From the NCBI GenBank assembly GCA_018267095.1, contig JAFDZC010000004.1, forward strand, positions 62,001 to 126,000: a stretch of DNA of 64,000 nucleotides, read 5' to 3'. The notes under the pieces were generated by a model, which searched no databases, was not told where the DNA came from, and was given only the letters and a program-made list of their open reading frames with translations. Below are positions 1 to 64,000 of the stretch, one piece after another. This DNA is from Bacteroidota bacterium. GTDB lineage: Bacteria; Bacteroidota; Bacteroidia; Flavobacteriales; Flavobacteriaceae. A program made the position numbers and the translations under genes. Position 1 is the first letter of the stretch; the number at the start of each line of letters is the position of its first letter.

Positions 1-2
1 CA

Positions 3-449
3 ATCATCACAACCAAAGAAAACGATTTTATTATTCCTAATGTCAATTCAGCCGCTTTCAATTATACTTTGATTGTTAATGTCAACTATCGAAATTGGAA
101 TGGGTCAGAATATATCTGCGAATTTAATGCTCAGTCAGATACAGAGATAATACAATTCTCAACACCGCTCAGTGCAACGGTTACCTTATCCTCAAGTAAC
201 TTTCTTGAAAACCATAATAAATTAAAATTATTTCCAAATCCTACTTCTGGTATCATTGAATTCCCAGTTGATTACATTGCAATGGTCAGATCTATCAAAA
301 TATATGATAACATCGGTAGACTGATAAAAGCCTGCGATAATTCCATTTCAAATGCAATTAACTTAGGTTCATTGGTCGATGGCATCTACCTAATTGAAAT
401 TACGACCGATACAGAAAAAGCGATTCAAAAAATATTGCTTAAAAAATAG
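3..449 (+). CDS. C-terminal part of a T9SS-secreted protein (5' end outside window)
   Basis: The frame is open from the left window edge, so this is the 3' part of a longer gene; the TTG at 69 is not a credible start. The last ~80 residues form a T9SS type A sorting domain: the PNPTSG motif near nt 232-250, a central IYDNIGRLI strand, and a final DGIYLIEI strand followed by a lysine-rich end. In this family the domain directs passage through the type IX secretion system to the cell surface and is then removed. The rest of the visible part has no recognisable function. Secretion is well supported; the activity is unknown. Confidence 0.75.
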   Translation: MITTKENDFIIPNVNSAAFNYTLIVNVNYRNWNGSEYICEFNAQSDTEIIQFSTPLSATVTLSSSNFLENHNKLKLFPNPTSGIIEFPVDYIAMVRSIKIYDNIGRLIKACDNSISNAINLGSLVDGIYLIEITTDTEKAIQKILLKK

Positions 450-525
450 AATTTGAAGTTTTTCAGAATCTAAAAATATCACTTTAACTAATTGTCAGAG
501 ATTTTAACCATACAACTTTTTTACC

Positions 526-3500
526 ATGAAAAAATATTATTTCACTTTATTTATTTGTCTTTTCATTGTTCAAGCAAAAGCACAAGAAACTGCCTTTTAT
601 TACACCTTTAACAATCAAAAAATAAATCTTACAAAAATCACAGGTAAGTATTTAGTTGAATTTCCTATGGGGCTTTTCAACAACAATAATATTCCTTCCG
701 GCCAGAAGTTAAATGACAAAACATTCATAGTTGCACAAACAGACGGGTTAGAAAATTATGGCCTAAACGCAAGAGTATATCCAAACTATTTAACGGATGA
801 TGGCAAAGAAATTTATTACCCCTCCGAGATAATTTTGCATTTTAAAGAGGGAGTTGGCGAAGCTGCAAAAAGTAATTTGTTAACCACAAATAATTTAGAA
901 TATTTAAAATCATCATTGTCATTCAGCATCCTAAAAACAAATGCGGACCCTCTGGAAATATCAAAAAAAATATACGAAAGCGGTTTTGTCGACTATTGCA
1001 CACCAAATTTTTTTGTTAGGATGGACAAAACTGCACTTTCAGACCCACCTAATGACGAATATTACAGCCAACAATGGTACTTAAATAATACAGGACAAGG
1101 GTCAAACGATGGTCATTCAACAACTGTCGATGCCGATATAGATGCCCCAGAGGCATGGGACATATCAAAAGGCGATCCACATGTAGTGGTAGCGGTCATT
1201 GATGAAGGGGTTACCAGTAATCATCCTGATTTGCCAAATACCCGACAAATAAGATTAAACGGCAGTAATTTTGCAGCTGCCTTCGACGGGACCAACAATC
1301 CCGATGATCCATCTCCGACAGTCTCCACAACAACTGGTTATAATCACGGAAACGCTTGTGCTGGCATTATTGCCGCTACACAAAACAACGGCATTGGTAT
1401 TACGGGTATCGCACCATTATGTCGTATAATGCCTGTAAAAATACCCTTAGGTATCAATGGCCCTCAAGCATCAGACTTTGCAGGGGCTATTGACTTTGCG
1501 GTTGCCAATGGTGCTGACATACTTTCAAATAGTTGGGGAATCCCTACAACTTTAACAAATGTGCAACCAGCTGTTGTCTTTGCAATACAAAATGCAGTCA
1601 ACAACAATAAAGTAGTTGTTTTTTCTGCAGGTAATACAGCAAATCGAGTGATAGGAGAGCGAGGTTCATGGGGATTCTTGGGGTTTCCGGCTAATTCAAA
1701 TGTGACTGGAATGATTAATGTTGGTGCCTCAGACAGAAATAACTTGGTGGCAAATTACAGCCCTAGTGGTGCTTCTGAATACAATGATGTCACAACTGGC
1801 TTAAAGCTCAATATGGTTGCACCGTCAAGTACGGCTATTAACGCACATATTCCCGGAGAAGCATCCAATATTTGGACCATTGACATCCCTGGAGCTGATT
1901 ATGGCTACAACTCTTGGAGAGAAGCAGTCACTTCTCCCCTCCCTGCAATAGGTGAACTTCTACCGAACTCAGGAACCAATTTTACTGACTATACAGGAAG
2001 AATGGGAGGAACATCGGCATCAGCGCCTCAAGTAGCAGCGGTTGCAGCCCTTATTAAATCAGTTAACCCATGCTTGAATGCGCAACAAATACGTTCAATT
2101 CTTTTTCAATCTGCTGATAAAGTCGGACCGTACAACTATGAAGTAGACCCCTTAAATCCGGGTATCTCAAAACAGATGGGTTACGGAAAACTCAATGCCT
2201 ATCAGGCGCTTCTTTTGGCGCAACAATATAATTCTAGCTCAGTTGACTTAGTAATAAAAGATTCCCCCACAGATTCAGGAATTGAACCCAATACCATAAC
2301 TCCGTTTATGTGGAATAGCCAAGATATATGGGTCCGAAATCATCAAGACAACGGATACATACATGAAAATCCATTATATGACGCCAATGCACAAAACTAT
2401 ATTTATGTTCGTATTAAAAACAATAGTTGCATATCCTCAACTGGTAATGAAATTCTCAGAGTTTATTGGGCCAAGGCATCAACGTCATTACAGTGGCCTT
2501 ATAATTGGAATGGAGAATACACCGAAATAGATCCAATCGATGGCACAACTGTAAATATGGGGCTTCAAATCGGTGATGGCATTTCAATACCATCTCTCGA
2601 CCCCGGTGAAGAAATTATCCTAAACATACCTTGGAATGATATTCCCAACCCTGAAAGATATACTTGGATTAATCCTGAGCCATGGCACTTTTGCCTGTTA
2701 GCACGAATTGAAGCTGAAAGTGATCCATTTTACAGTACGGAGACATCTGATTTAAACTCAAACGTGCGCAATAACAATAACATTGCTTGGAAAAATGTGA
2801 CAGTAGTTTATCCTGAACCTGCTCCTGTTACAACAAGTGATGAAAAACCAAAAATTGGTGGTGTGATAGCTGTCGGAAATCCATACAATGAACCACACAC
2901 ATTTTTCTTAGAAATGGTCAAGGAAGATCTTGAAACCGGTAAACCAATATATGATGAGGCCGAAGTCAGCATCAAAATGGATGACAAACTTTATCATGCT
3001 TGGGAACGAGGCGGAAAGCAAAACCAGCAATTAGACCCCACACTTGATGAAAAGAAAAAAATCGTAACCGGAAATCACGTACTTTTAAACAACATTTCTT
3101 TTAATGCACATGAACAAGGAACGTTAAACCTAACTTTTAATTTCTTAACCAAAGAGATAACCGACAAAACACATTTCAAGTATCATGTTATCCAAAAAGA
3201 TGCAGTTACAGGATCTGTTATTGGCGGTGAAACGTACGAAATTAAAAAAAGGATAAGACCGCTCTTTACTGCCAACGCAGGTGGAGATAAAGATGTAGAT
3301 CGTAATGAAACAGTGGTCATCAGTGCTGAGCAAATCAATGAAGCAGCAATTTATAACTGGTACGACATTGATGGAAACTTAATTTTCCAAGGAAAAGATT
3401 TAACAGTATCCGCAGATATTACCAGAAAATATAAGCTCGAAGTAATTGCCTTAGCAGATGGCTACAAAGATTACACCGAGGTATTGGTAAAATTAAAAGA

Positions 3501-3756
3501 TAATAGTTTGAACGAAATATCTCCAAATCCAGCTTCAGATAACATAACAGTAAATTACAAATTGAACGAAGTTGGTTCTGCGTATTTGATGCTTATCGGT
3601 TCTTATGGCAACACAAGTATTTCAAATAATTATATCTTAGATGTCAATAGTACACAAACCAACATCAATATTTCAAATTATCCGACTGGTTTTTACATCA
3701 TCGCACTGGTCTGTAATGGCCACATAGTTGATGCCAAAACGGTGATTAAGGAATAA
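526..3756 (+). CDS. Secreted subtilisin-family (S8) serine protease with T9SS sorting domain
   Basis: A 1076-residue protein with an N-terminal signal peptide ending near AKAQ (residue 20). Residues ~30-170 look like a fervidolysin-type propeptide. The S8 catalytic triad is visible: Asp226 in AVIDEGV, His274 in HGNACAGI, and Ser497 in GGTSASAP. Residues ~590-1000 hold beta-rich regions of unclear role. The last ~75 residues (SPNPASDN onward) are a T9SS type A sorting domain. It probably degrades extracellular protein at or beyond the cell surface. It starts 76 nt after the upstream sorting-domain gene and is followed 28 nt later by another T9SS protein, so the three may be co-expressed. The substrate cannot be told from sequence. 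Confidence 0.9.
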   Translation: MKKYYFTLFICLFIVQAKAQETAFYYTFNNQKINLTKITGKYLVEFPMGLFNNNNIPSGQKLNDKTFIVAQTDGLENYGLNARVYPNYLTDDGKEIYYPSEIILHFKEGVGEAAKSNLLTTNNLEYLKSSLSFSILKTNADPLEISKKIYESGFVDYCTPNFFVRMDKTALSDPPNDEYYSQQWYLNNTGQGSNDGHSTTVDADIDAPEAWDISKGDPHVVVAVIDEGVTSNHPDLPNTRQIRLNGSNFAAAFDGTNNPDDPSPTVSTTTGYNHGNACAGIIAATQNNGIGITGIAPLCRIMPVKIPLGINGPQASDFAGAIDFAVANGADILSNSWGIPTTLTNVQPAVVFAIQNAVNNNKVVVFSAGNTANRVIGERGSWGFLGFPANSNVTGMINVGASDRNNLVANYSPSGASEYNDVTTGLKLNMVAPSSTAINAHIPGEASNIWTIDIPGADYGYNSWREAVTSPLPAIGELLPNSGTNFTDYTGRMGGTSASAPQVAAVAALIKSVNPCLNAQQIRSILFQSADKVGPYNYEVDPLNPGISKQMGYGKLNAYQALLLAQQYNSSSVDLVIKDSPTDSGIEPNTITPFMWNSQDIWVRNHQDNGYIHENPLYDANAQNYIYVRIKNNSCISSTGNEILRVYWAKASTSLQWPYNWNGEYTEIDPIDGTTVNMGLQIGDGISIPSLDPGEEIILNIPWNDIPNPERYTWINPEPWHFCLLARIEAESDPFYSTETSDLNSNVRNNNNIAWKNVTVVYPEPAPVTTSDEKPKIGGVIAVGNPYNEPHTFFLEMVKEDLETGKPIYDEAEVSIKMDDKLYHAWERGGKQNQQLDPTLDEKKKIVTGNHVLLNNISFNAHEQGTLNLTFNFLTKEITDKTHFKYHVIQKDAVTGSVIGGETYEIKKRIRPLFTANAGGDKDVDRNETVVISAEQINEAAIYNWYDIDGNLIFQGKDLTVSADITRKYKLEVIALADGYKDYTEVLVKLKDNSLNEISPNPASDNITVNYKLNEVGSAYLMLIGSYGNTSISNNYILDVNSTQTNINISNYPTGFYIIALVCNGHIVDAKTVIKE

Positions 3757-3784
3757 AAAGTAAAACTCACAAAAAAATAAAGAC

Positions 3785-4453
3785 ATGAAAAAATCACTCA
3801 TGATTCTGCTTTTAACTTTTACGATAAGTAACGGTATTGCTCAAGAATATATACACATTAATGTAAATAGCCCTCAATTTAGCTACACACCTATATCGAT
3901 AAATCAACATCAGTTTAATTTTAGTATTGGTATTCTAGATTATTATATACCCACGATGTCAAGTGTTGTCGAAGTGGTAAATGATACACTCGAAGTGAAA
4001 ATGTATTATGACATTACCCAACAAGTAGTCAACGTTAGCAATCTCAATATTTATAACAATGTTGTATACTACAACCAAGAGTTACCGCCCAATGTAACAC
4101 ACATTAAAATGTCTACAAATGTTATTTTAATCGAGGATAATCCGCCGTATAATGTTATTACGGTTGAATCTCTCTACTACAGAATCATAGACCTAAGTAA
4201 TTTAGGTCAAGAAACTTTGAACAAAACAACAACTAATATTTTTCCAAACCCTGCCTCTGATAAATTAACAATCAATGCTGATAAATCTCTCGACAAAGTA
4301 ACTTTTTATAATTCAGTGGGGCAAGAAGTATTAACGATTAATCCAAAATCCCCAACATTAAATATTGATATCAATCAACTAAAAGCAGGCATCTATATGG
4401 TTAGTTTACAATCAAACAACCAAATCGAAACCAAAAAAATAATTATTGAGTGA
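3785..4453 (+). CDS. Small secreted protein with T9SS type A sorting domain
   Basis: A 222-residue protein. The signal peptide (MKKSLMILLLTFTISNGIAQ) covers residues 1-20. Residues ~25-145 are beta-rich with no recognised family. From residue ~150 a T9SS type A sorting domain is clear (FPNPASDKLTI, then VTFYNSVGQEV, then LKAGIYMVSL). It lies 28 nt after the subtilase and may be its partner or simply a second secreted product. Function unknown; export is confident. Confidence 0.8.
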   Translation: MKKSLMILLLTFTISNGIAQEYIHINVNSPQFSYTPISINQHQFNFSIGILDYYIPTMSSVVEVVNDTLEVKMYYDITQQVVNVSNLNIYNNVVYYNQELPPNVTHIKMSTNVILIEDNPPYNVITVESLYYRIIDLSNLGQETLNKTTTNIFPNPASDKLTINADKSLDKVTFYNSVGQEVLTINPKSPTLNIDINQLKAGIYMVSLQSNNQIETKKIIIE

Positions 4454-4816
4454 AGAAAATAAAAATCGATTTTCTAACCATCCAAACGCTTAAAATTTGA
4501 TATAATAAAAAACCACACTAACTCTAACTTTACATTCCACAGTATTAATTTTTTTGTAAAATGAACAATACTAGAGGGTACTAACTATAGACCAAACCAA
4601 CATCAATGTGAATTAAGTGATGTTCTCCAGTAGTCTTTCATATTATCACAATTATTACAAGCTTTGATTACAATTTTAATTTCAGAAGCTTTTTAAAAGT
4701 CGATAACGCCATGAAAACATAATTTCTATTAACTATTTGATTATAAATACAATAATCCTAAAATTTCTTCAACATAGGCTGCTTTAAGTTAGCCACATAA
4801 CGATATTGTTCCTCTT

Positions 4817-5290
4817 TTAGGACTCAAGTATTTGGAACATTACCTCATTCAGCTGCACAAAACCCTCGCTTAGTTCGCGTTGCACCCTCCTAAGCTCAGG
4901 TATTTGATTGCTTCATTTCGTTAATGACTTTGTCCAACTAGGCATTAAACCGATAACCTTTAAATCTGCTCGTCAATCTGCCCCAAAATTTCATCAAGAT
5001 AAGTCTGAAGATAAATCACAGGAATAGTGCCAATAGCCTGTTTTATGTATCGGGTAAGTTACATAAAAAATGTTACCAACGAATTTTCTATTTTGCTGAA
5101 TTGTATTTCCTTATATGTCCGATTGGTGTAAAAATCCAGCTATGTCCCATTTGCTTAATAAAGTTTGCCAACTATAAACTGTCAAAACTCAACACAGGTA
5201 AATTCTATAATTCTTCTACATCGGTTCATCCAACTTCTATCAATAGACATCTATCATGAATTGGTCTTTTCTCTTATGTTTCTCAAACCC
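4817..5290 (-). pseudogene. Possible remnant of a decayed minus-strand gene
   Basis: The interval 4454-5403 holds no intact gene. On the minus strand, short coding-like stretches appear in different frames separated by stops. Nt 5046-4963 reads as IKQAIGTIPVIYLQTYLDEI and onward to a stop. Nt 4888-4817 reads as RVQRELSEGFVQLNEVMFQI and ends at a stop. A weaker stretch lies near 5200-5110. Both clear stretches are amphipathic and protein-like but sit in different frames, as expected after frameshifts. The family is not recognised, and chance composition cannot be excluded. Confidence 0.3.
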
Positions 5291-5403
5291 TCTTTACTTT
5301 TTTAAATAAAAATCATTGACAGCTGTTGTTGGTCTGCACATGGTATGTTTGTGAGCGTAAAAGATCAATAATTAAGTTGTTCCGATATAATAAAATCGGC
5401 TTA

Positions 5404-5421
5404 TTATGATTTCAGTCATAA
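5404..5421. promoter_or_regulatory. Crp/Fnr-type binding site for the nos operon
   Basis: The sequence TTATGATTTCAGTCATAA is a perfect inverted repeat (TTATGA-N6-TCATAA), the usual form of Crp/Fnr/Dnr operators. GAAATTTG, a near match to the -7 motif TAnnTTTG, starts at 5443, 39 nt after the box start. That would place the box centre near -41, a class II activator position. The first gene starts at 5478. Confidence 0.8.
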
Positions 5422-5477
5422 AATCAAAAGTGCTCTAAATCTGAAATTTGTCTTAGAAATTTTAACCTTATTCAATC

Positions 5478-5957
5478 ATGAAAAAATCATTTGTAATTAT
5501 TTTATCAGCGGTACTCTTAACTGCTTGTGGTAAAAAAGAAAAAGAAGCTGGCGATTTTGACAAAGCTGCCCCGACAGAACAAGAAGCAACAGCATCAGAT
5601 GCGTCATCATACGACCCTAATAGAGGTGAAGGCAAATTTGACAAAGTTGATTTGGGCGCCACCTTAGATCAAGCCATGGCCAAAAAAGGCGAAGAAGTAG
5701 CCGGAGTAAAATGTATTTCTTGCCACAAAACCACCGACGAAAAACTAGTAGGCCCGGGTTGGAAAGGCGTTACCGAAAGAAAAAAACCCGAATGGATTAT
5801 GAATTTCATTACCAATCCTGACCCCATGATTGACAAAGACCCTGAAGTTCAGGCACAACTTGAAATTTGTTTGGTACGTATGCCTAATCAAAGTCTTACC
5901 GACGAAGATGCCAGAAATATACTTGAATACATGCGTAAAAACGATGGTGTTAAGTAA
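5478..5957 (+). CDS. Monohaem c-type cytochrome lipoprotein of the nos operon
   Basis: A 159-residue protein with a lipoprotein signal (LLTAC, Cys17) and a lysine/glutamate-rich linker, then a class I cytochrome c domain. Haem attachment is CISCH (Cys79, Cys82, His83). Met135 in RMPNQ is the probable sixth ligand. It is the first gene of the nos operon, directly after the Crp/Fnr box and 61 nt before nosZ. Small cytochromes c accompany clade II nos clusters and are thought to pass electrons to NosZ; that role is inferred here from position. It probably sits on the periplasmic face of a membrane. Confidence 0.85.
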   Translation: MKKSFVIILSAVLLTACGKKEKEAGDFDKAAPTEQEATASDASSYDPNRGEGKFDKVDLGATLDQAMAKKGEEVAGVKCISCHKTTDEKLVGPGWKGVTERKKPEWIMNFITNPDPMIDKDPEVQAQLEICLVRMPNQSLTDEDARNILEYMRKNDGVK

Positions 5958-6018
5958 AAAATAAACAAAAGACGAGCAATGGGTGAAAGCGTTGCTGGTC
6001 TTTCTAAAACCAAATAAG

Positions 6019-7998
6019 ATGAAAAATAAGTTTGTTACAGCAATTTTTGCTATGGCCGTCGGAAGTGTTCTATTCACTTCGTGCAAGCCTAAAAATTCCG
6101 GTGATGCCGTGAGTGGCGATGCTGCTCAGAAGGCATACGTAGCACCCGGTAAATACGATGAATTTTACAATTTTGTGTCGGGTGGTTTCAGCGGGCAACT
6201 AAGTGTTTATGGACTCCCAAGCGGAAGATTGTTTCGCGTGATTCCGGTTTTTTCTGTAGACCCTGAAAAAGGTTGGGGCTACAGCGAAGAAACCAAACCC
6301 ATGCTCAACACTTCTAATGGTTTTGTGCCTTGGGATGATTTGCACCACACAGAATTATCACAAACCAATGGCGAGGTCGATGGTCGATGGGTGTTCGGAA
6401 ATGCCAACAATACACCACGTATCGCGCGTATTGATTTAAAAACGTTCAAAACGGCCGAAATCATTGAATTACCCAACAGTGGCGGTAATCACTCTTCGCC
6501 ATTTATCACCGAAAATACCGAGTATGTCGTAGCAGGAACCCGTTTTAGCGTTCCGCCTGATTACGCTAACGGAGATGTGCCAATCAATACCTACAAAGAA
6601 AATTTCAAAGGACACATCAGTTTTGTCAAAGTAGGCAAAGAAGGTCAAATGGATTTGGCGTTTCAGATTATGACCCCTGGGGTAAATTTTGACTTATCAC
6701 ATGCCGGAAAAGGCAAATCACACGGATGGTTTTTCTTTTCTTGCTACAATACCGAACAAGCCAATACTTTGCTTGAGGTAAACGCCTCACAAAAAGACAA
6801 AGATTTTATCATGGCTGTCAACTGGAAAAAAGCCGAAGAATATATCAAAGCCGGAAAAGGCATCAAAAAATCAGTGAAGTATGCCCACAACAAATGGAAC
6901 GAAAAAACACACAGCGCCATCTCAGAAATCAAAAATGAAGTTTTGGTTTTAGACGCGGCAGCGCTTAAAGATATTTGCTATATGATTCCGTGTCCAAAAT
7001 CACCGCACGGTTGTGATGTTGATCCTACCGGCGAATACATTGTAGGTTCCGGAAAATTGGCCGCTTTGATTCCGGTGTTTAGTTTTGACAAATTACAAGA
7101 CGCAATTCAAAACAAAAAATTTGAGGGCAATTACGGCGGCATCAACGTAATCAAATACGAAGCTGCATTACACGGTGAGGTTCAAAAACCTGGTTTAGGC
7201 CCATTGCATACAGAGTTTGACGGAAAAGGCAATGCTTATACTACGTTCTTTGTATCTTCTGAGGTTGTTAAGTGGAACATTGAATCGCTCAAAGTGCTCG
7301 ACAGAGTACCTACTTATTACTCTGTAGGTCACTTGTGTATTCCGGGCGGCGACAGTAAAAAACCATTCGGAAAATACTTAGTAGCCTATAACAAAATTAC
7401 CAAAGATCGCTATTTACCTACCGGGCCCGAATTGGCACAATCAGCGCAATTGTATGACATCAGTGGCGATAAAATGCAACTGGTACTTGATTTTCCAACC
7501 ATCGGTGAGCCGCATTACGCACAAGCAGCTCCGGCTGATATCATCAGAAACAATGGTCAGCTCAAATTCTATCCGATCAAAGACAACAACCATCCGTTTG
7601 TAGCCAAAGGCGAAAAAGAAACCAAGGTAGTTCGTCAGGGCAATCGTGTAGATGTATACATGACTTCTATACGTTCGCATTTTGCACCGGATAATATCGA
7701 AGGAATTAAATTGGGTGATGAAGTATATTTTCACGTAACCAACCTCGAACAAGACTGGGATGTACCGCACGGATTTGCCATTAAAGGCGCAGATAACGGT
7801 GAATTACTGATTATGCCGGGCGAAACAACCACCTTAAAATGGATACCTAAAAAAGTGGGGATGTTCCCAATGTATTGTACTGATTTCTGTAGCGCTTTGC
7901 ACCAAGAAATGCAAGGATATGTCCGGGTTTCACCGGCCGGAAGTTCAGTTCCGCTCACCTGGAGTGTAGGAACCAATCTACCCAAAGCAAATCAATAA
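6019..7998 (+). CDS. nosZ: Nitrous-oxide reductase, clade II
   Basis: NosZ reduces N2O to N2 in the periplasm, the last step of denitrification. The product is 659 residues. It starts with a Sec/lipoprotein signal (lipobox FTSC, Cys22) rather than a Tat signal, typical of clade II. The CuZ beta-propeller histidines are visible in DDLHHTEL (His109, His110), GGNHSSPF, SPHGCD, GPLHTEFD, VGHLCIP and GEPHYAQ. The C-terminal cupredoxin carries CuA: His584 in DVPHGF and C-T-D-F-C-S-A-L-H-Q-E-M (Cys620, Cys624, His628, Met631). I chose ATG 6019 over an upstream in-frame start at 5983 because the signal peptide begins there. No nosR is present, as usual for this clade. Confidence 0.97.
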   Translation: MKNKFVTAIFAMAVGSVLFTSCKPKNSGDAVSGDAAQKAYVAPGKYDEFYNFVSGGFSGQLSVYGLPSGRLFRVIPVFSVDPEKGWGYSEETKPMLNTSNGFVPWDDLHHTELSQTNGEVDGRWVFGNANNTPRIARIDLKTFKTAEIIELPNSGGNHSSPFITENTEYVVAGTRFSVPPDYANGDVPINTYKENFKGHISFVKVGKEGQMDLAFQIMTPGVNFDLSHAGKGKSHGWFFFSCYNTEQANTLLEVNASQKDKDFIMAVNWKKAEEYIKAGKGIKKSVKYAHNKWNEKTHSAISEIKNEVLVLDAAALKDICYMIPCPKSPHGCDVDPTGEYIVGSGKLAALIPVFSFDKLQDAIQNKKFEGNYGGINVIKYEAALHGEVQKPGLGPLHTEFDGKGNAYTTFFVSSEVVKWNIESLKVLDRVPTYYSVGHLCIPGGDSKKPFGKYLVAYNKITKDRYLPTGPELAQSAQLYDISGDKMQLVLDFPTIGEPHYAQAAPADIIRNNGQLKFYPIKDNNHPFVAKGEKETKVVRQGNRVDVYMTSIRSHFAPDNIEGIKLGDEVYFHVTNLEQDWDVPHGFAIKGADNGELLIMPGETTTLKWIPKKVGMFPMYCTDFCSALHQEMQGYVRVSPAGSSVPLTWSVGTNLPKANQ

Positions 7999-8006
7999 AA
8001 TTAACC

Positions 8007-8037
8007 AAAGGGAACAATTTTATTGTTCCCTTTTTTT
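8007..8037 (+). terminator. Rho-independent terminator/attenuator after nosZ
   Basis: A 12-bp perfect stem (AAAGGGAACAAT with its complement, nt 8007-8033) with a 3-nt loop is followed by a T tract. It sits between nosZ and the maturation genes. It probably makes nosZ mRNA more abundant than mRNA for the downstream genes, either by partial termination or by 3'-end protection. Confidence 0.8.
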
Positions 8038-8047
8038 CTCAAACCAA

Positions 8048-8638
8048 ATGAAAAAACATCATATTTCTGGTTTATCAAAAGCGCTTCTATTGCTCATAAG
8101 TTTATTATTTGTCGGAGCCTTGTTTGTGCCTATGTGGCAAATTCAACTTGAAGCGCCACAATATCCCGAAGGCCTAGTTCTAAGGCTTTATGCCAACAAA
8201 ATTGGCGGAGATGTTGACATCATCAACGGACTCAACCACTACATTGGCATGGCTACTTTACACACTGAAAATTTTCCTGAGTTTAGAATTTTACCGTATG
8301 TCTTTGGGTTGTTTTCGTTAGTTTCTGCGGCTCTTATCTTTTTGTCAAACCGAAAATACATTTTGATTTTTGGACTGGTGTATGTTCTGTTTATTGCATT
8401 GGCAGCTGTTGATTTCTATCGATGGAATTATCAGTACGGACACAATTTAGATCCTAATGCAGCTATAAAAGTTCCGGGCATGGCCTATCAGCCTCCCTTA
8501 ATTGGCTACAAACAATTGCTCAACTTTGCTGCCTACTCTATTCCGGATACCGGCGGATGGATGCTTACTTTGGCTTTTGTTTTCATTACTTTAGTGCTTG
8601 TAAAAGAATATAAGTTTACCCCAAAACAAGCGTTATGA
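8048..8638 (+). CDS. Four-helix membrane protein of the nos operon (NosB-like candidate)
   Basis: A 196-residue protein with four predicted membrane segments (about residues 11-29, 81-100, 104-123 and 168-187). The loop between the first two contains conserved-looking GLNHYIGM. It overlaps nosL by 4 nt and lies between nosZ and nosL-nosD. Clade II clusters often carry a transmembrane protein called NosB at this place. I infer correspondence from position and topology rather than from sequence identity. It may help electron transfer or assembly of NosZ. Confidence 0.6.
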   Translation: MKKHHISGLSKALLLLISLLFVGALFVPMWQIQLEAPQYPEGLVLRLYANKIGGDVDIINGLNHYIGMATLHTENFPEFRILPYVFGLFSLVSAALIFLSNRKYILIFGLVYVLFIALAAVDFYRWNYQYGHNLDPNAAIKVPGMAYQPPLIGYKQLLNFAAYSIPDTGGWMLTLAFVFITLVLVKEYKFTPKQAL

Positions 8639-9063
8639 AAAAATGGTTTTTAATACTTCCGATGTTTTTGTTGATGGCCTGCAACCGAAACGATCCACAA
8701 CCCATTAAACTCAATGTAGATGCGTGCGATTTTTGCAAAATGACCATCTCCAACGCTCGTTTTTCGGCTGAGTTGATTACACAAAAAGGGCGTTGTTACA
8801 AATTTGATGATTTGGCTTGTATGATTCAGTTTGCCCAATCAAATACAGTAGTGCCTTATCGTGCTTTTTACGTCAACGATTATTTAAAACAAAACCATTT
8901 GATGACCGTCGAAAAGGCTTATTTTATCAAAGGCGGTAGCATCAACTCACCTATGCGAGGCAATTTTGCAGCATTTGCAGACCAAACTAATCAAAAAAAA
9001 TATGCCCAACAATATCAGGCAGAACTGCTTAATTGGTCTGCAGCCTACAAATCGTATCAATGA
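8635..9063 (+). CDS. nosL: NosL copper chaperone lipoprotein
   Basis: A 142-residue lipoprotein (lipobox LLMAC, Cys16). The NosL copper-binding motif C-D-F-C-K-M is at Cys31, Cys34 and Met36. NosL delivers Cu(I) to the NosDFY complex for CuZ assembly in NosZ. Its ATG overlaps the stop of the preceding gene (ATGA), and it overlaps nosD the same way, which indicates translational coupling across the maturation operon. Confidence 0.92.
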   Translation: MKKWFLILPMFLLMACNRNDPQPIKLNVDACDFCKMTISNARFSAELITQKGRCYKFDDLACMIQFAQSNTVVPYRAFYVNDYLKQNHLMTVEKAYFIKGGSINSPMRGNFAAFADQTNQKKYAQQYQAELLNWSAAYKSYQ

Positions 9064-10289
9064 AAAAATGGATGTACATATTGCTTCTTTGGGGGCTGGG
9101 GGTTTCGGCCAAAACTATTGTAGTAGGCCAAAGCACCGGGGTGAGAACCATTCAGCAAGCACTTAAAGTGGCTCAAAACTCTGATACCATAGTGGTACCT
9201 CAAGGCTGTTATCAAGAAGGAAATATTAAGATTGATAAATCGATTACTTTATTGGGTAAGAACTTTCCGGTTATTGACGGTCAAAACAAACACGAAGTCA
9301 TTTCGGTAACAGCCGATGGGGTCACTATCAAAGGTTTTAAAATCATTAATTCGGGTTATGCGGCTCTGGACGACCCGTGTGGAATTCGCGTATATAATCG
9401 CAAGAATGTCATCATTATCAACAATCGGCTCGAGAATAATTTCTTCGGAATCTATTTGCAAAACTGCACCACCTGTATTGTCAAAAACAACCGCATCAAA
9501 GCACACGGAAAACAAGAGCAGCTCATTGGCAACGGTATTCATTGCTGGAAGAGCAACAACCTACAAATTGTAGCCAACCAAATTGCCGGCCACCGCGACG
9601 GAATTTATTTCGAGTTTGTAACCGAATCAGTGATTTGGCGCAACATTTCTAACCACAACATTCGCTATGGTTTGCATTTTATGTTTTCCAACAACGATGC
9701 TTATATTACCAATGTCTTTAAAGGCAACGGCGCCGGAGTGGCAGTCATGTTTACCCAAAATGTGCGCATGTTCAACAATTATTTTGAAGAAAACTGGGGT
9801 GACTCTGCCTATGGCCTTTTGCTCAAAGAAATCTCTGATAGCTTTATTTATAACAATACCTTCAAGCAAAACACTTCCGGAATATACATGGAAGGCACCT
9901 CGCGTATTGCCGTCAAACAGAACGTGTTTGAAAGCAATGGTTGGGGAATGAAAATTCAGGCCAGTTGCATGGACAACACCATTACCCACAACAATTTTTT
10001 AGGCAATACCTTTGACATCAGCACCAACGGAAGTCTGGTTTTAAACACCTTTAACCAGAATTACTGGGACAAATACGAAGGCTATGATTTAGACAAAAAT
10101 GGCTTGGGCGACGTGCCCTATCATCCGCTGAGTTTGTTTGCCGTACTCACCGAGAACAACCCGTCTGCCATGATTTTGTTCCGAAGTTTTATGATTACCC
10201 TTTTAGATAAATCCGAAAAAATACTACCCAGCATTACGCCCGATAATTTTGTTGATCACCAACCCCTCATGAAATCTCTGCCGCTATGA
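9060..10289 (+). CDS. nosD: NosD, periplasmic copper-insertion protein
   Basis: A 409-residue protein with a signal peptide (MKKWMYILLLWGLGVSAK) followed by right-handed parallel beta-helix (PbH1/CASH) repeats. These appear as recurring NNxxxxN-G-I-Y patterns, for example NNRLENNFFGIYL and NNTFKQNTSGIYM. NosD forms the periplasmic part of the NosDFY ABC complex that, with NosL, loads copper and sulfide into NosZ. I chose ATG 9060 because it overlaps the nosL stop by ATGA and opens the signal peptide; the longer frame from 9033 lies inside nosL. Confidence 0.93.
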   Translation: MKKWMYILLLWGLGVSAKTIVVGQSTGVRTIQQALKVAQNSDTIVVPQGCYQEGNIKIDKSITLLGKNFPVIDGQNKHEVISVTADGVTIKGFKIINSGYAALDDPCGIRVYNRKNVIIINNRLENNFFGIYLQNCTTCIVKNNRIKAHGKQEQLIGNGIHCWKSNNLQIVANQIAGHRDGIYFEFVTESVIWRNISNHNIRYGLHFMFSNNDAYITNVFKGNGAGVAVMFTQNVRMFNNYFEENWGDSAYGLLLKEISDSFIYNNTFKQNTSGIYMEGTSRIAVKQNVFESNGWGMKIQASCMDNTITHNNFLGNTFDISTNGSLVLNTFNQNYWDKYEGYDLDKNGLGDVPYHPLSLFAVLTENNPSAMILFRSFMITLLDKSEKILPSITPDNFVDHQPLMKSLPL

Positions 10290-11008
10290 TTCAGATAAAA
10301 AACATCACAAAAAAATTCGGGAAACTCACCGTTCTTGATCAAGTAAATCTTAACTTTCAAGCCGGACAATGCATTGCGCTTATTGGCCCCAATGGTTGCG
10401 GAAAAACTACTTTAATCAAGTCAGTTTTAGGAATGGTTCTACCCGATTCTGGCAGCATCGAATACCACAAAAAACCCATTGCTCGCGAGCATCAATACCG
10501 TGCAAACATTGGTTATATGCCACAAATTGGTCGTTATCCTGACCACATGACCATCGGGCAAATTATTGAGATGATTAAAAAAGTGCGCAACCAATGGACT
10601 GATTTAGATCAGGAACTCATCGAGGCTTTTGGGCTAGAAAAAATGTTTGACAAACCCATGCGCACACTCTCGGGCGGAACCACTCAAAAAGTAAGCGCTG
10701 TGCTGGCTTTTTTATTCAACCCCGAAATACTCATTTTAGACGAACCCACGGCGGGTTTAGACCCATTGGCCTCAGAGATACTCAAAGAAAAAATCATCAA
10801 AGAAAAACAGCGCGGAAAACTCATTTTAATTACTTCGCACTTGCTTAACGAACTCGATGATTTAATTACCGAAATTATTTTTATGCAAGACGGTAGCGTT
10901 CAGTTTCACGAAAAAAACAACACTTTAAAACAGCGCACCGGCGAAGAAAAAATCTCTAAAGCCATTGCCAAAATCTTAAAAGATAATCAGCATGAATCAA
11001 ATCGTTAA
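10286..11008 (+). CDS. nosF: NosF, ABC-transporter ATPase for NosZ maturation
   Basis: A 240-residue ATP-binding cassette protein. Walker A is GPNGCGKT (residues 34-41), the signature is LSGGTTQK, and Walker B is ILILDEPTAGLD. The gene overlaps nosD by 4 nt and nosY by 17 nt. As part of NosDFY it powers conformational changes of NosD during CuZ assembly. Its place between nosD and nosY separates it from unrelated export ATPases. Confidence 0.93.
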   Translation: MIQIKNITKKFGKLTVLDQVNLNFQAGQCIALIGPNGCGKTTLIKSVLGMVLPDSGSIEYHKKPIAREHQYRANIGYMPQIGRYPDHMTIGQIIEMIKKVRNQWTDLDQELIEAFGLEKMFDKPMRTLSGGTTQKVSAVLAFLFNPEILILDEPTAGLDPLASEILKEKIIKEKQRGKLILITSHLLNELDDLITEIIFMQDGSVQFHEKNNTLKQRTGEEKISKAIAKILKDNQHESNR

Positions 11009-11759
11009 AATCATATTGCTTGACATACTCAAAAACAAAATAGTGTTGATTTACACCTTGATTTTAAGTGCGCTTTGTTGGAGTTCATTTGCTCTTGAAG
11101 ACAACTCAGCCAAAGGATTGCTCACGGTTTTAAACATTATTTTGTTTACCGTTCCGCTGGTGTCGGTACTTTTTGCGACCATCTATTTATACAACAGCTC
11201 TGAGTTTATTGAGCTTTTGGTAAGCCAGCCGGTAAAACGTCAAAAAATATGGCTCAGTTTATTTCTTGGGTTAACCTTATCTATGGTGCTGGCCTTTGCG
11301 GTCGGGGCCGGGATTCCGCTGCTCATCTTTGCCCCCGACACCATTGGTTTGATGATGTTGTTGGTGGGCGCGCTTATTACCGTCATTTTTATTTCGTTGG
11401 CCTTTTTAAGCTCAATTCTTACCCGCGACAAAGCCAAAGGCATTGGCATAGCAATTATGGTTTGGTTGTTTTTTGCTCTTTTATTTGATGGCATTGTTTT
11501 GTTTTTATTGTTTCAGTTGGCTGATTATCCGATTGAAAAATTCATGGTGGTCATGGCGGCGCTCAGCCCGATTGATTTGGCGCGTATTCAAATTTTAATG
11601 CAACTAGATGTCTCGGCCATGATGGGTTATACCGGCGCTATTTTTAAAGACTTTTTCGGCACTTCAGTAGGGTTGATAGTCTCTTTTTTACTGCTCTGTT
11701 TGTGGAGCATCATACCGTTTTATATCTCATTGCGAAAATTCAAACAAAAAGACTTGTAA
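10992..11759 (+). CDS. nosY: NosY, ABC-transporter permease for NosZ maturation
   Basis: A 255-residue integral membrane protein with about six hydrophobic segments of the ABC-2 permease type. It overlaps nosF by 17 nt. In known systems NosY is the membrane channel of NosDFY, connecting the NosF ATPase to NosD. The identification rests on operon order and topology as much as on sequence. Confidence 0.9.
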   Translation: MNQIVKIILLDILKNKIVLIYTLILSALCWSSFALEDNSAKGLLTVLNIILFTVPLVSVLFATIYLYNSSEFIELLVSQPVKRQKIWLSLFLGLTLSMVLAFAVGAGIPLLIFAPDTIGLMMLLVGALITVIFISLAFLSSILTRDKAKGIGIAIMVWLFFALLFDGIVLFLLFQLADYPIEKFMVVMAALSPIDLARIQILMQLDVSAMMGYTGAIFKDFFGTSVGLIVSFLLLCLWSIIPFYISLRKFKQKDL

Positions 11760-11760
11760 G

Positions 11761-12132
11761 ATGAAACCCGATATTCAAAACAGAAAAGATATAGAAACAT
11801 TGGTCAATGCTTTTTATGACAAAGTAAAAACCGATGCTGTAATTGGTTATTTGTTTAATGAGGTAGCCCAAGTAAATTGGCAAACTCATTTGCCCAAAAT
11901 GTATGATTTCTGGCAGAACATTCTTTTCTTTACGGGCAATTACGACGGAAACCCGATGGCCAAACACAAAGAATTACATCAAAAAAGCAGTATGAATCCA
12001 TCGCATTTTGCGCACTGGAACAAATTGTTTACCGAAACCGTCGATCAGTTTTTTCAAGGCCCGAAAGCCGAAGAAATCAAAAACAGAGCGTTGAACATAT
12101 CGGCAGCTATGATGTATAAAACCTTGAGTTGA
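11761..12132 (+). CDS. Truncated haemoglobin, group III type
   Basis: A 123-residue single-domain globin. It has the group III pattern around FWQNILFFTGNYDGNP followed by H-K-E-L-H and a tryptophan/phenylalanine-rich C-terminal half (FAHWNKLF). It begins 1 nt after the nosY stop, so it is the likely last gene of the nos operon. Group III truncated globins bind O2 and NO. In this setting NO binding, detoxification or sensing is a reasonable inference, but there is no direct evidence of the reaction. Confidence 0.85.
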   Translation: MKPDIQNRKDIETLVNAFYDKVKTDAVIGYLFNEVAQVNWQTHLPKMYDFWQNILFFTGNYDGNPMAKHKELHQKSSMNPSHFAHWNKLFTETVDQFFQGPKAEEIKNRALNISAAMMYKTLS

Positions 12133-12165
12133 TTAAAGTTTTTATGGGTATAATCTAAACCGGAA

Positions 12166-13689
12166 TTAATCAGTTGTTTTATAAAAAGCACCACAATTAA
12201 CCGTGCGATCAATTGAACTGTTTATAACGGCCAACCCCACCGTAAGCAAGTTTCTCAGCTCGACAAGTCTTTTAGAATTACCCATACCTTCTAACCAACC
12301 ATTTACCTGCTCAAGCCACAAAAGCACTTGTTGTTTTGCTTGACACAGATGGCTCTGGTGTCGGACGATACCTACTTGCTGTTGCATCAACTTTTGAAGT
12401 TCATTTTTCAGAAGTTCCATCTCGGTTTCAAATTTATTTGAGTCACCTAAGAATCGATCAAAAGTTGTGGTGTAAAGCTGCGGTGTTATCTTTTGCCCAA
12501 TCAAAAAACGGTAAATCGCCTCTGAATACACCAAAGCTTCAAGCAATGAATTCGAAGCTAGTCTGTTCGCACCGTGCAAACCAGTTCTGCTGCATTCACC
12601 GCAAGCCAACAAATTTTTAACCGAAGTTTGTCCGTGTTGGTTTACCACAATGCCTCCGCACATATAGTGTTGTGCCGGTTTTACAGGAATCCAATCCTGA
12701 GTAGCATCAAGGCCGTGGGCTAAACAATTTTGATAAATGTTAGGAAATTTTTCTTTAAAATCAATAGGCTCAAGATGTGTGCAATCTAAATAAACGCAAG
12801 CTTGTCCGCTTTTTTCTATTTCTGTTTGGATGGCTCTTGAAACAATATCGCGTGAGGCCAATTCTCCACGCGCATCATAATCAAGCATAAATCGTTTCCC
12901 AAGGTGGTTTTTGAGTTGGGCTCCGTATCCGCGCACGGCTTCTGAAATTAAGAAAGTTTGTTCGGCAGACACGTCATACAAAGCAGTCGGATGAAACTGA
13001 ATGAATTCCAAATCGCTCATTTGTGCTCCAACGCGAATTGCCATAGCCAAACCATCAGCCGTAGCAATTGCCGGATTGGTAGTTTGTTCATACAATTGTC
13101 CAACACCGCCGGTAGCAAGCACGGTGAAGTGGGCATTAACAGCGATGATTTTATTTTCTTTTTCATCCAAAACCCAAACGCCAAAACATTGATTTTGGCG
13201 CGAAATCAAATCAAGCGCAAAATAATGATCGAGTAAACGGATGTTGGCTGTTTGATTGACTTTTTCGAGCAACGCGCGCTCGATTTCCCATCCGGTTCTA
13301 TCCTGATGATGCACCACGCGTTTGTTTGAATGTCCGCCTTCTTGCCCAAGGTCTAATTGGCCGTTAGAGGCTTTGTCAAATCGGGTACCCCAATGTATTA
13401 GTTCACGCAAACGTTCAGGGCCTTGCCGAACCACGTTTTCAACCACTTCGCGATCGCACAATCCATCGCCGCAAATCAGTGTATCTTGAATGTGTTTTTC
13501 AAAATCATCTTGCATTTGGTCTGTTACAACGGCTATTCCTCCTTGAGCATATTTGGTATTTGATTCGTCGGGGCTTGCTTTGGTCAAGATGGTAATTTCT
13601 CGATCAGAAAAAGCCCCAGCCAATTTAATTGCCAATGTCAGTCCGCTAATGCCTGAACCTAGAATAAGATAATCGGTGCTGTGATTCAT
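12166..13689 (-). CDS. nadB: L-aspartate oxidase
   Basis: NadB oxidises L-aspartate to iminoaspartate, the first step of de novo NAD synthesis. It can use O2 or, anaerobically, fumarate. The 507-residue protein has the FAD dinucleotide-binding motif GSGISG (residues 11-16), the succinate-dehydrogenase-like RYAQGG equivalent (KYAQGGIAVV), EFIQFHPTAL and HGANRLASNSLLE. It follows nadA on the minus strand with a 2-nt gap, so the two are co-transcribed. Its presence inside a denitrification cluster is unusual. Confidence 0.95.
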   Translation of the reverse strand: MNHSTDYLILGSGISGLTLAIKLAGAFSDREITILTKASPDESNTKYAQGGIAVVTDQMQDDFEKHIQDTLICGDGLCDREVVENVVRQGPERLRELIHWGTRFDKASNGQLDLGQEGGHSNKRVVHHQDRTGWEIERALLEKVNQTANIRLLDHYFALDLISRQNQCFGVWVLDEKENKIIAVNAHFTVLATGGVGQLYEQTTNPAIATADGLAMAIRVGAQMSDLEFIQFHPTALYDVSAEQTFLISEAVRGYGAQLKNHLGKRFMLDYDARGELASRDIVSRAIQTEIEKSGQACVYLDCTHLEPIDFKEKFPNIYQNCLAHGLDATQDWIPVKPAQHYMCGGIVVNQHGQTSVKNLLACGECSRTGLHGANRLASNSLLEALVYSEAIYRFLIGQKITPQLYTTTFDRFLGDSNKFETEMELLKNELQKLMQQQVGIVRHQSHLCQAKQQVLLWLEQVNGWLEGMGNSKRLVELRNLLTVGLAVINSSIDRTVNCGAFYKTTD

Positions 13690-13691
13690 AT

Positions 13692-14624
13692 CTATGATAA
13701 GGCTAACATGCGTTTAATCGGAACCACTGCTTTTTGTACCAAAGCAGCATCGAGTTTTATTTCGGGGCTTTCGCTGTACAAACAATCAAATACTTTTTGC
13801 AGCGTGTTTAATTTCATATATGCGCATTGGCTGCAAGCACAGGTATTGTTCTCAAATGACGGGGCGGGAATCAATTTTTTATCGGGCACTTCTTGTTGCA
13901 TTTTGTACAAGATTCCGACTTCGGTAGCGATAATAAATTCAGTAGCGGTCGATTTTTTGACATAATCAATCAAAGCTGCGGTAGAACCTACAAATCGAGC
14001 TACTTTCAGAATATGCGGTTCTGATTCGGGATGAGCAATAATGTGCGCTTGCGGATGAAGTTGGTGCAAAGCAATTAATTTATCTAGCGAAAAAGCCTCA
14101 TGAACCACACAACTGCCGTCCCAAAGCAACATTTTCCTACCGGTTTTTTCTTGAATGTAGTGCCCTAAGTTTTTATCTGGAGCAAATATAATCGGCCTGT
14201 CGGCAGGAACTGACCTTACCATTTTTTCGGCATTAGACGACGTGCAAACCAAATCGCTCATGGCCTTTATTTGTGCCGAACAATTCACGTACGTAACCAC
14301 ATAATGATTTGGGTGTGCGTCAATGAATTTTTTAAAGGCATCCGGCGGGCAAGAATCAGCCAAAGAACAACCTGCATAAAGATCGGGCAAAATCACTTTT
14401 TTATTCGGATTCAACAATTTGGCGGTTTCAGCCATAAAATGAACCCCGGCAAATAATATCAAATCAGCTTGGGTTTGCTCGGCCTGTTGCGAAAGCCCTA
14501 AACTGTCGCCAACATAGTCTGCAATTTCTTGTATCTCGGGTGCTTGGTAATAATGTGCCAACAGCACCGCATTCTTTTTTTTCTTCAGGGCAATAATTTG
14601 TGATTGCAGCTTTTTCATAGCCAT
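13692..14624 (-). CDS. nadA: Quinolinate synthase
   Basis: NadA condenses iminoaspartate with dihydroxyacetone phosphate to quinolinate, using an oxygen- and NO-sensitive [4Fe-4S] cluster. With the start at 14624 the product is 310 residues. Family motifs are HYYQAPEIQ, GVHFMAETAK, LPDLYAGCSLADSCP, YVNCSAQIKA and the C-terminal C-A-C-S-Q-C-A-Y-M-K-L-N. An upstream in-frame ATG at 14678 is rejected because it lies inside the regulatory palindrome. The gene is divergent from ric and shares that palindrome with it. Confidence 0.95.
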   Translation of the reverse strand: MAMKKLQSQIIALKKKKNAVLLAHYYQAPEIQEIADYVGDSLGLSQQAEQTQADLILFAGVHFMAETAKLLNPNKKVILPDLYAGCSLADSCPPDAFKKFIDAHPNHYVVTYVNCSAQIKAMSDLVCTSSNAEKMVRSVPADRPIIFAPDKNLGHYIQEKTGRKMLLWDGSCVVHEAFSLDKLIALHQLHPQAHIIAHPESEPHILKVARFVGSTAALIDYVKKSTATEFIIATEVGILYKMQQEVPDKKLIPAPSFENNTCACSQCAYMKLNTLQKVFDCLYSESPEIKLDAALVQKAVVPIKRMLALS

Positions 14625-14676
14625 TAAATTCACTTGATTTTTGAAGCACAAAGAAGCAACACCATTACTATTTATC

Positions 14677-14694
14677 ATATGATTTTAGTCATAA
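14677..14694. promoter_or_regulatory. Crp/Fnr-type site between nadA and ric
   Basis: ATATGATTTTAGTCATAA matches TGA-N6-TCA with near-perfect outer bases. On the plus strand TAATATTG starts at 14716, 39 nt after the box start, ahead of ric. On the minus strand CTTCTTTG starts at 14656, 38 nt from the box's other edge, ahead of nadA. One box could activate both directions. Confidence 0.75.
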
Positions 14695-14756
14695 TTTGAG
14701 CAGCTGTTTTTGCCTTAATATTGTTCCAACTTATCTATAATTTAAAAAGTGTTTTT

Positions 14757-15485
14757 ATGAATGATATAGCATATCCAACCGTAGGCGCCATCGTGGCAGA
14801 TGATTTTAGAACTGCTGCCGTTTTTTCAAAATACGGCATTGATTTTTGTTGCAAAGGGCACCGAAGTCTTGATGAGGCTTGTGCCAAAAAAGGAGTTGAT
14901 TTACAAGAAGTACTCGCCGAAGTTCATTCGGTGATGAATGCCCATACCCAACCAGAAATTGATTTTAAATCATGGCCGCTGGATTTGTTGATTGATTACA
15001 TTGAGAAAACCCATCATCGGTACGTAACCGACAAATCACAAACCCTGTTGTTTTATCTTGACAAATTGTGCAAAGTGCACGGACAAAGACATCCCGAGCT
15101 TTTAGAAATCGCTTTACACTTTAAAATCACGGCTACAGAACTAGCGCAACACATGAAAAAAGAAGAGCTTATTTTGTTTCCGTTTATCAAAAAAATGATT
15201 TCAGCTTTAAATGAAAAGCAAACCATTGAGCAACCTCATTTTTTGACCGTCAAAAACCCAATCGCCCAAATGAGAGACGAACACGACAACGAAGGTACTC
15301 GTTTTGGCATCATTGCACAACTCACCAATCAGTATACACCACCTACAGATGCTTGCGAAACCTATCGTGTAACTTTTGCCATGCTGTCTGATTTTGAGCA
15401 AGACCTGCACAAACACATTCATTTAGAAAACAATATTGTATTTCCGAAAGCGGTCGAACTTGAATCGCGATTTGCGATTGTTTAA
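14757..15485 (+). CDS. ric: Di-iron protein for repair of Fe-S centres (RIC/YtfE/ScdA)
   Basis: RIC proteins restore iron-sulfur clusters damaged by NO or oxidants. The 242-residue product has the N-terminal DUF542/ScdA domain with the paired cysteines GIDFCCKG (Cys31, Cys32). A hemerythrin-like four-helix domain follows, with iron-ligand His/Glu motifs (HHRY, KKEELILFPF, MRDEHDNEG and a C-terminal HKHIHLENNIVFPKA). Start 14757 (MNDIAYP) is preferred over an in-frame ATG at 14721, which would overlap the presumed transcription start. It is followed by nrdD after 10 nt. Confidence 0.93.
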   Translation: MNDIAYPTVGAIVADDFRTAAVFSKYGIDFCCKGHRSLDEACAKKGVDLQEVLAEVHSVMNAHTQPEIDFKSWPLDLLIDYIEKTHHRYVTDKSQTLLFYLDKLCKVHGQRHPELLEIALHFKITATELAQHMKKEELILFPFIKKMISALNEKQTIEQPHFLTVKNPIAQMRDEHDNEGTRFGIIAQLTNQYTPPTDACETYRVTFAMLSDFEQDLHKHIHLENNIVFPKAVELESRFAIV

Positions 15486-15495
15486 AACGCCTATC

Positions 15496-17610
15496 ATGGA
15501 AAAATTAGTAATCAAAAGAAACGGTCAACACCAGCCTTTCTTAGACTATAAAATCAGAGATGCGCTCTTGAAAAGTTTTCAAAGCGTATCAATTGATTTT
15601 GATGAACAAGTGTTTGATGCAGTCATAAAAAGACTGTTAGAAAAAGACATTTGGGCGGTTGAAGAAATTCAAGACATCATCGAGCAACAACTCTTTGCTT
15701 TGAATTATTTTACAGTCATGCGTTCTTTTATGCTGTACCGACATACCCGAAAACTGCAACGCGAACATGTGGCCGGATTGAACGATGACACTACTTATGT
15801 CAACAGTACACAAACCATCGAAGAATATATCTTGCAAACCGATTGGCGCATCAACGCCAACGCCAACACGTCATACTCTAACGCGGGTTTGGTCAACAAC
15901 GTAGCCGGAAAAATCATTGCCAATTATTGGCTTGATAAAGTTTATTCCAAAGAAGAAGGCTATGCACACCGCAATGGCGATCTACACATCCACGATTTAG
16001 ATTGTCTGACTGGTTATTGCGCCGGGTGGAGCCTGCGCGTATTGCTCAACGAAGGATTCAATGGGGTGCGCGGTCGTGTCGAGAGCAAACCGCCGGCACA
16101 TTTTAGAGAAGCCTTGGGGCAAATGGCAAATTTTTTAGGAATTTTACAAAGCGAATGGGCCGGAGCTCAAGCTTTTAGCTCATTTGACACCTATTTAGCC
16201 CCTTATGTTTTTAAAGACCATTTATCTTTTGACGAAGTGCTCAAAGCCATCCGTAGTTTTGTGTATAATTTGAACGTTCCGGCGCGCTGGGGGCAATCGC
16301 CATTTACCAACATTACACTGGATTGGGTGGTCCCGAATGATTTGAAAGATCAGATTCCGACCCGAAACGGGCACCATCTTTTTGAGGGCAACTTCAATCA
16401 TGATTTACTGGTAAAAGCCCAAAATCGCGGGGTTGGCGCACCCACCGAATTATTGTATGCACATTTTCAGCCCGAGATGAATCTCATCAACAAAGCCTAT
16501 TATACCATTATGACCGAAGGCGATGCGCATGGTCAGCCGTTTACTTTTCCGATTCCAACGGTCAACATCACCGAAGATTTTGATTGGGAAGGCGAAAACG
16601 TCGATTTGCTCTTTGAGAATACAGCCAAAATTGGTTCGTCATACTTTCAGAATTTCATCGGGAGCCAATATATTTATGATGCGCAGGGGCAAAAAACAGA
16701 AAACCCTGAAGCCTACAAACCCAACGCGGTTCGCAGCATGTGCTGTCGATTACAACTCGATTTGCGCGAATTGCTCAAGCGAGGCAATGGCCTTTTCGGC
16801 AGCGCAGAAATGACCGGAAGTATCGGAGTAGTTACCCTAAACATGGCGCGTTTGGGTTATTTATATGCCGATGATCAAGCTGCTTTTTACGAGCGTCTCG
16901 ATTATTTATTGACTATGGCAAAATCAACCCTTGAAAAGAAAAGGCGTTTTATTCAAGAAATGTATGACCGAGGTTTATATCCATACACCCGTCGCTATTT
17001 GCCGCATTTTAAAAACCATTTTTCGACCATTGGGGTCAACGGCATGAATGAGATGGTGCGAAACTTTACGCACGATCAGTTTGATTTGACTTCGTCACAG
17101 GGCAAAGAAATGAGTTTAGAAGTTTTAGATTTTATCCGAAACCGAATGAAGGAATTCCAAGAATCTACCGGAAACTTATACAACCTCGAAGCCACGCCAG
17201 CCGAAGGAACTACTTATCGGTTCGCCAAAGAAGACTTCAAGCGTTACCCTCAGATTATTCAGGCAGGCACTTTTCCGAATATATATTATACCAACAGTTC
17301 GCAAATTCCGGTTCAGTATACCGATGATCCGTTTGAGGCGTTACTGTTGCAAGATGAACTGCAATGCAAATACACCGGCGGAACGGTTTTGCATTTATAC
17401 ATGAGCGAACGCCTGAGTTCATCGCGAGCTTGTAAAGAATTTGTCCGCAAAGTGCTAACACAATTCAGATTGCCATACATCACGGTTACTCCGGTTTTTA
17501 GTGTCTGTCCGGTGCATGGCTATTTAAATGGCGAACACGAATTTTGTCCTACCTGTGATAATATTTTACTAGAACAACTCAACGCAAATACTTATGAAAA
17601 ACACGCATGA
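15496..17610 (+). CDS. nrdD: Anaerobic ribonucleoside-triphosphate reductase, large part without its glycyl-radical segment
   Basis: Class III ribonucleotide reductase makes dNTPs without oxygen. The 704-residue product starts with an ATP-cone (VIKRNGQHQPF, residues ~1-90). The NrdD core follows, including the SMCCRLQLDL active-site region, GSIGVVTLNMARLG and the C-terminal zinc site C-P-V-H ... C-P-T-C. It then stops at 17608-17610 (EKHA stop) before the glycyl-radical loop that every NrdD needs. That loop is encoded in the +1 frame by the overlapping small frame at 17594-17767. GAAAAACAC occurs twice, 22 nt apart (17596 and 17618), across the frame change. This is therefore either a true two-polypeptide enzyme or a recent 22-nt insertion. 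Confidence 0.92.
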   Translation: MEKLVIKRNGQHQPFLDYKIRDALLKSFQSVSIDFDEQVFDAVIKRLLEKDIWAVEEIQDIIEQQLFALNYFTVMRSFMLYRHTRKLQREHVAGLNDDTTYVNSTQTIEEYILQTDWRINANANTSYSNAGLVNNVAGKIIANYWLDKVYSKEEGYAHRNGDLHIHDLDCLTGYCAGWSLRVLLNEGFNGVRGRVESKPPAHFREALGQMANFLGILQSEWAGAQAFSSFDTYLAPYVFKDHLSFDEVLKAIRSFVYNLNVPARWGQSPFTNITLDWVVPNDLKDQIPTRNGHHLFEGNFNHDLLVKAQNRGVGAPTELLYAHFQPEMNLINKAYYTIMTEGDAHGQPFTFPIPTVNITEDFDWEGENVDLLFENTAKIGSSYFQNFIGSQYIYDAQGQKTENPEAYKPNAVRSMCCRLQLDLRELLKRGNGLFGSAEMTGSIGVVTLNMARLGYLYADDQAAFYERLDYLLTMAKSTLEKKRRFIQEMYDRGLYPYTRRYLPHFKNHFSTIGVNGMNEMVRNFTHDQFDLTSSQGKEMSLEVLDFIRNRMKEFQESTGNLYNLEATPAEGTTYRFAKEDFKRYPQIIQAGTFPNIYYTNSSQIPVQYTDDPFEALLLQDELQCKYTGGTVLHLYMSERLSSSRACKEFVRKVLTQFRLPYITVTPVFSVCPVHGYLNGEHEFCPTCDNILLEQLNANTYEKHA

Positions 17611-17767
17611 TCTTTTAGAAAAACACACCGCTTCAAGAACCAAATGTTTGGTATACACCCGTGTCATGGGCTACCACAGACCGGTCGAAAGTTTTAATGT
17701 CGGAAAAAAAGGCGAGCACCAGCAACGCACCCATTTTAAAGAGCTCTTGCATGGTTCGTCCTGTTAG
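17594..17767 (+). CDS. Detached glycyl-radical segment of NrdD (57 residues)
   Basis: This short frame starts at an ATG inside the end of nrdD (overlap 17 nt, +1 frame) and ends 17 nt inside nrdG. It encodes 57 residues. Residues 22-27 read T-R-V-M-G-Y, the glycyl-radical signature (Gly26 would carry the radical), followed by HRPVESFNVGKKGEH, the usual C-terminal end of NrdD. No other glycyl-radical motif is present in the main nrdD frame. As a separate protein it would need to dock on NrdD, as the small GrcA/YfiD protein does for pyruvate formate-lyase. Otherwise it reflects a frameshift in a formerly single gene. Confidence 0.8.
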   Translation: MKNTHDLLEKHTASRTKCLVYTRVMGYHRPVESFNVGKKGEHQQRTHFKELLHGSSC

Positions 17768-18419
17768 CAACCTAACTCCGTTTACCCTGTTAGATTACCC
17801 TGATAAAACAGCCTGTATCATTTGGTATGCAGGCTGTAATATGCGTTGTTTGTATTGCTATAACCCCGAAGTTGTACTAGGAAAAGGCAAGTTTTCATTC
17901 GAGCAAATCTGTGATTTTCTAGCTTCACGAGTAGGTTTGCTCGATGCAGTTGTTTTTAGTGGTGGCGAATGTTTACTGCACAAAGACATCGAATATCATA
18001 TCAAAACGGTCAAAGAAATGGGGTTTTTGGCTAAAGTTGATACCAATGGTTCACAACCCGAAATTTTGCAAAAATTACTTAAAGCCCAATTGATTGATTA
18101 TGTTGCGTTAGATTTTAAATCCAAGCGCGAGTCTTTTAGACTCATCACGCAATCTGATTTGTTTGATCGGTTTGAAGCTTCGCTCAAAATACTCATCAAC
18201 GGCAACTATCCCTTCGAGGTACGTACCACATATCATTCAGAACTTATAGCCAAAGAAGAGTTAAGTGATATGATTGAATATCTTAAATTCAATGAATATA
18301 CTGGTATTTACTATCTGCAACATTTCAGAAATAATACTCCTACGCTGAGCCCTTTAAATAACTCGCAAAACAACCTCAAAGCGGTGAATGATTCCAAACT
18401 TCAAATCATAATCAGATAG
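17751..18419 (+). CDS. nrdG: Radical-SAM activating enzyme for NrdD
   Basis: NrdG uses S-adenosylmethionine and a [4Fe-4S] cluster to create the glycyl radical on NrdD. The 222-residue protein carries the radical-SAM motif C-N-M-R-C-L-Y-C (Cys29, Cys33, Cys36) and the SAM-binding FSGGECLL. The N-terminal NLTPFTLLDYPDKTACI is typical of the longer NrdG type. Start ATG 17751 overlaps the small glycyl-radical frame by 17 nt. The upstream in-frame extension to 17661 has no family resemblance and is rejected. It ends one nucleotide before the convergent NorB-like gene. Confidence 0.92.
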   Translation: MVRPVSNLTPFTLLDYPDKTACIIWYAGCNMRCLYCYNPEVVLGKGKFSFEQICDFLASRVGLLDAVVFSGGECLLHKDIEYHIKTVKEMGFLAKVDTNGSQPEILQKLLKAQLIDYVALDFKSKRESFRLITQSDLFDRFEASLKILINGNYPFEVRTTYHSELIAKEELSDMIEYLKFNEYTGIYYLQHFRNNTPTLSPLNNSQNNLKAVNDSKLQIIIR

Positions 18420-19745
18420 TTAAGCTGATTTTTGCAGCAGCGATTTTAGCAACCCTACCGCCAAAAAAGCCAATCCCAGAGCGGTCATCAAACCAATTCC
18501 GACAAAAATCACATGTACCACCCACATCGATTGCTGAAAAACACCAAAGGTTACTTTGTTATCGCCCCATTGCCAGAATGTTTTGCGCATTCCCATAAAT
18601 AGCAAACAACACCAAAAAATAAAGAAAAAAGGTTTAAAAATAGACAATCCTATGCGTAGTATTTTTTGTGAGCTGACCGAAAATTTTGACCCTGATTCGC
18701 AGCGATAACTTATGGCAGCCAATAAAATCAGTGTATTGATGCCAATGGTGGTACCCATAGAATGTGCCACTGTTGTGTGTGTTCCGTGTGTAAACAAATT
18801 AATAGCCGGAATAGAAATCAAAAGAGCCAAGACGATATTGAGCAATACCCAAAACCCCGACAAGTTGATCAATTGCTCTGTCATCGAATACAAATGTTGG
18901 GCTTGTTTTTGGGTTTCTTTTCGGGCTTCTTTTAAAATCGAAACCAAAACCACCCATTCAGTCATACTGATGGCATACGCAAAATAGCGCATCCACGGAG
19001 CAGTAGGCAAAAGATATACGTGATGTGCCCATCCAAACATCAGATTGGTCAATCCCAGAAAATAAAAAAAGAAAGCTTTGGGTGAATGTGCCGCTTGCTT
19101 ATTACCACTTACCAATGATACTATATACAGCGATGTTCCATACACGAGCATGTTCCAAGCACCCACATACGAACCACCTGATTTCCATTGCAGCGCCATA
19201 TTCTGAATAAAATGACCTTTAAAATAAGGCAACAACCAAAGATGTGCTTCAGCAAAGTGATAAATCATAAACACGATTCCGGTAGCCCACATCCAAAGAT
19301 AAACAGGCTGTGTTTTGAAACTTCCTCGGGTCTTATTCCAGAAATAAAAACCAAACAACATCCACGAAAGCAAAATGGGCAGAAAAAACACAGACGGAAA
19401 TTCCAAATATTCTTTTCCGGCAAACTGGCCATTCAGATAACAAAGGGAAATAGATAAGCCGATGAACACCAAACCCACATAATGAGTCAGCATCAGTTTT
19501 TTATCAATTGTACTCACCGGATTATTTTGGTTCAAATAATGATACACCCCACCGATGGCCGAGAGCAGAATCCAGCTTACCACCCACAAGGTATGCAACG
19601 GACGCAAACAAGTAAAAGCAAATACACTTTTGCCTAAGCCTGGCCAAACATATTGTAAAGATGCCCATAATCCAAACAGTAACCCCAACAATAACGAGAG
19701 TAAGGCGGTAATTAAAAAATAATCGGGAATCGTTTTATTTTTCAT
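18420..19745 (-). CDS. Atypical NorB/cbb3-like haem-copper oxidase family subunit I
   Basis: A 441-residue polytopic membrane protein, clearly related to NorB/cbb3 subunit I by RPLHTLWVV (His51), GWAHHVYLLP (His241, His242) and FTHGTHTTVAHSMG (His320, His323, His328). Against the orthodox NorB in this window (VVHLWVEG, His187/Glu191; HGH, His327/His329), the first active-site histidine and its glutamate are replaced in QWKSGGSYVG. The HGH pair is H-S-M, so a haem ligand may be Met330 or absent. It overlaps the NorC-like gene by 11 nt, forming a norCB-like pair. It could be a divergent NO reductase or a non-catalytic electron-transfer relative. Confidence 0.75.
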   Translation of the reverse strand: MKNKTIPDYFLITALLSLLLGLLFGLWASLQYVWPGLGKSVFAFTCLRPLHTLWVVSWILLSAIGGVYHYLNQNNPVSTIDKKLMLTHYVGLVFIGLSISLCYLNGQFAGKEYLEFPSVFFLPILLSWMLFGFYFWNKTRGSFKTQPVYLWMWATGIVFMIYHFAEAHLWLLPYFKGHFIQNMALQWKSGGSYVGAWNMLVYGTSLYIVSLVSGNKQAAHSPKAFFFYFLGLTNLMFGWAHHVYLLPTAPWMRYFAYAISMTEWVVLVSILKEARKETQKQAQHLYSMTEQLINLSGFWVLLNIVLALLISIPAINLFTHGTHTTVAHSMGTTIGINTLILLAAISYRCESGSKFSVSSQKILRIGLSIFKPFFFIFWCCLLFMGMRKTFWQWGDNKVTFGVFQQSMWVVHVIFVGIGLMTALGLAFLAVGLLKSLLQKSA

Positions 19746-20160
19746 ATAAAGTATCTTTATAATGCAACTTGACAGCCCCATAATTTGTTATCGCGGCAGG
19801 ATTCGGGCAATAACCGGTCTGATTTACTTCTTTTAAAAAAGCAACCAGTTGTTTTTGTTCGGTACGATTCAAATTAAATCTGGGCATAGCACCGATACCG
19901 CTGTTAAAGATATGTTTCAGATAGACCTCATCTTTATTTCGTTTGCTGTAGATGTTGGTCAAATCAGGTCCGAGATATCCTCCTAAGCCATATAATTGAT
20001 GGCATGAATTGCAATTGTATTTAAGCCAGATAGTTTCGCCTTTAAGGGCTTGATCAGAAAGTTGGATGTTACCAAAATCCGCCTGGGTTGTGTAGAGTTT
20101 AAAATTGTAAATAAGAAATAGACCCGTGAGCAAAAAAAAGAACATTTTATATGATGGTTT
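19735..20160 (-). CDS. NorC-like membrane-anchored cytochrome c
   Basis: A 141-residue protein with one N-terminal membrane anchor (residues ~7-22) and a periplasmic cytochrome c domain. Haem binding is CNSCH (Cys51, Cys54, His55) in the NorC-type context IWLKYNCNSCHQLYGLGGYL. A methionine in GAMPRF is the probable axial ligand. Start 20160 is preferred; the frame extends to 20226 without family resemblance. It overlaps the NorB-like gene by 11 nt, so the two should form a complex. It differs clearly from the orthodox norC at 26.9 kb. Confidence 0.8.
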   Translation of the reverse strand, partial: KPSYKMFFFLLTGLFLIYNFKLYTTQADFGNIQLSDQALKGETIWLKYNCNSCHQLYGLGGYLGPDLTNIYSKRNKDEVYLKHIFNSGIGAMPRFNLNRTEQKQLVAFLKEVNQTGYCPNPAAITNYGAVKLHYKDTLYEK

Positions 20161-20197
20161 CATGCATTGAATTTTTAACGCAAGCTGGCAGGTTTTC

Positions 20198-20236
20198 AAA
20201 AAAAAGACGCGAACGACAACTTTCACGTCTTTTTTG
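20198..20236 (-). terminator. Terminator after the fasciclin gene
   Basis: A 10-bp stem, AAAAAAGACG (20200-20209) with CGTCTTTTTT (20226-20235), encloses a 16-nt loop. Read on the minus strand it ends in a T tract, about 35 nt after the fasciclin stop and before the NorC-like start. It may separate or attenuate expression between them. Confidence 0.6.
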
Positions 20237-20270
20237 AATCAAAAACCAATATAAACGAATTAATAATTAA

Positions 20271-20825
20271 CTATTTCGGAAGCAATACATCGTTAATGAC
20301 ATGAATGATTCCGTTAGAAGTTTCAATAGAGGCCACAATTTCAGAACCGTTCACGTAAGTTTTACCGTCTTTTTTGGTAATGGTTACTTTTTGTGGAGTA
20401 ACCATTTCATAGGTTTGACCATCTTGCATATAGTCAGTTTTTAAACCACCCACATAGGTGTGATAACCCAAAATAGTCACCAGTTTTTCTTTGTTCTCAG
20501 GTTTCACCAAATCTTCAACAGTACCGGCTGGTAACTTGTCAAAAGCAGCATTGGTCGGGGCAAATACCGTAAACGGACCTGCATTGCTTAATGAAGTTAC
20601 CAAACCGGCAGCTTTTAAAGCGGCCACCAGAGTCGTGTGGTCTTTGCTTTTCATAGCTATTTGCACAATGTTGGGGTTCGAGGTTTCGTCTACAACGTCT
20701 TCTTGACCAACGCTTTGTTCGGTTGCTGAGTTATCGGTTGCTTCTGTGGCTTCTTGTTTATTTTGGTTGCAACTCATAGCAGCAAATAAACAAGCCATCA
20801 TCAAAGGTTTTAAAATAGTTTTCAT
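20271..20825 (-). CDS. Fasciclin-domain lipoprotein
   Basis: A 184-residue lipoprotein (lipobox AAMSC, Cys19). An acidic, low-complexity linker (residues ~20-50) precedes one fasciclin (FAS1) domain, marked by GPFTVFAPTNAAFDKLP, ILGYHTYVGG and NGIIHVINDVLLP. FAS1 domains mediate adhesion or protein interaction; the role here is unknown. A Crp/Fnr-type palindrome lies 54 nt upstream, so it is probably induced together with the denitrification genes. Confidence 0.88.
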   Translation of the reverse strand: MKTILKPLMMACLFAAMSCNQNKQEATEATDNSATEQSVGQEDVVDETSNPNIVQIAMKSKDHTTLVAALKAAGLVTSLSNAGPFTVFAPTNAAFDKLPAGTVEDLVKPENKEKLVTILGYHTYVGGLKTDYMQDGQTYEMVTPQKVTITKKDGKTYVNGSEIVASIETSNGIIHVINDVLLPK

Positions 20826-20878
20826 GATATAAATACTTGGTTTAGTGATACAAAGTACCTACTTATGAAAAGCATATT

Positions 20879-20896
20879 TTATGATTGCACGCATAA
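20879..20896. promoter_or_regulatory. Crp/Fnr-type site upstream of the fasciclin gene
   Basis: TTATGATTGCACGCATAA matches TTATGA-N6-TCATAA with one mismatch (G for T in the second half). On the minus strand GTACTTTG starts 38 nt downstream of the box edge, at the same relative position as the -7-like elements at the other boxes. Confidence 0.6.
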
Positions 20897-20908
20897 AGCG
20901 CTAGATTT

Positions 20909-22135
20909 TTAGTAGTTTTTTTTGCTTAAAACAAACCAAGTCATGCCCATCAAACCGGCCGTAATAACCAGAGCTGCAAGCAATAAAAGTTCATTGAGCC
21001 ACGGTATCAAGGTATAACTAAAAGAGGCGATGCCTTGAACTCCAAGAATAAATTCATTTATCACCACACCTGTAGCAAAAACAATAAAACTTTTTTTCAA
21101 CCCGAAAGATTCATTAAATAAATTATTGGCCCAAACATAGCTTAGTAAAAAAAGACTTATAATGACTAATAAAACCAAGTGCAGATAAGCAATAACGATG
21201 GGTCTGAAGCCAAAAGCCAACTGACTTACCGATGGAATCACCGAAACCAATTGTAAAGTTAACTTGACGGTCAATGCTGCGGCTACCAACCCAAAAATAA
21301 CACGCAAATGTGTGGGCAACCCAGAGAATTTATTTTGTTCATTCCTTACCAACAGTTGCAAAATTTTTAGCCATGCCAGTAATTGAACTAAGGCGGCTAG
21401 CACAACGATGAGGTAGACAAAAATGGGCAAATCCAACCAAAGTATAGACAAGCCGTAAGCCGGAATACAACTCGCACACAAAGCCCAAAAACACTGTCGG
21501 TACATTTTCTGATGAACCAGAGTAGGTTTTAAAAACTCAAGCAGTAATCCCATACAAGCAAAGAAAAACCAGCCGTTGTACTGAAAATGCAAGTAGTAAT
21601 AGATAGAAGATAAATACTCATTCTGATGAATATTCTTGGTGGCCATCATATAAGCCAAAGCAAAAGTGCCGATGGATGATATCACATTAAAGAACAAAGC
21701 AGCTCTAAACCACAGTCCCGAAGTTTGAGTGACCAACCATTTTTTAGAATCTCTCCAAAACCAAGCGGCAAACACATAAGACAAAACCACCGACAAACTC
21801 GAAAAAACAATCGAAAAAAGAGCATAGCCTTGCACCATAAAAAAAAGCAGCATGCCATAAGCACAAACCAAATGAGCGCTCAAAAGCCAAACATATTTTT
21901 TTGAAAAAAGAGCATTTGCATTTATTTTTTTGCTCAAAACATAAATCATCAGCACCATCAAAGTATGGCTAATCCAGCCCGAAAAAGCAAAATGAGAATG
22001 GGCGTGTTGGAGGTTTTTTTGATTCAGATACGGAAACTCAAAAGCAATTTTATAACGCATGAGCAATCCGACTAAGGCCACAATAAGTAAATTAAACACT
22101 GAAAACCTAAGCCAAAATCGAGCTTGATAGTACAT
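20909..22135 (-). CDS. Polytopic membrane protein in an operon with the Crp/Fnr regulator
   Basis: A 408-residue protein with about 12 hydrophobic segments. It has a histidine-rich motif LQHAHSHFAFSGW (residues ~42-54) and later FQYNGWFFFACMG and YLHLVLL, a pattern reminiscent of haem-binding membrane proteins related to haem-copper oxidases or NnrS. I cannot assign a family with confidence. Its ATG overlaps the stop of the regulator gene (TGATG), so the two are translationally coupled. Location in the regulon suggests a role in NO or nitrogen-oxide metabolism. Confidence 0.7.
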   Translation of the reverse strand: MYYQARFWLRFSVFNLLIVALVGLLMRYKIAFEFPYLNQKNLQHAHSHFAFSGWISHTLMVLMIYVLSKKINANALFSKKYVWLLSAHLVCAYGMLLFFMVQGYALFSIVFSSLSVVLSYVFAAWFWRDSKKWLVTQTSGLWFRAALFFNVISSIGTFALAYMMATKNIHQNEYLSSIYYYLHFQYNGWFFFACMGLLLEFLKPTLVHQKMYRQCFWALCASCIPAYGLSILWLDLPIFVYLIVVLAALVQLLAWLKILQLLVRNEQNKFSGLPTHLRVIFGLVAAALTVKLTLQLVSVIPSVSQLAFGFRPIVIAYLHLVLLVIISLFLLSYVWANNLFNESFGLKKSFIVFATGVVINEFILGVQGIASFSYTLIPWLNELLLLAALVITAGLMGMTWFVLSKKNY

Positions 22136-22722
22136 CAGAAATATATTTTATGGTTGATGATGTCAATTTTATTTTCTGCTTTCATTCTCGAAAAAACCCG
22201 AATAACGGTCTCTACACGCAATCCGGTAAAATTGGCGATTTCTTGTCGGGTAAACGGCACCAACTCTTTGGCTCCGTCGTTGCTTTTTTTATTTGAGTTT
22301 AAAAAGGCCAAAATTCTAAACTCCGGTTTTTGATTAATGATGTCTTTTGATGTTTTAGCCTTACTGTGAATGCGTTGTGCCATCAAAACCAAGAACTTTT
22401 TCTGAATACTCGGGTACTCATCAAGTATTTTTAAAAACTTGTCTTTTGAAAGTTTAACAATGGTACAATCCTGAAATGCCGTAGCCGTGGCTGGGTATCT
22501 TTCATCGATAAAAAGCGGAGGTTCTCCAAAACTTTGCCCGTTGCAAAAGTATCCTTGGGTGAATTCTTTTCCGTCGTCATTTGAATTAAACATACGAACA
22601 CAGCCATCAATTACCTGAAAGTAAAAAAGAGCCGTTTCGCCTTCGTTTATGATTACGTCGTTTTTTTTGTATTCTTTGGCCAGAGCGCCCCAAGTAAAAA
22701 GCAAATCTAAATCTATGCACAT
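22135..22722 (-). CDS. Crp/Fnr-family transcriptional regulator (Dnr/NnrR-like candidate)
   Basis: A 195-residue protein from ATG 22722. A cyclic-nucleotide-binding-like beta-roll (INEGETALFYFQVIDGCVRMF, GQSFGEPPLFIDERYPATA) is followed by a helix-turn-helix (TRQEIANFTGLRVETVIRVF). It lacks the N-terminal cysteine cluster of Fnr, so it resembles NO-responsive Dnr/NnrR types or haem-based sensors. The upstream in-frame ATG at 22827 lies within the promoter palindrome and is rejected. The gene is divergent from 22863 and has its own box, suggesting autoregulation. It is the best candidate for the protein that binds the five palindromes. Confidence 0.88.
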   Translation of the reverse strand: MCIDLDLLFTWGALAKEYKKNDVIINEGETALFYFQVIDGCVRMFNSNDDGKEFTQGYFCNGQSFGEPPLFIDERYPATATAFQDCTIVKLSKDKFLKILDEYPSIQKKFLVLMAQRIHSKAKTSKDIINQKPEFRILAFLNSNKKSNDGAKELVPFTRQEIANFTGLRVETVIRVFSRMKAENKIDIINHKIYF

Positions 22723-22812
22723 AATTTCTTCGGGTCTAGTACTACCAACGAGTTGTGAAAACAATAAATAAAATGTTGGCGACAAATTTAACTTCAATAA
22801 AAATACCGAAAA

Positions 22813-22830
22813 TATGACCATGGTCATAAG
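22813..22830. promoter_or_regulatory. Crp/Fnr-type site in a divergent promoter
   Basis: ATATGACCATGGTCATAA is a near-perfect palindrome. A perfect TAnnTTTG element, TAAATTTG, occurs on both strands: plus strand at 22852-22859 (39 nt from the box start) and minus strand at 22790-22783 (40 nt from the other edge). This is the clearest of the five sites and predicts activation of both the regulator gene and the divergent gene at 22863. Confidence 0.82.
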
Positions 22831-22862
22831 ACAGCTTATTTTGGCTGTGTTAAATTTGTAGT

Positions 22863-23231
22863 GTGAAAAAGTTGATCCTCATAATTGCACTGCTGATTTT
22901 TTTCAAGCCTATGTTTCCAATCCTTGATTATTGGGCACATTATGAGTATATTTCTAAAAACCTTTGCGTCAACAAAGCCAAACCTCAACTACATTGCAAC
23001 GGTAAATGCCACCTCAAAAATCAACTGGCACAAGCTGCGGACTCATCAGATAAATCAGGATCTTCTGACAAAAAAAACAACTCCATTACCGATGAAACGC
23101 TTTATTTTCACCAGTTAGAAATATTAAAAGTCGTACAAACTTATCCCATCTATAAAAAAATGGTGTGCGACTGCTATTCTAATCTTTACTTTCACTTGAA
23201 TAGCGTTGCTTTTTTTCATCCGCCTGCATAA
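22863..23231 (+). CDS. Small cysteine/histidine-containing membrane-anchored protein
   Basis: A 122-residue protein starting at GTG with a hydrophobic N-terminus (LILIIALLIFF). C-N-G-K-C-H-L-K and a C-terminal C-D-C suggest metal binding. I do not recognise a characterised family. It precedes a YtkA-like lipoprotein and a copper receptor, so copper handling is plausible. The predicted -7 element ends only 4 nt before the GTG. The mRNA would therefore be leaderless or nearly so, unless translation starts further in, for example at ATG 22911. Confidence 0.6.
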   Translation: MKKLILIIALLIFFKPMFPILDYWAHYEYISKNLCVNKAKPQLHCNGKCHLKNQLAQAADSSDKSGSSDKKNNSITDETLYFHQLEILKVVQTYPIYKKMVCDCYSNLYFHLNSVAFFHPPA

Positions 23232-23339
23232 AAGTTTACATTTTAGTTCTATCAGGCAGCTTATACGTTTCTTATGTTTAGTTGTTACGTCGGTTAAATC
23301 AACCGATTAGAATTCTATTGTCTAAAAAATACCACTTTT

Positions 23340-24188
23340 ATGAAATCAATTTTAAAATACTCAGTCTTTTTTGGCTTGTTCTTAGCCCTATTCACTTCTT
23401 GCTCAAAATCTGATGATGAGCCGGTGGTTAACGAACTCAGCGGCCTTACCAAAATCAAAGAAATCACCAACGATACCCATATTATTGAATTATACAATAC
23501 CAAAGGTGCCTTACAACAAGGCTACAACGAAATCTCATTGCGCATTAAAAACAAACTAAACGGCAGCTACGAAAAAACTGCCACAGTAACTTGGCAACCC
23601 ATTATGCATATGTCTATGATGAGTCATTCGTGCCCTTTTTCAGCAGTACAAAAAACCACTGCTAACGGAACACTATACAAAGGCTACGTGGTTTTTCAAA
23701 TGGCCCAAAACGACACGGAATATTGGGATATTAAACTAGATTATACCATTGATGGAGTAGCTTACAGCATTACCTCAGTAATTGATGTTCCGGCATCTGA
23801 ACACAAAAACATAACCACCTTTACCGGAACGGACGGAGCTAAATACGTCATGGCTTATATGGCTCCTGAAACACCCAAAGTAGCCGTAAACGATTTTAAA
23901 GTAGGCCTTTGGAAAATGCAAAGTATGATGTCATTTACCGTGGTGGATGGGTATCAAGTCAATATTGACCCTAGAATGCCTAGTATGGGCAATCATGGTT
24001 CTCCAAACAACGTAAACGCTACACAAATCAAAGCTGGCGATTTTTATGCAGGTAAATTATCCCTCACCATGACCGGCTACTGGAAAATAAATCTTCAGTT
24101 GTTAAACGTTGCTGGCGAGGTTATAAAAGGTGAAGCCATAACTGAAACCCAAACAGACAGCAGCATTTATTTTGATTTAGAATTTTAA
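23340..24188 (+). CDS. Lipoprotein with YtkA-like domains, probably copper-related
   Basis: A 282-residue lipoprotein (lipobox LFTSC, Cys20). Two related beta-sandwich halves carry methionine/histidine motifs, IMHMSMMSHSCP and DPRMPSMGNHGSP, of the kind that bind copper in YtkA/FixH-like domains. The gene lies 44 nt before the OprC-like receptor and likely forms a unit with it. The role inferred is capture of copper for NirK, NosZ and the nitrogen-oxide enzymes. A hyphenated inverted repeat (TCGGTT-N5-AACCGA, 23290-23306) lies upstream. Confidence 0.72.
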   Translation: MKSILKYSVFFGLFLALFTSCSKSDDEPVVNELSGLTKIKEITNDTHIIELYNTKGALQQGYNEISLRIKNKLNGSYEKTATVTWQPIMHMSMMSHSCPFSAVQKTTANGTLYKGYVVFQMAQNDTEYWDIKLDYTIDGVAYSITSVIDVPASEHKNITTFTGTDGAKYVMAYMAPETPKVAVNDFKVGLWKMQSMMSFTVVDGYQVNIDPRMPSMGNHGSPNNVNATQIKAGDFYAGKLSLTMTGYWKINLQLLNVAGEVIKGEAITETQTDSSIYFDLEF

Positions 24189-24232
24189 ATTACACCGGCC
24201 CTTTTGCTTGCAGTAAGGGCCTTTCTTTAGTT

Positions 24233-26227
24233 ATGCTTCGAATTTATACAACCGGTATTTTCTTGCTGTTGGGCTTGAACTCTATCGCGCAAATCTTTAC
24301 AGATACGCTATCTACCAAGATTTTAGATGAAGTAATTGTCATAGCGCCCAAAAAGCAACTCAACGAAAAACAGTTTAAATCGTTGGCCACCCTTGACGAA
24401 TATTTGCAAAGCGGCGGAAAAGTCAATTTAGTACGCCGCGGAGCTTATGCTTGGGAGCCACAAATCAATAATATGTCAACCGAGCGAACCGTCGTAACCA
24501 TTGATGGAATGCGTATTTTTGGCGCTTGTACCGATAAAATGGACCCGGTAACTTCGTATGTTGAGGTATCTAATTTAGCCGAGGCCAGTGTTTGCTCGGG
24601 TCAACAAGGAAGCTGCTACGGAGCTACTATTGGCGGTGCTTTAGACTTAAAGCGCAACAGCACTGACTTCAAACCCAAAGGATGGGATTTGAGCCTCAAC
24701 CACGGATTAGAAGCAAATAATATTCACCAAGTTGCGGGCGCATCAGCCACTTACACCGATAAATCTTATAATATAGATACTGATCTGACCTTTAGAGAAG
24801 CACACAATTATTTTGACGGAAAAGGCCATGAAATAGCCCATTCCGGATTTAAAAAAATAAATTTTTCAAATGCCTTAGGTTGGAAATTCAATAACAATCA
24901 ATTCATCGAAACCTCTGTCATTTTTGACCGTGCTACCCAAGTGGGTTATCCTGCTTTACCTATGGACGTTTCATTGGCTCAAGCCCTGATTACCTCGATC
25001 AAATACGTCGCAGTTTGGCCCAAAGCAGCATACAAAAAATTTGAGGTAAAACTCTATTACAACACCATTACCCATCGTATGGATGACACCACGCGCCCTG
25101 AAGTACCTATCCACATGGATATGCCCGGCTGGAGTAACACGAGCGGTTTTTATGCGCAACTGGAACGAACCAAGGCGCAGCATCATTGGTTGCTGAATGT
25201 GAACTCTTTTTACAACCAATCTTTGGCCGAGATGACAATGTATCCTAAAAACCCTCAAGAAAACAAAATGTTCATGTATACTTGGCCTGATGTACGCACT
25301 TTTTACAGCGGCTTGTTTTTGCAAGACAATTGGACTTTGAATTGTCATACAGAACTCAAATTAACCACTTCGGTCGGGTTGCATCAAAATACGGTAGCTA
25401 GCCCGTTTGGGTTGTCAAGTCTGCAAATTTTTTATCCCGAAATGCCTGCTCAAAAAAATAGATGGCTCAAAAGTCTGGGGGTGCAGTATCGTCAAACCCA
25501 TGAATTATTCGAGTGGAGTCTCGGCGGTGCCTATTCTGAAAGAGCCCCCAGCGTTTCTGAAGGTTATGGGTTTTATCTCTTCAATAGTTCAGATCGGTTT
25601 GATTACATCGGCAACCCGAACTTAAAAACCGAATCTGCCTTTGAACTTAATGTCTCTTGCGGATATAAAACACCCAAACTATATCTGAAACTCAACTCAA
25701 ATGCGTTCCATATTCAAGATTATATTATTGGCCAACCCAACACTAATTTTATCCCGATGACCATTGGTGCCACTGGAGTCAAATGGTATCGCGCATTAAC
25801 CTACGCCAGGCTCTTTAATCTTGATTTTACTGCTCAATACAAGGTCACAGCTCATTTTTTATGTACCGCACAAGTCAAATACAGTGCTGGGCAAGACCAT
25901 CAAAACCAAAATCTGCCACTAATTCAGCCCTTGGCCTACCATCTAAGTTTAACATGGAACTACCAAAAATTTTCAGTAGCACTAGACGCCTCAGGCAACG
26001 CTACTCAAAATCATTATGGTCAAACTTATGGCGAGCAAAAAACAGATGATTTCAGTATTTATAACCTGAATACTTCATATCAATTCAAATGGAAGCAAGC
26101 TCAATTGCTCATCAAACTCGGGGTTGAAAATCTGACCGATAAATATTATACTACTTACTCAGACTGGAATAAAATTCCTCGAATGGGCCGAAATGTGTTT
26201 ATCAATTTAACAACACATCTTTTTTGA
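24233..26227 (+). CDS. TonB-dependent copper receptor (OprC/NosA-like)
   Basis: A 664-residue outer-membrane receptor with a signal peptide (ends LNSIAQ), a plug domain and a 22-strand barrel ending in NLTTHLF (terminal Phe). The plug has the OprC-type motif TIDGMRIFGACTDKMDPVTSY. The Cys99-x3-Met103 pair corresponds to the CxxxM copper-binding motif described for OprC. H-M-D-M at His294-Met297 could be the second part of the site. NosA/OprC receptors supply copper for nitrous-oxide reductase, which fits the neighbourhood. It follows the YtkA-like lipoprotein. Confidence 0.88.
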   Translation: MLRIYTTGIFLLLGLNSIAQIFTDTLSTKILDEVIVIAPKKQLNEKQFKSLATLDEYLQSGGKVNLVRRGAYAWEPQINNMSTERTVVTIDGMRIFGACTDKMDPVTSYVEVSNLAEASVCSGQQGSCYGATIGGALDLKRNSTDFKPKGWDLSLNHGLEANNIHQVAGASATYTDKSYNIDTDLTFREAHNYFDGKGHEIAHSGFKKINFSNALGWKFNNNQFIETSVIFDRATQVGYPALPMDVSLAQALITSIKYVAVWPKAAYKKFEVKLYYNTITHRMDDTTRPEVPIHMDMPGWSNTSGFYAQLERTKAQHHWLLNVNSFYNQSLAEMTMYPKNPQENKMFMYTWPDVRTFYSGLFLQDNWTLNCHTELKLTTSVGLHQNTVASPFGLSSLQIFYPEMPAQKNRWLKSLGVQYRQTHELFEWSLGGAYSERAPSVSEGYGFYLFNSSDRFDYIGNPNLKTESAFELNVSCGYKTPKLYLKLNSNAFHIQDYIIGQPNTNFIPMTIGATGVKWYRALTYARLFNLDFTAQYKVTAHFLCTAQVKYSAGQDHQNQNLPLIQPLAYHLSLTWNYQKFSVALDASGNATQNHYGQTYGEQKTDDFSIYNLNTSYQFKWKQAQLLIKLGVENLTDKYYTTYSDWNKIPRMGRNVFINLTTHLF

Positions 26228-26310
26228 TTTGGCTTTTTTAACATTCACATCGCTGGGTTTTCAATACAACCCTTTGATACACAATTAAGAACATTCGATA
26301 ATATATCTTA

Positions 26311-26745
26311 TTAATATTTCAAAAAAGTTTCACCTTTTTTAAACCCAAGTGTTAATTCTTCAAGACTTGTTGTCTCTAACATGAAAATTAAATCTCTTTT
26401 CACAAACTTAAATTTTTCATGAACAGGGCAAGGGTGTTCTTCAGAACAATTACTCAATCCCAAACCACACCTTAAAAAAACAGAGTCTCCGTCTATTGCC
26501 ATTACTATATCTGAAAGTTTAATTCTTTTGAGATCATCTTTCAAAACCATAAATCCCCCTCCAACTCCTTTACTTGATTTAACAATATTATTTTTAACCA
26601 ACACCTGCAGAATTTTTGCCGTAAAAGCAACCGGAGAATCAATTTCATTGGCAATTTCTTTAAGCCCGACTTTACCATCACTACCGCAATGTGTAGCAAT
26701 AAAAATCGTTGCTCTAACTGCATATTCACAACTCTTTGAAAACAT
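26311..26745 (-). CDS. nsrR: Rrf2-family regulator, NsrR-like
   Basis: A 144-residue winged-helix Rrf2 protein. Recognition region: VKSSKGVGGGFMVLKDD. Three cysteines, Cys93-x6-Cys100-x5-Cys106 (RCGLGLSNCSEEHPC), match the [4Fe-4S]-binding pattern of NsrR, which is a repressor relieved by NO. It is divergent from norC-norB and separated by 172 nt, the expected place for a nor repressor. Start 26745 (MFSKSCEYAVRA) fits the family; an upstream start at 26760 adds only five residues. Confidence 0.85.
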   Translation of the reverse strand: MFSKSCEYAVRATIFIATHCGSDGKVGLKEIANEIDSPVAFTAKILQVLVKNNIVKSSKGVGGGFMVLKDDLKRIKLSDIVMAIDGDSVFLRCGLGLSNCSEEHPCPVHEKFKFVKRDLIFMLETTSLEELTLGFKKGETFLKY

Positions 26746-26809
26746 TTTTTTTTGAAGCAAAAATATAGAAATAGCTGTATTTAAGATGTATTTGTCTTTT
26801 ATTTAACAA

Positions 26810-26827
26810 TCATGATTTTTATCATGT
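26810..26827. promoter_or_regulatory. Crp/Fnr-type site upstream of norC
   Basis: TCATGATTTTTATCATGT contains TGA-N6-TCA in an extended palindrome (CATGAT-TTTT-ATCATG). On the plus strand GAAATTTG starts at 26848, 38 nt after the box start, ahead of norC at 26918. No CAAA is visible at the mirrored position toward the divergent nsrR, so activation is predicted only toward norC. Confidence 0.7.
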
Positions 26828-26917
26828 TTTATCACAGCAACCCTCCTGAAATTTGTTAAAAATTTATTAAGGACATTTTTATCCTTTATTAAAATTAATT
26901 AACTAAAACTAAAATCT

Positions 26918-27352
26918 ATGCTATCAAAATCACAAGCAAGGGCATTTTTTCTAGGGGGAACATTAGTAACATTTTTAGTCTTCATTGCGCTAACTATATA
27001 CTCGTTCATGCCAAAAAATGACCAAACCAACTATGGCAAAATTGATGCGCAAGTTGTAAGAGGCAAAGAAATTTGGGAATCCAACAATTGCATGGGTTGT
27101 CATACGATTCTTGGAGAAGGGGCCTATTATGCACCTGAATTAACAAAAGTAATTGACCGAAGAGGCGATGCTTATGTAAAAGCAGTACTCATGTCTAAAG
27201 AACCCTGGCAGCCCAGAGGACGTAAAATGGTTGCTTATGCAATGACCGATGAAGAGGCTGATGCTGTAATTGCATACTTTAAATGGATTGGAAAAATCGA
27301 TTTAAATGGATTTGACACGGTGGTTTCACCATTAGCAAAAGACAAACAATAA
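26918..27352 (+). CDS. norC: Nitric-oxide reductase subunit C
   Basis: NorC is the membrane-anchored cytochrome c that feeds electrons to NorB. The 144-residue protein has one N-terminal helix (residues ~10-30) and CMGCH (Cys58, Cys61, His62) in the family context EIWESNNCMGCHTILGEGAYYAPEL. It is the first gene of norC-norB-nirK and is preceded by the Crp/Fnr box and an NsrR-like gene. Confidence 0.95.
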   Translation: MLSKSQARAFFLGGTLVTFLVFIALTIYSFMPKNDQTNYGKIDAQVVRGKEIWESNNCMGCHTILGEGAYYAPELTKVIDRRGDAYVKAVLMSKEPWQPRGRKMVAYAMTDEEADAVIAYFKWIGKIDLNGFDTVVSPLAKDKQ

Positions 27353-27363
27353 AATCAACAAAG

Positions 27364-28704
27364 ATGAAATATAAATCACAAAAAATAGCTTATTGGTTTT
27401 TTGCCCTCTGTATGCTATTGTTTTCATTACAAATAGTATACGGCTTTATCATGGGCTTTGACAGAATTGGTTTGCAAGGTTTGCATGAGATCATTCCGTT
27501 TAATACTGCAAGAGCAGTTCACACCAACTTATTAGTAGTTTGGTTATTAACAGGATTTATGGGAGCAGCTTACTACATTATTCCTGAGGAGGCACAACGA
27601 GAATTGATAAATGTAAAATTAGCTTATTTGCAGCTTATTTCGCTCGCAGTTGTTGGAGTTATAGCCGTAATTGGTTTTCACCTAAACCACTGGGAAGGAA
27701 GAAAGTTTCTTGAAATACCCAGAGAATTAGACTTCTTGGTTGTAGTAAATGTATTACTGTTTCTAGGGTTAATTTTAGGTACTTTATTCAAAGGTAACCG
27801 CAAAACAACAACGGCATTAGTTTTATCTATGGGGTTGTTATTTGCGGCATTACTTTATTTACCCGGAATGATTTGGTTTGATAGCCAAGTAATGGATTCT
27901 TTTTTCCGTTGGTGGGTAGTTCATCTTTGGGTTGAAGGCGTTTGGGAATTGATTATGGGGGGCATTTTATCTTACCTACTGATAAAACTCACCGGTGTAG
28001 ATAGAGAAGTCATTGAAAAATGGCTCTATGTAATTATCGGTTTAACATTTCTGTCAGGCGTATTAGGAACCGGACACCATTATTATTACATCGGTGTAAA
28101 CAAAATATGGCTAATTGTAGGCGGAATATTCTCTGCTCTTGAACCTTTAGCATTCTTAGCAATGGCATTGTTTGCCGTAAATATGTACCGAAAAGGCGAG
28201 AAAAGTCACCCAAACAAAATTGCCTTATTTTGGACCATTGGCTCTGCAATAGTTTCTTTTATTGGTGCCGGCTTATTAGGTTTTGCCCATACAATACCGC
28301 AAACCAATTTATATACACACGGAACATTAGTTACCGCAATGCACGGACACTATGCTTTTTGGGGTGCCTATGCCATGATAGTACTGGCTATTATTAGTTA
28401 TGCTTTACCAAACTTAACAGGTAGAAAACGTTACAACAGCACACAAGGAAACATTGCCTTTTGGCTTTCAAATATTGGAATCTTAGGAATGACCGTAGCA
28501 TTTGGAGTAGCTGGTGTGGCGCAAGTATATATGGAGCGTAAACTAAAAATGGAGTTTATGGAAGTTCAAAACGAAATTGCCATTCACTTTGTGGTGTTAC
28601 TTATCTGCGCAACCATGTTTACGGTCGGAATCAGTCTTTTTGTCTATGATTTTATAAAATACGGAAAACCAACAGACGAAGCTTTAGAAATTGAAAATAA
28701 TTAA
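27364..28704 (+). CDS. norB: Nitric-oxide reductase subunit B
   Basis: NorB reduces NO to N2O in the cytoplasmic membrane. The 446-residue, ~12-helix protein has all expected ligands: His53 (haem b), His187 with Glu191 in VVHLWVEG, His238 and His239 in [10 protein letters not shown] (FeB), and His327/His329 in [11 protein letters not shown] (haem b3 and b). The length matches cytochrome-c-dependent NorB. It lies 11 nt after norC and 4 nt before nirK. Confidence 0.96.
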
Positions 28705-28708
28705 TCAG

Positions 28709-30142
28709 ATGAAAAAAATATTTTTCGCAATCATTACAATAGCATCCATTGTAGGTTGCAAACAAAGTGACGAATACAAAAAAGTTGATGCCACTCAAAT
28801 AAAAGTTGAGGGCCAAGCAATGAAAGCAGAATTAACCGCTCCCCCATTCGTGCCAAAACCTGTAGGAAACAGACCCGCTAAAAAGCTAATTGTCAATTTA
28901 GAAATCATTGAAAAAGAAGGCGAAATGGCCGATGGTGTCAAATATGTATATTGGACATTTGGAGGGTCGGTTCCCGGAAGTTTCATTCGAACCAGAATTG
29001 GTGATGAAGTAGAGTTTCACTTAAAAAATCATCCTGATAATAAGTTACCGCATAATATTGACTTACATGCGGTAACTGGCCCTGGCGGGGGAGCAAAATC
29101 ATCATTTGTTGCTCCCGGGCATGAAGTAACTTTTTCTTTTAAAGTTTTAAACCAAGGTCTCTTCGTCTATCATTGTGCAACTGCTCCAGTCGGAATGCAT
29201 ATTGCCAACGGAATGTATGGCTTGATTTTGGTTGAACCCGAAGGCGGCTTACCACCAGTTGATAAAGAATACTATGTAATGCAAGGTGATTTTTACACCA
29301 AAGGAGCCAATGGCGAAAAAGGATTACAACCTTTTGATATGACAAAAGCCATTAAAGAAGAACCAGATTACGTTGTATTTAATGGAAAAGCAGGTTCTTT
29401 AACCGGTGATAACGCGCTTACTGCAAAAGTAGGTGAAACAATACGCTTATTTGTGGGTAATGGTGGCCCCAATCTGGTTTCTTCTTTCCATGTTATCGGT
29501 GAAATCTTTGACAATGTACATGTCGAAGGAGGAACTCTAGTAAATCACGATGTACAAACAACTCTTGTACCTGCCGGTGGAGCAGCAATTGTTGACTTCA
29601 AAGTAGAAGCTCCGGGCACGTTAATTCTTGTTGATCACTCTATTTTCAGAACGTTTAATAAAGGTAGTTTGGGAATGATAAATGTATCTGGAGATGAAAA
29701 CAAAACGATATATTCAGGACCACAATCAGATCAAGTATACCATCCAGAAGGCGGAACAATCCAAACAATGCCCGATATTGGAGGAACTAAGCCATCAAAA
29801 GCAGTAACACTTCCCGAACGAATCGCCGATGGAAAATCAATATATTCCAGAACCTGTTTTGCTTGTCATCAACCCACTGGTGAAGGTTTGCCTAATACAT
29901 TTCCTCCGTTGGCTAAATCAGATTTCTTAAATGCCAATCCTGATAAAGCAATTGAATTTATTCTTAAAGGAAAAACAGGTGAAATTGTTGTAAACGGAAA
30001 AAAATACAACAGTGTTATGACAGCGCAAACGCTCACTGATGAAGAAGTTGCCAATGTGTTAACCTATGTTTACAGCACATGGGGCAATTCAAAAAAAGAA
30101 ATTACACCGGCTATGGTTAAAGCCGTTAGAAGCAAAAAGTAA
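28709..30142 (+). CDS. nirK: Copper nitrite reductase with fused C-terminal cytochrome c
   Basis: NirK reduces nitrite to NO in the periplasm. The 477-residue lipoprotein (SIVGC, Cys17) has two cupredoxin domains. Type 1 copper ligands are His115, Cys156, His164 and Met169. Type 2 ligands are His120 and His155, plus the histidine in VDHSIF; Asp118 is the catalytic acid. A cytochrome c domain follows, with CFACH (Cys383, Cys386, His387), which probably donates electrons internally. Start 28709 gives the lipoprotein signal. It follows norB by 4 nt, so NO production and NO removal are co-expressed. Confidence 0.95.
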
Positions 30143-30154
30143 ATTATTAATTCC

Positions 30155-31003
30155 ATGAAAAGTTTATATTTTCTGCTTGTCGTCATTGCATTTATTTCTT
30201 GCACTAAAGATCAAGAAACCAATACAAAAGAAAATATAAATTCTCCATCAGTTTCTACTCCTAATGACATTCCGTTCGGAGTAGAAACGCCGATGGCTTT
30301 CGTAAAAGGAGGAAAATATGTCCCGCTTTACGGCGGAAAAAATAAAGTAGTGCAAGTAAACAACCTGCTGATGGATGTTTATCCTGTTTCAAACGAAAAC
30401 TTTTTAGCTTTTGTAAAACAGAATAACAGATGGAGAAAATCGCAAATAAAAAAACTTTTTGCCGACGACAATTACCTGAACAATTGGAAAAATGATACCC
30501 TTTTGCCTTCGACCTCAAAACCAAATAGCCCTGTTACCAATGTATCTTGGTATGCTGCCAATGCTTATTGCACTTGTCAAGGCAAGAGATTAGCCACAGT
30601 AGATGAATGGGAATTCGTGGCAATGGCCAATGAAAATAACGCTGATGCAAGAAAAATAAAAGCATACAATCAATACATTTTAGACTGGTACGAAAAACCA
30701 AAAACATTTGAAAACCAAATCGGAAAAACCTTCAAAAACTATTACGGAGTATATGATTTACACGGATTGGTTTGGGAATGGACCTCTGATTTCAATTCGA
30801 TATTATTAACTGGCGAATCACGAAGCGATGTAACTACCGACAAAAATTTATTCTGTGGAAGTAGTTCTCTAAATGCTTCCGATTTGATGAATTATGCTGC
30901 CTTTATCAGATATGCTTTTCGAGGAAGTGTAAAAGCAAATTATGCGGTAAAAAACTTAGGTTTTAGATGTGTAAAAGACACTTTAAATGCAAAGAAACCA
31001 TGA
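30155..31003 (+). CDS. nirV: NirV-like lipoprotein with formylglycine-generating-enzyme fold
   Basis: A 282-residue lipoprotein (AFISC, Cys12). An FGE/SUMF1-type domain is visible in TPMAFVKGGKYVPL, NVSWYAANAYCTCQGKRLATVDEWE, GLVWEWTSDF and the C-terminal NLGFRCVKD. Genes of this family lie next to nirK in several denitrifiers (nirV) without a proven reaction. It sits 12 nt after nirK and overlaps the SCO gene by 4 nt. A role in maturation of NirK is inferred from context only. Confidence 0.8.
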   Translation: MKSLYFLLVVIAFISCTKDQETNTKENINSPSVSTPNDIPFGVETPMAFVKGGKYVPLYGGKNKVVQVNNLLMDVYPVSNENFLAFVKQNNRWRKSQIKKLFADDNYLNNWKNDTLLPSTSKPNSPVTNVSWYAANAYCTCQGKRLATVDEWEFVAMANENNADARKIKAYNQYILDWYEKPKTFENQIGKTFKNYYGVYDLHGLVWEWTSDFNSILLTGESRSDVTTDKNLFCGSSSLNASDLMNYAAFIRYAFRGSVKANYAVKNLGFRCVKDTLNAKKP

Positions 31004-31575
31004 AAAAAATAGTACTTCTTTTTATAGCTCTATCAATTTTTAGCTGTAAAAAAAACACCGAGACAACAAATAAATCTATTTCGGACGAATCCATTTTTAA
31101 TTTAACCAGCAAATGGAAAACTCAAGATAATAAAACCCTTGAAATAAAAGATTTCAAAGGAAAAGTTACTGTCGTGGTCATGATATACACCAGTTGTAAG
31201 GCTGCTTGTCCAAGATTGGTTGCCGATATGCGAGATATAGAGTCAAAAATGCCAAAAGACAAACTTTCCGAAATAAATTTTGTTTTGGTAAGCATAGACC
31301 CCGAAGTAGATACTCCAGAGCGACTGAAAACTTTTGCTAAAGCCAACTTTATGGATGCTCCGCATTGGACTTTTCTTCAAGGAAATAAAACCACCGTTCA
31401 AGAATTTGCAAATGTCCTGGCTGTAAAGTATAAACAAATAGCACCTATGGATTTTTCTCACTCAAATATCATCAGTGTTTTTGACAGAGAAGGTATACTC
31501 ATTCATCAACAAGAAGGATTAGGAGTAAATAATAAAGAAACAGTAAACAAAATTATTGAAACCGTTAATAAATAA
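31000..31575 (+). CDS. SCO1/SenC-type copper chaperone lipoprotein
   Basis: A 191-residue lipoprotein (IFSC, Cys16) with a thioredoxin-like SCO domain. The copper site is C-K-A-A-C-P (Cys66, Cys70) and His154 in DFSHSNI. SCO proteins deliver copper or reduce cysteines at copper centres; here the client is probably NirK. The start overlaps the nirV stop (ATGA). The longer frame from 30967 is rejected because it has no signal. Confidence 0.9.
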   Translation: MKKIVLLFIALSIFSCKKNTETTNKSISDESIFNLTSKWKTQDNKTLEIKDFKGKVTVVVMIYTSCKAACPRLVADMRDIESKMPKDKLSEINFVLVSIDPEVDTPERLKTFAKANFMDAPHWTFLQGNKTTVQEFANVLAVKYKQIAPMDFSHSNIISVFDREGILIHQQEGLGVNNKETVNKIIETVNK

Positions 31576-31579
31576 CGAA

Positions 31580-32836
31580 ATGAAAAAGTACCTTATATTA
31601 ATTGCTTTATCACTAGGATTAGCTGCTAAAGCTCAACAGTTTGAAATAAATACTGACCTGCGTGCCAGATTCGAAAACAGAAATGGATACGGAACTTTAA
31701 AGCCCGACACCGAAAAAGCAGCTTCATTTATTTCACAAAGAACCAGAATACTATTTGACTATTCCTTCAAAAATATCAAGCTACGCGTATCTCCACAAAA
31801 TGTCAAAACATGGGGAGATGTCATCACTACTTCAAAAACAGATGCCAACAATGCTTTTCACGAAGCATATGGCGAAATAAAAATGAATGAGAAATTTTCT
31901 TTCAAATTAGGACGTCAAGAAATTAACTACGATGATGCAAGAATTTTTGGAAATGTAGATTGGACCATGCAAGGAAGAAGTCATGATGCCTTTATATTAA
32001 AATTCAATCCAAACGTCAAAAATCAATTGCACCTCGGACTTGCACTAAATGCAAACAAAGAAACTAATTTTTATGAAAATTATACGGTTGCCCAATACAA
32101 ATCATTTCAGTATTTATGGTATCACACCGATTTTAAAAAAATAAACTTAAGCGTTTTAGCATTAAACAACGGAATGCCTTATTTGGACGGATCCGAAGAA
32201 AAAATAGATTACAGTCAAACACTAGGTTCCAGGTTAGTCTTTAAAAATGAAAGTTGGAATATTGATGGTGCAGCGTATTTACAAACCGGAAAATTGGCTG
32301 ATAATACAGTTAATGCAAATTATTTATCTGCAAATGTTGGATACAAATTTTCAACAAATTTCAATACAACTTTAGGTTTTGAAAGACTCTCTGGCAAAGA
32401 TCAAAATGACACTTCGCCTAATGTAAAATCATTTAACCCGCTATACGGAACCAATCATAAATTTAATGGTTACATGGATTATTTTTATGTTGGAAATCAC
32501 ATTAACTCGGTTGGGTTAAATGATGTTTATGTAACATTTGGGTATGAAAAAAACAAACTTTCTGCTAAACTGACACCGCATTATTTTGCTTCAGCCGCTG
32601 CAATTTATAAAGCTTCCGAAAAACAAGACAATTATCTAGGAACCGAATTAGACTTTACTGTAGCTTACAAAATGTACGATTATGTAACTATTGATGCAGG
32701 GTTTTCGCAGATGTTTGCCTCAACATCAATGGAAGTTTTAAAAACTGGAAACAAAAATGCAGGCAATAATTGGGCTTTCTTATCTGTAAAAATAAACCCA
32801 AATCTGTTTGCTTATAAAGCTGAATTAAAACCATAA
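31580..32836 (+). CDS. Outer-membrane porin, alginate-export (AlgE-like) family
   Basis: A 418-residue protein with signal peptide (LGLAAKAQQ) and a beta-barrel of alternating strands throughout. FEINTDLRARFENR at the N-terminus and KLGRQEINYDDARIFGNVDW are typical of the alginate_exp barrel family. Members are common near nitrogen-oxide genes in Bacteroidetes. A function as a channel for nitrite or other small anions is inference. It lies between the SCO gene and norQ with short gaps on both sides. Confidence 0.8.
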   Translation: MKKYLILIALSLGLAAKAQQFEINTDLRARFENRNGYGTLKPDTEKAASFISQRTRILFDYSFKNIKLRVSPQNVKTWGDVITTSKTDANNAFHEAYGEIKMNEKFSFKLGRQEINYDDARIFGNVDWTMQGRSHDAFILKFNPNVKNQLHLGLALNANKETNFYENYTVAQYKSFQYLWYHTDFKKINLSVLALNNGMPYLDGSEEKIDYSQTLGSRLVFKNESWNIDGAAYLQTGKLADNTVNANYLSANVGYKFSTNFNTTLGFERLSGKDQNDTSPNVKSFNPLYGTNHKFNGYMDYFYVGNHINSVGLNDVYVTFGYEKNKLSAKLTPHYFASAAAIYKASEKQDNYLGTELDFTVAYKMYDYVTIDAGFSQMFASTSMEVLKTGNKNAGNNWAFLSVKINPNLFAYKAELKP

Positions 32837-32848
32837 TCATCCATTAAA

Positions 32849-33628
32849 ATGAAGTCAAACATTCCTTATTATTATTCCATAGGGAAAGAAGAAGAAATTT
32901 TTTCTCATGCTTATTCCAATAAAATTCCGTTGCTCTTAAAAGGGCCAACTGGTTCAGGAAAATCGCGTTTCATAGAATATATGGCTTCAAAACTTGAGAA
33001 AAAGTTAATCACAATCGCTTGCCACGAAGAAACTTCATCAACTGATTTAATTGGCAGATACATTATCAAAGGTGCCGAAACTATTTGGGTTGACGGCCCC
33101 TTGACCACAGCAGTAAAAGACGGAGCAATTATTTATCTAGATGAAATTGCCGAAGCACGCCCAGATGTTATTGTAGCCATACACTCACTGACAGATCACC
33201 GAAGAGAACTTTTTATAGATAAACTGGGAATTACTGTAAAAGCCCACGCAGATTTTATGTTGGTGGCTTCGTTCAATCCAGGTTATCAGCGCGGATTTAA
33301 AGAATTAAAACCCTCTACAAAACAACGTTTTTCAGCGCTGTCATTTAATTATCCGGAATCTAAACAAGAAATAGAGATCCTTGTTAACGAAACCCAAATT
33401 GATACTGAAAATGCAAAAAAAATAGTCGCTATAGGCTCTAAAATAAGAAACCTAACCGAACTTGGATTAACCGAAACCGTTTCAACACGTCTTTTAGTAA
33501 ATGCAGCAACATTAATTAAAAGTGGTTTACCCAAAAGGCTTTCAACCCATATTGCAATGGTAGAACCATTAACCGACGATTTGCAAACCGTTCAATCATT
33601 GAAAGATTTATGCGATTTGATGATATAA
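32849..33628 (+). CDS. norQ: NorQ, MoxR-type AAA+ ATPase for NO-reductase assembly
   Basis: A 259-residue AAA_5 ATPase. Walker A is GPTGSGKS (residues 32-39) and Walker B is IIYLDEIAE (Asp98, Glu99). NorQ works with NorD to insert the non-haem iron FeB into NorB. It lies 12 nt after the porin gene and 7 nt before norD, as expected for a NorQD pair. It may also serve the second NorCB-like complex. Confidence 0.92.
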   Translation: MKSNIPYYYSIGKEEEIFSHAYSNKIPLLLKGPTGSGKSRFIEYMASKLEKKLITIACHEETSSTDLIGRYIIKGAETIWVDGPLTTAVKDGAIIYLDEIAEARPDVIVAIHSLTDHRRELFIDKLGITVKAHADFMLVASFNPGYQRGFKELKPSTKQRFSALSFNYPESKQEIEILVNETQIDTENAKKIVAIGSKIRNLTELGLTETVSTRLLVNAATLIKSGLPKRLSTHIAMVEPLTDDLQTVQSLKDLCDLMI

Positions 33629-33635
33629 AATAAAA

Positions 33636-35375
33636 ATGGATTTAGACGAACTCCTCTTCGGTAAAGTTTCAAAATATTTCAAGCAAAGAAAAAAAGAACA
33701 AATTCTTTCAGATCACAATGCTGTTTTTCTGAAAGATATAAAACCACGCTTAACCCTTTTAGCCAGAGCCATTTCAGGAAACCCCATTGAAATTTATCCC
33801 GCCGAAAGAGAAGGTGGCTATAAAAACAATAACTTTTTTCTCCCTATTTTTTTCAATGAATTTTCGTCCAAAGAGGCCAACTTAGAGTTTTACTTTTTTA
33901 GAATATTATTTCTAAGCATTCAAGCTGGACTAAAGATAAATCAGAGTGAAAACGAAATTTTCTCAGAACAAAAAAAGGAACAGGTTTTAAATTCATTGTT
34001 TAAAAAATACCCCAATTCAAAAGTCATTTATCAAAACCTGAAAACCCATTTTGAAGCTAAAACTACTTCAAAAAGCGCCCCTGATTATTCTTGGATTTAT
34101 GGAAAATTGATGCAAAATGAGCATGAAGAAAATACCGAGAACATATTGGAGAATTTTTCAGATATAGTCAAAAAATCCACCACAACTCAAATCACCACTA
34201 CACTCAACACCAAAGCTGTTGAAGAAATTGTAACACTCGAAATCGACAAAAAACAACAAGAAGATTATGTATTACTCCACAGTTTTGAAAAAGTAGAAAC
34301 TGCCGAAGAATTCAACGGAAATTGGCGAGATTTTGATGGTTCTGACGATTTAGAAAAACACGAAAACGCAATTGAAGATCTTAATATGAAATTCACTGTT
34401 CGTGTTGACGACACAGCTCATTCGGTATATCAAGCCGATTTTACTGAGAACACCTCTATCTCTGAAAGCGCTCAAATCGATTCCAACGGCTTTCATCTTA
34501 CCTATGACGAATGGGATTTCGAAAAAAGAAAATACAAAGAACATTTCTGTAAGCTGTATCCGAAAATCCAATTAAAAACAAACTCAAGTTATTATCAAAG
34601 CACAATCTTAAAAAACAATTCAACACTTTTCAATTTAAGAAAGATTTTGGCCAGTTTGAACAATAAAATGCAACAGCAAAAACGCCAAAACCATGGAGAA
34701 GAATTTGATATTGATGCCATTACAGATTTATATGCAGATGTTCATTCAAAAAAAACACCTTCTGATAAAATTTATCTTTCAAACCGGAAAAAAGAAAAAG
34801 ATTTATCCATTTTATTACTCTTAGACATTAGCTTATCAAGTGATAGCTATGCCGCCGGAAATAGGGTAATTGATGTAGAGAAACAAGTTTCCATTTTGTT
34901 TGGTGAAATTTTAAATGAATTCAACATCGATTTTTCTATTGACAGTTTTTATTCCAAAACACGAAATTTTTCAACCTATTTAACAATAAAAGATTTTGAT
35001 GAAAATTGGGCGATAGCCAAAAACAAAGTGGGTGCCATAGAACCATCCGGTTATACGAGAATTGGCACTGCATTGCGACACGCAGGGGCAAGACTAGATA
35101 CCCGAAAAACCAAAAGCAAATGGATTATTCTTGTTTCTGACGGAAAACCAAACGATTATGATAAATATGAAGGCAAGTATGGTATAAACGATGTAAAACA
35201 AGCCTTGCGCGAGTTAAATCAAAGAAATATCCATTCTTATGCTTTAGCCATTGAGGCACAAGCCAAATATTATTTGCCTCAAATGTTTGGACAAAATCAT
35301 TATCAAATTCTCACAACACCTACTGAATTACTACAATCAATGATAAAACTGTATGAAAAAATAAAACAAAACTAA
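33636..35375 (+). CDS. norD: NorD, VWA-domain partner of NorQ
   Basis: A 579-residue protein with a C-terminal von Willebrand A domain. The MIDAS motif D-I-S-L-S starts at Asp397, with later TRIGTALRHAGARL and ILVSDGKPNDYD. The N-terminal ~350 residues are charged and variable, as usual for NorD. It binds NorQ and the reductase to drive FeB insertion. It is 7 nt after norQ and 8 nt before norE. Confidence 0.92.
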   Translation: MDLDELLFGKVSKYFKQRKKEQILSDHNAVFLKDIKPRLTLLARAISGNPIEIYPAEREGGYKNNNFFLPIFFNEFSSKEANLEFYFFRILFLSIQAGLKINQSENEIFSEQKKEQVLNSLFKKYPNSKVIYQNLKTHFEAKTTSKSAPDYSWIYGKLMQNEHEENTENILENFSDIVKKSTTTQITTTLNTKAVEEIVTLEIDKKQQEDYVLLHSFEKVETAEEFNGNWRDFDGSDDLEKHENAIEDLNMKFTVRVDDTAHSVYQADFTENTSISESAQIDSNGFHLTYDEWDFEKRKYKEHFCKLYPKIQLKTNSSYYQSTILKNNSTLFNLRKILASLNNKMQQQKRQNHGEEFDIDAITDLYADVHSKKTPSDKIYLSNRKKEKDLSILLLLDISLSSDSYAAGNRVIDVEKQVSILFGEILNEFNIDFSIDSFYSKTRNFSTYLTIKDFDENWAIAKNKVGAIEPSGYTRIGTALRHAGARLDTRKTKSKWIILVSDGKPNDYDKYEGKYGINDVKQALRELNQRNIHSYALAIEAQAKYYLPQMFGQNHYQILTTPTELLQSMIKLYEKIKQN

Positions 35376-35383
35376 AGGCTAAA

Positions 35384-35959
35384 ATGGAAACAAATACTTT
35401 AGAAATAAATCATAAAAATCTCTATTATCCTCCCGGTGGGATTTTACTTTGGATCATTATTTTTCTAGAGTTAATAACCTTTGGTGTAGCTCTAATTGCC
35501 TTAGTTTTTAGCGCACAAAGCAATCCGCAACTTTTTCATGAATCAAGTGGACATCTCAACAAAACTATAGGTACATTCAACACTATAATTTTACTAGCCA
35601 GTGGCTTTATTGTATCTAATGCAGTTCATAATTTCAAAGAAAAGAATTTTAAAAAAGCATCCTTTCAATTTAGAATGACTATTCTTGGAGGTTTATTTTT
35701 CATTTTACTAAAAAGTATTGAATACAGTATAAAAATAAAATCAGACATTGTATTAGATACTAATGCATTTTTTACCTTTTATTGGCTCTTAACTGGTTTT
35801 CATCTAATTCATGTAGTTATTGGATTAATAATCTTATACATAATCAACAGAAATTTAAAAACTAAAACTATTGAAGACATCGAAGCTTCAGCCGCATTTT
35901 GGCATATGTGCGATTTGATTTGGTTACTTCTTTTTCCAGTTTTATATTTAATATTATAG
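35384..35959 (+). CDS. norE: NorE-like cytochrome c oxidase subunit III family protein
   Basis: A 191-residue membrane protein with five hydrophobic segments. It belongs to the cytochrome oxidase subunit III family (GGILLWIIIFLELITFGVAL, HLIHVVIGLIILY, and the C-terminal AAFWHMCDLIWLLLFPVLYL). NorE improves NO-reductase activity in other denitrifiers. It is followed after 2 nt by a NorF-like protein. Confidence 0.88.
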   Translation: METNTLEINHKNLYYPPGGILLWIIIFLELITFGVALIALVFSAQSNPQLFHESSGHLNKTIGTFNTIILLASGFIVSNAVHNFKEKNFKKASFQFRMTILGGLFFILLKSIEYSIKIKSDIVLDTNAFFTFYWLLTGFHLIHVVIGLIILYIINRNLKTKTIEDIEASAAFWHMCDLIWLLLFPVLYLIL

Positions 35960-35961
35960 AT

Positions 35962-36201
35962 ATGCAAAAAAGCTTGGTTTACACTTTCATACTATTGTTA
36001 TTATTGACATTGGCAACGCTCTTAGCATCCAATCTCTCAGGAGTATATTTCGCAAAAAAGTGTATCATACTAGTTTTGTTCTCTGTTAAGTTCATATTAG
36101 TTTCCTTTCAGTTCATGGAACTTAAAAAAGCCCATTTTTTTTGGAAAATTTCTTCAATAACTATCTTAATTATCCTCAATTTAATCATCCTTATCTCATA
36201 A
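35962..36201 (+). CDS. norF: NorF-like small membrane protein (oxidase subunit IV type)
   Basis: A 79-residue protein with three hydrophobic segments. The sequence SVKFILVSFQFMELKKAHFFW is characteristic of the prokaryotic oxidase subunit IV/NorF family. Start ATG 35962 lies just after the norE stop; the frame extending to 35899 lies inside norE and is rejected. It is the last nor gene before osmC. Confidence 0.8.
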   Translation: MQKSLVYTFILLLLLTLATLLASNLSGVYFAKKCIILVLFSVKFILVSFQFMELKKAHFFWKISSITILIILNLIILIS

Positions 36202-36265
36202 AATCAAGACTCATAGCAATTCAAAAATTTAGAACAATTAAAAGTAATCTCATAATCAATTAAAA

Positions 36266-36733
36266 ATGGAAAAACATCAGTATAATATATTCTTAAAATG
36301 GGATAGTGATAGAAAAGGACATCTTTCATCTCCCGAATTACCAACGGTAATTGAAGTTGCAACACCTCCGGAATTTGAAAAAGGGATACCAAATATTTGG
36401 TCACCCGAGCATTTATTTACAGCTTCAGTGGTGAGTTGTTTCATGACCACATTTTTGGCAATTTCAGAGTATTCTAAATTAGACTTTATTTCGTTTGAAT
36501 GTGGTTCAGAAGGAATTCTTGAAAAAATTGACGGTAAATACTTAATGACTAAAATTATTTTAAAACCAATGTTAACTATAACCCATCAGAGTAAAGTAGA
36601 AAAAGCACAAAAGGTTTTAGAAATGTCAGAGAGAGCTTGCTTGATTTCAAATTCAATTAAGTGTGAAGTTTTCCTAAAACCAACGTCCGATAATTACAAT
36701 CCTATATCGTTAGTTGATTCCAAAGCCAAGTAA
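36266..36733 (+). CDS. OsmC-family protein
   Basis: A 155-residue OsmC/Ohr-type protein. The family motifs are LFTASVVSCFMTTFLAI with its redox cysteine and ERACLISNSIKCEVFL with the second cysteine. Members reduce organic hydroperoxides or related thiol-reactive compounds. It is 64 nt after norF and the last gene in the denitrification block, so it may protect against reactive nitrogen species. The exact substrate is not evident. Confidence 0.85.
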   Translation: MEKHQYNIFLKWDSDRKGHLSSPELPTVIEVATPPEFEKGIPNIWSPEHLFTASVVSCFMTTFLAISEYSKLDFISFECGSEGILEKIDGKYLMTKIILKPMLTITHQSKVEKAQKVLEMSERACLISNSIKCEVFLKPTSDNYNPISLVDSKAK

Positions 36734-37111
36734 AAACTTATTTAATTTATTCTAAAATAACAAGATTTACTCAAATCAATGCCCCATCGACTTAGTCCGT
36801 TTTAACTAAACCAAGACTAATCAACCTTCAGTCAAAAGCAAATAGTAATTATAAATTTTTGCCAACAACACATATATCCGATAACTTAACAAACCTACAA
36901 AACGCCTACCAAAGTTTTTTCCTCTCACACTTTTTGTACCCACCCTCCAACAGCACATTGCCTAAACGGCAATAAGCTGTTTACGCTCGGCAACAAAAAG
37001 CCGTACGTCTGCTCCGCAAGCTCTGCAGCCGACTTGCGCCAGGAACCGGTTGCGGCATCAAAATCTGTATCTAATTGAAATCCCTGCGCCGCAACCTAAA
37101 ACTTCCACAAG

Positions 37112-37203
37112 CTGTGTTACATAATGTTGCATTATAGGCGCTTTAGGTGTCTTTGCTCAAAATAAAATTCTGCGAGCACCTATAATAACACTATGTAAAA
37201 CAG
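37112..37203. repeat. Imperfect 28-30 nt inverted repeat in a gene-poor region
   Basis: The left arm (37112-37141) and right arm (37176-37203) can pair over about 28 positions with a few mismatches and a 2-nt bulge, around a 34-nt loop. The interval 36734-38000 has no confident gene and is richer in G+C than its surroundings. A further 10-bp palindrome, CACTTAAGTG, is at 37706-37715. It may be a mobile-element fold-back structure or a structured recombination site; the sequence alone does not decide. Confidence 0.55.
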
Positions 37204-37217
37204 CCGCTCACAGCTGT

Positions 37218-37640
37218 CTACCAGAATGCAGGCCGTCGCTCCAGGGCAACTTTTCGGATGGATTCCATCGCACCGGCACACCATCCAAAAACCACCCTTC
37301 GCGCCGGCCAATGTTTTCGCATCAACAGTCGGTCTAAATTGAAACTATCTCCTCCGCACAATGTTTTTATCTGAGCAACTTTGTCAGATCCGTAAGAACA
37401 ACCTCTCTTCATAGGTTTTAAAAAAGGTTTTGGAAAGTACCGGTCGGTAGCAAGTGCTGATTCGTATCGCTTTAATGTTACCGTATATCTTTTACCCTTA
37501 TTCTTCCGCACATTAATTGGCAGCACCCGCTGCCTTATAAAACCTGTCAAGAGTGCCGCTATTTTAGCTCCATTAAAAAACATGGCACAACCAACCGCGG
37601 CACACTTGCCCCACGCATCCCAACGCTCTATATCTTTCAA
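37218..37640 (-). CDS. Doubtful open reading frame in the accessory island
   Basis: A 140-residue minus-strand frame, relatively G+C-rich, without a recognisable domain or signal. It contains a basic central part and several cysteines. It lies beside the inverted repeat in an otherwise gene-poor stretch. It may be a shadow of structured non-coding DNA. Confidence 0.2.
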   Translation of the reverse strand: MKDIERWDAWGKCAAVGCAMFFNGAKIAALLTGFIRQRVLPINVRKNKGKRYTVTLKRYESALATDRYFPKPFLKPMKRGCSYGSDKVAQIKTLCGGDSFNLDRLLMRKHWPARRVVFGWCAGAMESIRKVALERRPAFW

Positions 37641-38000
37641 AAAGCCTTTTTAAGCGTTCATGACTCCGGCATTGCGTCAGCCGGAAAGTACTTCCAAACG
37701 CATAGCACTTAAGTGTGCCAGTCCTTTTCGACAGACTGATTTTCCGTGCAACTTCCCATTGAGTTTATTGCCAGCAGTTTTAAAACAAAACGATAAAAAG
37801 AAAGAAAAGGTCAGCTTCGGTTTTTAAAAAATCAAGTTCAAGCCCTTTGGGTTTTCAAAAAAATCTCCACCCGCTAGGGGTCGTATTTATTTTGAAAAAA
37901 CTTGCTTTTTAAAAAAACCTACGCTGAGTCTGAAGGCTTTCTTTTTCTCTTTTTTCTTTTAAAAATGTGTACTGTTTCGCCACTCAAAAAAATTAAAGCC

Positions 38001-38423
38001 ATGCAAAATCTGATGATTAAATCCCACAAACCAAACAAAATGTATTTAGGTAACTACATTTTCATTCTCAATAAAGGCCTCAACAGCGGAAAACCAATGC
38101 ACGAGCCATGCCCGAACTGTTTTGTACTTATTTTCCAAACTGCCGAAGAAAAAGAATCCTACTACTGGCTGTCGTATAGCCTCTGGAAAGCCAAGTTTTG
38201 GCATTTACATCTTGTCGGCTCGGTCATTCCTTTTCTGCGCATCTGCGATTTCAAGAAAGAATTCGATGCCAAAACCCGAGCAATGATGCAGCAACAAGAT
38301 GAGCACATAAAAAGCGTAAAAGCGTTGCAATTGCTCGAACAAAAGGAAGCTCAGTTCCATAAGAATTTGGCGCTTATCAATGATATGAAACGTGCAATTC
38401 TGCATCGGTACATCTACAAATAA
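38001..38423 (+). CDS. Accessory-element hypothetical protein
   Basis: A 140-residue protein starting at ATG 38001. It has no signal peptide. HEPCPNCFVLIF and EEKESYYWLSYSLWKAKFWH in the first half are followed by a helical, glutamine/lysine-rich C-terminal half. I do not recognise a characterised function. It is the first of five same-strand genes ending with PcfK/PcfJ-type proteins, a typical group in Bacteroidetes conjugative elements and plasmids. A longer start at 37902 is possible but adds an unrelated hydrophobic stretch. Confidence 0.65.
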   Translation: MQNLMIKSHKPNKMYLGNYIFILNKGLNSGKPMHEPCPNCFVLIFQTAEEKESYYWLSYSLWKAKFWHLHLVGSVIPFLRICDFKKEFDAKTRAMMQQQDEHIKSVKALQLLEQKEAQFHKNLALINDMKRAILHRYIYK

Positions 38424-38442
38424 CAATCTAAAATCATTAGCC

Positions 38443-38622
38443 ATGACACTATTTATTCTATACCAAACAGACTATCTGAAAACAAAATCATCAAGAGTTT
38501 TTTTCGGCGTCTTTGACAGTCGCGCAAAAGCACAAGACTGCGCCAAATACAATCAGTTAGAATTAAGCAATTCCAAAATCGTAATCGAAGAAGTTACACT
38601 CAATCAATGCTCAAAACCTTAA
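38443..38622 (+). CDS. Small accessory-element protein
   Basis: A 59-residue protein from ATG 38443 (MTLFILYQTDYLKTKSSRVF). It follows the previous gene by 19 nt and precedes the next by 13 nt, on the same strand. The sequence looks like a small alpha/beta domain (FFGVFDSRAKAQDCAK). No known function. Support comes from operon-like spacing with the PcfK/PcfJ-type genes. Confidence 0.55.
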   Translation: MTLFILYQTDYLKTKSSRVFFGVFDSRAKAQDCAKYNQLELSNSKIVIEEVTLNQCSKP

Positions 38623-38635
38623 AAATCTATACGCC

Positions 38636-39319
38636 ATGAAAAATTTAGCAAAACTTCTAACTGCACAGCAATGCGCTGACAAAAAAAGACGGTTACAATT
38701 GATTAAAAAAGTCAACAGCCTCAATACAAGTGAGCTCGATTGGGCATTACGTTCGCTACTGTCAAAATCCAAGAAAAACTACATTTTCAATCGTATGTCA
38801 AATCTTAAAACCTATCTCATTGACCGATTGGAAATAGAAAGTAATAACCAATTAGAGAATTCCCTATCAAAGCTAAACTTCAGTGAAAATTTATTGCCAA
38901 TTACCGAAATCATTATAACTGTCGAATACAAAAAATCGAAAAAGTGGGGAAGTAACCCAACCGCCGAAACCTATGTAAACGGAATAGGATTTTTGACAAG
39001 CGGTTCAATCAGTGGGTGTGGTTACGATAAGCAAAGTACTGCGGTCGCTATGGTTCTAAACCAAATCCCGCAATTCATGCAATCAATGTATGTGTTGAAA
39101 AGTAAGAACGTCAGAATTCGAAATCACGAGCTATTCGGTTACGGGTCCGGTTATGGCATACTACCAGAATTTGAGGGCGGTGTTGGTGTTTCCTGCTATG
39201 ATAAGATATTTAATGCTATAGGCTATCGATTTAGTACGGTAATATACGGTAAGAGTTTTACTGTGTTTTCAGTAAAGAAAATGGAAAATCAAACACAGAA
39301 GCAAAAATCACATAAGTAA
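38636..39319 (+). CDS. Accessory-element hypothetical protein
   Basis: A 227-residue soluble protein. The N-terminal ~90 residues are basic and helical; the rest is alpha/beta with glycine-rich turns (NGIGFLTSGSISGCGYDKQST, GYGSGYGILPEFEGGVGVS). No recognised family. It lies directly before the PcfK-like gene, with 5 nt between, in the same transcription unit. Confidence 0.65.
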   Translation: MKNLAKLLTAQQCADKKRRLQLIKKVNSLNTSELDWALRSLLSKSKKNYIFNRMSNLKTYLIDRLEIESNNQLENSLSKLNFSENLLPITEIIITVEYKKSKKWGSNPTAETYVNGIGFLTSGSISGCGYDKQSTAVAMVLNQIPQFMQSMYVLKSKNVRIRNHELFGYGSGYGILPEFEGGVGVSCYDKIFNAIGYRFSTVIYGKSFTVFSVKKMENQTQKQKSHK

Positions 39320-39324
39320 ACGCC

Positions 39325-39672
39325 ATGATAACAACCGACCCATTCAAAGAAGCCATTGCAAATTATCTGCGCGAACTCGCCCACAGCGATAAACAATTCG
39401 CAAATACGCTCAACAAGCCAAACAAAAACATCCACGACTGCGGCACATACATCCTCAACGAAGTAAAGAAAAGTGGACGCCAAGGCTTCGACGATGACGA
39501 AATCTACAAAATGGCCATTCATTACTATGACCAGGACAGCATTGAAATTGGCGTGCCGATTTCGGCACGTGTGGTGGTAAACCATGCACTTGCTACGCCT
39601 GCCCCAAAATCCATCACACCAGTTAAATCATCTACAAAAACAGTAAACCTCAACCAAACTTCATTATTTTAA
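39325..39672 (+). CDS. PcfK-like protein
   Basis: A 115-residue protein with the PcfK-like family pattern: FKEAIANYLRELAHSDKQFA, NKNIHDCGTYILNEVKKSG, DDDEIYKMAIHYYDQDSIEIG and VVVNHA. The family occurs with PcfJ in conjugative plasmids and integrative elements. No biochemical function is established. It precedes pcfJ by 10 nt. Confidence 0.82.
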   Translation: MITTDPFKEAIANYLRELAHSDKQFANTLNKPNKNIHDCGTYILNEVKKSGRQGFDDDEIYKMAIHYYDQDSIEIGVPISARVVVNHALATPAPKSITPVKSSTKTVNLNQTSLF

Positions 39673-39682
39673 AATACCCGCC

Positions 39683-40966
39683 ATGAAACCAAGAACAGCG
39701 ACAGAAATCAGCATTGTTGAATCAAGCAATGCTTTACCCGCCATTACAAAAAGCCAATATCAATACGGATTTGCAAAATGCTTTGGTAAATATGCCGTAC
39801 AATCCCGAAAAACCTTGTTTTGCCTCGAATGTGGGCATACTTGGAGATTGCAAGATACTAAGGAAATCAAAAAAGTGAAATGCGATAATTGTGCTAAAAC
39901 GGTAACCATAACCAATCAATACAACAAAGGCCTGCAGGAAACCGATTATTTCCAAATCATCACTACATCCGGAAACTTTCAGGTAATCAGAACGATTTGC
40001 GTAAAAAAGACCATGAAGAAGAATTGTAAGCCGTCCTACTTCGGGCACGAAGTGATGCAGATTTTCATTGATGAACATGGGAAAGCCCGGACAATGGCAA
40101 AAAATGTCATGGCAATGTCTCGCTATTTCGACCAATGGATTGTCAGCAGTGAGCTAACATTAAAACACAACGACAGAAATCGGTTTTATCTTCGGGGCGT
40201 TATCCATCCAAACAAGAAAGTTTTGCCCATCATCAAAAGGAACGGCTTTAACGGAAGCTGCTATGGAATTCCCCCACAGCAATTGTTTTGCGAAATCCTA
40301 ACCGATAACATCGCTGAAACGCTGTTAAAGACAAATCAATACAGCCTGCTGTATTTTCATATCAGGGATACAAAGTTAACTGCGTCTAGCGGTCATTGGA
40401 ACGCCTTAAAAATCTGTATCCGAAATTCTTATCAGATAAAAGATGCAAAACTTTGGATTGATTATATTGATTTGCTCGAACATTTTGGTAAGGATTTGAG
40501 AAACCCAAAATTTGTCTGTCCAATAGATTTAGGAGCAGTACACAATCAGCTAATGGCCAAAAAGCAAGACCAAACGATTAAAAGCACATTTGAAGAAAAG
40601 AAAAAGCAAATTGCCAAAAACCAAAAGCGGTATTTCAAAACCAAAAAGCACTTCTTCGGGTTGGTTTTTTCAAATGCGCACATTTCTGTACACGTAATTG
40701 AGACAGTAAAAGAGTTTCTCGAAGAGGGCTGTATCCACAAGCATTGTGTCTTTACCAATGAATATTACAAAAAAGACAATTCCTTAATTCTGTCAGCGAA
40801 AGTAAAAGGGGTTCATATCGAAACCGTACAAGTCTCATTAGAAAATTTTGAGATACTTCAATCACGTGGCAGGGGCAATAAGCCAACAAAATACCATAAT
40901 GACATTATCGACTTAGTCAGCAGAAATATGCACCAAATTGGGGCTAGGATGAATCAAGCATCCTAA
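39683..40966 (+). CDS. PcfJ-like protein
   Basis: A 427-residue PcfJ-family protein with a zinc-ribbon-like set of cysteines near the N-terminus (Cys47, Cys50, Cys67, Cys70). The C-terminal part has basic helices and VHVIETVKEFLEEG, HCVFTNEYY and ILSAKVKGVHIETVQVSL. PcfJ proteins are markers of Bacteroidetes and Gram-positive conjugative elements, with unknown activity. It ends the five-gene unit. Confidence 0.85.
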   Translation: MKPRTATEISIVESSNALPAITKSQYQYGFAKCFGKYAVQSRKTLFCLECGHTWRLQDTKEIKKVKCDNCAKTVTITNQYNKGLQETDYFQIITTSGNFQVIRTICVKKTMKKNCKPSYFGHEVMQIFIDEHGKARTMAKNVMAMSRYFDQWIVSSELTLKHNDRNRFYLRGVIHPNKKVLPIIKRNGFNGSCYGIPPQQLFCEILTDNIAETLLKTNQYSLLYFHIRDTKLTASSGHWNALKICIRNSYQIKDAKLWIDYIDLLEHFGKDLRNPKFVCPIDLGAVHNQLMAKKQDQTIKSTFEEKKKQIAKNQKRYFKTKKHFFGLVFSNAHISVHVIETVKEFLEEGCIHKHCVFTNEYYKKDNSLILSAKVKGVHIETVQVSLENFEILQSRGRGNKPTKYHNDIIDLVSRNMHQIGARMNQAS

Positions 40967-40973
40967 AAACAGA

Positions 40974-41005
40974 AAAGCCTGATCTTCACAGACCAGGCTT
41001 TACGT
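40974..41005. terminator. Hairpin terminator between convergent genes
   Basis: AAAGCCTG (40974-40981) pairs with CAGGCTTT (40994-41001) around a 12-nt loop. It lies just after the PcfJ-like stop and before the end of the minus-strand gene at 41023, so it may terminate transcription from both directions. Confidence 0.65.
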
Positions 41006-41022
41006 TTTCACTTTGCCGACGC

Positions 41023-41214
41023 TTATTTCCTTTTGGATTTCGTCAACCATTTCAGCAATAAGGTAACGACAAAGCTTGAAGCCGCCCCAATGATTGCCAA
41101 CAATATGGTTTTGACAATATCCTCCGAAAGAATGTTGGGCATGACACTGAGCAAAGTTCCGGTGGCGGTTCCGGTTTTTACAGAAAAATCGCTATTCAGT
41201 TGAATAACATTCAT
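41023..41214 (-). CDS. Small single-span membrane protein
   Basis: A 63-residue protein with one hydrophobic segment (ILLAIIGAASSFVVTLLLKWL) and a basic C-terminus. No signal peptide and no recognised family. The gene follows the lipoprotein gene with a 10-nt gap on the minus strand, so the two are probably co-transcribed. Function unknown. Confidence 0.6.
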   Translation of the reverse strand: MNVIQLNSDFSVKTGTATGTLLSVMPNILSEDIVKTILLAIIGAASSFVVTLLLKWLTKSKRK

Positions 41215-41224
41215 AACCTAAAAT

Positions 41225-41914
41225 TTAGATTACAAAGGATCTAGGTGCGGGTTGACCATTCGCTCCACCCCCAATCTCTGAAGAAGAAAAAATTAATTTT
41301 GGTTCCGTCAATTGAGTGCTAAGAACTTCCAAAGAGGCCTTACCCGCAGAAAATTCAACCACTTTTGCTCTGGGTGGAAACTGCCCATTACCCCCTATCG
41401 ACATTCGTTCGGCCATAAACGGTCGCGGAGCACCACCCCCACCAATGTCATGCAGTCCATTGGGTGCAGTTTGCGCAATATCTTGATTAGTGTTTACAAA
41501 CAGTATGCTCTCAAGTAAACTCTGATTGAGCATTTCATTTACAATCTGCGGTTCAAAAAAACTGCCCATTTTGATAGGATGGTCCAAATATCGGCGTTCC
41601 TGTCCCCCTCCTACGCCAATGTCTCGGGTCGATACAGAGGGAATCGGGACATTCACACCATCAAAACACGGTTGAGAATGCTCCAAAAATGTTTCTTGAG
41701 CGGCATTCATCGAGTTATTTATGACTTGGCCTGCAGGCACCAAGAATTCCTCACAGCAAGGTTGCAAAACACACTGTACCTCTTCAGATTTTGGTTCACT
41801 AGAAGCACTATTACAAGAACCCAAGAAAAATAGAGTCAAAAGCCCCAGTAAAGACAAGGTCGATTTTTTAAAAACCGATAAAATTGAGCTCGAAGCTCGA
41901 TTGATTGTTTTCAT
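41225..41914 (-). CDS. Lipoprotein with a repeated glycine-rich IGGG/PR motif
   Basis: A 229-residue lipoprotein (lipobox LGSC). A cysteine-rich stretch (QCVLQPCCEEF) follows, then four related short segments: DIGVGGGQERRYL, DIGGGGAPRPFMAE, SIGGNGQFPPRAK and EIGGGANGQPAPRSF. The last lies at the C-terminus. I do not recognise this family. It lies downstream of the 252-residue gene at 42012-42770, separated by a terminator, and upstream of the small membrane protein. It belongs to the accessory island. Confidence 0.65.
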   Translation of the reverse strand: MKTINRASSSILSVFKKSTLSLLGLLTLFFLGSCNSASSEPKSEEVQCVLQPCCEEFLVPAGQVINNSMNAAQETFLEHSQPCFDGVNVPIPSVSTRDIGVGGGQERRYLDHPIKMGSFFEPQIVNEMLNQSLLESILFVNTNQDIAQTAPNGLHDIGGGGAPRPFMAERMSIGGNGQFPPRAKVVEFSAGKASLEVLSTQLTEPKLIFSSSEIGGGANGQPAPRSFVI

Positions 41915-41963
41915 AATGATTAATGATTTAAAATTGATTGATGATTAAAACTTTGTTCTAAAA

Positions 41964-42001
41964 AGTCTCCCGTCCGGCTGATTAGACCATCGGGGAGCCT
42001 T
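41964..42001 (-). terminator. Terminator of the 252-residue gene
   Basis: An imperfect stem (AAGGCTCCCCG with CGGGAGACTT, read on the minus strand) precedes a T tract. It sits just after the stop of the gene at 42012-42770 and upstream of the lipoprotein gene. Confidence 0.6.
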
Positions 42002-42011
42002 GTGTCAGCCA

Positions 42012-42770
42012 TTAAAGTCCGCTGACCTGGACAAGTGCCAATGGGTTAAAGGCACCGTTTTTGAGCGAATACATCTGCCCGTTTACTTCCTGATAGAACT
42101 CGATACCGAGAGCCAAAAACAAAGGTTTCGTGCTGGCCGCCGTCACCACATTGGTCTGCGCCACCGCAACTGAAGGTGCTGCATCCCAAGGCAAAATTGC
42201 CGTTGCCGAATCCGAAACCACAAACACTTCATTCTCAAAATCAATTTCCGCTCCCGCAGAAATAATCTTGTAGTGTGTAGTACCCGAAGGCGCAACAATC
42301 ATATTGGCCGGAATAAAAGATGGGATATCCACAGTCATTTCACCGCTAACACGATCAATCGCTGCTGTGTAAGGTGCAAACAAACTTGTACCCAACTTAC
42401 CACGGATGTTAAACTCAAATCCCGCAAGCAATTCAGCTTCGCCATCAATGACGTTGCGCAAGCCACGTTCATTGACCGCATCAGCTTGGATGACCAAAAT
42501 CATTTGGCGCGTCAATCGACTTGCCATCCTTGGGTCTGCTGAATTAATCAGTACAGCGCGCAGGGCAGTTCGAAGCATCTTACCTGCTCGTCCGGCACGT
42601 CCAAACTCGGCCCCATTCTCACGAGTCCGCTGAAATGCCGGGTCGCTCATAATCCTGCTTTTCTCAATTCCTCCTTTCTCTCGGGCCAGGTGCCCGTCTA
42701 GTGAAGTCTTGTAAAAAGTAATACCACCAATGGTACCTTTGAGCTTAATTATGCCTTTCTGTCTTGCCAT
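42012..42770 (-). CDS. Bacteroidetes hypothetical protein with basic N-terminus
   Basis: A 252-residue soluble protein beginning MARQKGIIKLKGTIGGITFY. Residues ~1-110 are basic with regularly spaced Gly/Arg (NGAEFGRAGRAGKMLRTALR). The C-terminal half is beta-rich. There is no signal peptide. I do not recognise a named family with known function. It is followed by its own terminator and the IGGG-repeat lipoprotein. Confidence 0.65.
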   Translation of the reverse strand: MARQKGIIKLKGTIGGITFYKTSLDGHLAREKGGIEKSRIMSDPAFQRTRENGAEFGRAGRAGKMLRTALRAVLINSADPRMASRLTRQMILVIQADAVNERGLRNVIDGEAELLAGFEFNIRGKLGTSLFAPYTAAIDRVSGEMTVDIPSFIPANMIVAPSGTTHYKIISAGAEIDFENEVFVVSDSATAILPWDAAPSVAVAQTNVVTAASTKPLFLALGIEFYQEVNGQMYSLKNGAFNPLALVQVSGL

Positions 42771-43033
42771 AATCTTGACTTTTTTTGATTAATAATTCAC
42801 GTTGTTACTCCATCATTTTCAGAATCGTTGCAACTAATTTTTTGAATGATTAAATCAAAGTTTTCAGCAATAGCATGAGATTTCAAAGGGCATGCATCAA
42901 CAACCAACCATAATCGACCATAATCATTGAAATTTATCATCAGTTCAAATCAAAAAATCAATAAATTTGACTTGCATCCGATGCCCTTCATCGGCACAGC
43001 AAAAGCATAGTTAAAGTATAGAACTGTAATATC

Positions 43034-43237
43034 TTGATACCACGCAACGGCAAAGTGTGCATGTATCCAAAAGATGTGCAGCGGGTCATGGGCAAAACAT
43101 ATACACAGGCCAGATTGTATTTAAAGAAGATCAAACAACATCTCAATAAAGAAGATCACCAGCTCATTTCAATTCAGGAATTCTGCAATTATTCTGGATT
43201 ACCAATTGAAGAAGTAACCCGCAGTATCGGAGGATAA
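43034..43237 (+). CDS. Small putative DNA-binding protein of accessory elements
   Basis: A 67-residue protein, basic and helical (YPKDVQRVMGKTYTQARLYLKKIK, then QEFCNYSGLPIEEV), resembling a small helix-turn-helix fold found next to mobile elements in Bacteroidetes. The frame begins at TTG 43034; ATG 43061 (MYPKDV) is an alternative and perhaps better start. It stands alone before a terminator-like hairpin at 43492. Role unknown. Confidence 0.55.
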   Translation: MIPRNGKVCMYPKDVQRVMGKTYTQARLYLKKIKQHLNKEDHQLISIQEFCNYSGLPIEEVTRSIGG

Positions 43238-43491
43238 ACCAAAAGCCTAAAAGTGCTTTAAAACCCAATCCAACTCAACAGAAACTAGTTCATTTTTTAG
43301 TCTATTTATCCAAAAAATCCTTTCTAGCCTGGCTATTTTTTGTACCTTTAGAATATCAAAAGGCAAACCTTTTATGCCAAAGGGGTATAAATCGGGGTAC
43401 TTAATTTGAAGAATTTGTAAAGACCCTTATTTTATTGGGCTCAGGAAGATTGGTTCAAATCTGATCGTGGTCACGAATGAATACTTTAAAG

Positions 43492-43527
43492 AAAAAAAAG
43501 CCCGAGTTTTACTTGAGGCTTTTTTGA
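43492..43527. terminator. Hairpin terminator at the island edge
   Basis: AAAAAGCCCGAG pairs imperfectly with CTTGAGGCTTTTT. On the plus strand a T tract follows. It lies just after a short stretch, GGTTCAAATCTGATC (near 43453-43467), that resembles the T-arm end of a tRNA. This could mark the footprint of an element inserted at a tRNA 3' end. Confidence 0.6.
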
Positions 43528-43558
43528 TTTTAAAGGATTATCAAAGCGGAGCTTTGCA

Positions 43559-43850
43559 GATGGCCGTCAGGCAATCTGATCGTGAAACTATCTATTAAAA
43601 TCTCTTTCTCAATAGTTGTGTTCATATAAAAACAATATTGAAGATGGCCGTCAGGCAAACTGATCTTGAAACTATCAAGTAAAATTTCTTTCTCAATAGT
43701 TATATTTAAACAAAAACAATATTGAAGATGGCCGTCAGGCAATCTGATCGTCAATGTACCGATTAAGATTTCTTTCCCTCGATAATTTCTATATCAAACC
43801 ATTCTTTAAAACCGAAACCTTGAAGATGATGGTCAAACAACTTAAAACTA
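43559..43850. repeat. 84-nt tandem repeat, three good copies and one degenerate
   Basis: Units start at 43559, 43643, 43727 and (degenerate) 43825, each opening GATGGCCGTCAGGCAA or a variant. Copies 1 and 2 are exactly 84 nt and very similar. Eighty-four is a multiple of three, and on the minus strand the copies read as a 28-residue repeat (IRLPDGHLQYCF ... IEKEIL). Stop codons interrupt the fourth copy. No start or larger gene is evident. The rest of 43238-44016 shows no gene. Confidence 0.75.
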
Positions 43851-43988
43851 TTTATTTCATTTTAAGAAATAAAATTCTCAAGCTCAAAACCTATAATTGA
43901 GCTCCAGAAAAAAATCCCTTCTCGTTGTGGATGCATATAAAATGCAAAAATTAACAACCCTTTTTACTTCAGCTATACTATTTTGTTT

Positions 43989-43996
43989 ATTTTTGT
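43989..43996 (+). promoter_or_regulatory. -7-like element before the carotenoid operon
   Basis: TATTTTTG matches the Bacteroidetes -7 motif TAnnTTTG, 21 nt before the start of the CarH-like gene. No good -33 TTG is seen at the usual distance. That is compatible with a weak or regulated promoter. Confidence 0.35.
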
Positions 43997-44016
43997 TTAA
44001 CTTTTTTTAAATAAAG

Positions 44017-44916
44017 ATGAACAATATAAAAACCATATTGAGTATCAAAGACCTGGAGAACCTTTCAGGAATCAAGGCACATACGATACGTATCTGGGAA
44101 AAAAGATACAATTTACTCGAACCTCTCAGAACCGACACCAACATACGAACTTATGACGTATCGGCTTTGACTAAACTTTTGAATGTTACTTTATTGCTCA
44201 ATCACGGTTATAAAATTTCAAAAATTTCGCAACATAATTCAGAACAAATTGCGAACCTAGTCAAAGAAATTACCACCAAAATCAATAGCAACAGTCATGC
44301 AGTTTCGGCTTTTAAGCGATCGATGATGGAGTTTGACCAGTCTCTTTTCTTTAGAACCTATGACGAACTCCTCGCGCAAAAAAGCTTTAGAGAGGTATTT
44401 TACCAAGTATTTATTCCATTGATTGAAGAGATTGGTTTACTTTGGCAAACCAATACAATTTTACCGGCCCACGAACACTTTATTAGCTATCTCATCAAAC
44501 AGAAAATATTAGTTAATACTGCCCAAATACAAACCAACCAACCAACCAAAACCGACACGGTCTTTGTGCTTTATTTGCCCATGCATGAAATCCACGAATT
44601 AGGGATTATGTATTTAAACTACGAGATTTTGTCACTGGGATATCAATCCATCTTCCTTGGAGAAAGTTTGCCTGTTGAGAATTTAAAAGAGTTCACTCAA
44701 ATATTTGAACACGTAACCTTCTTGTCTTATTTTACGGTTGAACCTAATCCGGACGAACTTGACGATTACATGACCAATATTGGCAACAACATTTTAACGC
44801 CCAATTCAAGTTTTTGGGTAACCGGAAGATTGGCGTCAAAAATTAACCCGAATCATCACAACCAGCAAATAAAAGTTTTCAGCAGCATTGCCGAAATCAT
44901 CAACGAAATTTCATGA
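44017..44916 (+). CDS. CarH-like MerR regulator with B12-binding domain
   Basis: A 299-residue protein. The N-terminal MerR helix-turn-helix (ISIKDLENLSGIKAHTIRIWEKRY) is followed by a helical bundle and a B12-binding Rossmann domain. The CarH motif W-x9-E-H is exact (Trp143, Glu153, His154). E-I-H-E-L-G (His193) matches the E/DxHxxG motif whose histidine ligates cobalt. CarH proteins bind adenosylcobalamin in the dark and repress carotenoid genes; light destroys the complex. It overlaps crtI by 4 nt (ATGA), so it probably controls its own operon. Confidence 0.87.
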   Translation: MNNIKTILSIKDLENLSGIKAHTIRIWEKRYNLLEPLRTDTNIRTYDVSALTKLLNVTLLLNHGYKISKISQHNSEQIANLVKEITTKINSNSHAVSAFKRSMMEFDQSLFFRTYDELLAQKSFREVFYQVFIPLIEEIGLLWQTNTILPAHEHFISYLIKQKILVNTAQIQTNQPTKTDTVFVLYLPMHEIHELGIMYLNYEILSLGYQSIFLGESLPVENLKEFTQIFEHVTFLSYFTVEPNPDELDDYMTNIGNNILTPNSSFWVTGRLASKINPNHHNQQIKVFSSIAEIINEIS

Positions 44917-46370
44917 GAAAAAACATTCAAATAATAGGCTCAGGATTTTCGTCAATGGCGGCCGCATGCTATTTGGCACAAGCCGGACATCAAGTAACTG
45001 TATATGAAAAAAACAGTACCGTGGGTGGCCGAGCTCGACAGCTCAAACGCGACGGTTTCACTTTTGATATTGGCCCAACTTGGTATTGGATGCCCGACAT
45101 ATTTGAACGCTTTTTTGCAGATTTTGGCAAGAAACCAACCGATTATTACAGCTTAAAAAAATTAGCTCCGGCTTACAGTGTTTATTTTAGCGATGGCGCT
45201 CAGGTAACGATATCAGATTCACTAGAAGAAATAGCACGCACTTTTGAAACCATTGAATCGGGCAGCGGTGTCAAACTCAAGAAATTCATTGAATCGGCCA
45301 GAGAAAATTACAATATTGCTATCGGTGATTTGGTGTATCGCCCGGGACAATCATTTACCGAGCTCATTACTTGGGAAACCTTTAAAAAATTTGGTTTGTT
45401 CTTAAAGAACATCAGCTCGGAAATGCGCAAACAATTCAAAAATGAAAAGCTTATTCGCATTCTTGAATTTCCGGTTTTGTTTCTCGGAGCTAAACCATCC
45501 GATACGCCTTATTTCTACAATTTTATGAATTATGCCGATTTTGGATTGGGTACTTGGCATCCTGAAAATGGCATGTACGGGGTGGTTCAAGCCATGGAAA
45601 AATTAGCGCGTGAACTCGGAGTTCAATTTGAATGCAACAGCAAAGTTTCAGAAATTGTTGTTGAAAATAACCAAGTGGTTGGATTGGTCGTGAATGGTAA
45701 TTTCGTTGCAAGCGATGTGGTTTTGAGTGGCGCCGATTATCATCATACCGAAACTTTACTTCCTGAGAACAATCGTCAATTCAGTGAAAACTATTGGGAT
45801 AAGAAAACTTTTGCTCCCTCATCATTGTTATTTTATGTAGGATTTGACAAAAAAATCAAAAACGTCGAGCATCATACCTTGTTTTTTGATGCCGATTTTG
45901 ATGCGCATGCGTCGGCAATTTATGATCGGCCTGAGTGGCCTGAGGACCCGATGTTTTATGCGAGTTTTCCATCGATTACCGATGCACACGTTGCACCTGA
46001 AGGTTGCGAGGCGGCTATCTTTTTAATTCCGTTGGCACCCGGTTTGGAAGACAGCGAACAAATGCGCGAACACTATTTCAATTTGCTTCTCGACCGACTA
46101 GAAATCAATACCCAACAATCACTCAAAAAACACGTCATGTTTAAAGAATCTTTTGGTATCAACGATTTCAAAGAACAATACAATTCCTACAAAGGAAACG
46201 CTTACGGACTGGCCAATACCCTGTTACAAACCGCTTTTTTAAGGCCGGGACTCAAAAGCAAGAAAATCAATCAACTCTATTTTACCGGACAGCTTACTGT
46301 GCCCGGGCCTGGTGTTCCTCCTGCCCTAATTTCAGGAAAACTAGCCGCCGGTTTAATCCAAAAAAATTAG
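44913..46370 (+). CDS. crtI: Phytoene desaturase
   Basis: CrtI turns phytoene into lycopene by successive desaturations. The 485-residue flavoprotein has an N-terminal FAD-binding fold (IIGSGFSSMAAACYLAQAG), GGRARQLKRDGFTFDIGPTWYWMPD, and the C-terminal YFTGQLTVPGPGVPPALISGKLAA typical of CrtI. It is coupled to the regulator gene by ATGA and followed after 4 nt by crtB. Confidence 0.95.
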   Translation: MRKNIQIIGSGFSSMAAACYLAQAGHQVTVYEKNSTVGGRARQLKRDGFTFDIGPTWYWMPDIFERFFADFGKKPTDYYSLKKLAPAYSVYFSDGAQVTISDSLEEIARTFETIESGSGVKLKKFIESARENYNIAIGDLVYRPGQSFTELITWETFKKFGLFLKNISSEMRKQFKNEKLIRILEFPVLFLGAKPSDTPYFYNFMNYADFGLGTWHPENGMYGVVQAMEKLARELGVQFECNSKVSEIVVENNQVVGLVVNGNFVASDVVLSGADYHHTETLLPENNRQFSENYWDKKTFAPSSLLFYVGFDKKIKNVEHHTLFFDADFDAHASAIYDRPEWPEDPMFYASFPSITDAHVAPEGCEAAIFLIPLAPGLEDSEQMREHYFNLLLDRLEINTQQSLKKHVMFKESFGINDFKEQYNSYKGNAYGLANTLLQTAFLRPGLKSKKINQLYFTGQLTVPGPGVPPALISGKLAAGLIQKN

Positions 46371-46374
46371 CATT

Positions 46375-47214
46375 ATGAAAGCACTATTCGACACCGTTTC
46401 TAATCAATGCAGCAGAACTGTAACCAAAGCTTACAGTACCTCTTTTTCAACAGCGGTGCAGCTATTAGCACCCAGCATTCGTCAAGATATTTACAATATT
46501 TATGGGTTTGTGCGTTTGGCCGATGAAATCGTTGACAGTTTTCACGATTACGATAAATCAGCCTTGTTCGCTCAATTTGAAGTTGATTTAGAAAGTGCAC
46601 TACAGCAGAAAATCAGTTTGAATCCAGTACTCAATGCATTTCAGCATACGGTGCACAAATATCAAATTTCACGTGACCTTATTGATGCTTTTATGAAAAG
46701 TATGAAGGCCGATTTGACCAAAACCATATATCATTCGCAAGCAGAATATGAAGATTACATTTATGGTTCTGCTGATGTGGTTGGCTTGATGTGTCTGAAG
46801 GTTTTTGTTAAAGGAAATGATGAGAAATATCAAGATCTTAAAGGTGCGGCGATGAAACTCGGTTCAGCATTTCAGAAAGTAAATTTTTTGCGCGATCTCA
46901 AAGCCGATTTTGAACAACTCAACAGAACATATTTTCCTAATACAGATTTGAACGAGCTCAACGAACAAACCAAGCAACAAATTATTGAAGAAATCGAAGC
47001 TGATTTTAAAGCCGGTTATGAAGGCATCGTTCTGCTTCCGCTTGAAGCTAAACTCGGTGTATATACTGCTTATGTTTACTACAAAAAGTTGCTTGCAAAA
47101 CTCAAACAAACGCCGTCCACACAAATCAAACAAACGCGCATCAGAGTTCCGGATTACGAAAAATACGGCCTGTTCGCCAAATGTTATTTAAGCTATAAAC
47201 TCAAATTTATTTAA
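46375..47214 (+). CDS. crtB: Phytoene synthase
   Basis: CrtB condenses two geranylgeranyl diphosphates to phytoene. The 279-residue protein shows YSTSFSTAV, the first aspartate-rich motif in RLADEIVDSFHDYD, GSADVVGLMCLKVF and the second metal-binding region KVNFLRDLKADFEQLNRTYFP. It is the middle gene of crtI-crtB-crtZ. Confidence 0.94.
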   Translation: MKALFDTVSNQCSRTVTKAYSTSFSTAVQLLAPSIRQDIYNIYGFVRLADEIVDSFHDYDKSALFAQFEVDLESALQQKISLNPVLNAFQHTVHKYQISRDLIDAFMKSMKADLTKTIYHSQAEYEDYIYGSADVVGLMCLKVFVKGNDEKYQDLKGAAMKLGSAFQKVNFLRDLKADFEQLNRTYFPNTDLNELNEQTKQQIIEEIEADFKAGYEGIVLLPLEAKLGVYTAYVYYKKLLAKLKQTPSTQIKQTRIRVPDYEKYGLFAKCYLSYKLKFI

Positions 47215-47219
47215 TCGCA

Positions 47220-47666
47220 ATGATGGCTCTTCAAATTCTGGCTTTTTTACTAACTTTTTGCCTGATGGAATTCATGGCTTGGTTCAGTCATAAATATATT
47301 ATGCATGGATTTTTGTGGTATCTGCACGCTGATCATCACAAAAAAGACCACGACTCATGGTTTGAGCGAAATGACGCTTTTTTTATTTTTTATGCTGTGG
47401 TAAGTGTTGGCTTTTTTCTTTTATGGCAATACGATATTTTATCGGTTGGATTGGCCATTGGTTTGGGGATATTTGCCTATGGTTGCGCTTACTTTTTAGT
47501 ACACGATATCTTTATCCATCAACGCATCAAATGGTTCAGAAACGCCAACAACCGCTATGCAAAAGCCGTCAGACGCGCACACAAAATGCATCACAAACAC
47601 ATTGGCAAAGAAGATGGTGAGTGTTTTGGGATGCTCGTGGTTCCGTTTAAATATTTCAAAAATTGA
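47220..47666 (+). CDS. crtZ: Beta-carotene hydroxylase
   Basis: CrtZ adds hydroxyl groups to beta-carotene rings, giving zeaxanthin. The 148-residue membrane protein has the di-iron histidine motifs SHKYIMHGF, HADHHKKDHD, HDIFIHQRIKW and HKMHHKHIGKEDGE. A lycopene cyclase (crtY) is not in this window and must be elsewhere if zeaxanthin is the product. It lies 5 nt after crtB and before a strong terminator. Confidence 0.93.
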   Translation: MMALQILAFLLTFCLMEFMAWFSHKYIMHGFLWYLHADHHKKDHDSWFERNDAFFIFYAVVSVGFFLLWQYDILSVGLAIGLGIFAYGCAYFLVHDIFIHQRIKWFRNANNRYAKAVRRAHKMHHKHIGKEDGECFGMLVVPFKYFKN

Positions 47667-47670
47667 TATA

Positions 47671-47703
47671 AAAAAAGCCTTCTGACATTCGGAAGGCTTT
47701 TTT
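47671..47703. terminator. Bidirectional terminator after crtZ
   Basis: A 12-bp perfect stem (AAAAAAGCCTTC with its complement) with a 9-nt loop, flanked by A and T tracts. It lies between crtZ and the convergent DUF4252 gene and can serve both. Confidence 0.85.
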
Positions 47704-47725
47704 ATTTGATTAATGATTTTATTTT

Positions 47726-48265
47726 TTATGGAGTCATCATCGATTGAAGCGGTTTGAGTTGCTCCAAATCAATGTTGGCATTTTTAAGTACTGAAATCAT
47801 ATTGAGAATCGCATTCGGATTCATGTCTTTGCCCAAAACACGCACAATGGCAAATCCGTTTTCGGATCGGTTGGCATAAATCACAAATTCTTCTATGTGA
47901 TCATCCACACCAACATAACTCACCGAAGCGCCGTCTTTTCCGGAACCAACTTTAATCAACTCTTGATATTTGGTATCTTTTAAAATGGCTTTGACCTGAG
48001 CGCGCTCGGCTTCGAATTGCTTTTCATTTTCTGGATTTCGCTTGAAAGCCAAAACGTTGATTTTCTCAAAAGAAGCCAACGCAGAACGTTGTTCTTCAGT
48101 TAATTTGGCCTTGTCGACGTTCAAAATATTGGGCGAGACATCCAAAGAAATAAAGTCTTTCTTTTCGGCATTCTGAACAAAATATTTTTGCAAACTCGGG
48201 TTTTGGTCGCAGCTCACCAACAAGGCAAACCAACCAAAAAGTGTAAAGGCTAAAATCTTTTTCAT
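47726..48265 (-). CDS. DUF4252 lipoprotein
   Basis: A 179-residue lipoprotein (LLVSC, Cys18) of the DUF4252 family, with EEQRSALASFEKINVLAFKR and EFVIYANRSENGFAIVRVLG. DUF4252 proteins often accompany ECF sigma/anti-sigma genes in Bacteroidetes; no activity is known. Start 48265 opens the signal peptide; an upstream start at 48319 lies inside the neighbouring gene. It follows its paralogue by 1 nt. Confidence 0.82.
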   Translation of the reverse strand: MKKILAFTLFGWFALLVSCDQNPSLQKYFVQNAEKKDFISLDVSPNILNVDKAKLTEEQRSALASFEKINVLAFKRNPENEKQFEAERAQVKAILKDTKYQELIKVGSGKDGASVSYVGVDDHIEEFVIYANRSENGFAIVRVLGKDMNPNAILNMISVLKNANIDLEQLKPLQSMMTP

Positions 48266-48266
48266 C

Positions 48267-48815
48267 TTACTTCGGACCTTTAGAGCCTTTCGGGCCTTTG
48301 GTTGCTTTTTTGAGTTCATTTCCGCCCGGGAATCTCATTTTGTCGGTCAAAAGCGAAATCTCATCCAAGTCAAAATCACCGGTCAGCGACATCAAAACCG
48401 TGTCTTCGTTTTTACCACCACCTTCAATAAACATCAAAAGTTCACGAATTTGGGTATCCTTCGCACCTGATTTAACCAAGATTTTAATGTTTCTTCCGGC
48501 ATCATTCACGCGCATTAATTCTTCCAGATTCGCTGATTTGACATATTGATTGGCCGCTGCGCGCATTTCATTTTCTACGCGCGTGCTTTTGGTAGTAAAC
48601 ACTTTTAAATTGTCTAGTTTTTTTATCAAATTGAGATACTGTTGCGCTTCTTTATCGCTGGCATCCATTTTTACTTTGCCCATCAGGTCAAACATTTTTT
48701 TGTTGACAATGATTGAAGTTACATCGTCTTGTCCGTCAAATTTGTCAAAAGCATTTTGAGCGAACATGGTTGCTGAAAACACAACAGCACATAGGGTAAT
48801 TAAAACTTTTTTCAT
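48267..48815 (-). CDS. Secreted DUF4252 protein with GPKGSKGPK tail
   Basis: A 182-residue exported protein with a signal peptide (AVVFSATMFAQ). The DUF4252 pattern is visible in LDNLKVFTTKSTRVENEM and NIKILVKSGAKDTQIRELL. The C-terminus ends in the collagen-like GPKGSKGPK. It is the first of the two DUF4252 genes after the anti-sigma gene and may be a target of the adjacent sigma factor. Function unknown. Confidence 0.8.
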   Translation of the reverse strand: MKKVLITLCAVVFSATMFAQNAFDKFDGQDDVTSIIVNKKMFDLMGKVKMDASDKEAQQYLNLIKKLDNLKVFTTKSTRVENEMRAAANQYVKSANLEELMRVNDAGRNIKILVKSGAKDTQIRELLMFIEGGGKNEDTVLMSLTGDFDLDEISLLTDKMRFPGGNELKKATKGPKGSKGPK

Positions 48816-48857
48816 GATTTTAAAATTTTGATTGATTTATAATTAATTGATGATTGA

Positions 48858-49313
48858 TTACTCGGTGATGAAAATTTTGTTTTTGGTTTCTTCATAGGTT
48901 TCAATGTATTGAATGCTGTTCACGCCTACATTCACATGGCCTGAAAGCAATTCCAATGCTTTGCGGGTTTCTCTAAAAGCAACTTCCGGGTCGTCATAAG
49001 TTCCGTAAGTCGTTTTTATGGATGTTGCATTAGAAAATGGCTGAATTGTAAAATACCCAACACCCAACAAAACTGCAACTGAAGCGGCTGCCAGATATAT
49101 CTTCCAGGTTTTTTTAGCCGACGGAAATTCTTGATTTAAAGCCAGCGTTTGTTCTTTTTCACGATTGTAATAAGCAAACATCGCTTGGTATTCTTTGAGG
49201 TGTTCGGCTACCAAATCAGACGAAAAATAGGCGCGCAATTCTTGTTCTTGCGCGAGCGTTGTTTCGCCTTCAAAATACTTTTCTAATAGTTGTTCAATTA
49301 CTGCTGATTCCAT
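48858..49313 (-). CDS. Putative anti-sigma factor
   Basis: A 151-residue protein. The N-terminal cytoplasmic helical region (VIEQLLEKYFEGETTLAQEQEL) is followed by a single membrane span (residues ~71-90) and a C-terminal periplasmic part. The layout fits a FecR/anti-sigma-type regulator without a zinc motif. It overlaps the sigma gene by 20 nt and likely binds and restrains it. Confidence 0.75.
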   Translation of the reverse strand: MESAVIEQLLEKYFEGETTLAQEQELRAYFSSDLVAEHLKEYQAMFAYYNREKEQTLALNQEFPSAKKTWKIYLAAASVAVLLGVGYFTIQPFSNATSIKTTYGTYDDPEVAFRETRKALELLSGHVNVGVNSIQYIETYEETKNKIFITE

Positions 49314-49812
49314 ACTGATGGGTTTTGGTCATATATTCGCGAATAGCTTTGCGTCCGCGTGAAAGTGCCACTCGAATAGCGGTTTCATTCATGTCGAGGA
49401 TTTCGGCTATTTCTGAAAATTCATATTGTTCTACTTCGCGCAACTGAATAATGAGCTTTTGTTGCTCAGGTAAAAAATTCAATCCGCGCTCTATCCATTG
49501 TAAATCATCGTTGGCTTCAATATGTCGGAGCACACCGGCCTGTTTGTCGGCGTATTGATTGTGGGCAATGGTCAATTGCGAAGCGCGTTTTGATTTGAGT
49601 TGATCCAAACAATAATTCTTGGTGATGGTCATGGCCAAAGCCTCAACGCTGTTGTATTGCTGCAGGGTTTCATTTTTTTTCCAAAGGCGCAACATGACTT
49701 CTTGAGTAGCATCTTCGGCCTCCTCGGCACTGATAAGCAATCGCTTAGCCAGGCGGTAAACCTTATCCTTAAACGGATGAATGAGATGCACAAACTCTTG
49801 AGAATTCATTGA
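49294..49812 (-). CDS. ECF-family RNA polymerase sigma factor
   Basis: A 172-residue sigma-70 ECF protein. Region 2 is in FKDKVYRLAKRLLISAEEAEDATQEVMLRLWKK. Region 4 is in LPEQQKLIIQLREVEQYEFSEIAEILDMNETAIRVALSRGRKAI. Start 49812 fits the family. The gene is followed by the anti-sigma candidate and two DUF4252 genes, a common Bacteroidetes arrangement. The inducing signal is unknown. Confidence 0.9.
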   Translation of the reverse strand, partial: SMNSQEFVHLIHPFKDKVYRLAKRLLISAEEAEDATQEVMLRLWKKNETLQQYNSVEALAMTITKNYCLDQLKSKRASQLTIAHNQYADKQAGVLRHIEANDDLQWIERGLNFLPEQQKLIIQLREVEQYEFSEIAEILDMNETAIRVALSRGRKAIREYMTKTHQYGISSN

Positions 49813-49920
49813 AAATGTTTTAGTCAACTTGGTCAAGACGAACCGTCAATAGTTTTGTTACAAGACCGTAAAAAATTATCTGAATTTAGGTAAATTTACG
49901 CGGTTGACACTTGATAAATC

Positions 49921-51375
49921 ATGAAAAAAACGCGACTCTTTTGGATATTAACGGCTTTAACTGCTTTGGTTATTGGTTGCGAGGTTCAAGACGACAATGA
50001 AGTGCCCAAAGAAATCGAAGTCCAGAATTTTGTTTGGAAAGGCCTCAACTTATATTATCTCTGGCAAAAAGATGTTCCAGATTTGGCAGATAATCGATTT
50101 GCCAATCAATCAGATTTGAATTCATTTTTGTCACAATATTCCGACCCAAAAGTTTTGTTTCAAAATTTACTCAACAAACCCATAAGTCAATATCCAACGC
50201 CCGGTGAAGCCATTGACCGATTCAGCGTTATTTTTTCAGATTACACCCAACTTGAAGGCATCCTTTCGGGCACCACACTCAACAACGGTTTAGAAATTGG
50301 TCTTTACTACAAAAACAATTCGCAAACCGAGGTTTTTGGCGTGGTTAAATATGTTTTGCCCAATTCAGATGCTGCTGCTAAAAATGTTCGTCGCGGAGAT
50401 ATATTTTACGCCATTGATGGAACTTCGCTCAATGCAACCAATTACAGAACTTTGCTGGCATCCAACAGTTATACACTTAACTTAGCCAATTATGACGACG
50501 GTAACATCACACCTAACGGACAAAGTGTTTTGCTGAATAAATCTGTGATTTCAGAAAATCCGGTTCATATTAATTCAGTGATTGAATCGGGTGCGCATCG
50601 AATTGGTTATTTGATGTACAATGGCTTTTATCCGAATTATGAATCGGCACTCAATCAAGCTTTTGCACAACTCAAGTCTGCTGGCATTACCGAATTGGTT
50701 TTGGATTTACGATACAATTCCGGTGGCTCTATAGCTACAGCAACGCGACTGGCCAGCATGATCACCGGACAATTTTCTGGGCAACTTTTTGCCAAAGAAC
50801 AATGGAACGCCAAAGTAGAATCATACTACAACAGCCACGGATGGAGCAATCAGTTTTACGATTTATTCACCAACAAGCTCGGCAACGGTGAAGCGATTCA
50901 AAGTTTACGTTTGACTAAAATTTGGATACTAACGTCAAAATCAACAGCTTCAGCCAGTGAACTCGTCATCAATGGACTCAAACCATACATGCAAGTGAAG
51001 CAAATTGGTGATTGGACCGTAGGCAAAAATGTGGGCTCTATCACGCTGTATGATGCTCCAAATTTCAGTAAAACCGGTATCAACACGCATCATCGTTATG
51101 CTATGCAACCGTTGGTATTAAAAATCGTCAACAAAGACGGTTTTGGCGATTACATCAATGGCCTTGAGCCGGAGATTCAATACAAAGAAAATCTAGGTCA
51201 AATGGGTATTTTGGGCCAAGCCGACGAGCCTTTACTACAAAAAGCCATACAAAATATTACAGGTGCCGGACGATTGATTTCAACTCCTTCGGGTAATTAC
51301 AAAGCAGTAAAAGATCAAAGAATGGAAGTTCAACTGCAATCCGAAATGTACAAAGACAACTTTAAACTTCCATAA
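49921..51375 (+). CDS. S41-family (C-terminal processing) protease, lipoprotein
   Basis: A 484-residue lipoprotein (LVIGC, Cys20). An S41 N-terminal domain (VWKGLNLYYLWQKDVPDL) is followed by a PDZ-like domain (residues ~120-200) and the S41 peptidase domain. That domain has DLRYNSGG and T-S-K-S-T-A-S-A-S-E, in which Ser344 is the likely nucleophile. It cleaves proteins in the periplasm or at the outer membrane; the substrate is unknown. It stands alone, divergent from the sigma gene. Confidence 0.9.
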   Translation: MKKTRLFWILTALTALVIGCEVQDDNEVPKEIEVQNFVWKGLNLYYLWQKDVPDLADNRFANQSDLNSFLSQYSDPKVLFQNLLNKPISQYPTPGEAIDRFSVIFSDYTQLEGILSGTTLNNGLEIGLYYKNNSQTEVFGVVKYVLPNSDAAAKNVRRGDIFYAIDGTSLNATNYRTLLASNSYTLNLANYDDGNITPNGQSVLLNKSVISENPVHINSVIESGAHRIGYLMYNGFYPNYESALNQAFAQLKSAGITELVLDLRYNSGGSIATATRLASMITGQFSGQLFAKEQWNAKVESYYNSHGWSNQFYDLFTNKLGNGEAIQSLRLTKIWILTSKSTASASELVINGLKPYMQVKQIGDWTVGKNVGSITLYDAPNFSKTGINTHHRYAMQPLVLKIVNKDGFGDYINGLEPEIQYKENLGQMGILGQADEPLLQKAIQNITGAGRLISTPSGNYKAVKDQRMEVQLQSEMYKDNFKLP

Positions 51376-51377
51376 AA

Positions 51378-51400
51378 AAGGCCCTGTTTCCAGAGCCTTG
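51378..51400. terminator. Hairpin between convergent protease and BtuG-like genes
   Basis: AAGGCCCTG pairs with CAGAGCCTT (one mismatch) around a short loop, flanked by an A tract on the left and a T-rich stretch on the right. It lies between two convergent stops. Confidence 0.6.
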
Positions 51401-51406
51401 ATTTTA

Positions 51407-52495
51407 TTATAAGTTGAAGTAAAATCCGTTGGGTCCAATGCCGGTTTCAATGGTTCTGAGCAAAGTGCCAATGGCAACTCCTCCATCACCTGATGAATAA
51501 ATCAAAGCTTCACCATTGACATCAAATGTTTTGGCATCAGCTATGTAAATTCGATTGTTTTTCACGGCAAATCCGTATATATTGGTCGCGGTTGTTGTAA
51601 ACGCTTTTGTTGTTGGTAAATCCGTCGCTGTAAGTGGCATCTTGAACACATCATTCCCAACGGTATAAAATAGGTTGCTACCAAACACCGCAAATTGTCC
51701 GACATGTTTTTTATCTGTAAGACTGAATGTCTTTACAACTAATTGACTATTCACATCAACTTTCATGATTTTTCCTTCGTTTTCATTCGCGGCTACTGGA
51801 TAACTTGACTTTCCATTGCAGGAAATCCACAAAAAACCACTGTCATCCATCATCATCGTGTCTGGCATATCACCCACTGCAATAGATCCGCTCACCGATT
51901 GAGTTGTTGCATCAATAACAGAAATTGAATTCCCAACCGACGCCAAATCATTATGTGCTACATATAATTTTCCGTTGTTGGCCATAATTTTGTTCGGAAA
52001 ATCAGCAACTGTAATTGTGCTTTCGACCGTGTTACTAGCCAAATTAACAACCGCAACAAAACCTGAACCGGCAAAAGAAACCCAGTTGGTTACAAAGGCT
52101 TTACCATTGGCAAAAGCTATGTAGCGTGGCATACTAAGTCCGGTAGTGATAGCACCAACTTTCTTGAAAGAATAGCGATTAACCACTTCAATTTTATTGC
52201 TTCCGCTGACTACAATATAAGCCAAATCGCCATTAAAACCAATACTTTGTCCGGTTCTTCCAAGTGTTTCGGATGGGTTTTCAGTGTAAAATATCTCTGG
52301 GTTCACCTCAGACAAGTCAAAAGAAACATAGTTAACTTCTGCTTCATTTTGGTCATATCGCCCTTCATTAAGCACCAAAATACCGCTGTCATAATCGCCT
52401 TTGGGAGTGTAACTGTTAGATTCGGTATCGTTAGAACATGAAGCCAGCGAAAATATTCCGGCAATTGCTAAAAATAATAGTTTGTTGATTTTCAT
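51407..52495 (-). CDS. Surface beta-propeller lipoprotein, BtuG-like
   Basis: A 362-residue lipoprotein (SLASC, Cys20) made of YncE/DUF5074-type beta-propeller repeats (recurring GDLAYIVVSGSNKIEVVN, NGKAFVTNW, NGKLYVAHND). In Bacteroides, BtuG is a propeller lipoprotein that binds cobalamin tightly and sits on BtuB. This gene follows btuB by 2 nt under the same riboswitch, which supports the same role. The exact family match to BtuG should be tested. Confidence 0.75.
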   Translation of the reverse strand: MKINKLLFLAIAGIFSLASCSNDTESNSYTPKGDYDSGILVLNEGRYDQNEAEVNYVSFDLSEVNPEIFYTENPSETLGRTGQSIGFNGDLAYIVVSGSNKIEVVNRYSFKKVGAITTGLSMPRYIAFANGKAFVTNWVSFAGSGFVAVVNLASNTVESTITVADFPNKIMANNGKLYVAHNDLASVGNSISVIDATTQSVSGSIAVGDMPDTMMMDDSGFLWISCNGKSSYPVAANENEGKIMKVDVNSQLVVKTFSLTDKKHVGQFAVFGSNLFYTVGNDVFKMPLTATDLPTTKAFTTTATNIYGFAVKNNRIYIADAKTFDVNGEALIYSSGDGGVAIGTLLRTIETGIGPNGFYFNL

Positions 52496-52497
52496 AA

Positions 52498-54330
52498 TTA
52501 TAATTTAAGATTTAGTTGAATTTGATAATTTCTGCCGGGCATCGGACAGCCTGGTACACTTTGATATAATTCATTCGTGATATTTTGTATTTGAACTCCA
52601 AAACCGCCCTCCACAATTGATTTAAATTGGTAAAAAACACCCGCATTAGCCACCGCATAATGAGTTAAAGCCGCGTTGTGATCGGCCAGCGTGTAGACTT
52701 TTCCCGAATAAACCAACTGACCAAAACAGCGGAATCCTTTGTATGCATAGGCCAAACCAGTGGTAAGCTTGTGCATCGGAACATAAGTGAGTTGCAATTT
52801 TCGCTTTTGATCTTCAGAAACGGTATATCCGTAATTTGCTTGCAATTCTATTTGATGTTTTTTGAATACAAATCGGTTTTTGAGCGAAGATTCAATGCCA
52901 TAAACCTTGACCGAAGCAACATTCATCGGACTCCAAATAGATCCGTTTATGGGTTGCCACTGAATCAAATCTTGCATTTGGTTGTGGTAAGCCGTCAAGT
53001 TAAATTGCATTTTTTTAAAGCTAAACTCTTGACCTAATTCAACCTGAAAAGATTCTTCAGCCTTTAAATTCGGATTGCCGCCGGGCTGCCAAAACAAATC
53101 ATTAAATGTGGGCATTCTAAAATTGCGCGATGCATTCGACCGAATCACATAACTTTTAAACGGCTGATAAACGGCTCCGACCGAAAATAAAAACGGGCTT
53201 TTGTAGGCCGATGTTTGCTCTTGACGAATGCTGGCTTCGGTTGAAAATTGAGCACTCCAATTGATTTTAGTCAGCAAAGTTCCCGTACCAATAGGACGCT
53301 TTGACGAGCCAATATTAGCCCCATTTGCCTGTGTTTCAGTGAAGGAAACAACTGATTGCAATTCTACTTTTTTACTGATTTGATAGGATAATTCGGACTG
53401 AGCCAAAAAAGTTTGCGCCCGCGATGATTGAACATTCGGCAAGCGAAAATCAAAATAATATTGATATTGCTCAGATAAAAATGCGCCTTTGAAACGGCTT
53501 TTAAATCGCGCTTTTTCATAATACCACGAAAGCAAACTTCGCTGATTTAAATCGCGGTACATACTCTTGGGCGACGAACCGACAGGGCCGGTAAAATGCC
53601 TTTGACCATCATAAGTTTGTGTGTAAAATTGAATCGAATGATGGCTGTTGAATTGATAACCGAGCTGGGCATTCAAGCTCAAATTCTGGAATTGGCCATT
53701 TTGGTTTTTAAGCCCAGAAGTGCCCAAAAGCGGATAATCATTGTCCGATCGATTCATCGAAACTGAACCACCGACCGACCAATTTTTGTCACCGGTCGAA
53801 AGTTTATAATTAAGCCCGGATGCCGCAAAACTACCGTAATTCAACTGTAGGTTTTGTTTGAAATGTTGCTTAAAAAATAATTCGTTGTTCAAATGCACAC
53901 TTCCGCCAATGGCACTGCTTCCATAGGCCACGCTTCCGCCTCCGGCTTGAATGACCACTTGATCAAAATTCCACGAATTGATCGTATTGAAATCGGTTTG
54001 CCCGTTGAATTGTGAATTGATATTGATTCCGTTCCAAATCACCGCTGTTTGTTGAGCAGTCGTTCCTCTAAAGGTGGGCGAAGACACCATTCCGTAGCCG
54101 TTTTGCTTGAACGAAATAAGCGTATTGAATTGCAACAATTGTGTGAGTGAAGCCGGTTGCAGCGCTATAACCGAATCATTGAGTTTTTGTTTTGAAAGCG
54201 CTTGGGTATTGGTCCACAAACGCGCATCTGAAACCACGACTTCGCGCAATTTAACAATGCTGTCGTTCTGCGCCCAAACTAATGAACACAAAAGCAAAAA
54301 TGCTGATGATATAATTTTCTTTATCCTCAT
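52498..54330 (-). CDS. btuB: TonB-dependent cobalamin receptor
   Basis: A 610-residue outer-membrane receptor with signal peptide (LLLCSLVWAQ), a plug domain (GMVSSPTFRGTTAQQTAVIWNG) and a beta-barrel ending in IQLNLKL. A cobalamin riboswitch directly upstream and the adjoining btuFCD genes identify the substrate as a corrinoid. It imports cobalamin across the outer membrane using TonB energy. Confidence 0.9.
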   Translation of the reverse strand: MRIKKIISSAFLLLCSLVWAQNDSIVKLREVVVSDARLWTNTQALSKQKLNDSVIALQPASLTQLLQFNTLISFKQNGYGMVSSPTFRGTTAQQTAVIWNGININSQFNGQTDFNTINSWNFDQVVIQAGGGSVAYGSSAIGGSVHLNNELFFKQHFKQNLQLNYGSFAASGLNYKLSTGDKNWSVGGSVSMNRSDNDYPLLGTSGLKNQNGQFQNLSLNAQLGYQFNSHHSIQFYTQTYDGQRHFTGPVGSSPKSMYRDLNQRSLLSWYYEKARFKSRFKGAFLSEQYQYYFDFRLPNVQSSRAQTFLAQSELSYQISKKVELQSVVSFTETQANGANIGSSKRPIGTGTLLTKINWSAQFSTEASIRQEQTSAYKSPFLFSVGAVYQPFKSYVIRSNASRNFRMPTFNDLFWQPGGNPNLKAEESFQVELGQEFSFKKMQFNLTAYHNQMQDLIQWQPINGSIWSPMNVASVKVYGIESSLKNRFVFKKHQIELQANYGYTVSEDQKRKLQLTYVPMHKLTTGLAYAYKGFRCFGQLVYSGKVYTLADHNAALTHYAVANAGVFYQFKSIVEGGFGVQIQNITNELYQSVPGCPMPGRNYQIQLNLKL

Positions 54331-54371
54331 AATTTTCTGAATCTTTTTTCCCGAAGATTCGAAACTTTAAT

Positions 54372-54541
54372 CGAACAAAGGCAGGTCTCCTGGCTTGCGT
54401 CTTGTTGTGTACCTTCCCATCACTTGTGACAGTGGTTTTGTAGATTACAACAAGCTTGATAGCATACAGTTGCGGGTACAGCTCAGGTTTTGAACCTGAT
54501 TCCCTTTTAATGCGTCGGAACTTTCAACGCAACCTTATTCA
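54372..54541 (-). ncRNA. Cobalamin riboswitch
   Basis: On the minus strand the leader contains the conserved core elements in order: GGGAATCAGG, CTGAGCTGTACCCGCAACTG, CCACTGTCACAAGTG, GGGAAGGT and the B12 box AGCCAGGAGACCTGCC (54395-54380). It ends ~40 nt before the btuB start and should lower btuB-btuG expression when adenosylcobalamin is abundant. The divergent btuF has no riboswitch on its own strand. Confidence 0.93.
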
Positions 54542-54633
54542 GTTGCAAAGATAGCCTGATAAATCAGATAAAAAAATAAATTTTGCGATTTAAAAAGCAA
54601 TCCGCATAACTTTGCATCGGCTAACTTCTACCT

Positions 54634-55773
54634 ATGAAAACAACGCGCATTTATTTATTTCTCATCGCTTTGAGCTTGTTTTTGGGTGCTTGCCAACCCT
54701 CGAAAAAATCAGAGACTACCGCGCTGAATCTCAGCAACAGCATCAAATATGCTCAGGGTTTGTCCATTCAAAAAGGCAAGGGCTATTCGGTGGTTAAAAT
54801 CTCCAATCCTTGGCCCAATGCAAAAGAAACTTTTACTTATATCCTCAAAGAAAAAAACGCAATAATTCCTGAATCTTTAAGAAAGTTTACCCAAATTCAA
54901 GTTCCGGTTCAAACCATCGTGGTCACTTCAACTACGCATATTCCGTCGCTTGAAATGCTGGGTGTCGAAAAAACTTTGGCCGGTTTTCCGCAGCTTGATT
55001 ATATTTCATCAACAAAAGTGCGCGCCTTAATTGATGCGCATAAAATCAAAGAATTGGGCACCAATCAAAACCTCAACACCGAAGCCTTGCTCGATTTACA
55101 GCCCGATTTGATTGTTGGTTACGGAATTGACGGCGTTCATCCGAGTTTAGATATATTGCAAAAAAGCGGCCTCAAAGTCATGTTCAACGGCGATTGGAAT
55201 GAAACAACCCCGCTGGGCAAAGCCGAATGGATCAAGTTTTTTGGCGCTTTATACGGTAAAGAAAAATTAGCTGAACAAATATTCTCAACCATCGAAAAAA
55301 GCTACTTAGAAACACTAAAAAAAGTGCAAAAAACCAAAATAAGACCAACGGTTTTAGCCGGTGCGCTCTATGAAAACCAATGGTATTTACCGCACGGAAA
55401 CAGCTGGGGTTCCTTATTTATTAAAGATGCCGGAGCGCATTATTTATGGGCTGATTCCAAAGGCACCGGAAGTTTATCGCTGTCGTTTGAAACCGTACTC
55501 GAAAAAGCGGTCCATGCTGATTTCTGGATTGGTCCTTCGCAATATACCTCGCTGGCCGAAATGCAAAAAGACCAACCACATTATGCCGAATTCAAAGCTT
55601 TTAAGAACAAACAAGTTTATTCTTACAGCAATAAAAAAGGAGCAACCGGCGGACTGATTTTTTATGAATGGGCACCCAACCGACCTGATTGGGTTTTGCA
55701 AGATATGGTCAAGATTTTTCACCCGGAATTGATGCCCAATTACGAATTTCACTTTTTTGAACAACTTAAATAA
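54634..55773 (+). CDS. btuF: Cobalamin-binding periplasmic protein
   Basis: A 379-residue lipoprotein (LGAC, Cys20) of the periplasmic metal-chelate binding family (TIVVTSTTHIPSLEMLGVEKTLAGFPQ, DLIVGYGIDG, ANTWGxLF-like NSWGSLFIKDAGAHY). It delivers the corrinoid to the inner-membrane BtuCD transporter. It is divergent from btuB and 1 nt before btuC. Specificity for B12 rather than a siderophore is inferred from the riboswitch and btuB. Confidence 0.85.
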   Translation: MKTTRIYLFLIALSLFLGACQPSKKSETTALNLSNSIKYAQGLSIQKGKGYSVVKISNPWPNAKETFTYILKEKNAIIPESLRKFTQIQVPVQTIVVTSTTHIPSLEMLGVEKTLAGFPQLDYISSTKVRALIDAHKIKELGTNQNLNTEALLDLQPDLIVGYGIDGVHPSLDILQKSGLKVMFNGDWNETTPLGKAEWIKFFGALYGKEKLAEQIFSTIEKSYLETLKKVQKTKIRPTVLAGALYENQWYLPHGNSWGSLFIKDAGAHYLWADSKGTGSLSLSFETVLEKAVHADFWIGPSQYTSLAEMQKDQPHYAEFKAFKNKQVYSYSNKKGATGGLIFYEWAPNRPDWVLQDMVKIFHPELMPNYEFHFFEQLK

Positions 55774-55774
55774 T

Positions 55775-56800
55775 ATGTTTCAAAAGCGTTCCCAGAGATT
55801 GATGCTGTTGCTCCTGATTCTAACTTTAGGATTGGTTTTGGCTGATTTGAGTCTGGGCCCTGTAGTAATTCCTGCCTCTGATATATGGAACAGTCTTTCG
55901 GGGCAAGGCGCCTCCAAAACTACTTGGGAATACATCGTTTTGAACTACAGATTACCCAAAACCATCATGGCTATTTTAACCGGTGCCGGACTTTCGGTTT
56001 GTGGATTGCTTATGCAAACTTTGTTCAGAAATCCACTGGCCGGGCCTTATGTATTAGGGTTGAGTTCAGGTTCAAGTTTGGGTGTGGCTTTGGTAATACT
56101 CGGCGCTGCTTGGTTACCGCAAACCGATTTTTTCTGGACTGAAATCAGTTTGGTTGTAGCGTCACTCATTGGAAGCATGCTTGTCTTGTTGGCGGTTTTA
56201 TTGGTCAGTCAGAAATTGCGCGATACGATGTCTATTTTGATCGTCGGATTGATGTTTGGCAGTTTTACGAGTGCTTTTGTGAGTGTACTGACTTATTTTA
56301 GTTCGGCTGAGCAATTACAAAAATTTACCTTTTGGTCGATGGGCAGCTTAGGCAATTTATCCTGGAATGCACTCGCGATTCTGGCTATTTTGGTTTTGCT
56401 CGGATTGTTGTTGGCGGGTTATTGCATCAAATCGCTTGACGCCTTGCTCTTGGGCGAGAATTACGCGCGCAGCTTGGGCATCAACTATGCAAAAGCGCAG
56501 CGGATTATTATTGTTTCGACCAGTATTTTGGCCGGAAGTATCACAGCTTTTGCTGGCCCGATTGCCTTTGTGGGATTGGCTGTTCCGCATATAGCGCGTT
56601 TGGTTTTTAAAACCAGCAACCATCGAATTCTATTTGTAGCCACACTCATTTTGGGTGCTATGCTGATGCTTTTCTGTGATATTTTATCGCAACCTCCGGG
56701 TACCGATTTAATGTTGCCCATTAATGCGATCACTTCAATTATTGGCGCTCCGGTGGTGATTTGGCTTTTGCTTCAACCGTCAAAATATCGAAAATCATGA
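55775..56800 (+). CDS. btuC: Cobalamin ABC-transporter permease
   Basis: A 341-residue FecCD/BtuC-family permease with about ten membrane helices. Typical motifs are NYRLPKTIMAILTGAGLSVCGLLMQTLFRNPLAGPYVLG and AGPIAFVGLAVPHIARLV. Start 55775 is right after the btuF stop; the frame extending to 55757 overlaps btuF without family support. It overlaps btuD by 4 nt. Confidence 0.92.
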   Translation: MFQKRSQRLMLLLLILTLGLVLADLSLGPVVIPASDIWNSLSGQGASKTTWEYIVLNYRLPKTIMAILTGAGLSVCGLLMQTLFRNPLAGPYVLGLSSGSSLGVALVILGAAWLPQTDFFWTEISLVVASLIGSMLVLLAVLLVSQKLRDTMSILIVGLMFGSFTSAFVSVLTYFSSAEQLQKFTFWSMGSLGNLSWNALAILAILVLLGLLLAGYCIKSLDALLLGENYARSLGINYAKAQRIIIVSTSILAGSITAFAGPIAFVGLAVPHIARLVFKTSNHRILFVATLILGAMLMLFCDILSQPPGTDLMLPINAITSIIGAPVVIWLLLQPSKYRKS

Positions 56801-57576
56801 GTCAAGATATTTTACATACACAGCAACTCAGCGTTGGTTACATAAGCAAAAAAAGTACTTTGCGGGTAGTATCCTCCATTGAAATATCGCTTCAAAAAGG
56901 GCAACTCATCTCGATGGTCGGTGTTAATGGCGTTGGCAAATCAACTTTGATGAGAACGCTGGCCGGATTACAAAAACCGCTGTCGGGTTCGGTCATGATT
57001 GGCGGTAAAAACATCACCGAATACACCGCAACGCAACTCGCTCAAAAACTGAGTTTGGTTTTGACCGAAAAACTTCCGCCGAGTCAACTCAGCGTTTATG
57101 AACTGATTGCTTTAGGAAGACAGCCTTACACCAATTGGCTCGGAGATTTGTCTCAAGACGATGTTCAGAAAATTGAACATGCTATTGAACTGACGCAAAT
57201 CAATCATTTGCGTGACAAAAAACATTTCGAAATCAGCGACGGACAACTGCAAACCGTTATGATTGCGCGGGCTTTGGCTCAAGATACCGATTTGATTATT
57301 TTGGACGAACCGACCACACATTTAGATTGGTTGCACAAAATTTCACTGATGCAGTTGCTCAAAAAACTGAGTCATGAAACCGGAAAATGCATTTTATTTT
57401 CGACCCACGACTTAGACATGGCGCTCGAATACAGCGATCAAATGGTGGTCATTACTTCAGAAAAATGCTGGCAAAACACGCCTGAGCAACTCATCGCCGA
57501 AGGTGTTTTTTCAGAATTGTTTCCGAAGGAACAAGTGGTTTTTGATTCCGTCAACAAACGTTTTTTACTTCGTTGA
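56797..57576 (+). CDS. btuD: Cobalamin ABC-transporter ATPase
   Basis: A 259-residue ATP-binding cassette protein. Walker A is GVNGVGKST (residues 42-50), Walker B is LIILDEP (Asp170, Glu171). The signature is ISDGQ (residues 146-150) instead of LSGGQ, losing the first glycine. The rest is conserved, and the same kind of variation occurs in some importers, so activity is likely. It overlaps btuC by ATGA. Confidence 0.9.
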   Translation: MSQDILHTQQLSVGYISKKSTLRVVSSIEISLQKGQLISMVGVNGVGKSTLMRTLAGLQKPLSGSVMIGGKNITEYTATQLAQKLSLVLTEKLPPSQLSVYELIALGRQPYTNWLGDLSQDDVQKIEHAIELTQINHLRDKKHFEISDGQLQTVMIARALAQDTDLIILDEPTTHLDWLHKISLMQLLKKLSHETGKCILFSTHDLDMALEYSDQMVVITSEKCWQNTPEQLIAEGVFSELFPKEQVVFDSVNKRFLLR

Positions 57577-59187
57577 TTAATTCCCTTTTAAAAGATTAAT
57601 ACTTACCGTAGCCAATTCAGAATCGGGAAATCGTCTAAAGACTTTTGGGTCCGGATACAAGCCGGCTTCAGCGGCAACTTTATTAAAAACATCGATTTCA
57701 ACAATGTATTGATCCGAAAAACCATGCGTCGCATCATAAGCAGTTGCGGCCGTTTTTTCAATATTCGAGGCTGCAATTTCAGGAGCAATAGTATGCAATT
57801 CTATAAGCAACAAGCCAAATTTTTGAACATAAGGCGCCCATTTTTGCAGATGCTCCAACAGATTATCCTCGACGGCGCGAGTAGAAATCATTTGGCCTCT
57901 GTGGGCAAAAGCTCCGGTTGACAAACTGATTCTATTAGGCGTTGGGTGTTTTGGATTTTCCCAAATGCGGTTGTGATCAAGAAACGTGCGCACATTGAGC
58001 AAATCGCCCAAGTCAATATTGTAATTTTCTTTGAGATCACTCGCCAACAAATCCGGTCGACCAATATCGCCCCAAATCACTTTGGCCCAAATATCGGCTT
58101 TGATCAAATTGGCTCGCGTGACTTTGAGCGCCGCTTGATTATAATCGGCACCCACCAAAAACAACGGATGTTGATCGAGCATTTTTCCGCGCAAAGTTTG
58201 TCGGTCAATGACTTCAAAGATATGTTGGATAAAAGCACCGTTTCCGCAACCCATATCGAGAATTCCTTTGGGTTGTTGCTCGATTGGAAGGTTGAAGAGA
58301 TAAATCAGGATTTCATCGACAATTTTAAAATAAGTTTCATGCGCTCCTCCACTACCCCAAACATTCATCTCGCGATCAACGTGGATTTCATCGCTTCCGT
58401 CGGGTTGCATGCGCAAAATACTCGGATTGCCAAACATCAGCTCATCGACTTGGGCAAAAGTCGGTAAATAGGAAACTGTAACTCCGTAAGAAGCGGCGCG
58501 TTTGGCAAAAAACAAACCCGTTTCGGTAAATTGATAATTCCCGTTTTTATGCGTAAACCAACCTAAGAAAGACAGAAATTGTAAAATCTTATCAAACATT
58601 TCGGGTGATTTATGAAATTCTTCAGCCCTGAAAGAAGTTTCCATAAAATACTTGTGAAACATACCGCTCATCCCCAAACGAACCGCGGTTGGCGCCACCA
58701 AATAACCTTCAATGTGTTTCAGAATCTGATTTTGAACCTCAGCCGTAATGGAATCTTTTGAAAGCTGCAAATCATAATTGCTTTTGTATTTTTCAAAAAT
58801 CGCATTGAGTTTTTCAAACGGAGCTTCTTCAAACAATCTCGGGTGAAAATTCATAGAGAATTGCAACAAATCGACCACGTCTTCATAGAGATAAAAATGC
58901 GCAAAAGCCGCTTGACTTTTTTCGGATAAAGAAAAACTGATGCGCTCTTGCACCGGATCTAATTGGTAATTCAAAAAACCTTGCGAACACAAAACGCGCA
59001 AACCGACGTGTAAATAGCCTTTATTTGCTTTAAAGTTTGACGCTAATTCCTCTAAATCAGCTTGTTTTTGCAGTAATAAATAATCGAGAATTCCTTTTTT
59101 CTTCAGAGCAACGGCTACCGGCGCTGTGGCCAATCCGTCGAGATGTCTAAAAATAGTTCCGCGTAAATGAGCTGTATTGTTCTTCAT
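57577..59187 (-). CDS. SAM-dependent methyltransferase, large, unknown substrate
   Basis: A 536-residue protein. Two helical winged-helix-like regions (residues ~1-220) precede a class I methyltransferase domain with the SAM-binding motif ILDMGCGNGAF and VGADYNQAALKVTRANL. The final ~100 residues contain LLLIELHTIAPE and SDQYIVEID. Unusually long for a simple methyltransferase; natural-product-type enzymes share this layout. Convergent with btuD. The substrate is unknown. Confidence 0.75.
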   Translation of the reverse strand: MKNNTAHLRGTIFRHLDGLATAPVAVALKKKGILDYLLLQKQADLEELASNFKANKGYLHVGLRVLCSQGFLNYQLDPVQERISFSLSEKSQAAFAHFYLYEDVVDLLQFSMNFHPRLFEEAPFEKLNAIFEKYKSNYDLQLSKDSITAEVQNQILKHIEGYLVAPTAVRLGMSGMFHKYFMETSFRAEEFHKSPEMFDKILQFLSFLGWFTHKNGNYQFTETGLFFAKRAASYGVTVSYLPTFAQVDELMFGNPSILRMQPDGSDEIHVDREMNVWGSGGAHETYFKIVDEILIYLFNLPIEQQPKGILDMGCGNGAFIQHIFEVIDRQTLRGKMLDQHPLFLVGADYNQAALKVTRANLIKADIWAKVIWGDIGRPDLLASDLKENYNIDLGDLLNVRTFLDHNRIWENPKHPTPNRISLSTGAFAHRGQMISTRAVEDNLLEHLQKWAPYVQKFGLLLIELHTIAPEIAASNIEKTAATAYDATHGFSDQYIVEIDVFNKVAAEAGLYPDPKVFRRFPDSELATVSINLLKGN

Positions 59188-59220
59188 GTGTTGGATTGGT
59201 TTTTCTCAAATATAGAAAAA

Positions 59221-59670
59221 TTACCAACCAATTTGACGTTTGGCTTCACCGATGATAAAGGCACAAGCATTGGCCAAATTATAACTGCGAACTTGTGGTG
59301 AAATAGGAATTTTGAGATGATGATCAAATTGAGCCATGATTTCGGCGCTCAAACCGACGCTTTCTTTGCCAAAAACCAGCCAGTCACCATCGCGGAATTG
59401 TTGTTCGTGGTAGAACTTTTGCGCATGGGAACTCATCAAAAAAACTCTGCTTTTGTCCGGAACTTGCGCGGCCCACTGCTCAAAATCATCGTATTCTTTC
59501 CAATCGAGATGCACCCAATAATCAAGTCCGGAACGCTTGAGATGCTTGTCGGAAATTTCAAAACCATACGGCTTGATGAGATGTAATCGGCTTTGGGTTC
59601 CGACGCACAAACGACCAATATTTCCGGTATTGTTGGGGATTTCGGGTTCTACAAGAACTATGTTGAGCAT
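59221..59670 (-). CDS. trmL: tRNA (cytidine/uridine-34-2'-O)-methyltransferase
   Basis: A 149-residue SpoU-type methyltransferase with the knot motifs EPEIPNNTGNIGR, LVFGKESVGLS and IPISPQVRSYNLANACAFIIGEA. TrmL methylates the wobble ribose of leucine tRNAs. It lies 5 nt after the pseudouridine synthase gene on the minus strand, giving an RNA-modification pair. Confidence 0.92.
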   Translation of the reverse strand: MLNIVLVEPEIPNNTGNIGRLCVGTQSRLHLIKPYGFEISDKHLKRSGLDYWVHLDWKEYDDFEQWAAQVPDKSRVFLMSSHAQKFYHEQQFRDGDWLVFGKESVGLSAEIMAQFDHHLKIPISPQVRSYNLANACAFIIGEAKRQIGW

Positions 59671-59675
59671 ATGAG

Positions 59676-60242
59676 TTATGTTAAGTTTGAAACTTCTTTT
59701 ACGGTTGCGCCTTGAAGGCTATCGAGTGAAATATTTCCGATGCGAACGCGCACCAATCGCAACACCGGAAACCCAACAGCCGAGAGCATTTTGCGCACTT
59801 GCCTGAATTTGCCTTCGTTGACTGTGACAGAAACCCAAGAAGTTGGACCATGTCGCTCATCGCGGATCTTTTTGGCGCGCGGCGGAAAATTCGGAACTTC
59901 TTCAATCAGTCGAGCTTGGCAAGGCAAAGTTTGATATCGAATGCCTTCAAAACCGATTTCGACACCGTTTTGCAATTGATTAATGGCTTGTGGTGTGATG
60001 ATTCCATCTACTTGCAAATAATATTCTTTTTCGATGCCGCTGCTGCAGATAAAATCGCTTAGTTTTCCGTCGGTGGTAAGCATGAGCAATCCCTCGGAAT
60101 CTTCGTCTAATCGACCAACAGCCATGGTTCCGGGTGGAAAATCATACAAAGCGCCCAGAAGTTTTTTGGGTCGTTTGAGTTCGTATTTAAACTGGCTCAA
60201 ATATCCGTACGGTTTGAATAATATAAAGTGACGATGTGGCAA
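59676..60242 (-). CDS. rluE: Pseudouridine synthase, RluE/RsuA type
   Basis: A 188-residue protein. The catalytic motif is GRLDEDSEGLLMLTTDG; KPYGYLSQF and VNEGKFRQVRKMLSAVGFPVLRLVRVRIG are family hallmarks. The short form without an S4 domain fits RluE, which makes a pseudouridine in 23S rRNA. It is 5 nt before trmL and divergent from rmuC. Confidence 0.88.
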   Translation of the reverse strand: MPHRHFILFKPYGYLSQFKYELKRPKKLLGALYDFPPGTMAVGRLDEDSEGLLMLTTDGKLSDFICSSGIEKEYYLQVDGIITPQAINQLQNGVEIGFEGIRYQTLPCQARLIEEVPNFPPRAKKIRDERHGPTSWVSVTVNEGKFRQVRKMLSAVGFPVLRLVRVRIGNISLDSLQGATVKEVSNLT

Positions 60243-60400
60243 AAATCAATTTATTTTTAAAGCAAAATAACGCAGCAATCGCGCAAAATCGGTTCAAAGA
60301 TAATTCAAATAAAATGTCAGGCAAACGGCTCGGTAAATTTACATCGCCCAAAAAAAATTGTATTTTATTGCTTACTTTTACCTCTTTGAAATCAACTTTT

Positions 60401-61729
60401 ATGAGCGCTTCTATATTGGTTATTGTTGCTTTTTGTTTGGCTTTGGCCATTGGAATTTACCTCGGAAAATTACTCCAAATTTCTTCCACTAAATCAAATC
60501 AAGCCGCTGCTGATGAGAAAATTCAAGGTTTACAATTACAACTTTCGTCAGCTAAAGATTTAATCGAAAAAGAACAACGCGAAAAACTGGCTTTGCAACA
60601 AGAAAAAGAATCTTTGATGGTTCAACTCAGTAAAAAAGAAGCCGATTACGACCATTTGCTTTTGCGTTTGCGCGAACAAAAACAAGAAACTGAGCAGCTT
60701 CAGGAAAAATTCACCAAAGAATTTGAGAATCTGGCCAATAAAATCCTCGAAGAAAAAACCAACAAATTCACCGAACAAAACAAAGAAAATCTCAAAACCA
60801 TCTTGCTTCCGCTGCAGGATAAAATTCAACTTTTTGAAAAGAAAGTCGAAGATACCCACAAAGAAAGTATTGATTATCACGCTGCTTTGCGCCAACAAAT
60901 TCTGGGCTTGCGCGAGATGAACGAACAAATGAGTAAAGAAACGGTCAATCTGACCAAAGCGCTCAAAGGCGACAGTAAAATGCAAGGAAATTGGGGCGAA
61001 TTGGTGCTCGAGCGCGTGCTTGAAAAATCAGGTTTAGAAAAAGGGCGCGAATACGATGTGCAAATTGCGCATGAATCAGCCGAGGGTCAGCGCGTGTTTC
61101 CGGATGTGCTGATTCATTTGCCCGACGGAAAAAAGATGATTGTCGATTCAAAAGTGTCGCTCACCGCTTATGAAAAATGGATCAACGAAGAAAATGAAAC
61201 ACTCAAAACCAGCTATTTAAAAGAGCATGTCAATTCGATTAAACGCCATGTCGATCAGCTCGGCGAGAAGAATTATCAAGATTTATATCAGATAGAAAGT
61301 CCTGATTTTGTGTTGTTGTTTATTCCGCTTGAACCTGCTTTTGCCATTGCGCTACAAGACGACGCAACCTTATACAACAAAGCTTTTGAACGCAACATTG
61401 TGATTGTAACCCCAACAACGCTTTTGGCCACACTGCGCACCATTGACAGCATGTGGACGAACCAAAAACAGCAAGAAAATGCCTTTGAAATTGCGCGTCA
61501 AGCCGGTGCTTTATATGACAAGTTTGAAGGGTTTGTATCAGATTTGATCAAAGTGGGCAACAAAATCAAAGATTCAAAAACCGAATACGACGCTGCCATG
61601 AACAAATTGGTTGAAGGCAAAGGCAATTTGGTAACGAGCATTGAGCGACTCAAAAAAATGGGCGCCAAAGCCAAAAAATCACTCCCTGAAAGTTTACTCA
61701 AAAGAGCCGAAAACGAAGAGCAAGAATAA
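60401..61729 (+). CDS. rmuC: RmuC-family DNA recombination protein
   Basis: A 442-residue protein with an N-terminal membrane segment (residues ~4-24), a long coiled coil (residues ~35-200), and the RmuC domain (MQGNWGELVLERVLEKSGLEKGREYDVQ, FPDVLIHLPDGKKMIVDSKVSL, IVIVTPTTLLATLRTI). RmuC limits DNA inversions and is nuclease-related. Start 60401 is at the membrane segment; the frame extending to 60236 overlaps the divergent gene and is rejected. Confidence 0.9.
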   Translation: MSASILVIVAFCLALAIGIYLGKLLQISSTKSNQAAADEKIQGLQLQLSSAKDLIEKEQREKLALQQEKESLMVQLSKKEADYDHLLLRLREQKQETEQLQEKFTKEFENLANKILEEKTNKFTEQNKENLKTILLPLQDKIQLFEKKVEDTHKESIDYHAALRQQILGLREMNEQMSKETVNLTKALKGDSKMQGNWGELVLERVLEKSGLEKGREYDVQIAHESAEGQRVFPDVLIHLPDGKKMIVDSKVSLTAYEKWINEENETLKTSYLKEHVNSIKRHVDQLGEKNYQDLYQIESPDFVLLFIPLEPAFAIALQDDATLYNKAFERNIVIVTPTTLLATLRTIDSMWTNQKQQENAFEIARQAGALYDKFEGFVSDLIKVGNKIKDSKTEYDAAMNKLVEGKGNLVTSIERLKKMGAKAKKSLPESLLKRAENEEQE

Positions 61730-61842
61730 ATTTAATCTGCTCGAATTTTCGCAAACCTCCATTTTACTGGTTTTGATACTGAACCACTGTAAATGAAGCA
61801 TATCAACTACGCTTCGACTATTGTTTTTTTGGTTTTTTTTAA

Positions 61843-61850
61843 TACATTTG
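61843..61850 (+). promoter_or_regulatory. Bacteroidetes-type promoter for the FG-GAP protein gene
   Basis: TACATTTG matches TAnnTTTG; a TTG at 61821-61823 lies 19 nt upstream as a possible -33 element. The gene starts 88 nt downstream. The interval 61730-61937 holds no other feature. Confidence 0.5.
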
Positions 61851-61937
61851 GTTCGCTGTTGCCTATCTGAGAATTTTTAAGCTAAATTTTAAGTGATTTA
61901 CAGCAAAAAAAAATTGAACTAATAAAAAAAAGATTGC

Positions 61938-63944
61938 ATGAAAAAAATTACTTCCCTCTTTGCGTTATGCCTTAGTTTTTGGGCAACGGCGCAGAATGAC
62001 TGCGCATCACCGCTACCGTTGGTAGCCAATGTGATGACTAATGTTCCCTCTGTTTCCGGAAACAACATCATCACTTCGTGTTCAACACAGGCAACAGCCG
62101 CTATTTGGTACAGTTATACACCCACACAAAGTTATACGGTAACCATAAGCTCTGATTTAGCACAAAATATGTGTGGTGATACCCGAGTAAATGTTTACAC
62201 AGGCATCTGCGGAGAATTGGTTTGTATTGCCAATGATGATGATTCAGGTAGTATTACCTGTAGCAATGGTACTTCTTATTTATCTACAGTTACATTCAAT
62301 GTAAATGCAGGAGCAACCTACATCATTGCTTGGGACAACCGTTGGAGTTCTTCTAGCTTTGATTTTATATTGACTGAAGCGCCTATTACCGTTGCTCCGA
62401 TTAGCTTCACACAACAGAGTTTTGCCGGAAGCTCAACCATTTGTTGTGTAAGTGATATGGACGGGGATTATCTGGACGATATTGTAACTGTTGATGCCAA
62501 CCAAATCAATGTATTTGCTCAAAAAGCTGATGGAAGTGGATACACCACACACAATTATCCGCTAACGGTTAATTACACTCCAGGCTGGAGTATTGCGGCC
62601 GGTGATTTCGACCACAACGGTTTCAACGATTTGGCTTTAGGAAACGGAAGTCGTGTGAGTGTAGTAAAAGCAGCTCCTAATGGCGGTGGCTATTCTATCA
62701 TTGAATATCCGCAAAATATCTTTACCCAAAGAACAAATTTTGTAGATATTGATAACGATGGAAATCTTGACTTGTGGGCTTGTCATGACGTAGCGCAAAG
62801 CCACGCCTATCGCAACGACGGAAACGGAAATCTACTTTTTGATATTTCATTGATGAGCACATTGCCAGTGGGAGGAAATTACCAATCGCAATGGGCAGAT
62901 TTGAACAACGATGGTAAAATTGATATGTATTTGTCAAAATGTCGCGGAAGTGCTCCTGCTGGAGACCCGCAACGCATCAACTTATACTATAAAAACAACG
63001 GCGGAGGAGCATTCGCTGAAGAAGGTGCTATAGCAGGAATTAATGATGGTGCTCAATCTTGGGCTTCAGCTATTGAAGATTATGACAACGATGGTGATAT
63101 GGATATTATGTTATCAAACATTTCTGACACCAACAAATTCTATCGCAACAATGGCGACGGAACTTTTACGGATATTTACGCTTCATCAGGTATTGCTCCG
63201 CAAGTAGGTTCATGGGAAATTCAAGCCGGAGATTTTAACAACGATGGTTGGATCGACTTTTTCTGGCAAAATTCTAAAGAATTGTACCTCAACAATGGCG
63301 ATATGACTTTTTCAGGTTATGATTTACCTTTTAATGAAGGAGCTGTTGGTGACTTGAACCACGATGGTTTCTTGGATGTGCAATTCGGAAGTTCTGTTTA
63401 CATGAATGTTCCCAATCAAAATAACTGGATAACCATCAATCTCGAAGGTATTCAAAGCAATTACAACGGTATTGGTGCTCGTGTTGAAATCTACGGAACT
63501 TGGGGCAAACAAATCCGAGACATCAAAAGTGGTCACGGATTCAGCCACCAAAGTACAATGAACGCTCATTTTGGTATTGGATCCGCCGATACCATTGACA
63601 AAGTAGTCATTAAATGGCCTTCTGGAGTTGAAGACACGATTAACAATCCGGCTAAAAATGCAGCACTAAAAGTAACTGAAGGTTCAACTTTGGCTGTAAA
63701 TCAGTTTACTCAAGCTGGTTTTGAAACCTATCCGGTTCCGGCTCAAAATGTTTTAAATTTCAAAGTGCAAAATACCATGGAACTCAAATCTGCAAAAATA
63801 TTTGATATCAATGGTCGCTTGTTGATGCAAACCTCAATCAGCAACAATAGTTTGAATGTTGAGAAACTTTCAACCGGTGCTTATTTATTATTGGTTCAAG
63901 ACGCTCAGGGTAAAGATCATATGCAAAAATTCATCAAAGCATAA
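61938..63944 (+). CDS. Secreted FG-GAP/ASPIC-UnbV repeat protein with T9SS sorting domain
   Basis: A 668-residue protein with signal peptide (FWATAQ). The order is: N-terminal beta-sandwich (residues ~20-155); FG-GAP/VCBS repeats with calcium-binding DxDxDG motifs (MDGDYLDD, DIDNDGNLD, DYDNDGDMD); an ASPIC/UnbV domain (GIGARVEIYGTWGKQIRDI, VVIKWPSGVEDT); and a C-terminal T9SS type A sorting domain (YPVPAQNVLNF). It is a calcium-stabilised surface or released protein, probably for adhesion or interaction. Confidence 0.88.
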   Translation: MKKITSLFALCLSFWATAQNDCASPLPLVANVMTNVPSVSGNNIITSCSTQATAAIWYSYTPTQSYTVTISSDLAQNMCGDTRVNVYTGICGELVCIANDDDSGSITCSNGTSYLSTVTFNVNAGATYIIAWDNRWSSSSFDFILTEAPITVAPISFTQQSFAGSSTICCVSDMDGDYLDDIVTVDANQINVFAQKADGSGYTTHNYPLTVNYTPGWSIAAGDFDHNGFNDLALGNGSRVSVVKAAPNGGGYSIIEYPQNIFTQRTNFVDIDNDGNLDLWACHDVAQSHAYRNDGNGNLLFDISLMSTLPVGGNYQSQWADLNNDGKIDMYLSKCRGSAPAGDPQRINLYYKNNGGGAFAEEGAIAGINDGAQSWASAIEDYDNDGDMDIMLSNISDTNKFYRNNGDGTFTDIYASSGIAPQVGSWEIQAGDFNNDGWIDFFWQNSKELYLNNGDMTFSGYDLPFNEGAVGDLNHDGFLDVQFGSSVYMNVPNQNNWITINLEGIQSNYNGIGARVEIYGTWGKQIRDIKSGHGFSHQSTMNAHFGIGSADTIDKVVIKWPSGVEDTINNPAKNAALKVTEGSTLAVNQFTQAGFETYPVPAQNVLNFKVQNTMELKSAKIFDINGRLLMQTSISNNSLNVEKLSTGAYLLLVQDAQGKDHMQKFIKA

Positions 63945-63959
63945 ATTAATCACATCGGG

Positions 63960-63990
63960 TCAGGAAAATTTCTTGGCCTGATTTTTTCAA
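63960..63990 (+). terminator. Probable terminator after the FG-GAP protein gene
   Basis: TCAGG (63960-63964) pairs with CCTGA (63977-63981), followed by a T tract, 16 nt after the stop. The stem is short, so support is moderate. Confidence 0.5.
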
Positions 63991-64000
63991 AAGCTATGAA

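Follow-up and report, generated by a model that had tools for sequence, protein, structure and literature searches.

A probable two-chain class III ribonucleotide reductase with its glycyl-radical loop encoded by a separate small gene

Introduction

In the parts of the literature examined, cellular class III ribonucleotide reductase (RNR) consists of a one-chain catalyst and an activase. The one-chain NrdDs of T4, Thermotoga maritima and Prevotella copri have a common order of parts, namely barrel, finger loop, zinc ribbon and glycyl loop, with an ATP-cone in the P. copri enzyme, and they are served by the activase NrdG. The flavobacterial locus described here follows the same order, but its glycyl loop is on a separate polypeptide of about 55 amino acids, and both chains are extended at the break. 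Full-text literature searches, covering their sources in part, returned no account of a class III RNR with its glycyl radical on a subunit of its own.

Several known systems share one feature or another with this arrangement. GrcA/YfiD is also a small free-standing glycyl-loop protein that completes an enzyme of another chain. However, the enzyme repaired by YfiD (about 14 kDa) has a glycine of its own, according to the consulted sections of PMC8683613, whereas no intact one-chain enzyme was found in the present genome, and the small gene sits between nrdD and nrdG. In the class II RNR of Pseudomonas aeruginosa, NrdJa/NrdJb, the catalytic chain likewise comes from two genes, the second with the C-terminal parts, although the class, the cofactor and the split point are all different (PMC9669993 and PMC4860495, in the portions consulted). 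Phage nrdD genes also occur in more than one coding piece. Most of those presented in the consulted portion of PMC3653736 are tied to introns, inteins or homing endonucleases and one is unexplained, while the boundary considered here is conserved and lies right before the glycyl loop. Sequence comparison indicates that the locus very probably encodes an obligate two-polypeptide class III RNR, in which a subunit of about 6 kDa bears the radical glycine.

Gene organization and domain content

The window, the whole stretch of 64,000 nucleotides that was analysed, contains these features:

14721 to 15485, plus strand: RIC/ScdA, iron-sulfur cluster repair di-iron protein (TIGR03652, 241 bits, cut-off 204.7; start taken as the first TTG); context, outside the enzyme
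15496 to 17610, plus strand: nrdD large subunit, 704 aa (ATG 15496, stop TGA 17608-17610), with ATP-cone, catalytic domain, finger loop and zinc ribbon
16741 to 16746, plus strand: Cys416-Cys417 of the finger-loop SMCCR motif, which is invariant in 29 aligned NrdDs
17506 to 17556, plus strand: zinc-ribbon cysteines of nrdD, CPVHG...CPTC; C671, C684 and C687 are invariant in 29 aligned NrdDs
17594 to 17767, plus strand: predicted glycyl-radical subunit gene, 57 aa (ATG 17594, stop TAG 17765-17767), in the +1 frame relative to nrdD
17669 to 17671, plus strand: codon for Gly26 of the small subunit, the predicted radical glycine (in TRVMGY); Gly in 166 of 166 pairs
17751 to 18419, plus strand: nrdG, radical-SAM activase of the NrdG2 type (start read as ATG 17751; TIGR02495, 189 bits, cut-off 131; PF04055)

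In profile searches, the large chain scores 1069 bits against PRK08270 (cut-off 548) and 533 bits against the NRDD domain PF13597 (curated cut-off 26.2). Pfam places its ATP-cone at residues 4-86, and the P. copri NrdD structure 8p23 matches it with an E-value of 1.1e-31. The finger-loop cysteines expected of a class III enzyme are present as a pair; double-cysteine finger loops are known in this class (PMC9669993, consulted in part). The chain continues for 17 codons past the last zinc-ribbon cysteine, and neither its ORF translation nor the Pfam search reveals a glycyl-radical motif anywhere in the polypeptide encoded by 15496-17610. The motif is confined to the separate 57-residue ORF, which carries RTKCLVYTRVMGYHRPVESFNVGKKGEHQQR and overlaps nrdD at one end and nrdG at the other by 17 nt each. 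The preliminary description had already located the end of nrdD past the zinc cysteines and the TRVMGY motif in an ATG-started +1 frame with two 17-nt overlaps, and these coordinates and motif positions hold.

The two ORFs cover the family profiles in succession. On Pfam NRDD (PF13597, 562 positions), nrdD covers positions 2-529 and the small ORF 530-562 (E 9e-7); on TIGR02487 (581 positions), nrdD covers 2-548 and the small ORF 547-579. Since the covered positions adjoin, the parts of the enzyme are all present, with a cut only between the zinc ribbon and the glycyl loop. The glycyl-radical motif is thus absent from the NrdD polypeptide but present in the enzyme as a whole, together with the cognate activase. 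In 164 of 166 NrdD-small protein pairs, the open frame of nrdG, measured from stop to stop, starts no later than the small gene ends; in the other two, the contigs end 61 and 16 nt past the small gene. The genome of the window additionally has a class I/II RNR.

Conservation of the split in related genomes

Relatives were taken as the best 80 of 529 related loci from a scan of one genome per species. They span Flavobacterium, Algoriphagus, Belliella, Cecembia, Parapedobacter, Niabella and others. A separate glycyl-loop ORF follows nrdD in 79 of these 80 loci, and in the remaining one (L020) the contig ends 31 nt past the nrdD stop. Within a draw of 199 Flavobacterium genomes, 81 contain an NrdD above the family cut-off and the same 81 contain the small gene. 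Each of these 81 genomes is represented among the loci compared, and all of those loci are split; G587 carries both genes in two copies. The small gene occurs in none of the other 118 genomes, two of which (G463 and G592) hold only NrdD fragments. In the orders of G061 and G329, NrdDs of the window's clade are found in 25 of 250 and 9 of 241 genomes, respectively, the latter order having six more weak matches outside the clade, and all of these clade NrdDs are split except L208. A broader draw of 392 Bacteroidota genomes gives 19 with an NrdD over the PRK08270 cut-off, ten split and nine one-chain. The nine one-chain forms are more distant and lie outside the window's clade; across the family as a whole, the split is therefore not universal. 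The preliminary description had offered a two-polypeptide NrdD as one option and proposed that relatives be checked for a retained split and start codon; the loci above strongly support that option.

Some of the related loci have peculiarities of their own. Three Flavobacterium loci (L019, 5119-5316; L045, 5119-5316; L190, 3120-3317, reverse strand) have an extra frame of 66 residues between nrdD and the small gene, in which the first half of a small gene runs into a repeated zinc ribbon of nrdD; it is apparently the scar of a tandem duplication that is still open. In L173 (G469, 986-3106) a stop falls in nrdD just past most of the ATP-cone, and the remainder and the small gene are open. In L033 and L184 an AT-rich tandem repeat is visible by eye in the gap from nrdD to the small gene.

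The small protein might instead be a spare part similar to GrcA/YfiD, rescuing an oxygen-cleaved one-chain NrdD or another glycyl radical enzyme. The detached glycyl loop on a small protein invites this comparison, and the consulted part of PMC8683613 speculates on spare parts for other glycyl radical enzymes. However, when the small ORF was scanned against Pfam (E up to 0.001), PF13597 was the only domain listed, with no PF01228. In the window's genome, no second NrdD was found besides the loop-less one, and no gene with the Gly_radical domain (PF01228). Nor was a one-chain NrdD found in the other 80 NrdD-bearing Flavobacterium genomes. With no enzyme in the same cell found to have an intact glycyl loop of its own, no intact target for replacement is in sight, and a spare-part role is highly improbable.

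Spacing and frame at the junction

The junction was compared in 166 distinct NrdD-small protein pairs, among which near-identical strains may remain. The ATG of the small gene was picked by rule, and 55 of 207 split loci contain more than one candidate. Relative to the end of nrdD, this ATG lies anywhere from -29 nt (inside nrdD) to +321 nt, and the small gene overlaps nrdD in 107 pairs and does not overlap it in 59. Its frame relative to nrdD is +1 in 121 pairs, 0 in 28 and +2 in 17, and the 28 same-frame loci have one to nine in-frame stops between the two genes. In the non-overlapping pairs, the stretch of 20 nt upstream of the small ATG is rich in A, and G makes up no more than 7% at any position; in the overlapping pairs, G stays at or below 6% from -20 to -8 and rises to as much as 29% closer to the ATG. 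A promoter-like match occurs in only one of 44 longer gaps. The spacing, the upstream composition and the promoter count fit one operon with a separate translation start for the small gene.

Programmed ribosomal frameshifting or stop read-through, the former named in the preliminary description, would yield a single fused NrdD. The frequent overlap and the prevailing +1 frame are compatible with this, but overlapping frames at a conserved site are not present in all members. Frameshifting cannot be the general mechanism, because 59 of the 166 pairs do not overlap, with gaps reaching 321 nt and as many as nine in-frame stops, and because the small gene can be far from the end of nrdD in viral contigs. 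In L239 it lies about 2 kb farther downstream, past three plus-strand ORFs, and in L242 (1970-4662) the order is small subunit, nrdG, nrdD, with an in-frame stop inside nrdD. Read by eye, the junction of the window has no known slippery site. A fused product as the working enzyme is therefore very unlikely, although frameshifting may give some fused product where the genes overlap, as they do in 107 pairs.

Selection on the small protein

The 34-codon core of the small gene has a pN/pS of 0.056 over 3000 random pairs and 0.043 over 2000 closer pairs. The same DNA read in the shifted frames gives 2.2 and 3.9. An Arg, a Cys, TRVMGY and RP are present in the small protein in 166 of 166 pairs. The 13 residues that precede the core are loose (pN/pS 0.54-0.55) except for a leucine that is found in 96%. 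As judged by these ratios, the small protein is strongly selected in its own frame. Its length ranges from 52 to 65 residues across the 166 pairs. At the break, the large chain extends 9-25 residues past the last zinc cysteine, and the small chain has 13-23 residues before R-x-K-C, counted from the chosen ATG. Conservation, co-occurrence and selection place the arrangement far beyond chance.

These data also bear on whether a recent frameshift or a sequencing error broke nrdD in this strain and left the small ORF as a relic. Solved NrdD structures are one-chain, and a direct repeat at the junction, GAAAAACAC, had been taken in the preliminary description to favour an insertion. The repeat exists, but among the 166 pairs it is doubled near the junction only in the window's own, so it carries no weight and leaves the insertion idea unsupported. 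Of the 80 named relatives, 79 share the split, as do all 81 NrdD-bearing Flavobacterium genomes, and the core of the small gene has a pN/pS of 0.04-0.06, which leaves a relic with an almost negligible probability. The broken-gene reading was rejected because the split is conserved; on the evidence of the sequences, the gene is not broken.

Evolutionary history

The tree has 64 rows and was built from the catalytic domain only, leaving out the zinc ribbon and the tail. One clade holds 52 split and three fused rows (SH-aLRT 98), and the other nine fused rows lie outside it. The three fused rows within the clade (L208, L249 and L254) do not form one clade of their own (AU p 1.8e-81). A careful tree without two long rows requires four state changes, and the 5-95% bootstrap range is likewise four, from a bootstrap that had not settled. 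With one-chain NrdDs on the outside, parsimony on the tree fits, as the simplest course, one old split followed later by three re-fusions. From the sequences compared, the split is older and wider than Bacteroidota.

L208 is the clearest case of re-fusion. Six genomes of its genus were searched, five of which bear an NrdD; four of these are split and L208 alone is fused. Its junction, CPDCEDTKCLVY, has neither the C-terminal tail of the large chain nor the N-terminal extension of the small chain, so the two extensions go with the split state.

It is also conceivable that the large subunit is active without a glycyl radical and that the small protein has another role. However, the glycine and its loop are invariant in all 166 pairs, the activase frame is next to the small gene in all 164 pairs that could be tested, and re-fused copies regain the ordinary one-chain layout. 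A radical-free enzyme is thus extremely unlikely.

Plasmids, viruses and phages

Matches occur in 125 plasmid records, 27 of which contain relatives at 42-70% identity, and 16 loci from these 27 records were examined. The split is present in 12 of the 16, from Campylobacterota and alpha-, beta- and gammaproteobacteria: Sulfuricurvum, Sulfuricystis, Azospira, Cupriavidus necator, C. metallidurans, Bradyrhizobium, Shinella, Cereibacter, Aquabacterium, two Paracoccus and Thiothrix, the last with nrdD itself broken. The four fused loci are from Actinomyces, Acidiphilium, Acidithiobacillus and Geoalkalibacter. In seven plasmid records (L247, L248, L250, L252, L256, L258 and L261), the small gene (57-66 aa) is annotated nrdD, and the large chain, where listed, is only 'ribonucleoside triphosphate reductase'. 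The databases thus contain the small gene under the enzyme's own name, and a name search for nrdD returns the wrong piece.

Among nine viral contigs, five have a separate small ORF, one is fused, two have none in the examined stretch and one is cut off. In the two without it (L238 and L241), the 8.9 kb examined contain an nrdD but lack a small glycyl ORF. Their nrdD (2962-5871; 970 codons, 69% identity) has an in-frame insertion of about 250 codons that is intein-like by appearance. Two of 1452 phage records with a match were examined (L251 and L264), and both are fused. The one-chain NrdD of L251 (2459-4888) is phage-like and is extended at its C-terminus by what looks, from its sequence, like a glutaredoxin or thioredoxin domain (CPNC).

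The plasmid loci provide a link to physiology. The nrdD on pHG1 of C. necator H16 has the split form. In the consulted part of PMC2864759, nrdDG of C. necator (eutrophus) H16 sits on pHG1 and, citing Siedow et al., is essential for complete denitrification; the defect without pHG1 is offset by vitamin B12, most likely via class II. Since this nrdD is split and nrdDG is essential, the split enzyme would carry anaerobic DNA precursor synthesis in H16, if there is no other NrdD there. C. necator thus lends indirect support to a glycyl radical and nucleotide reduction in the two-chain form. The same part of that paper gives the NrdDG of C. metallidurans as Rmet_5137 and Rmet_5139, skipping the number between, and the nrdD locus of C. 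metallidurans is likewise split.

Structure model and proposed mechanism

In the consulted part of PMC11226230, the glycyl domain of P. copri NrdD, made up of the zinc site and the buried loop, is the C-terminus of the chain; it is mobile and is ordered only in the active monomer. An AlphaFold2 model was made from the natural pair L003, read through one stop. Its pTM is 0.71, with a pLDDT of about 52-71 around the glycyl loop, and in structure comparison it resembles class III NrdDs. By alignment end points with five T4 entries, Gly741 of the model is within one residue of T4 Gly580 (numbering as in the consulted part of PMC2795772). The local pLDDT of only about 52-71, and alignments with P. 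copri that stop before the loop or are out of register, count against taking this match as proof of docking.

In the proposed two-chain enzyme, the large subunit would supply the ATP-cone, the catalytic barrel, the finger-loop cysteines and the zinc ribbon, while the small subunit of about 57 residues would supply the glycyl-radical loop. Translation of the small gene would start at its own ATG and would often be coupled to that of nrdD through the overlap. NrdG, encoded adjacent to it, would install the radical on the glycine of the small subunit. The two chains would assemble without a covalent link, and the loop would enter the barrel like the C-terminus of one-chain NrdDs. The small chain may enter the barrel once it has been charged by NrdG, or it may be charged in place.

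Genomic neighbourhood and biological meaning

A RIC-cluster ORF is nearby in 59 of the 80 related loci, and in the window it is directly upstream of nrdD. NorB-type ORFs are found in 20 of the 80 and an Rrf2 regulator in 23; hemerythrin ORFs, along with NorB and Rrf2, recur in related loci. Downstream in the window, 18420-19781 encodes a single COX1-family protein on the opposite strand. Oxygen cuts glycyl radical enzymes at the radical glycine (PMC8683613, consulted in part). Together with the class I/II RNR of the window's genome, this setting fits cells alternating between air and nitrogen-oxide respiration, for which a radical subunit that is cheap to replace would be of advantage; with its counts taken from the 80 related loci, it is a lead only. 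The small subunit could, tentatively, be a disposable radical cartridge that is charged, lost to oxygen or nitric oxide, and swapped without remaking the 80-kDa chain. If so, this would account for the retention of the split in facultative and denitrifying bacteria, where nrdDG is found among genes for iron-sulfur repair (RIC) and nitric-oxide reductase.

With a two-chain form so widespread, the radical residue would be absent from many annotated NrdDs, and a gene of about 55 residues would belong to an enzyme of anaerobic DNA synthesis. The two-chain form would also offer a naturally occurring case in which to ask whether a separate peptide can have a glycyl radical installed on it and serve for its exchange, a question that, in the parts of the literature examined, has so far been tested only for YfiD, the spare part of PFL.
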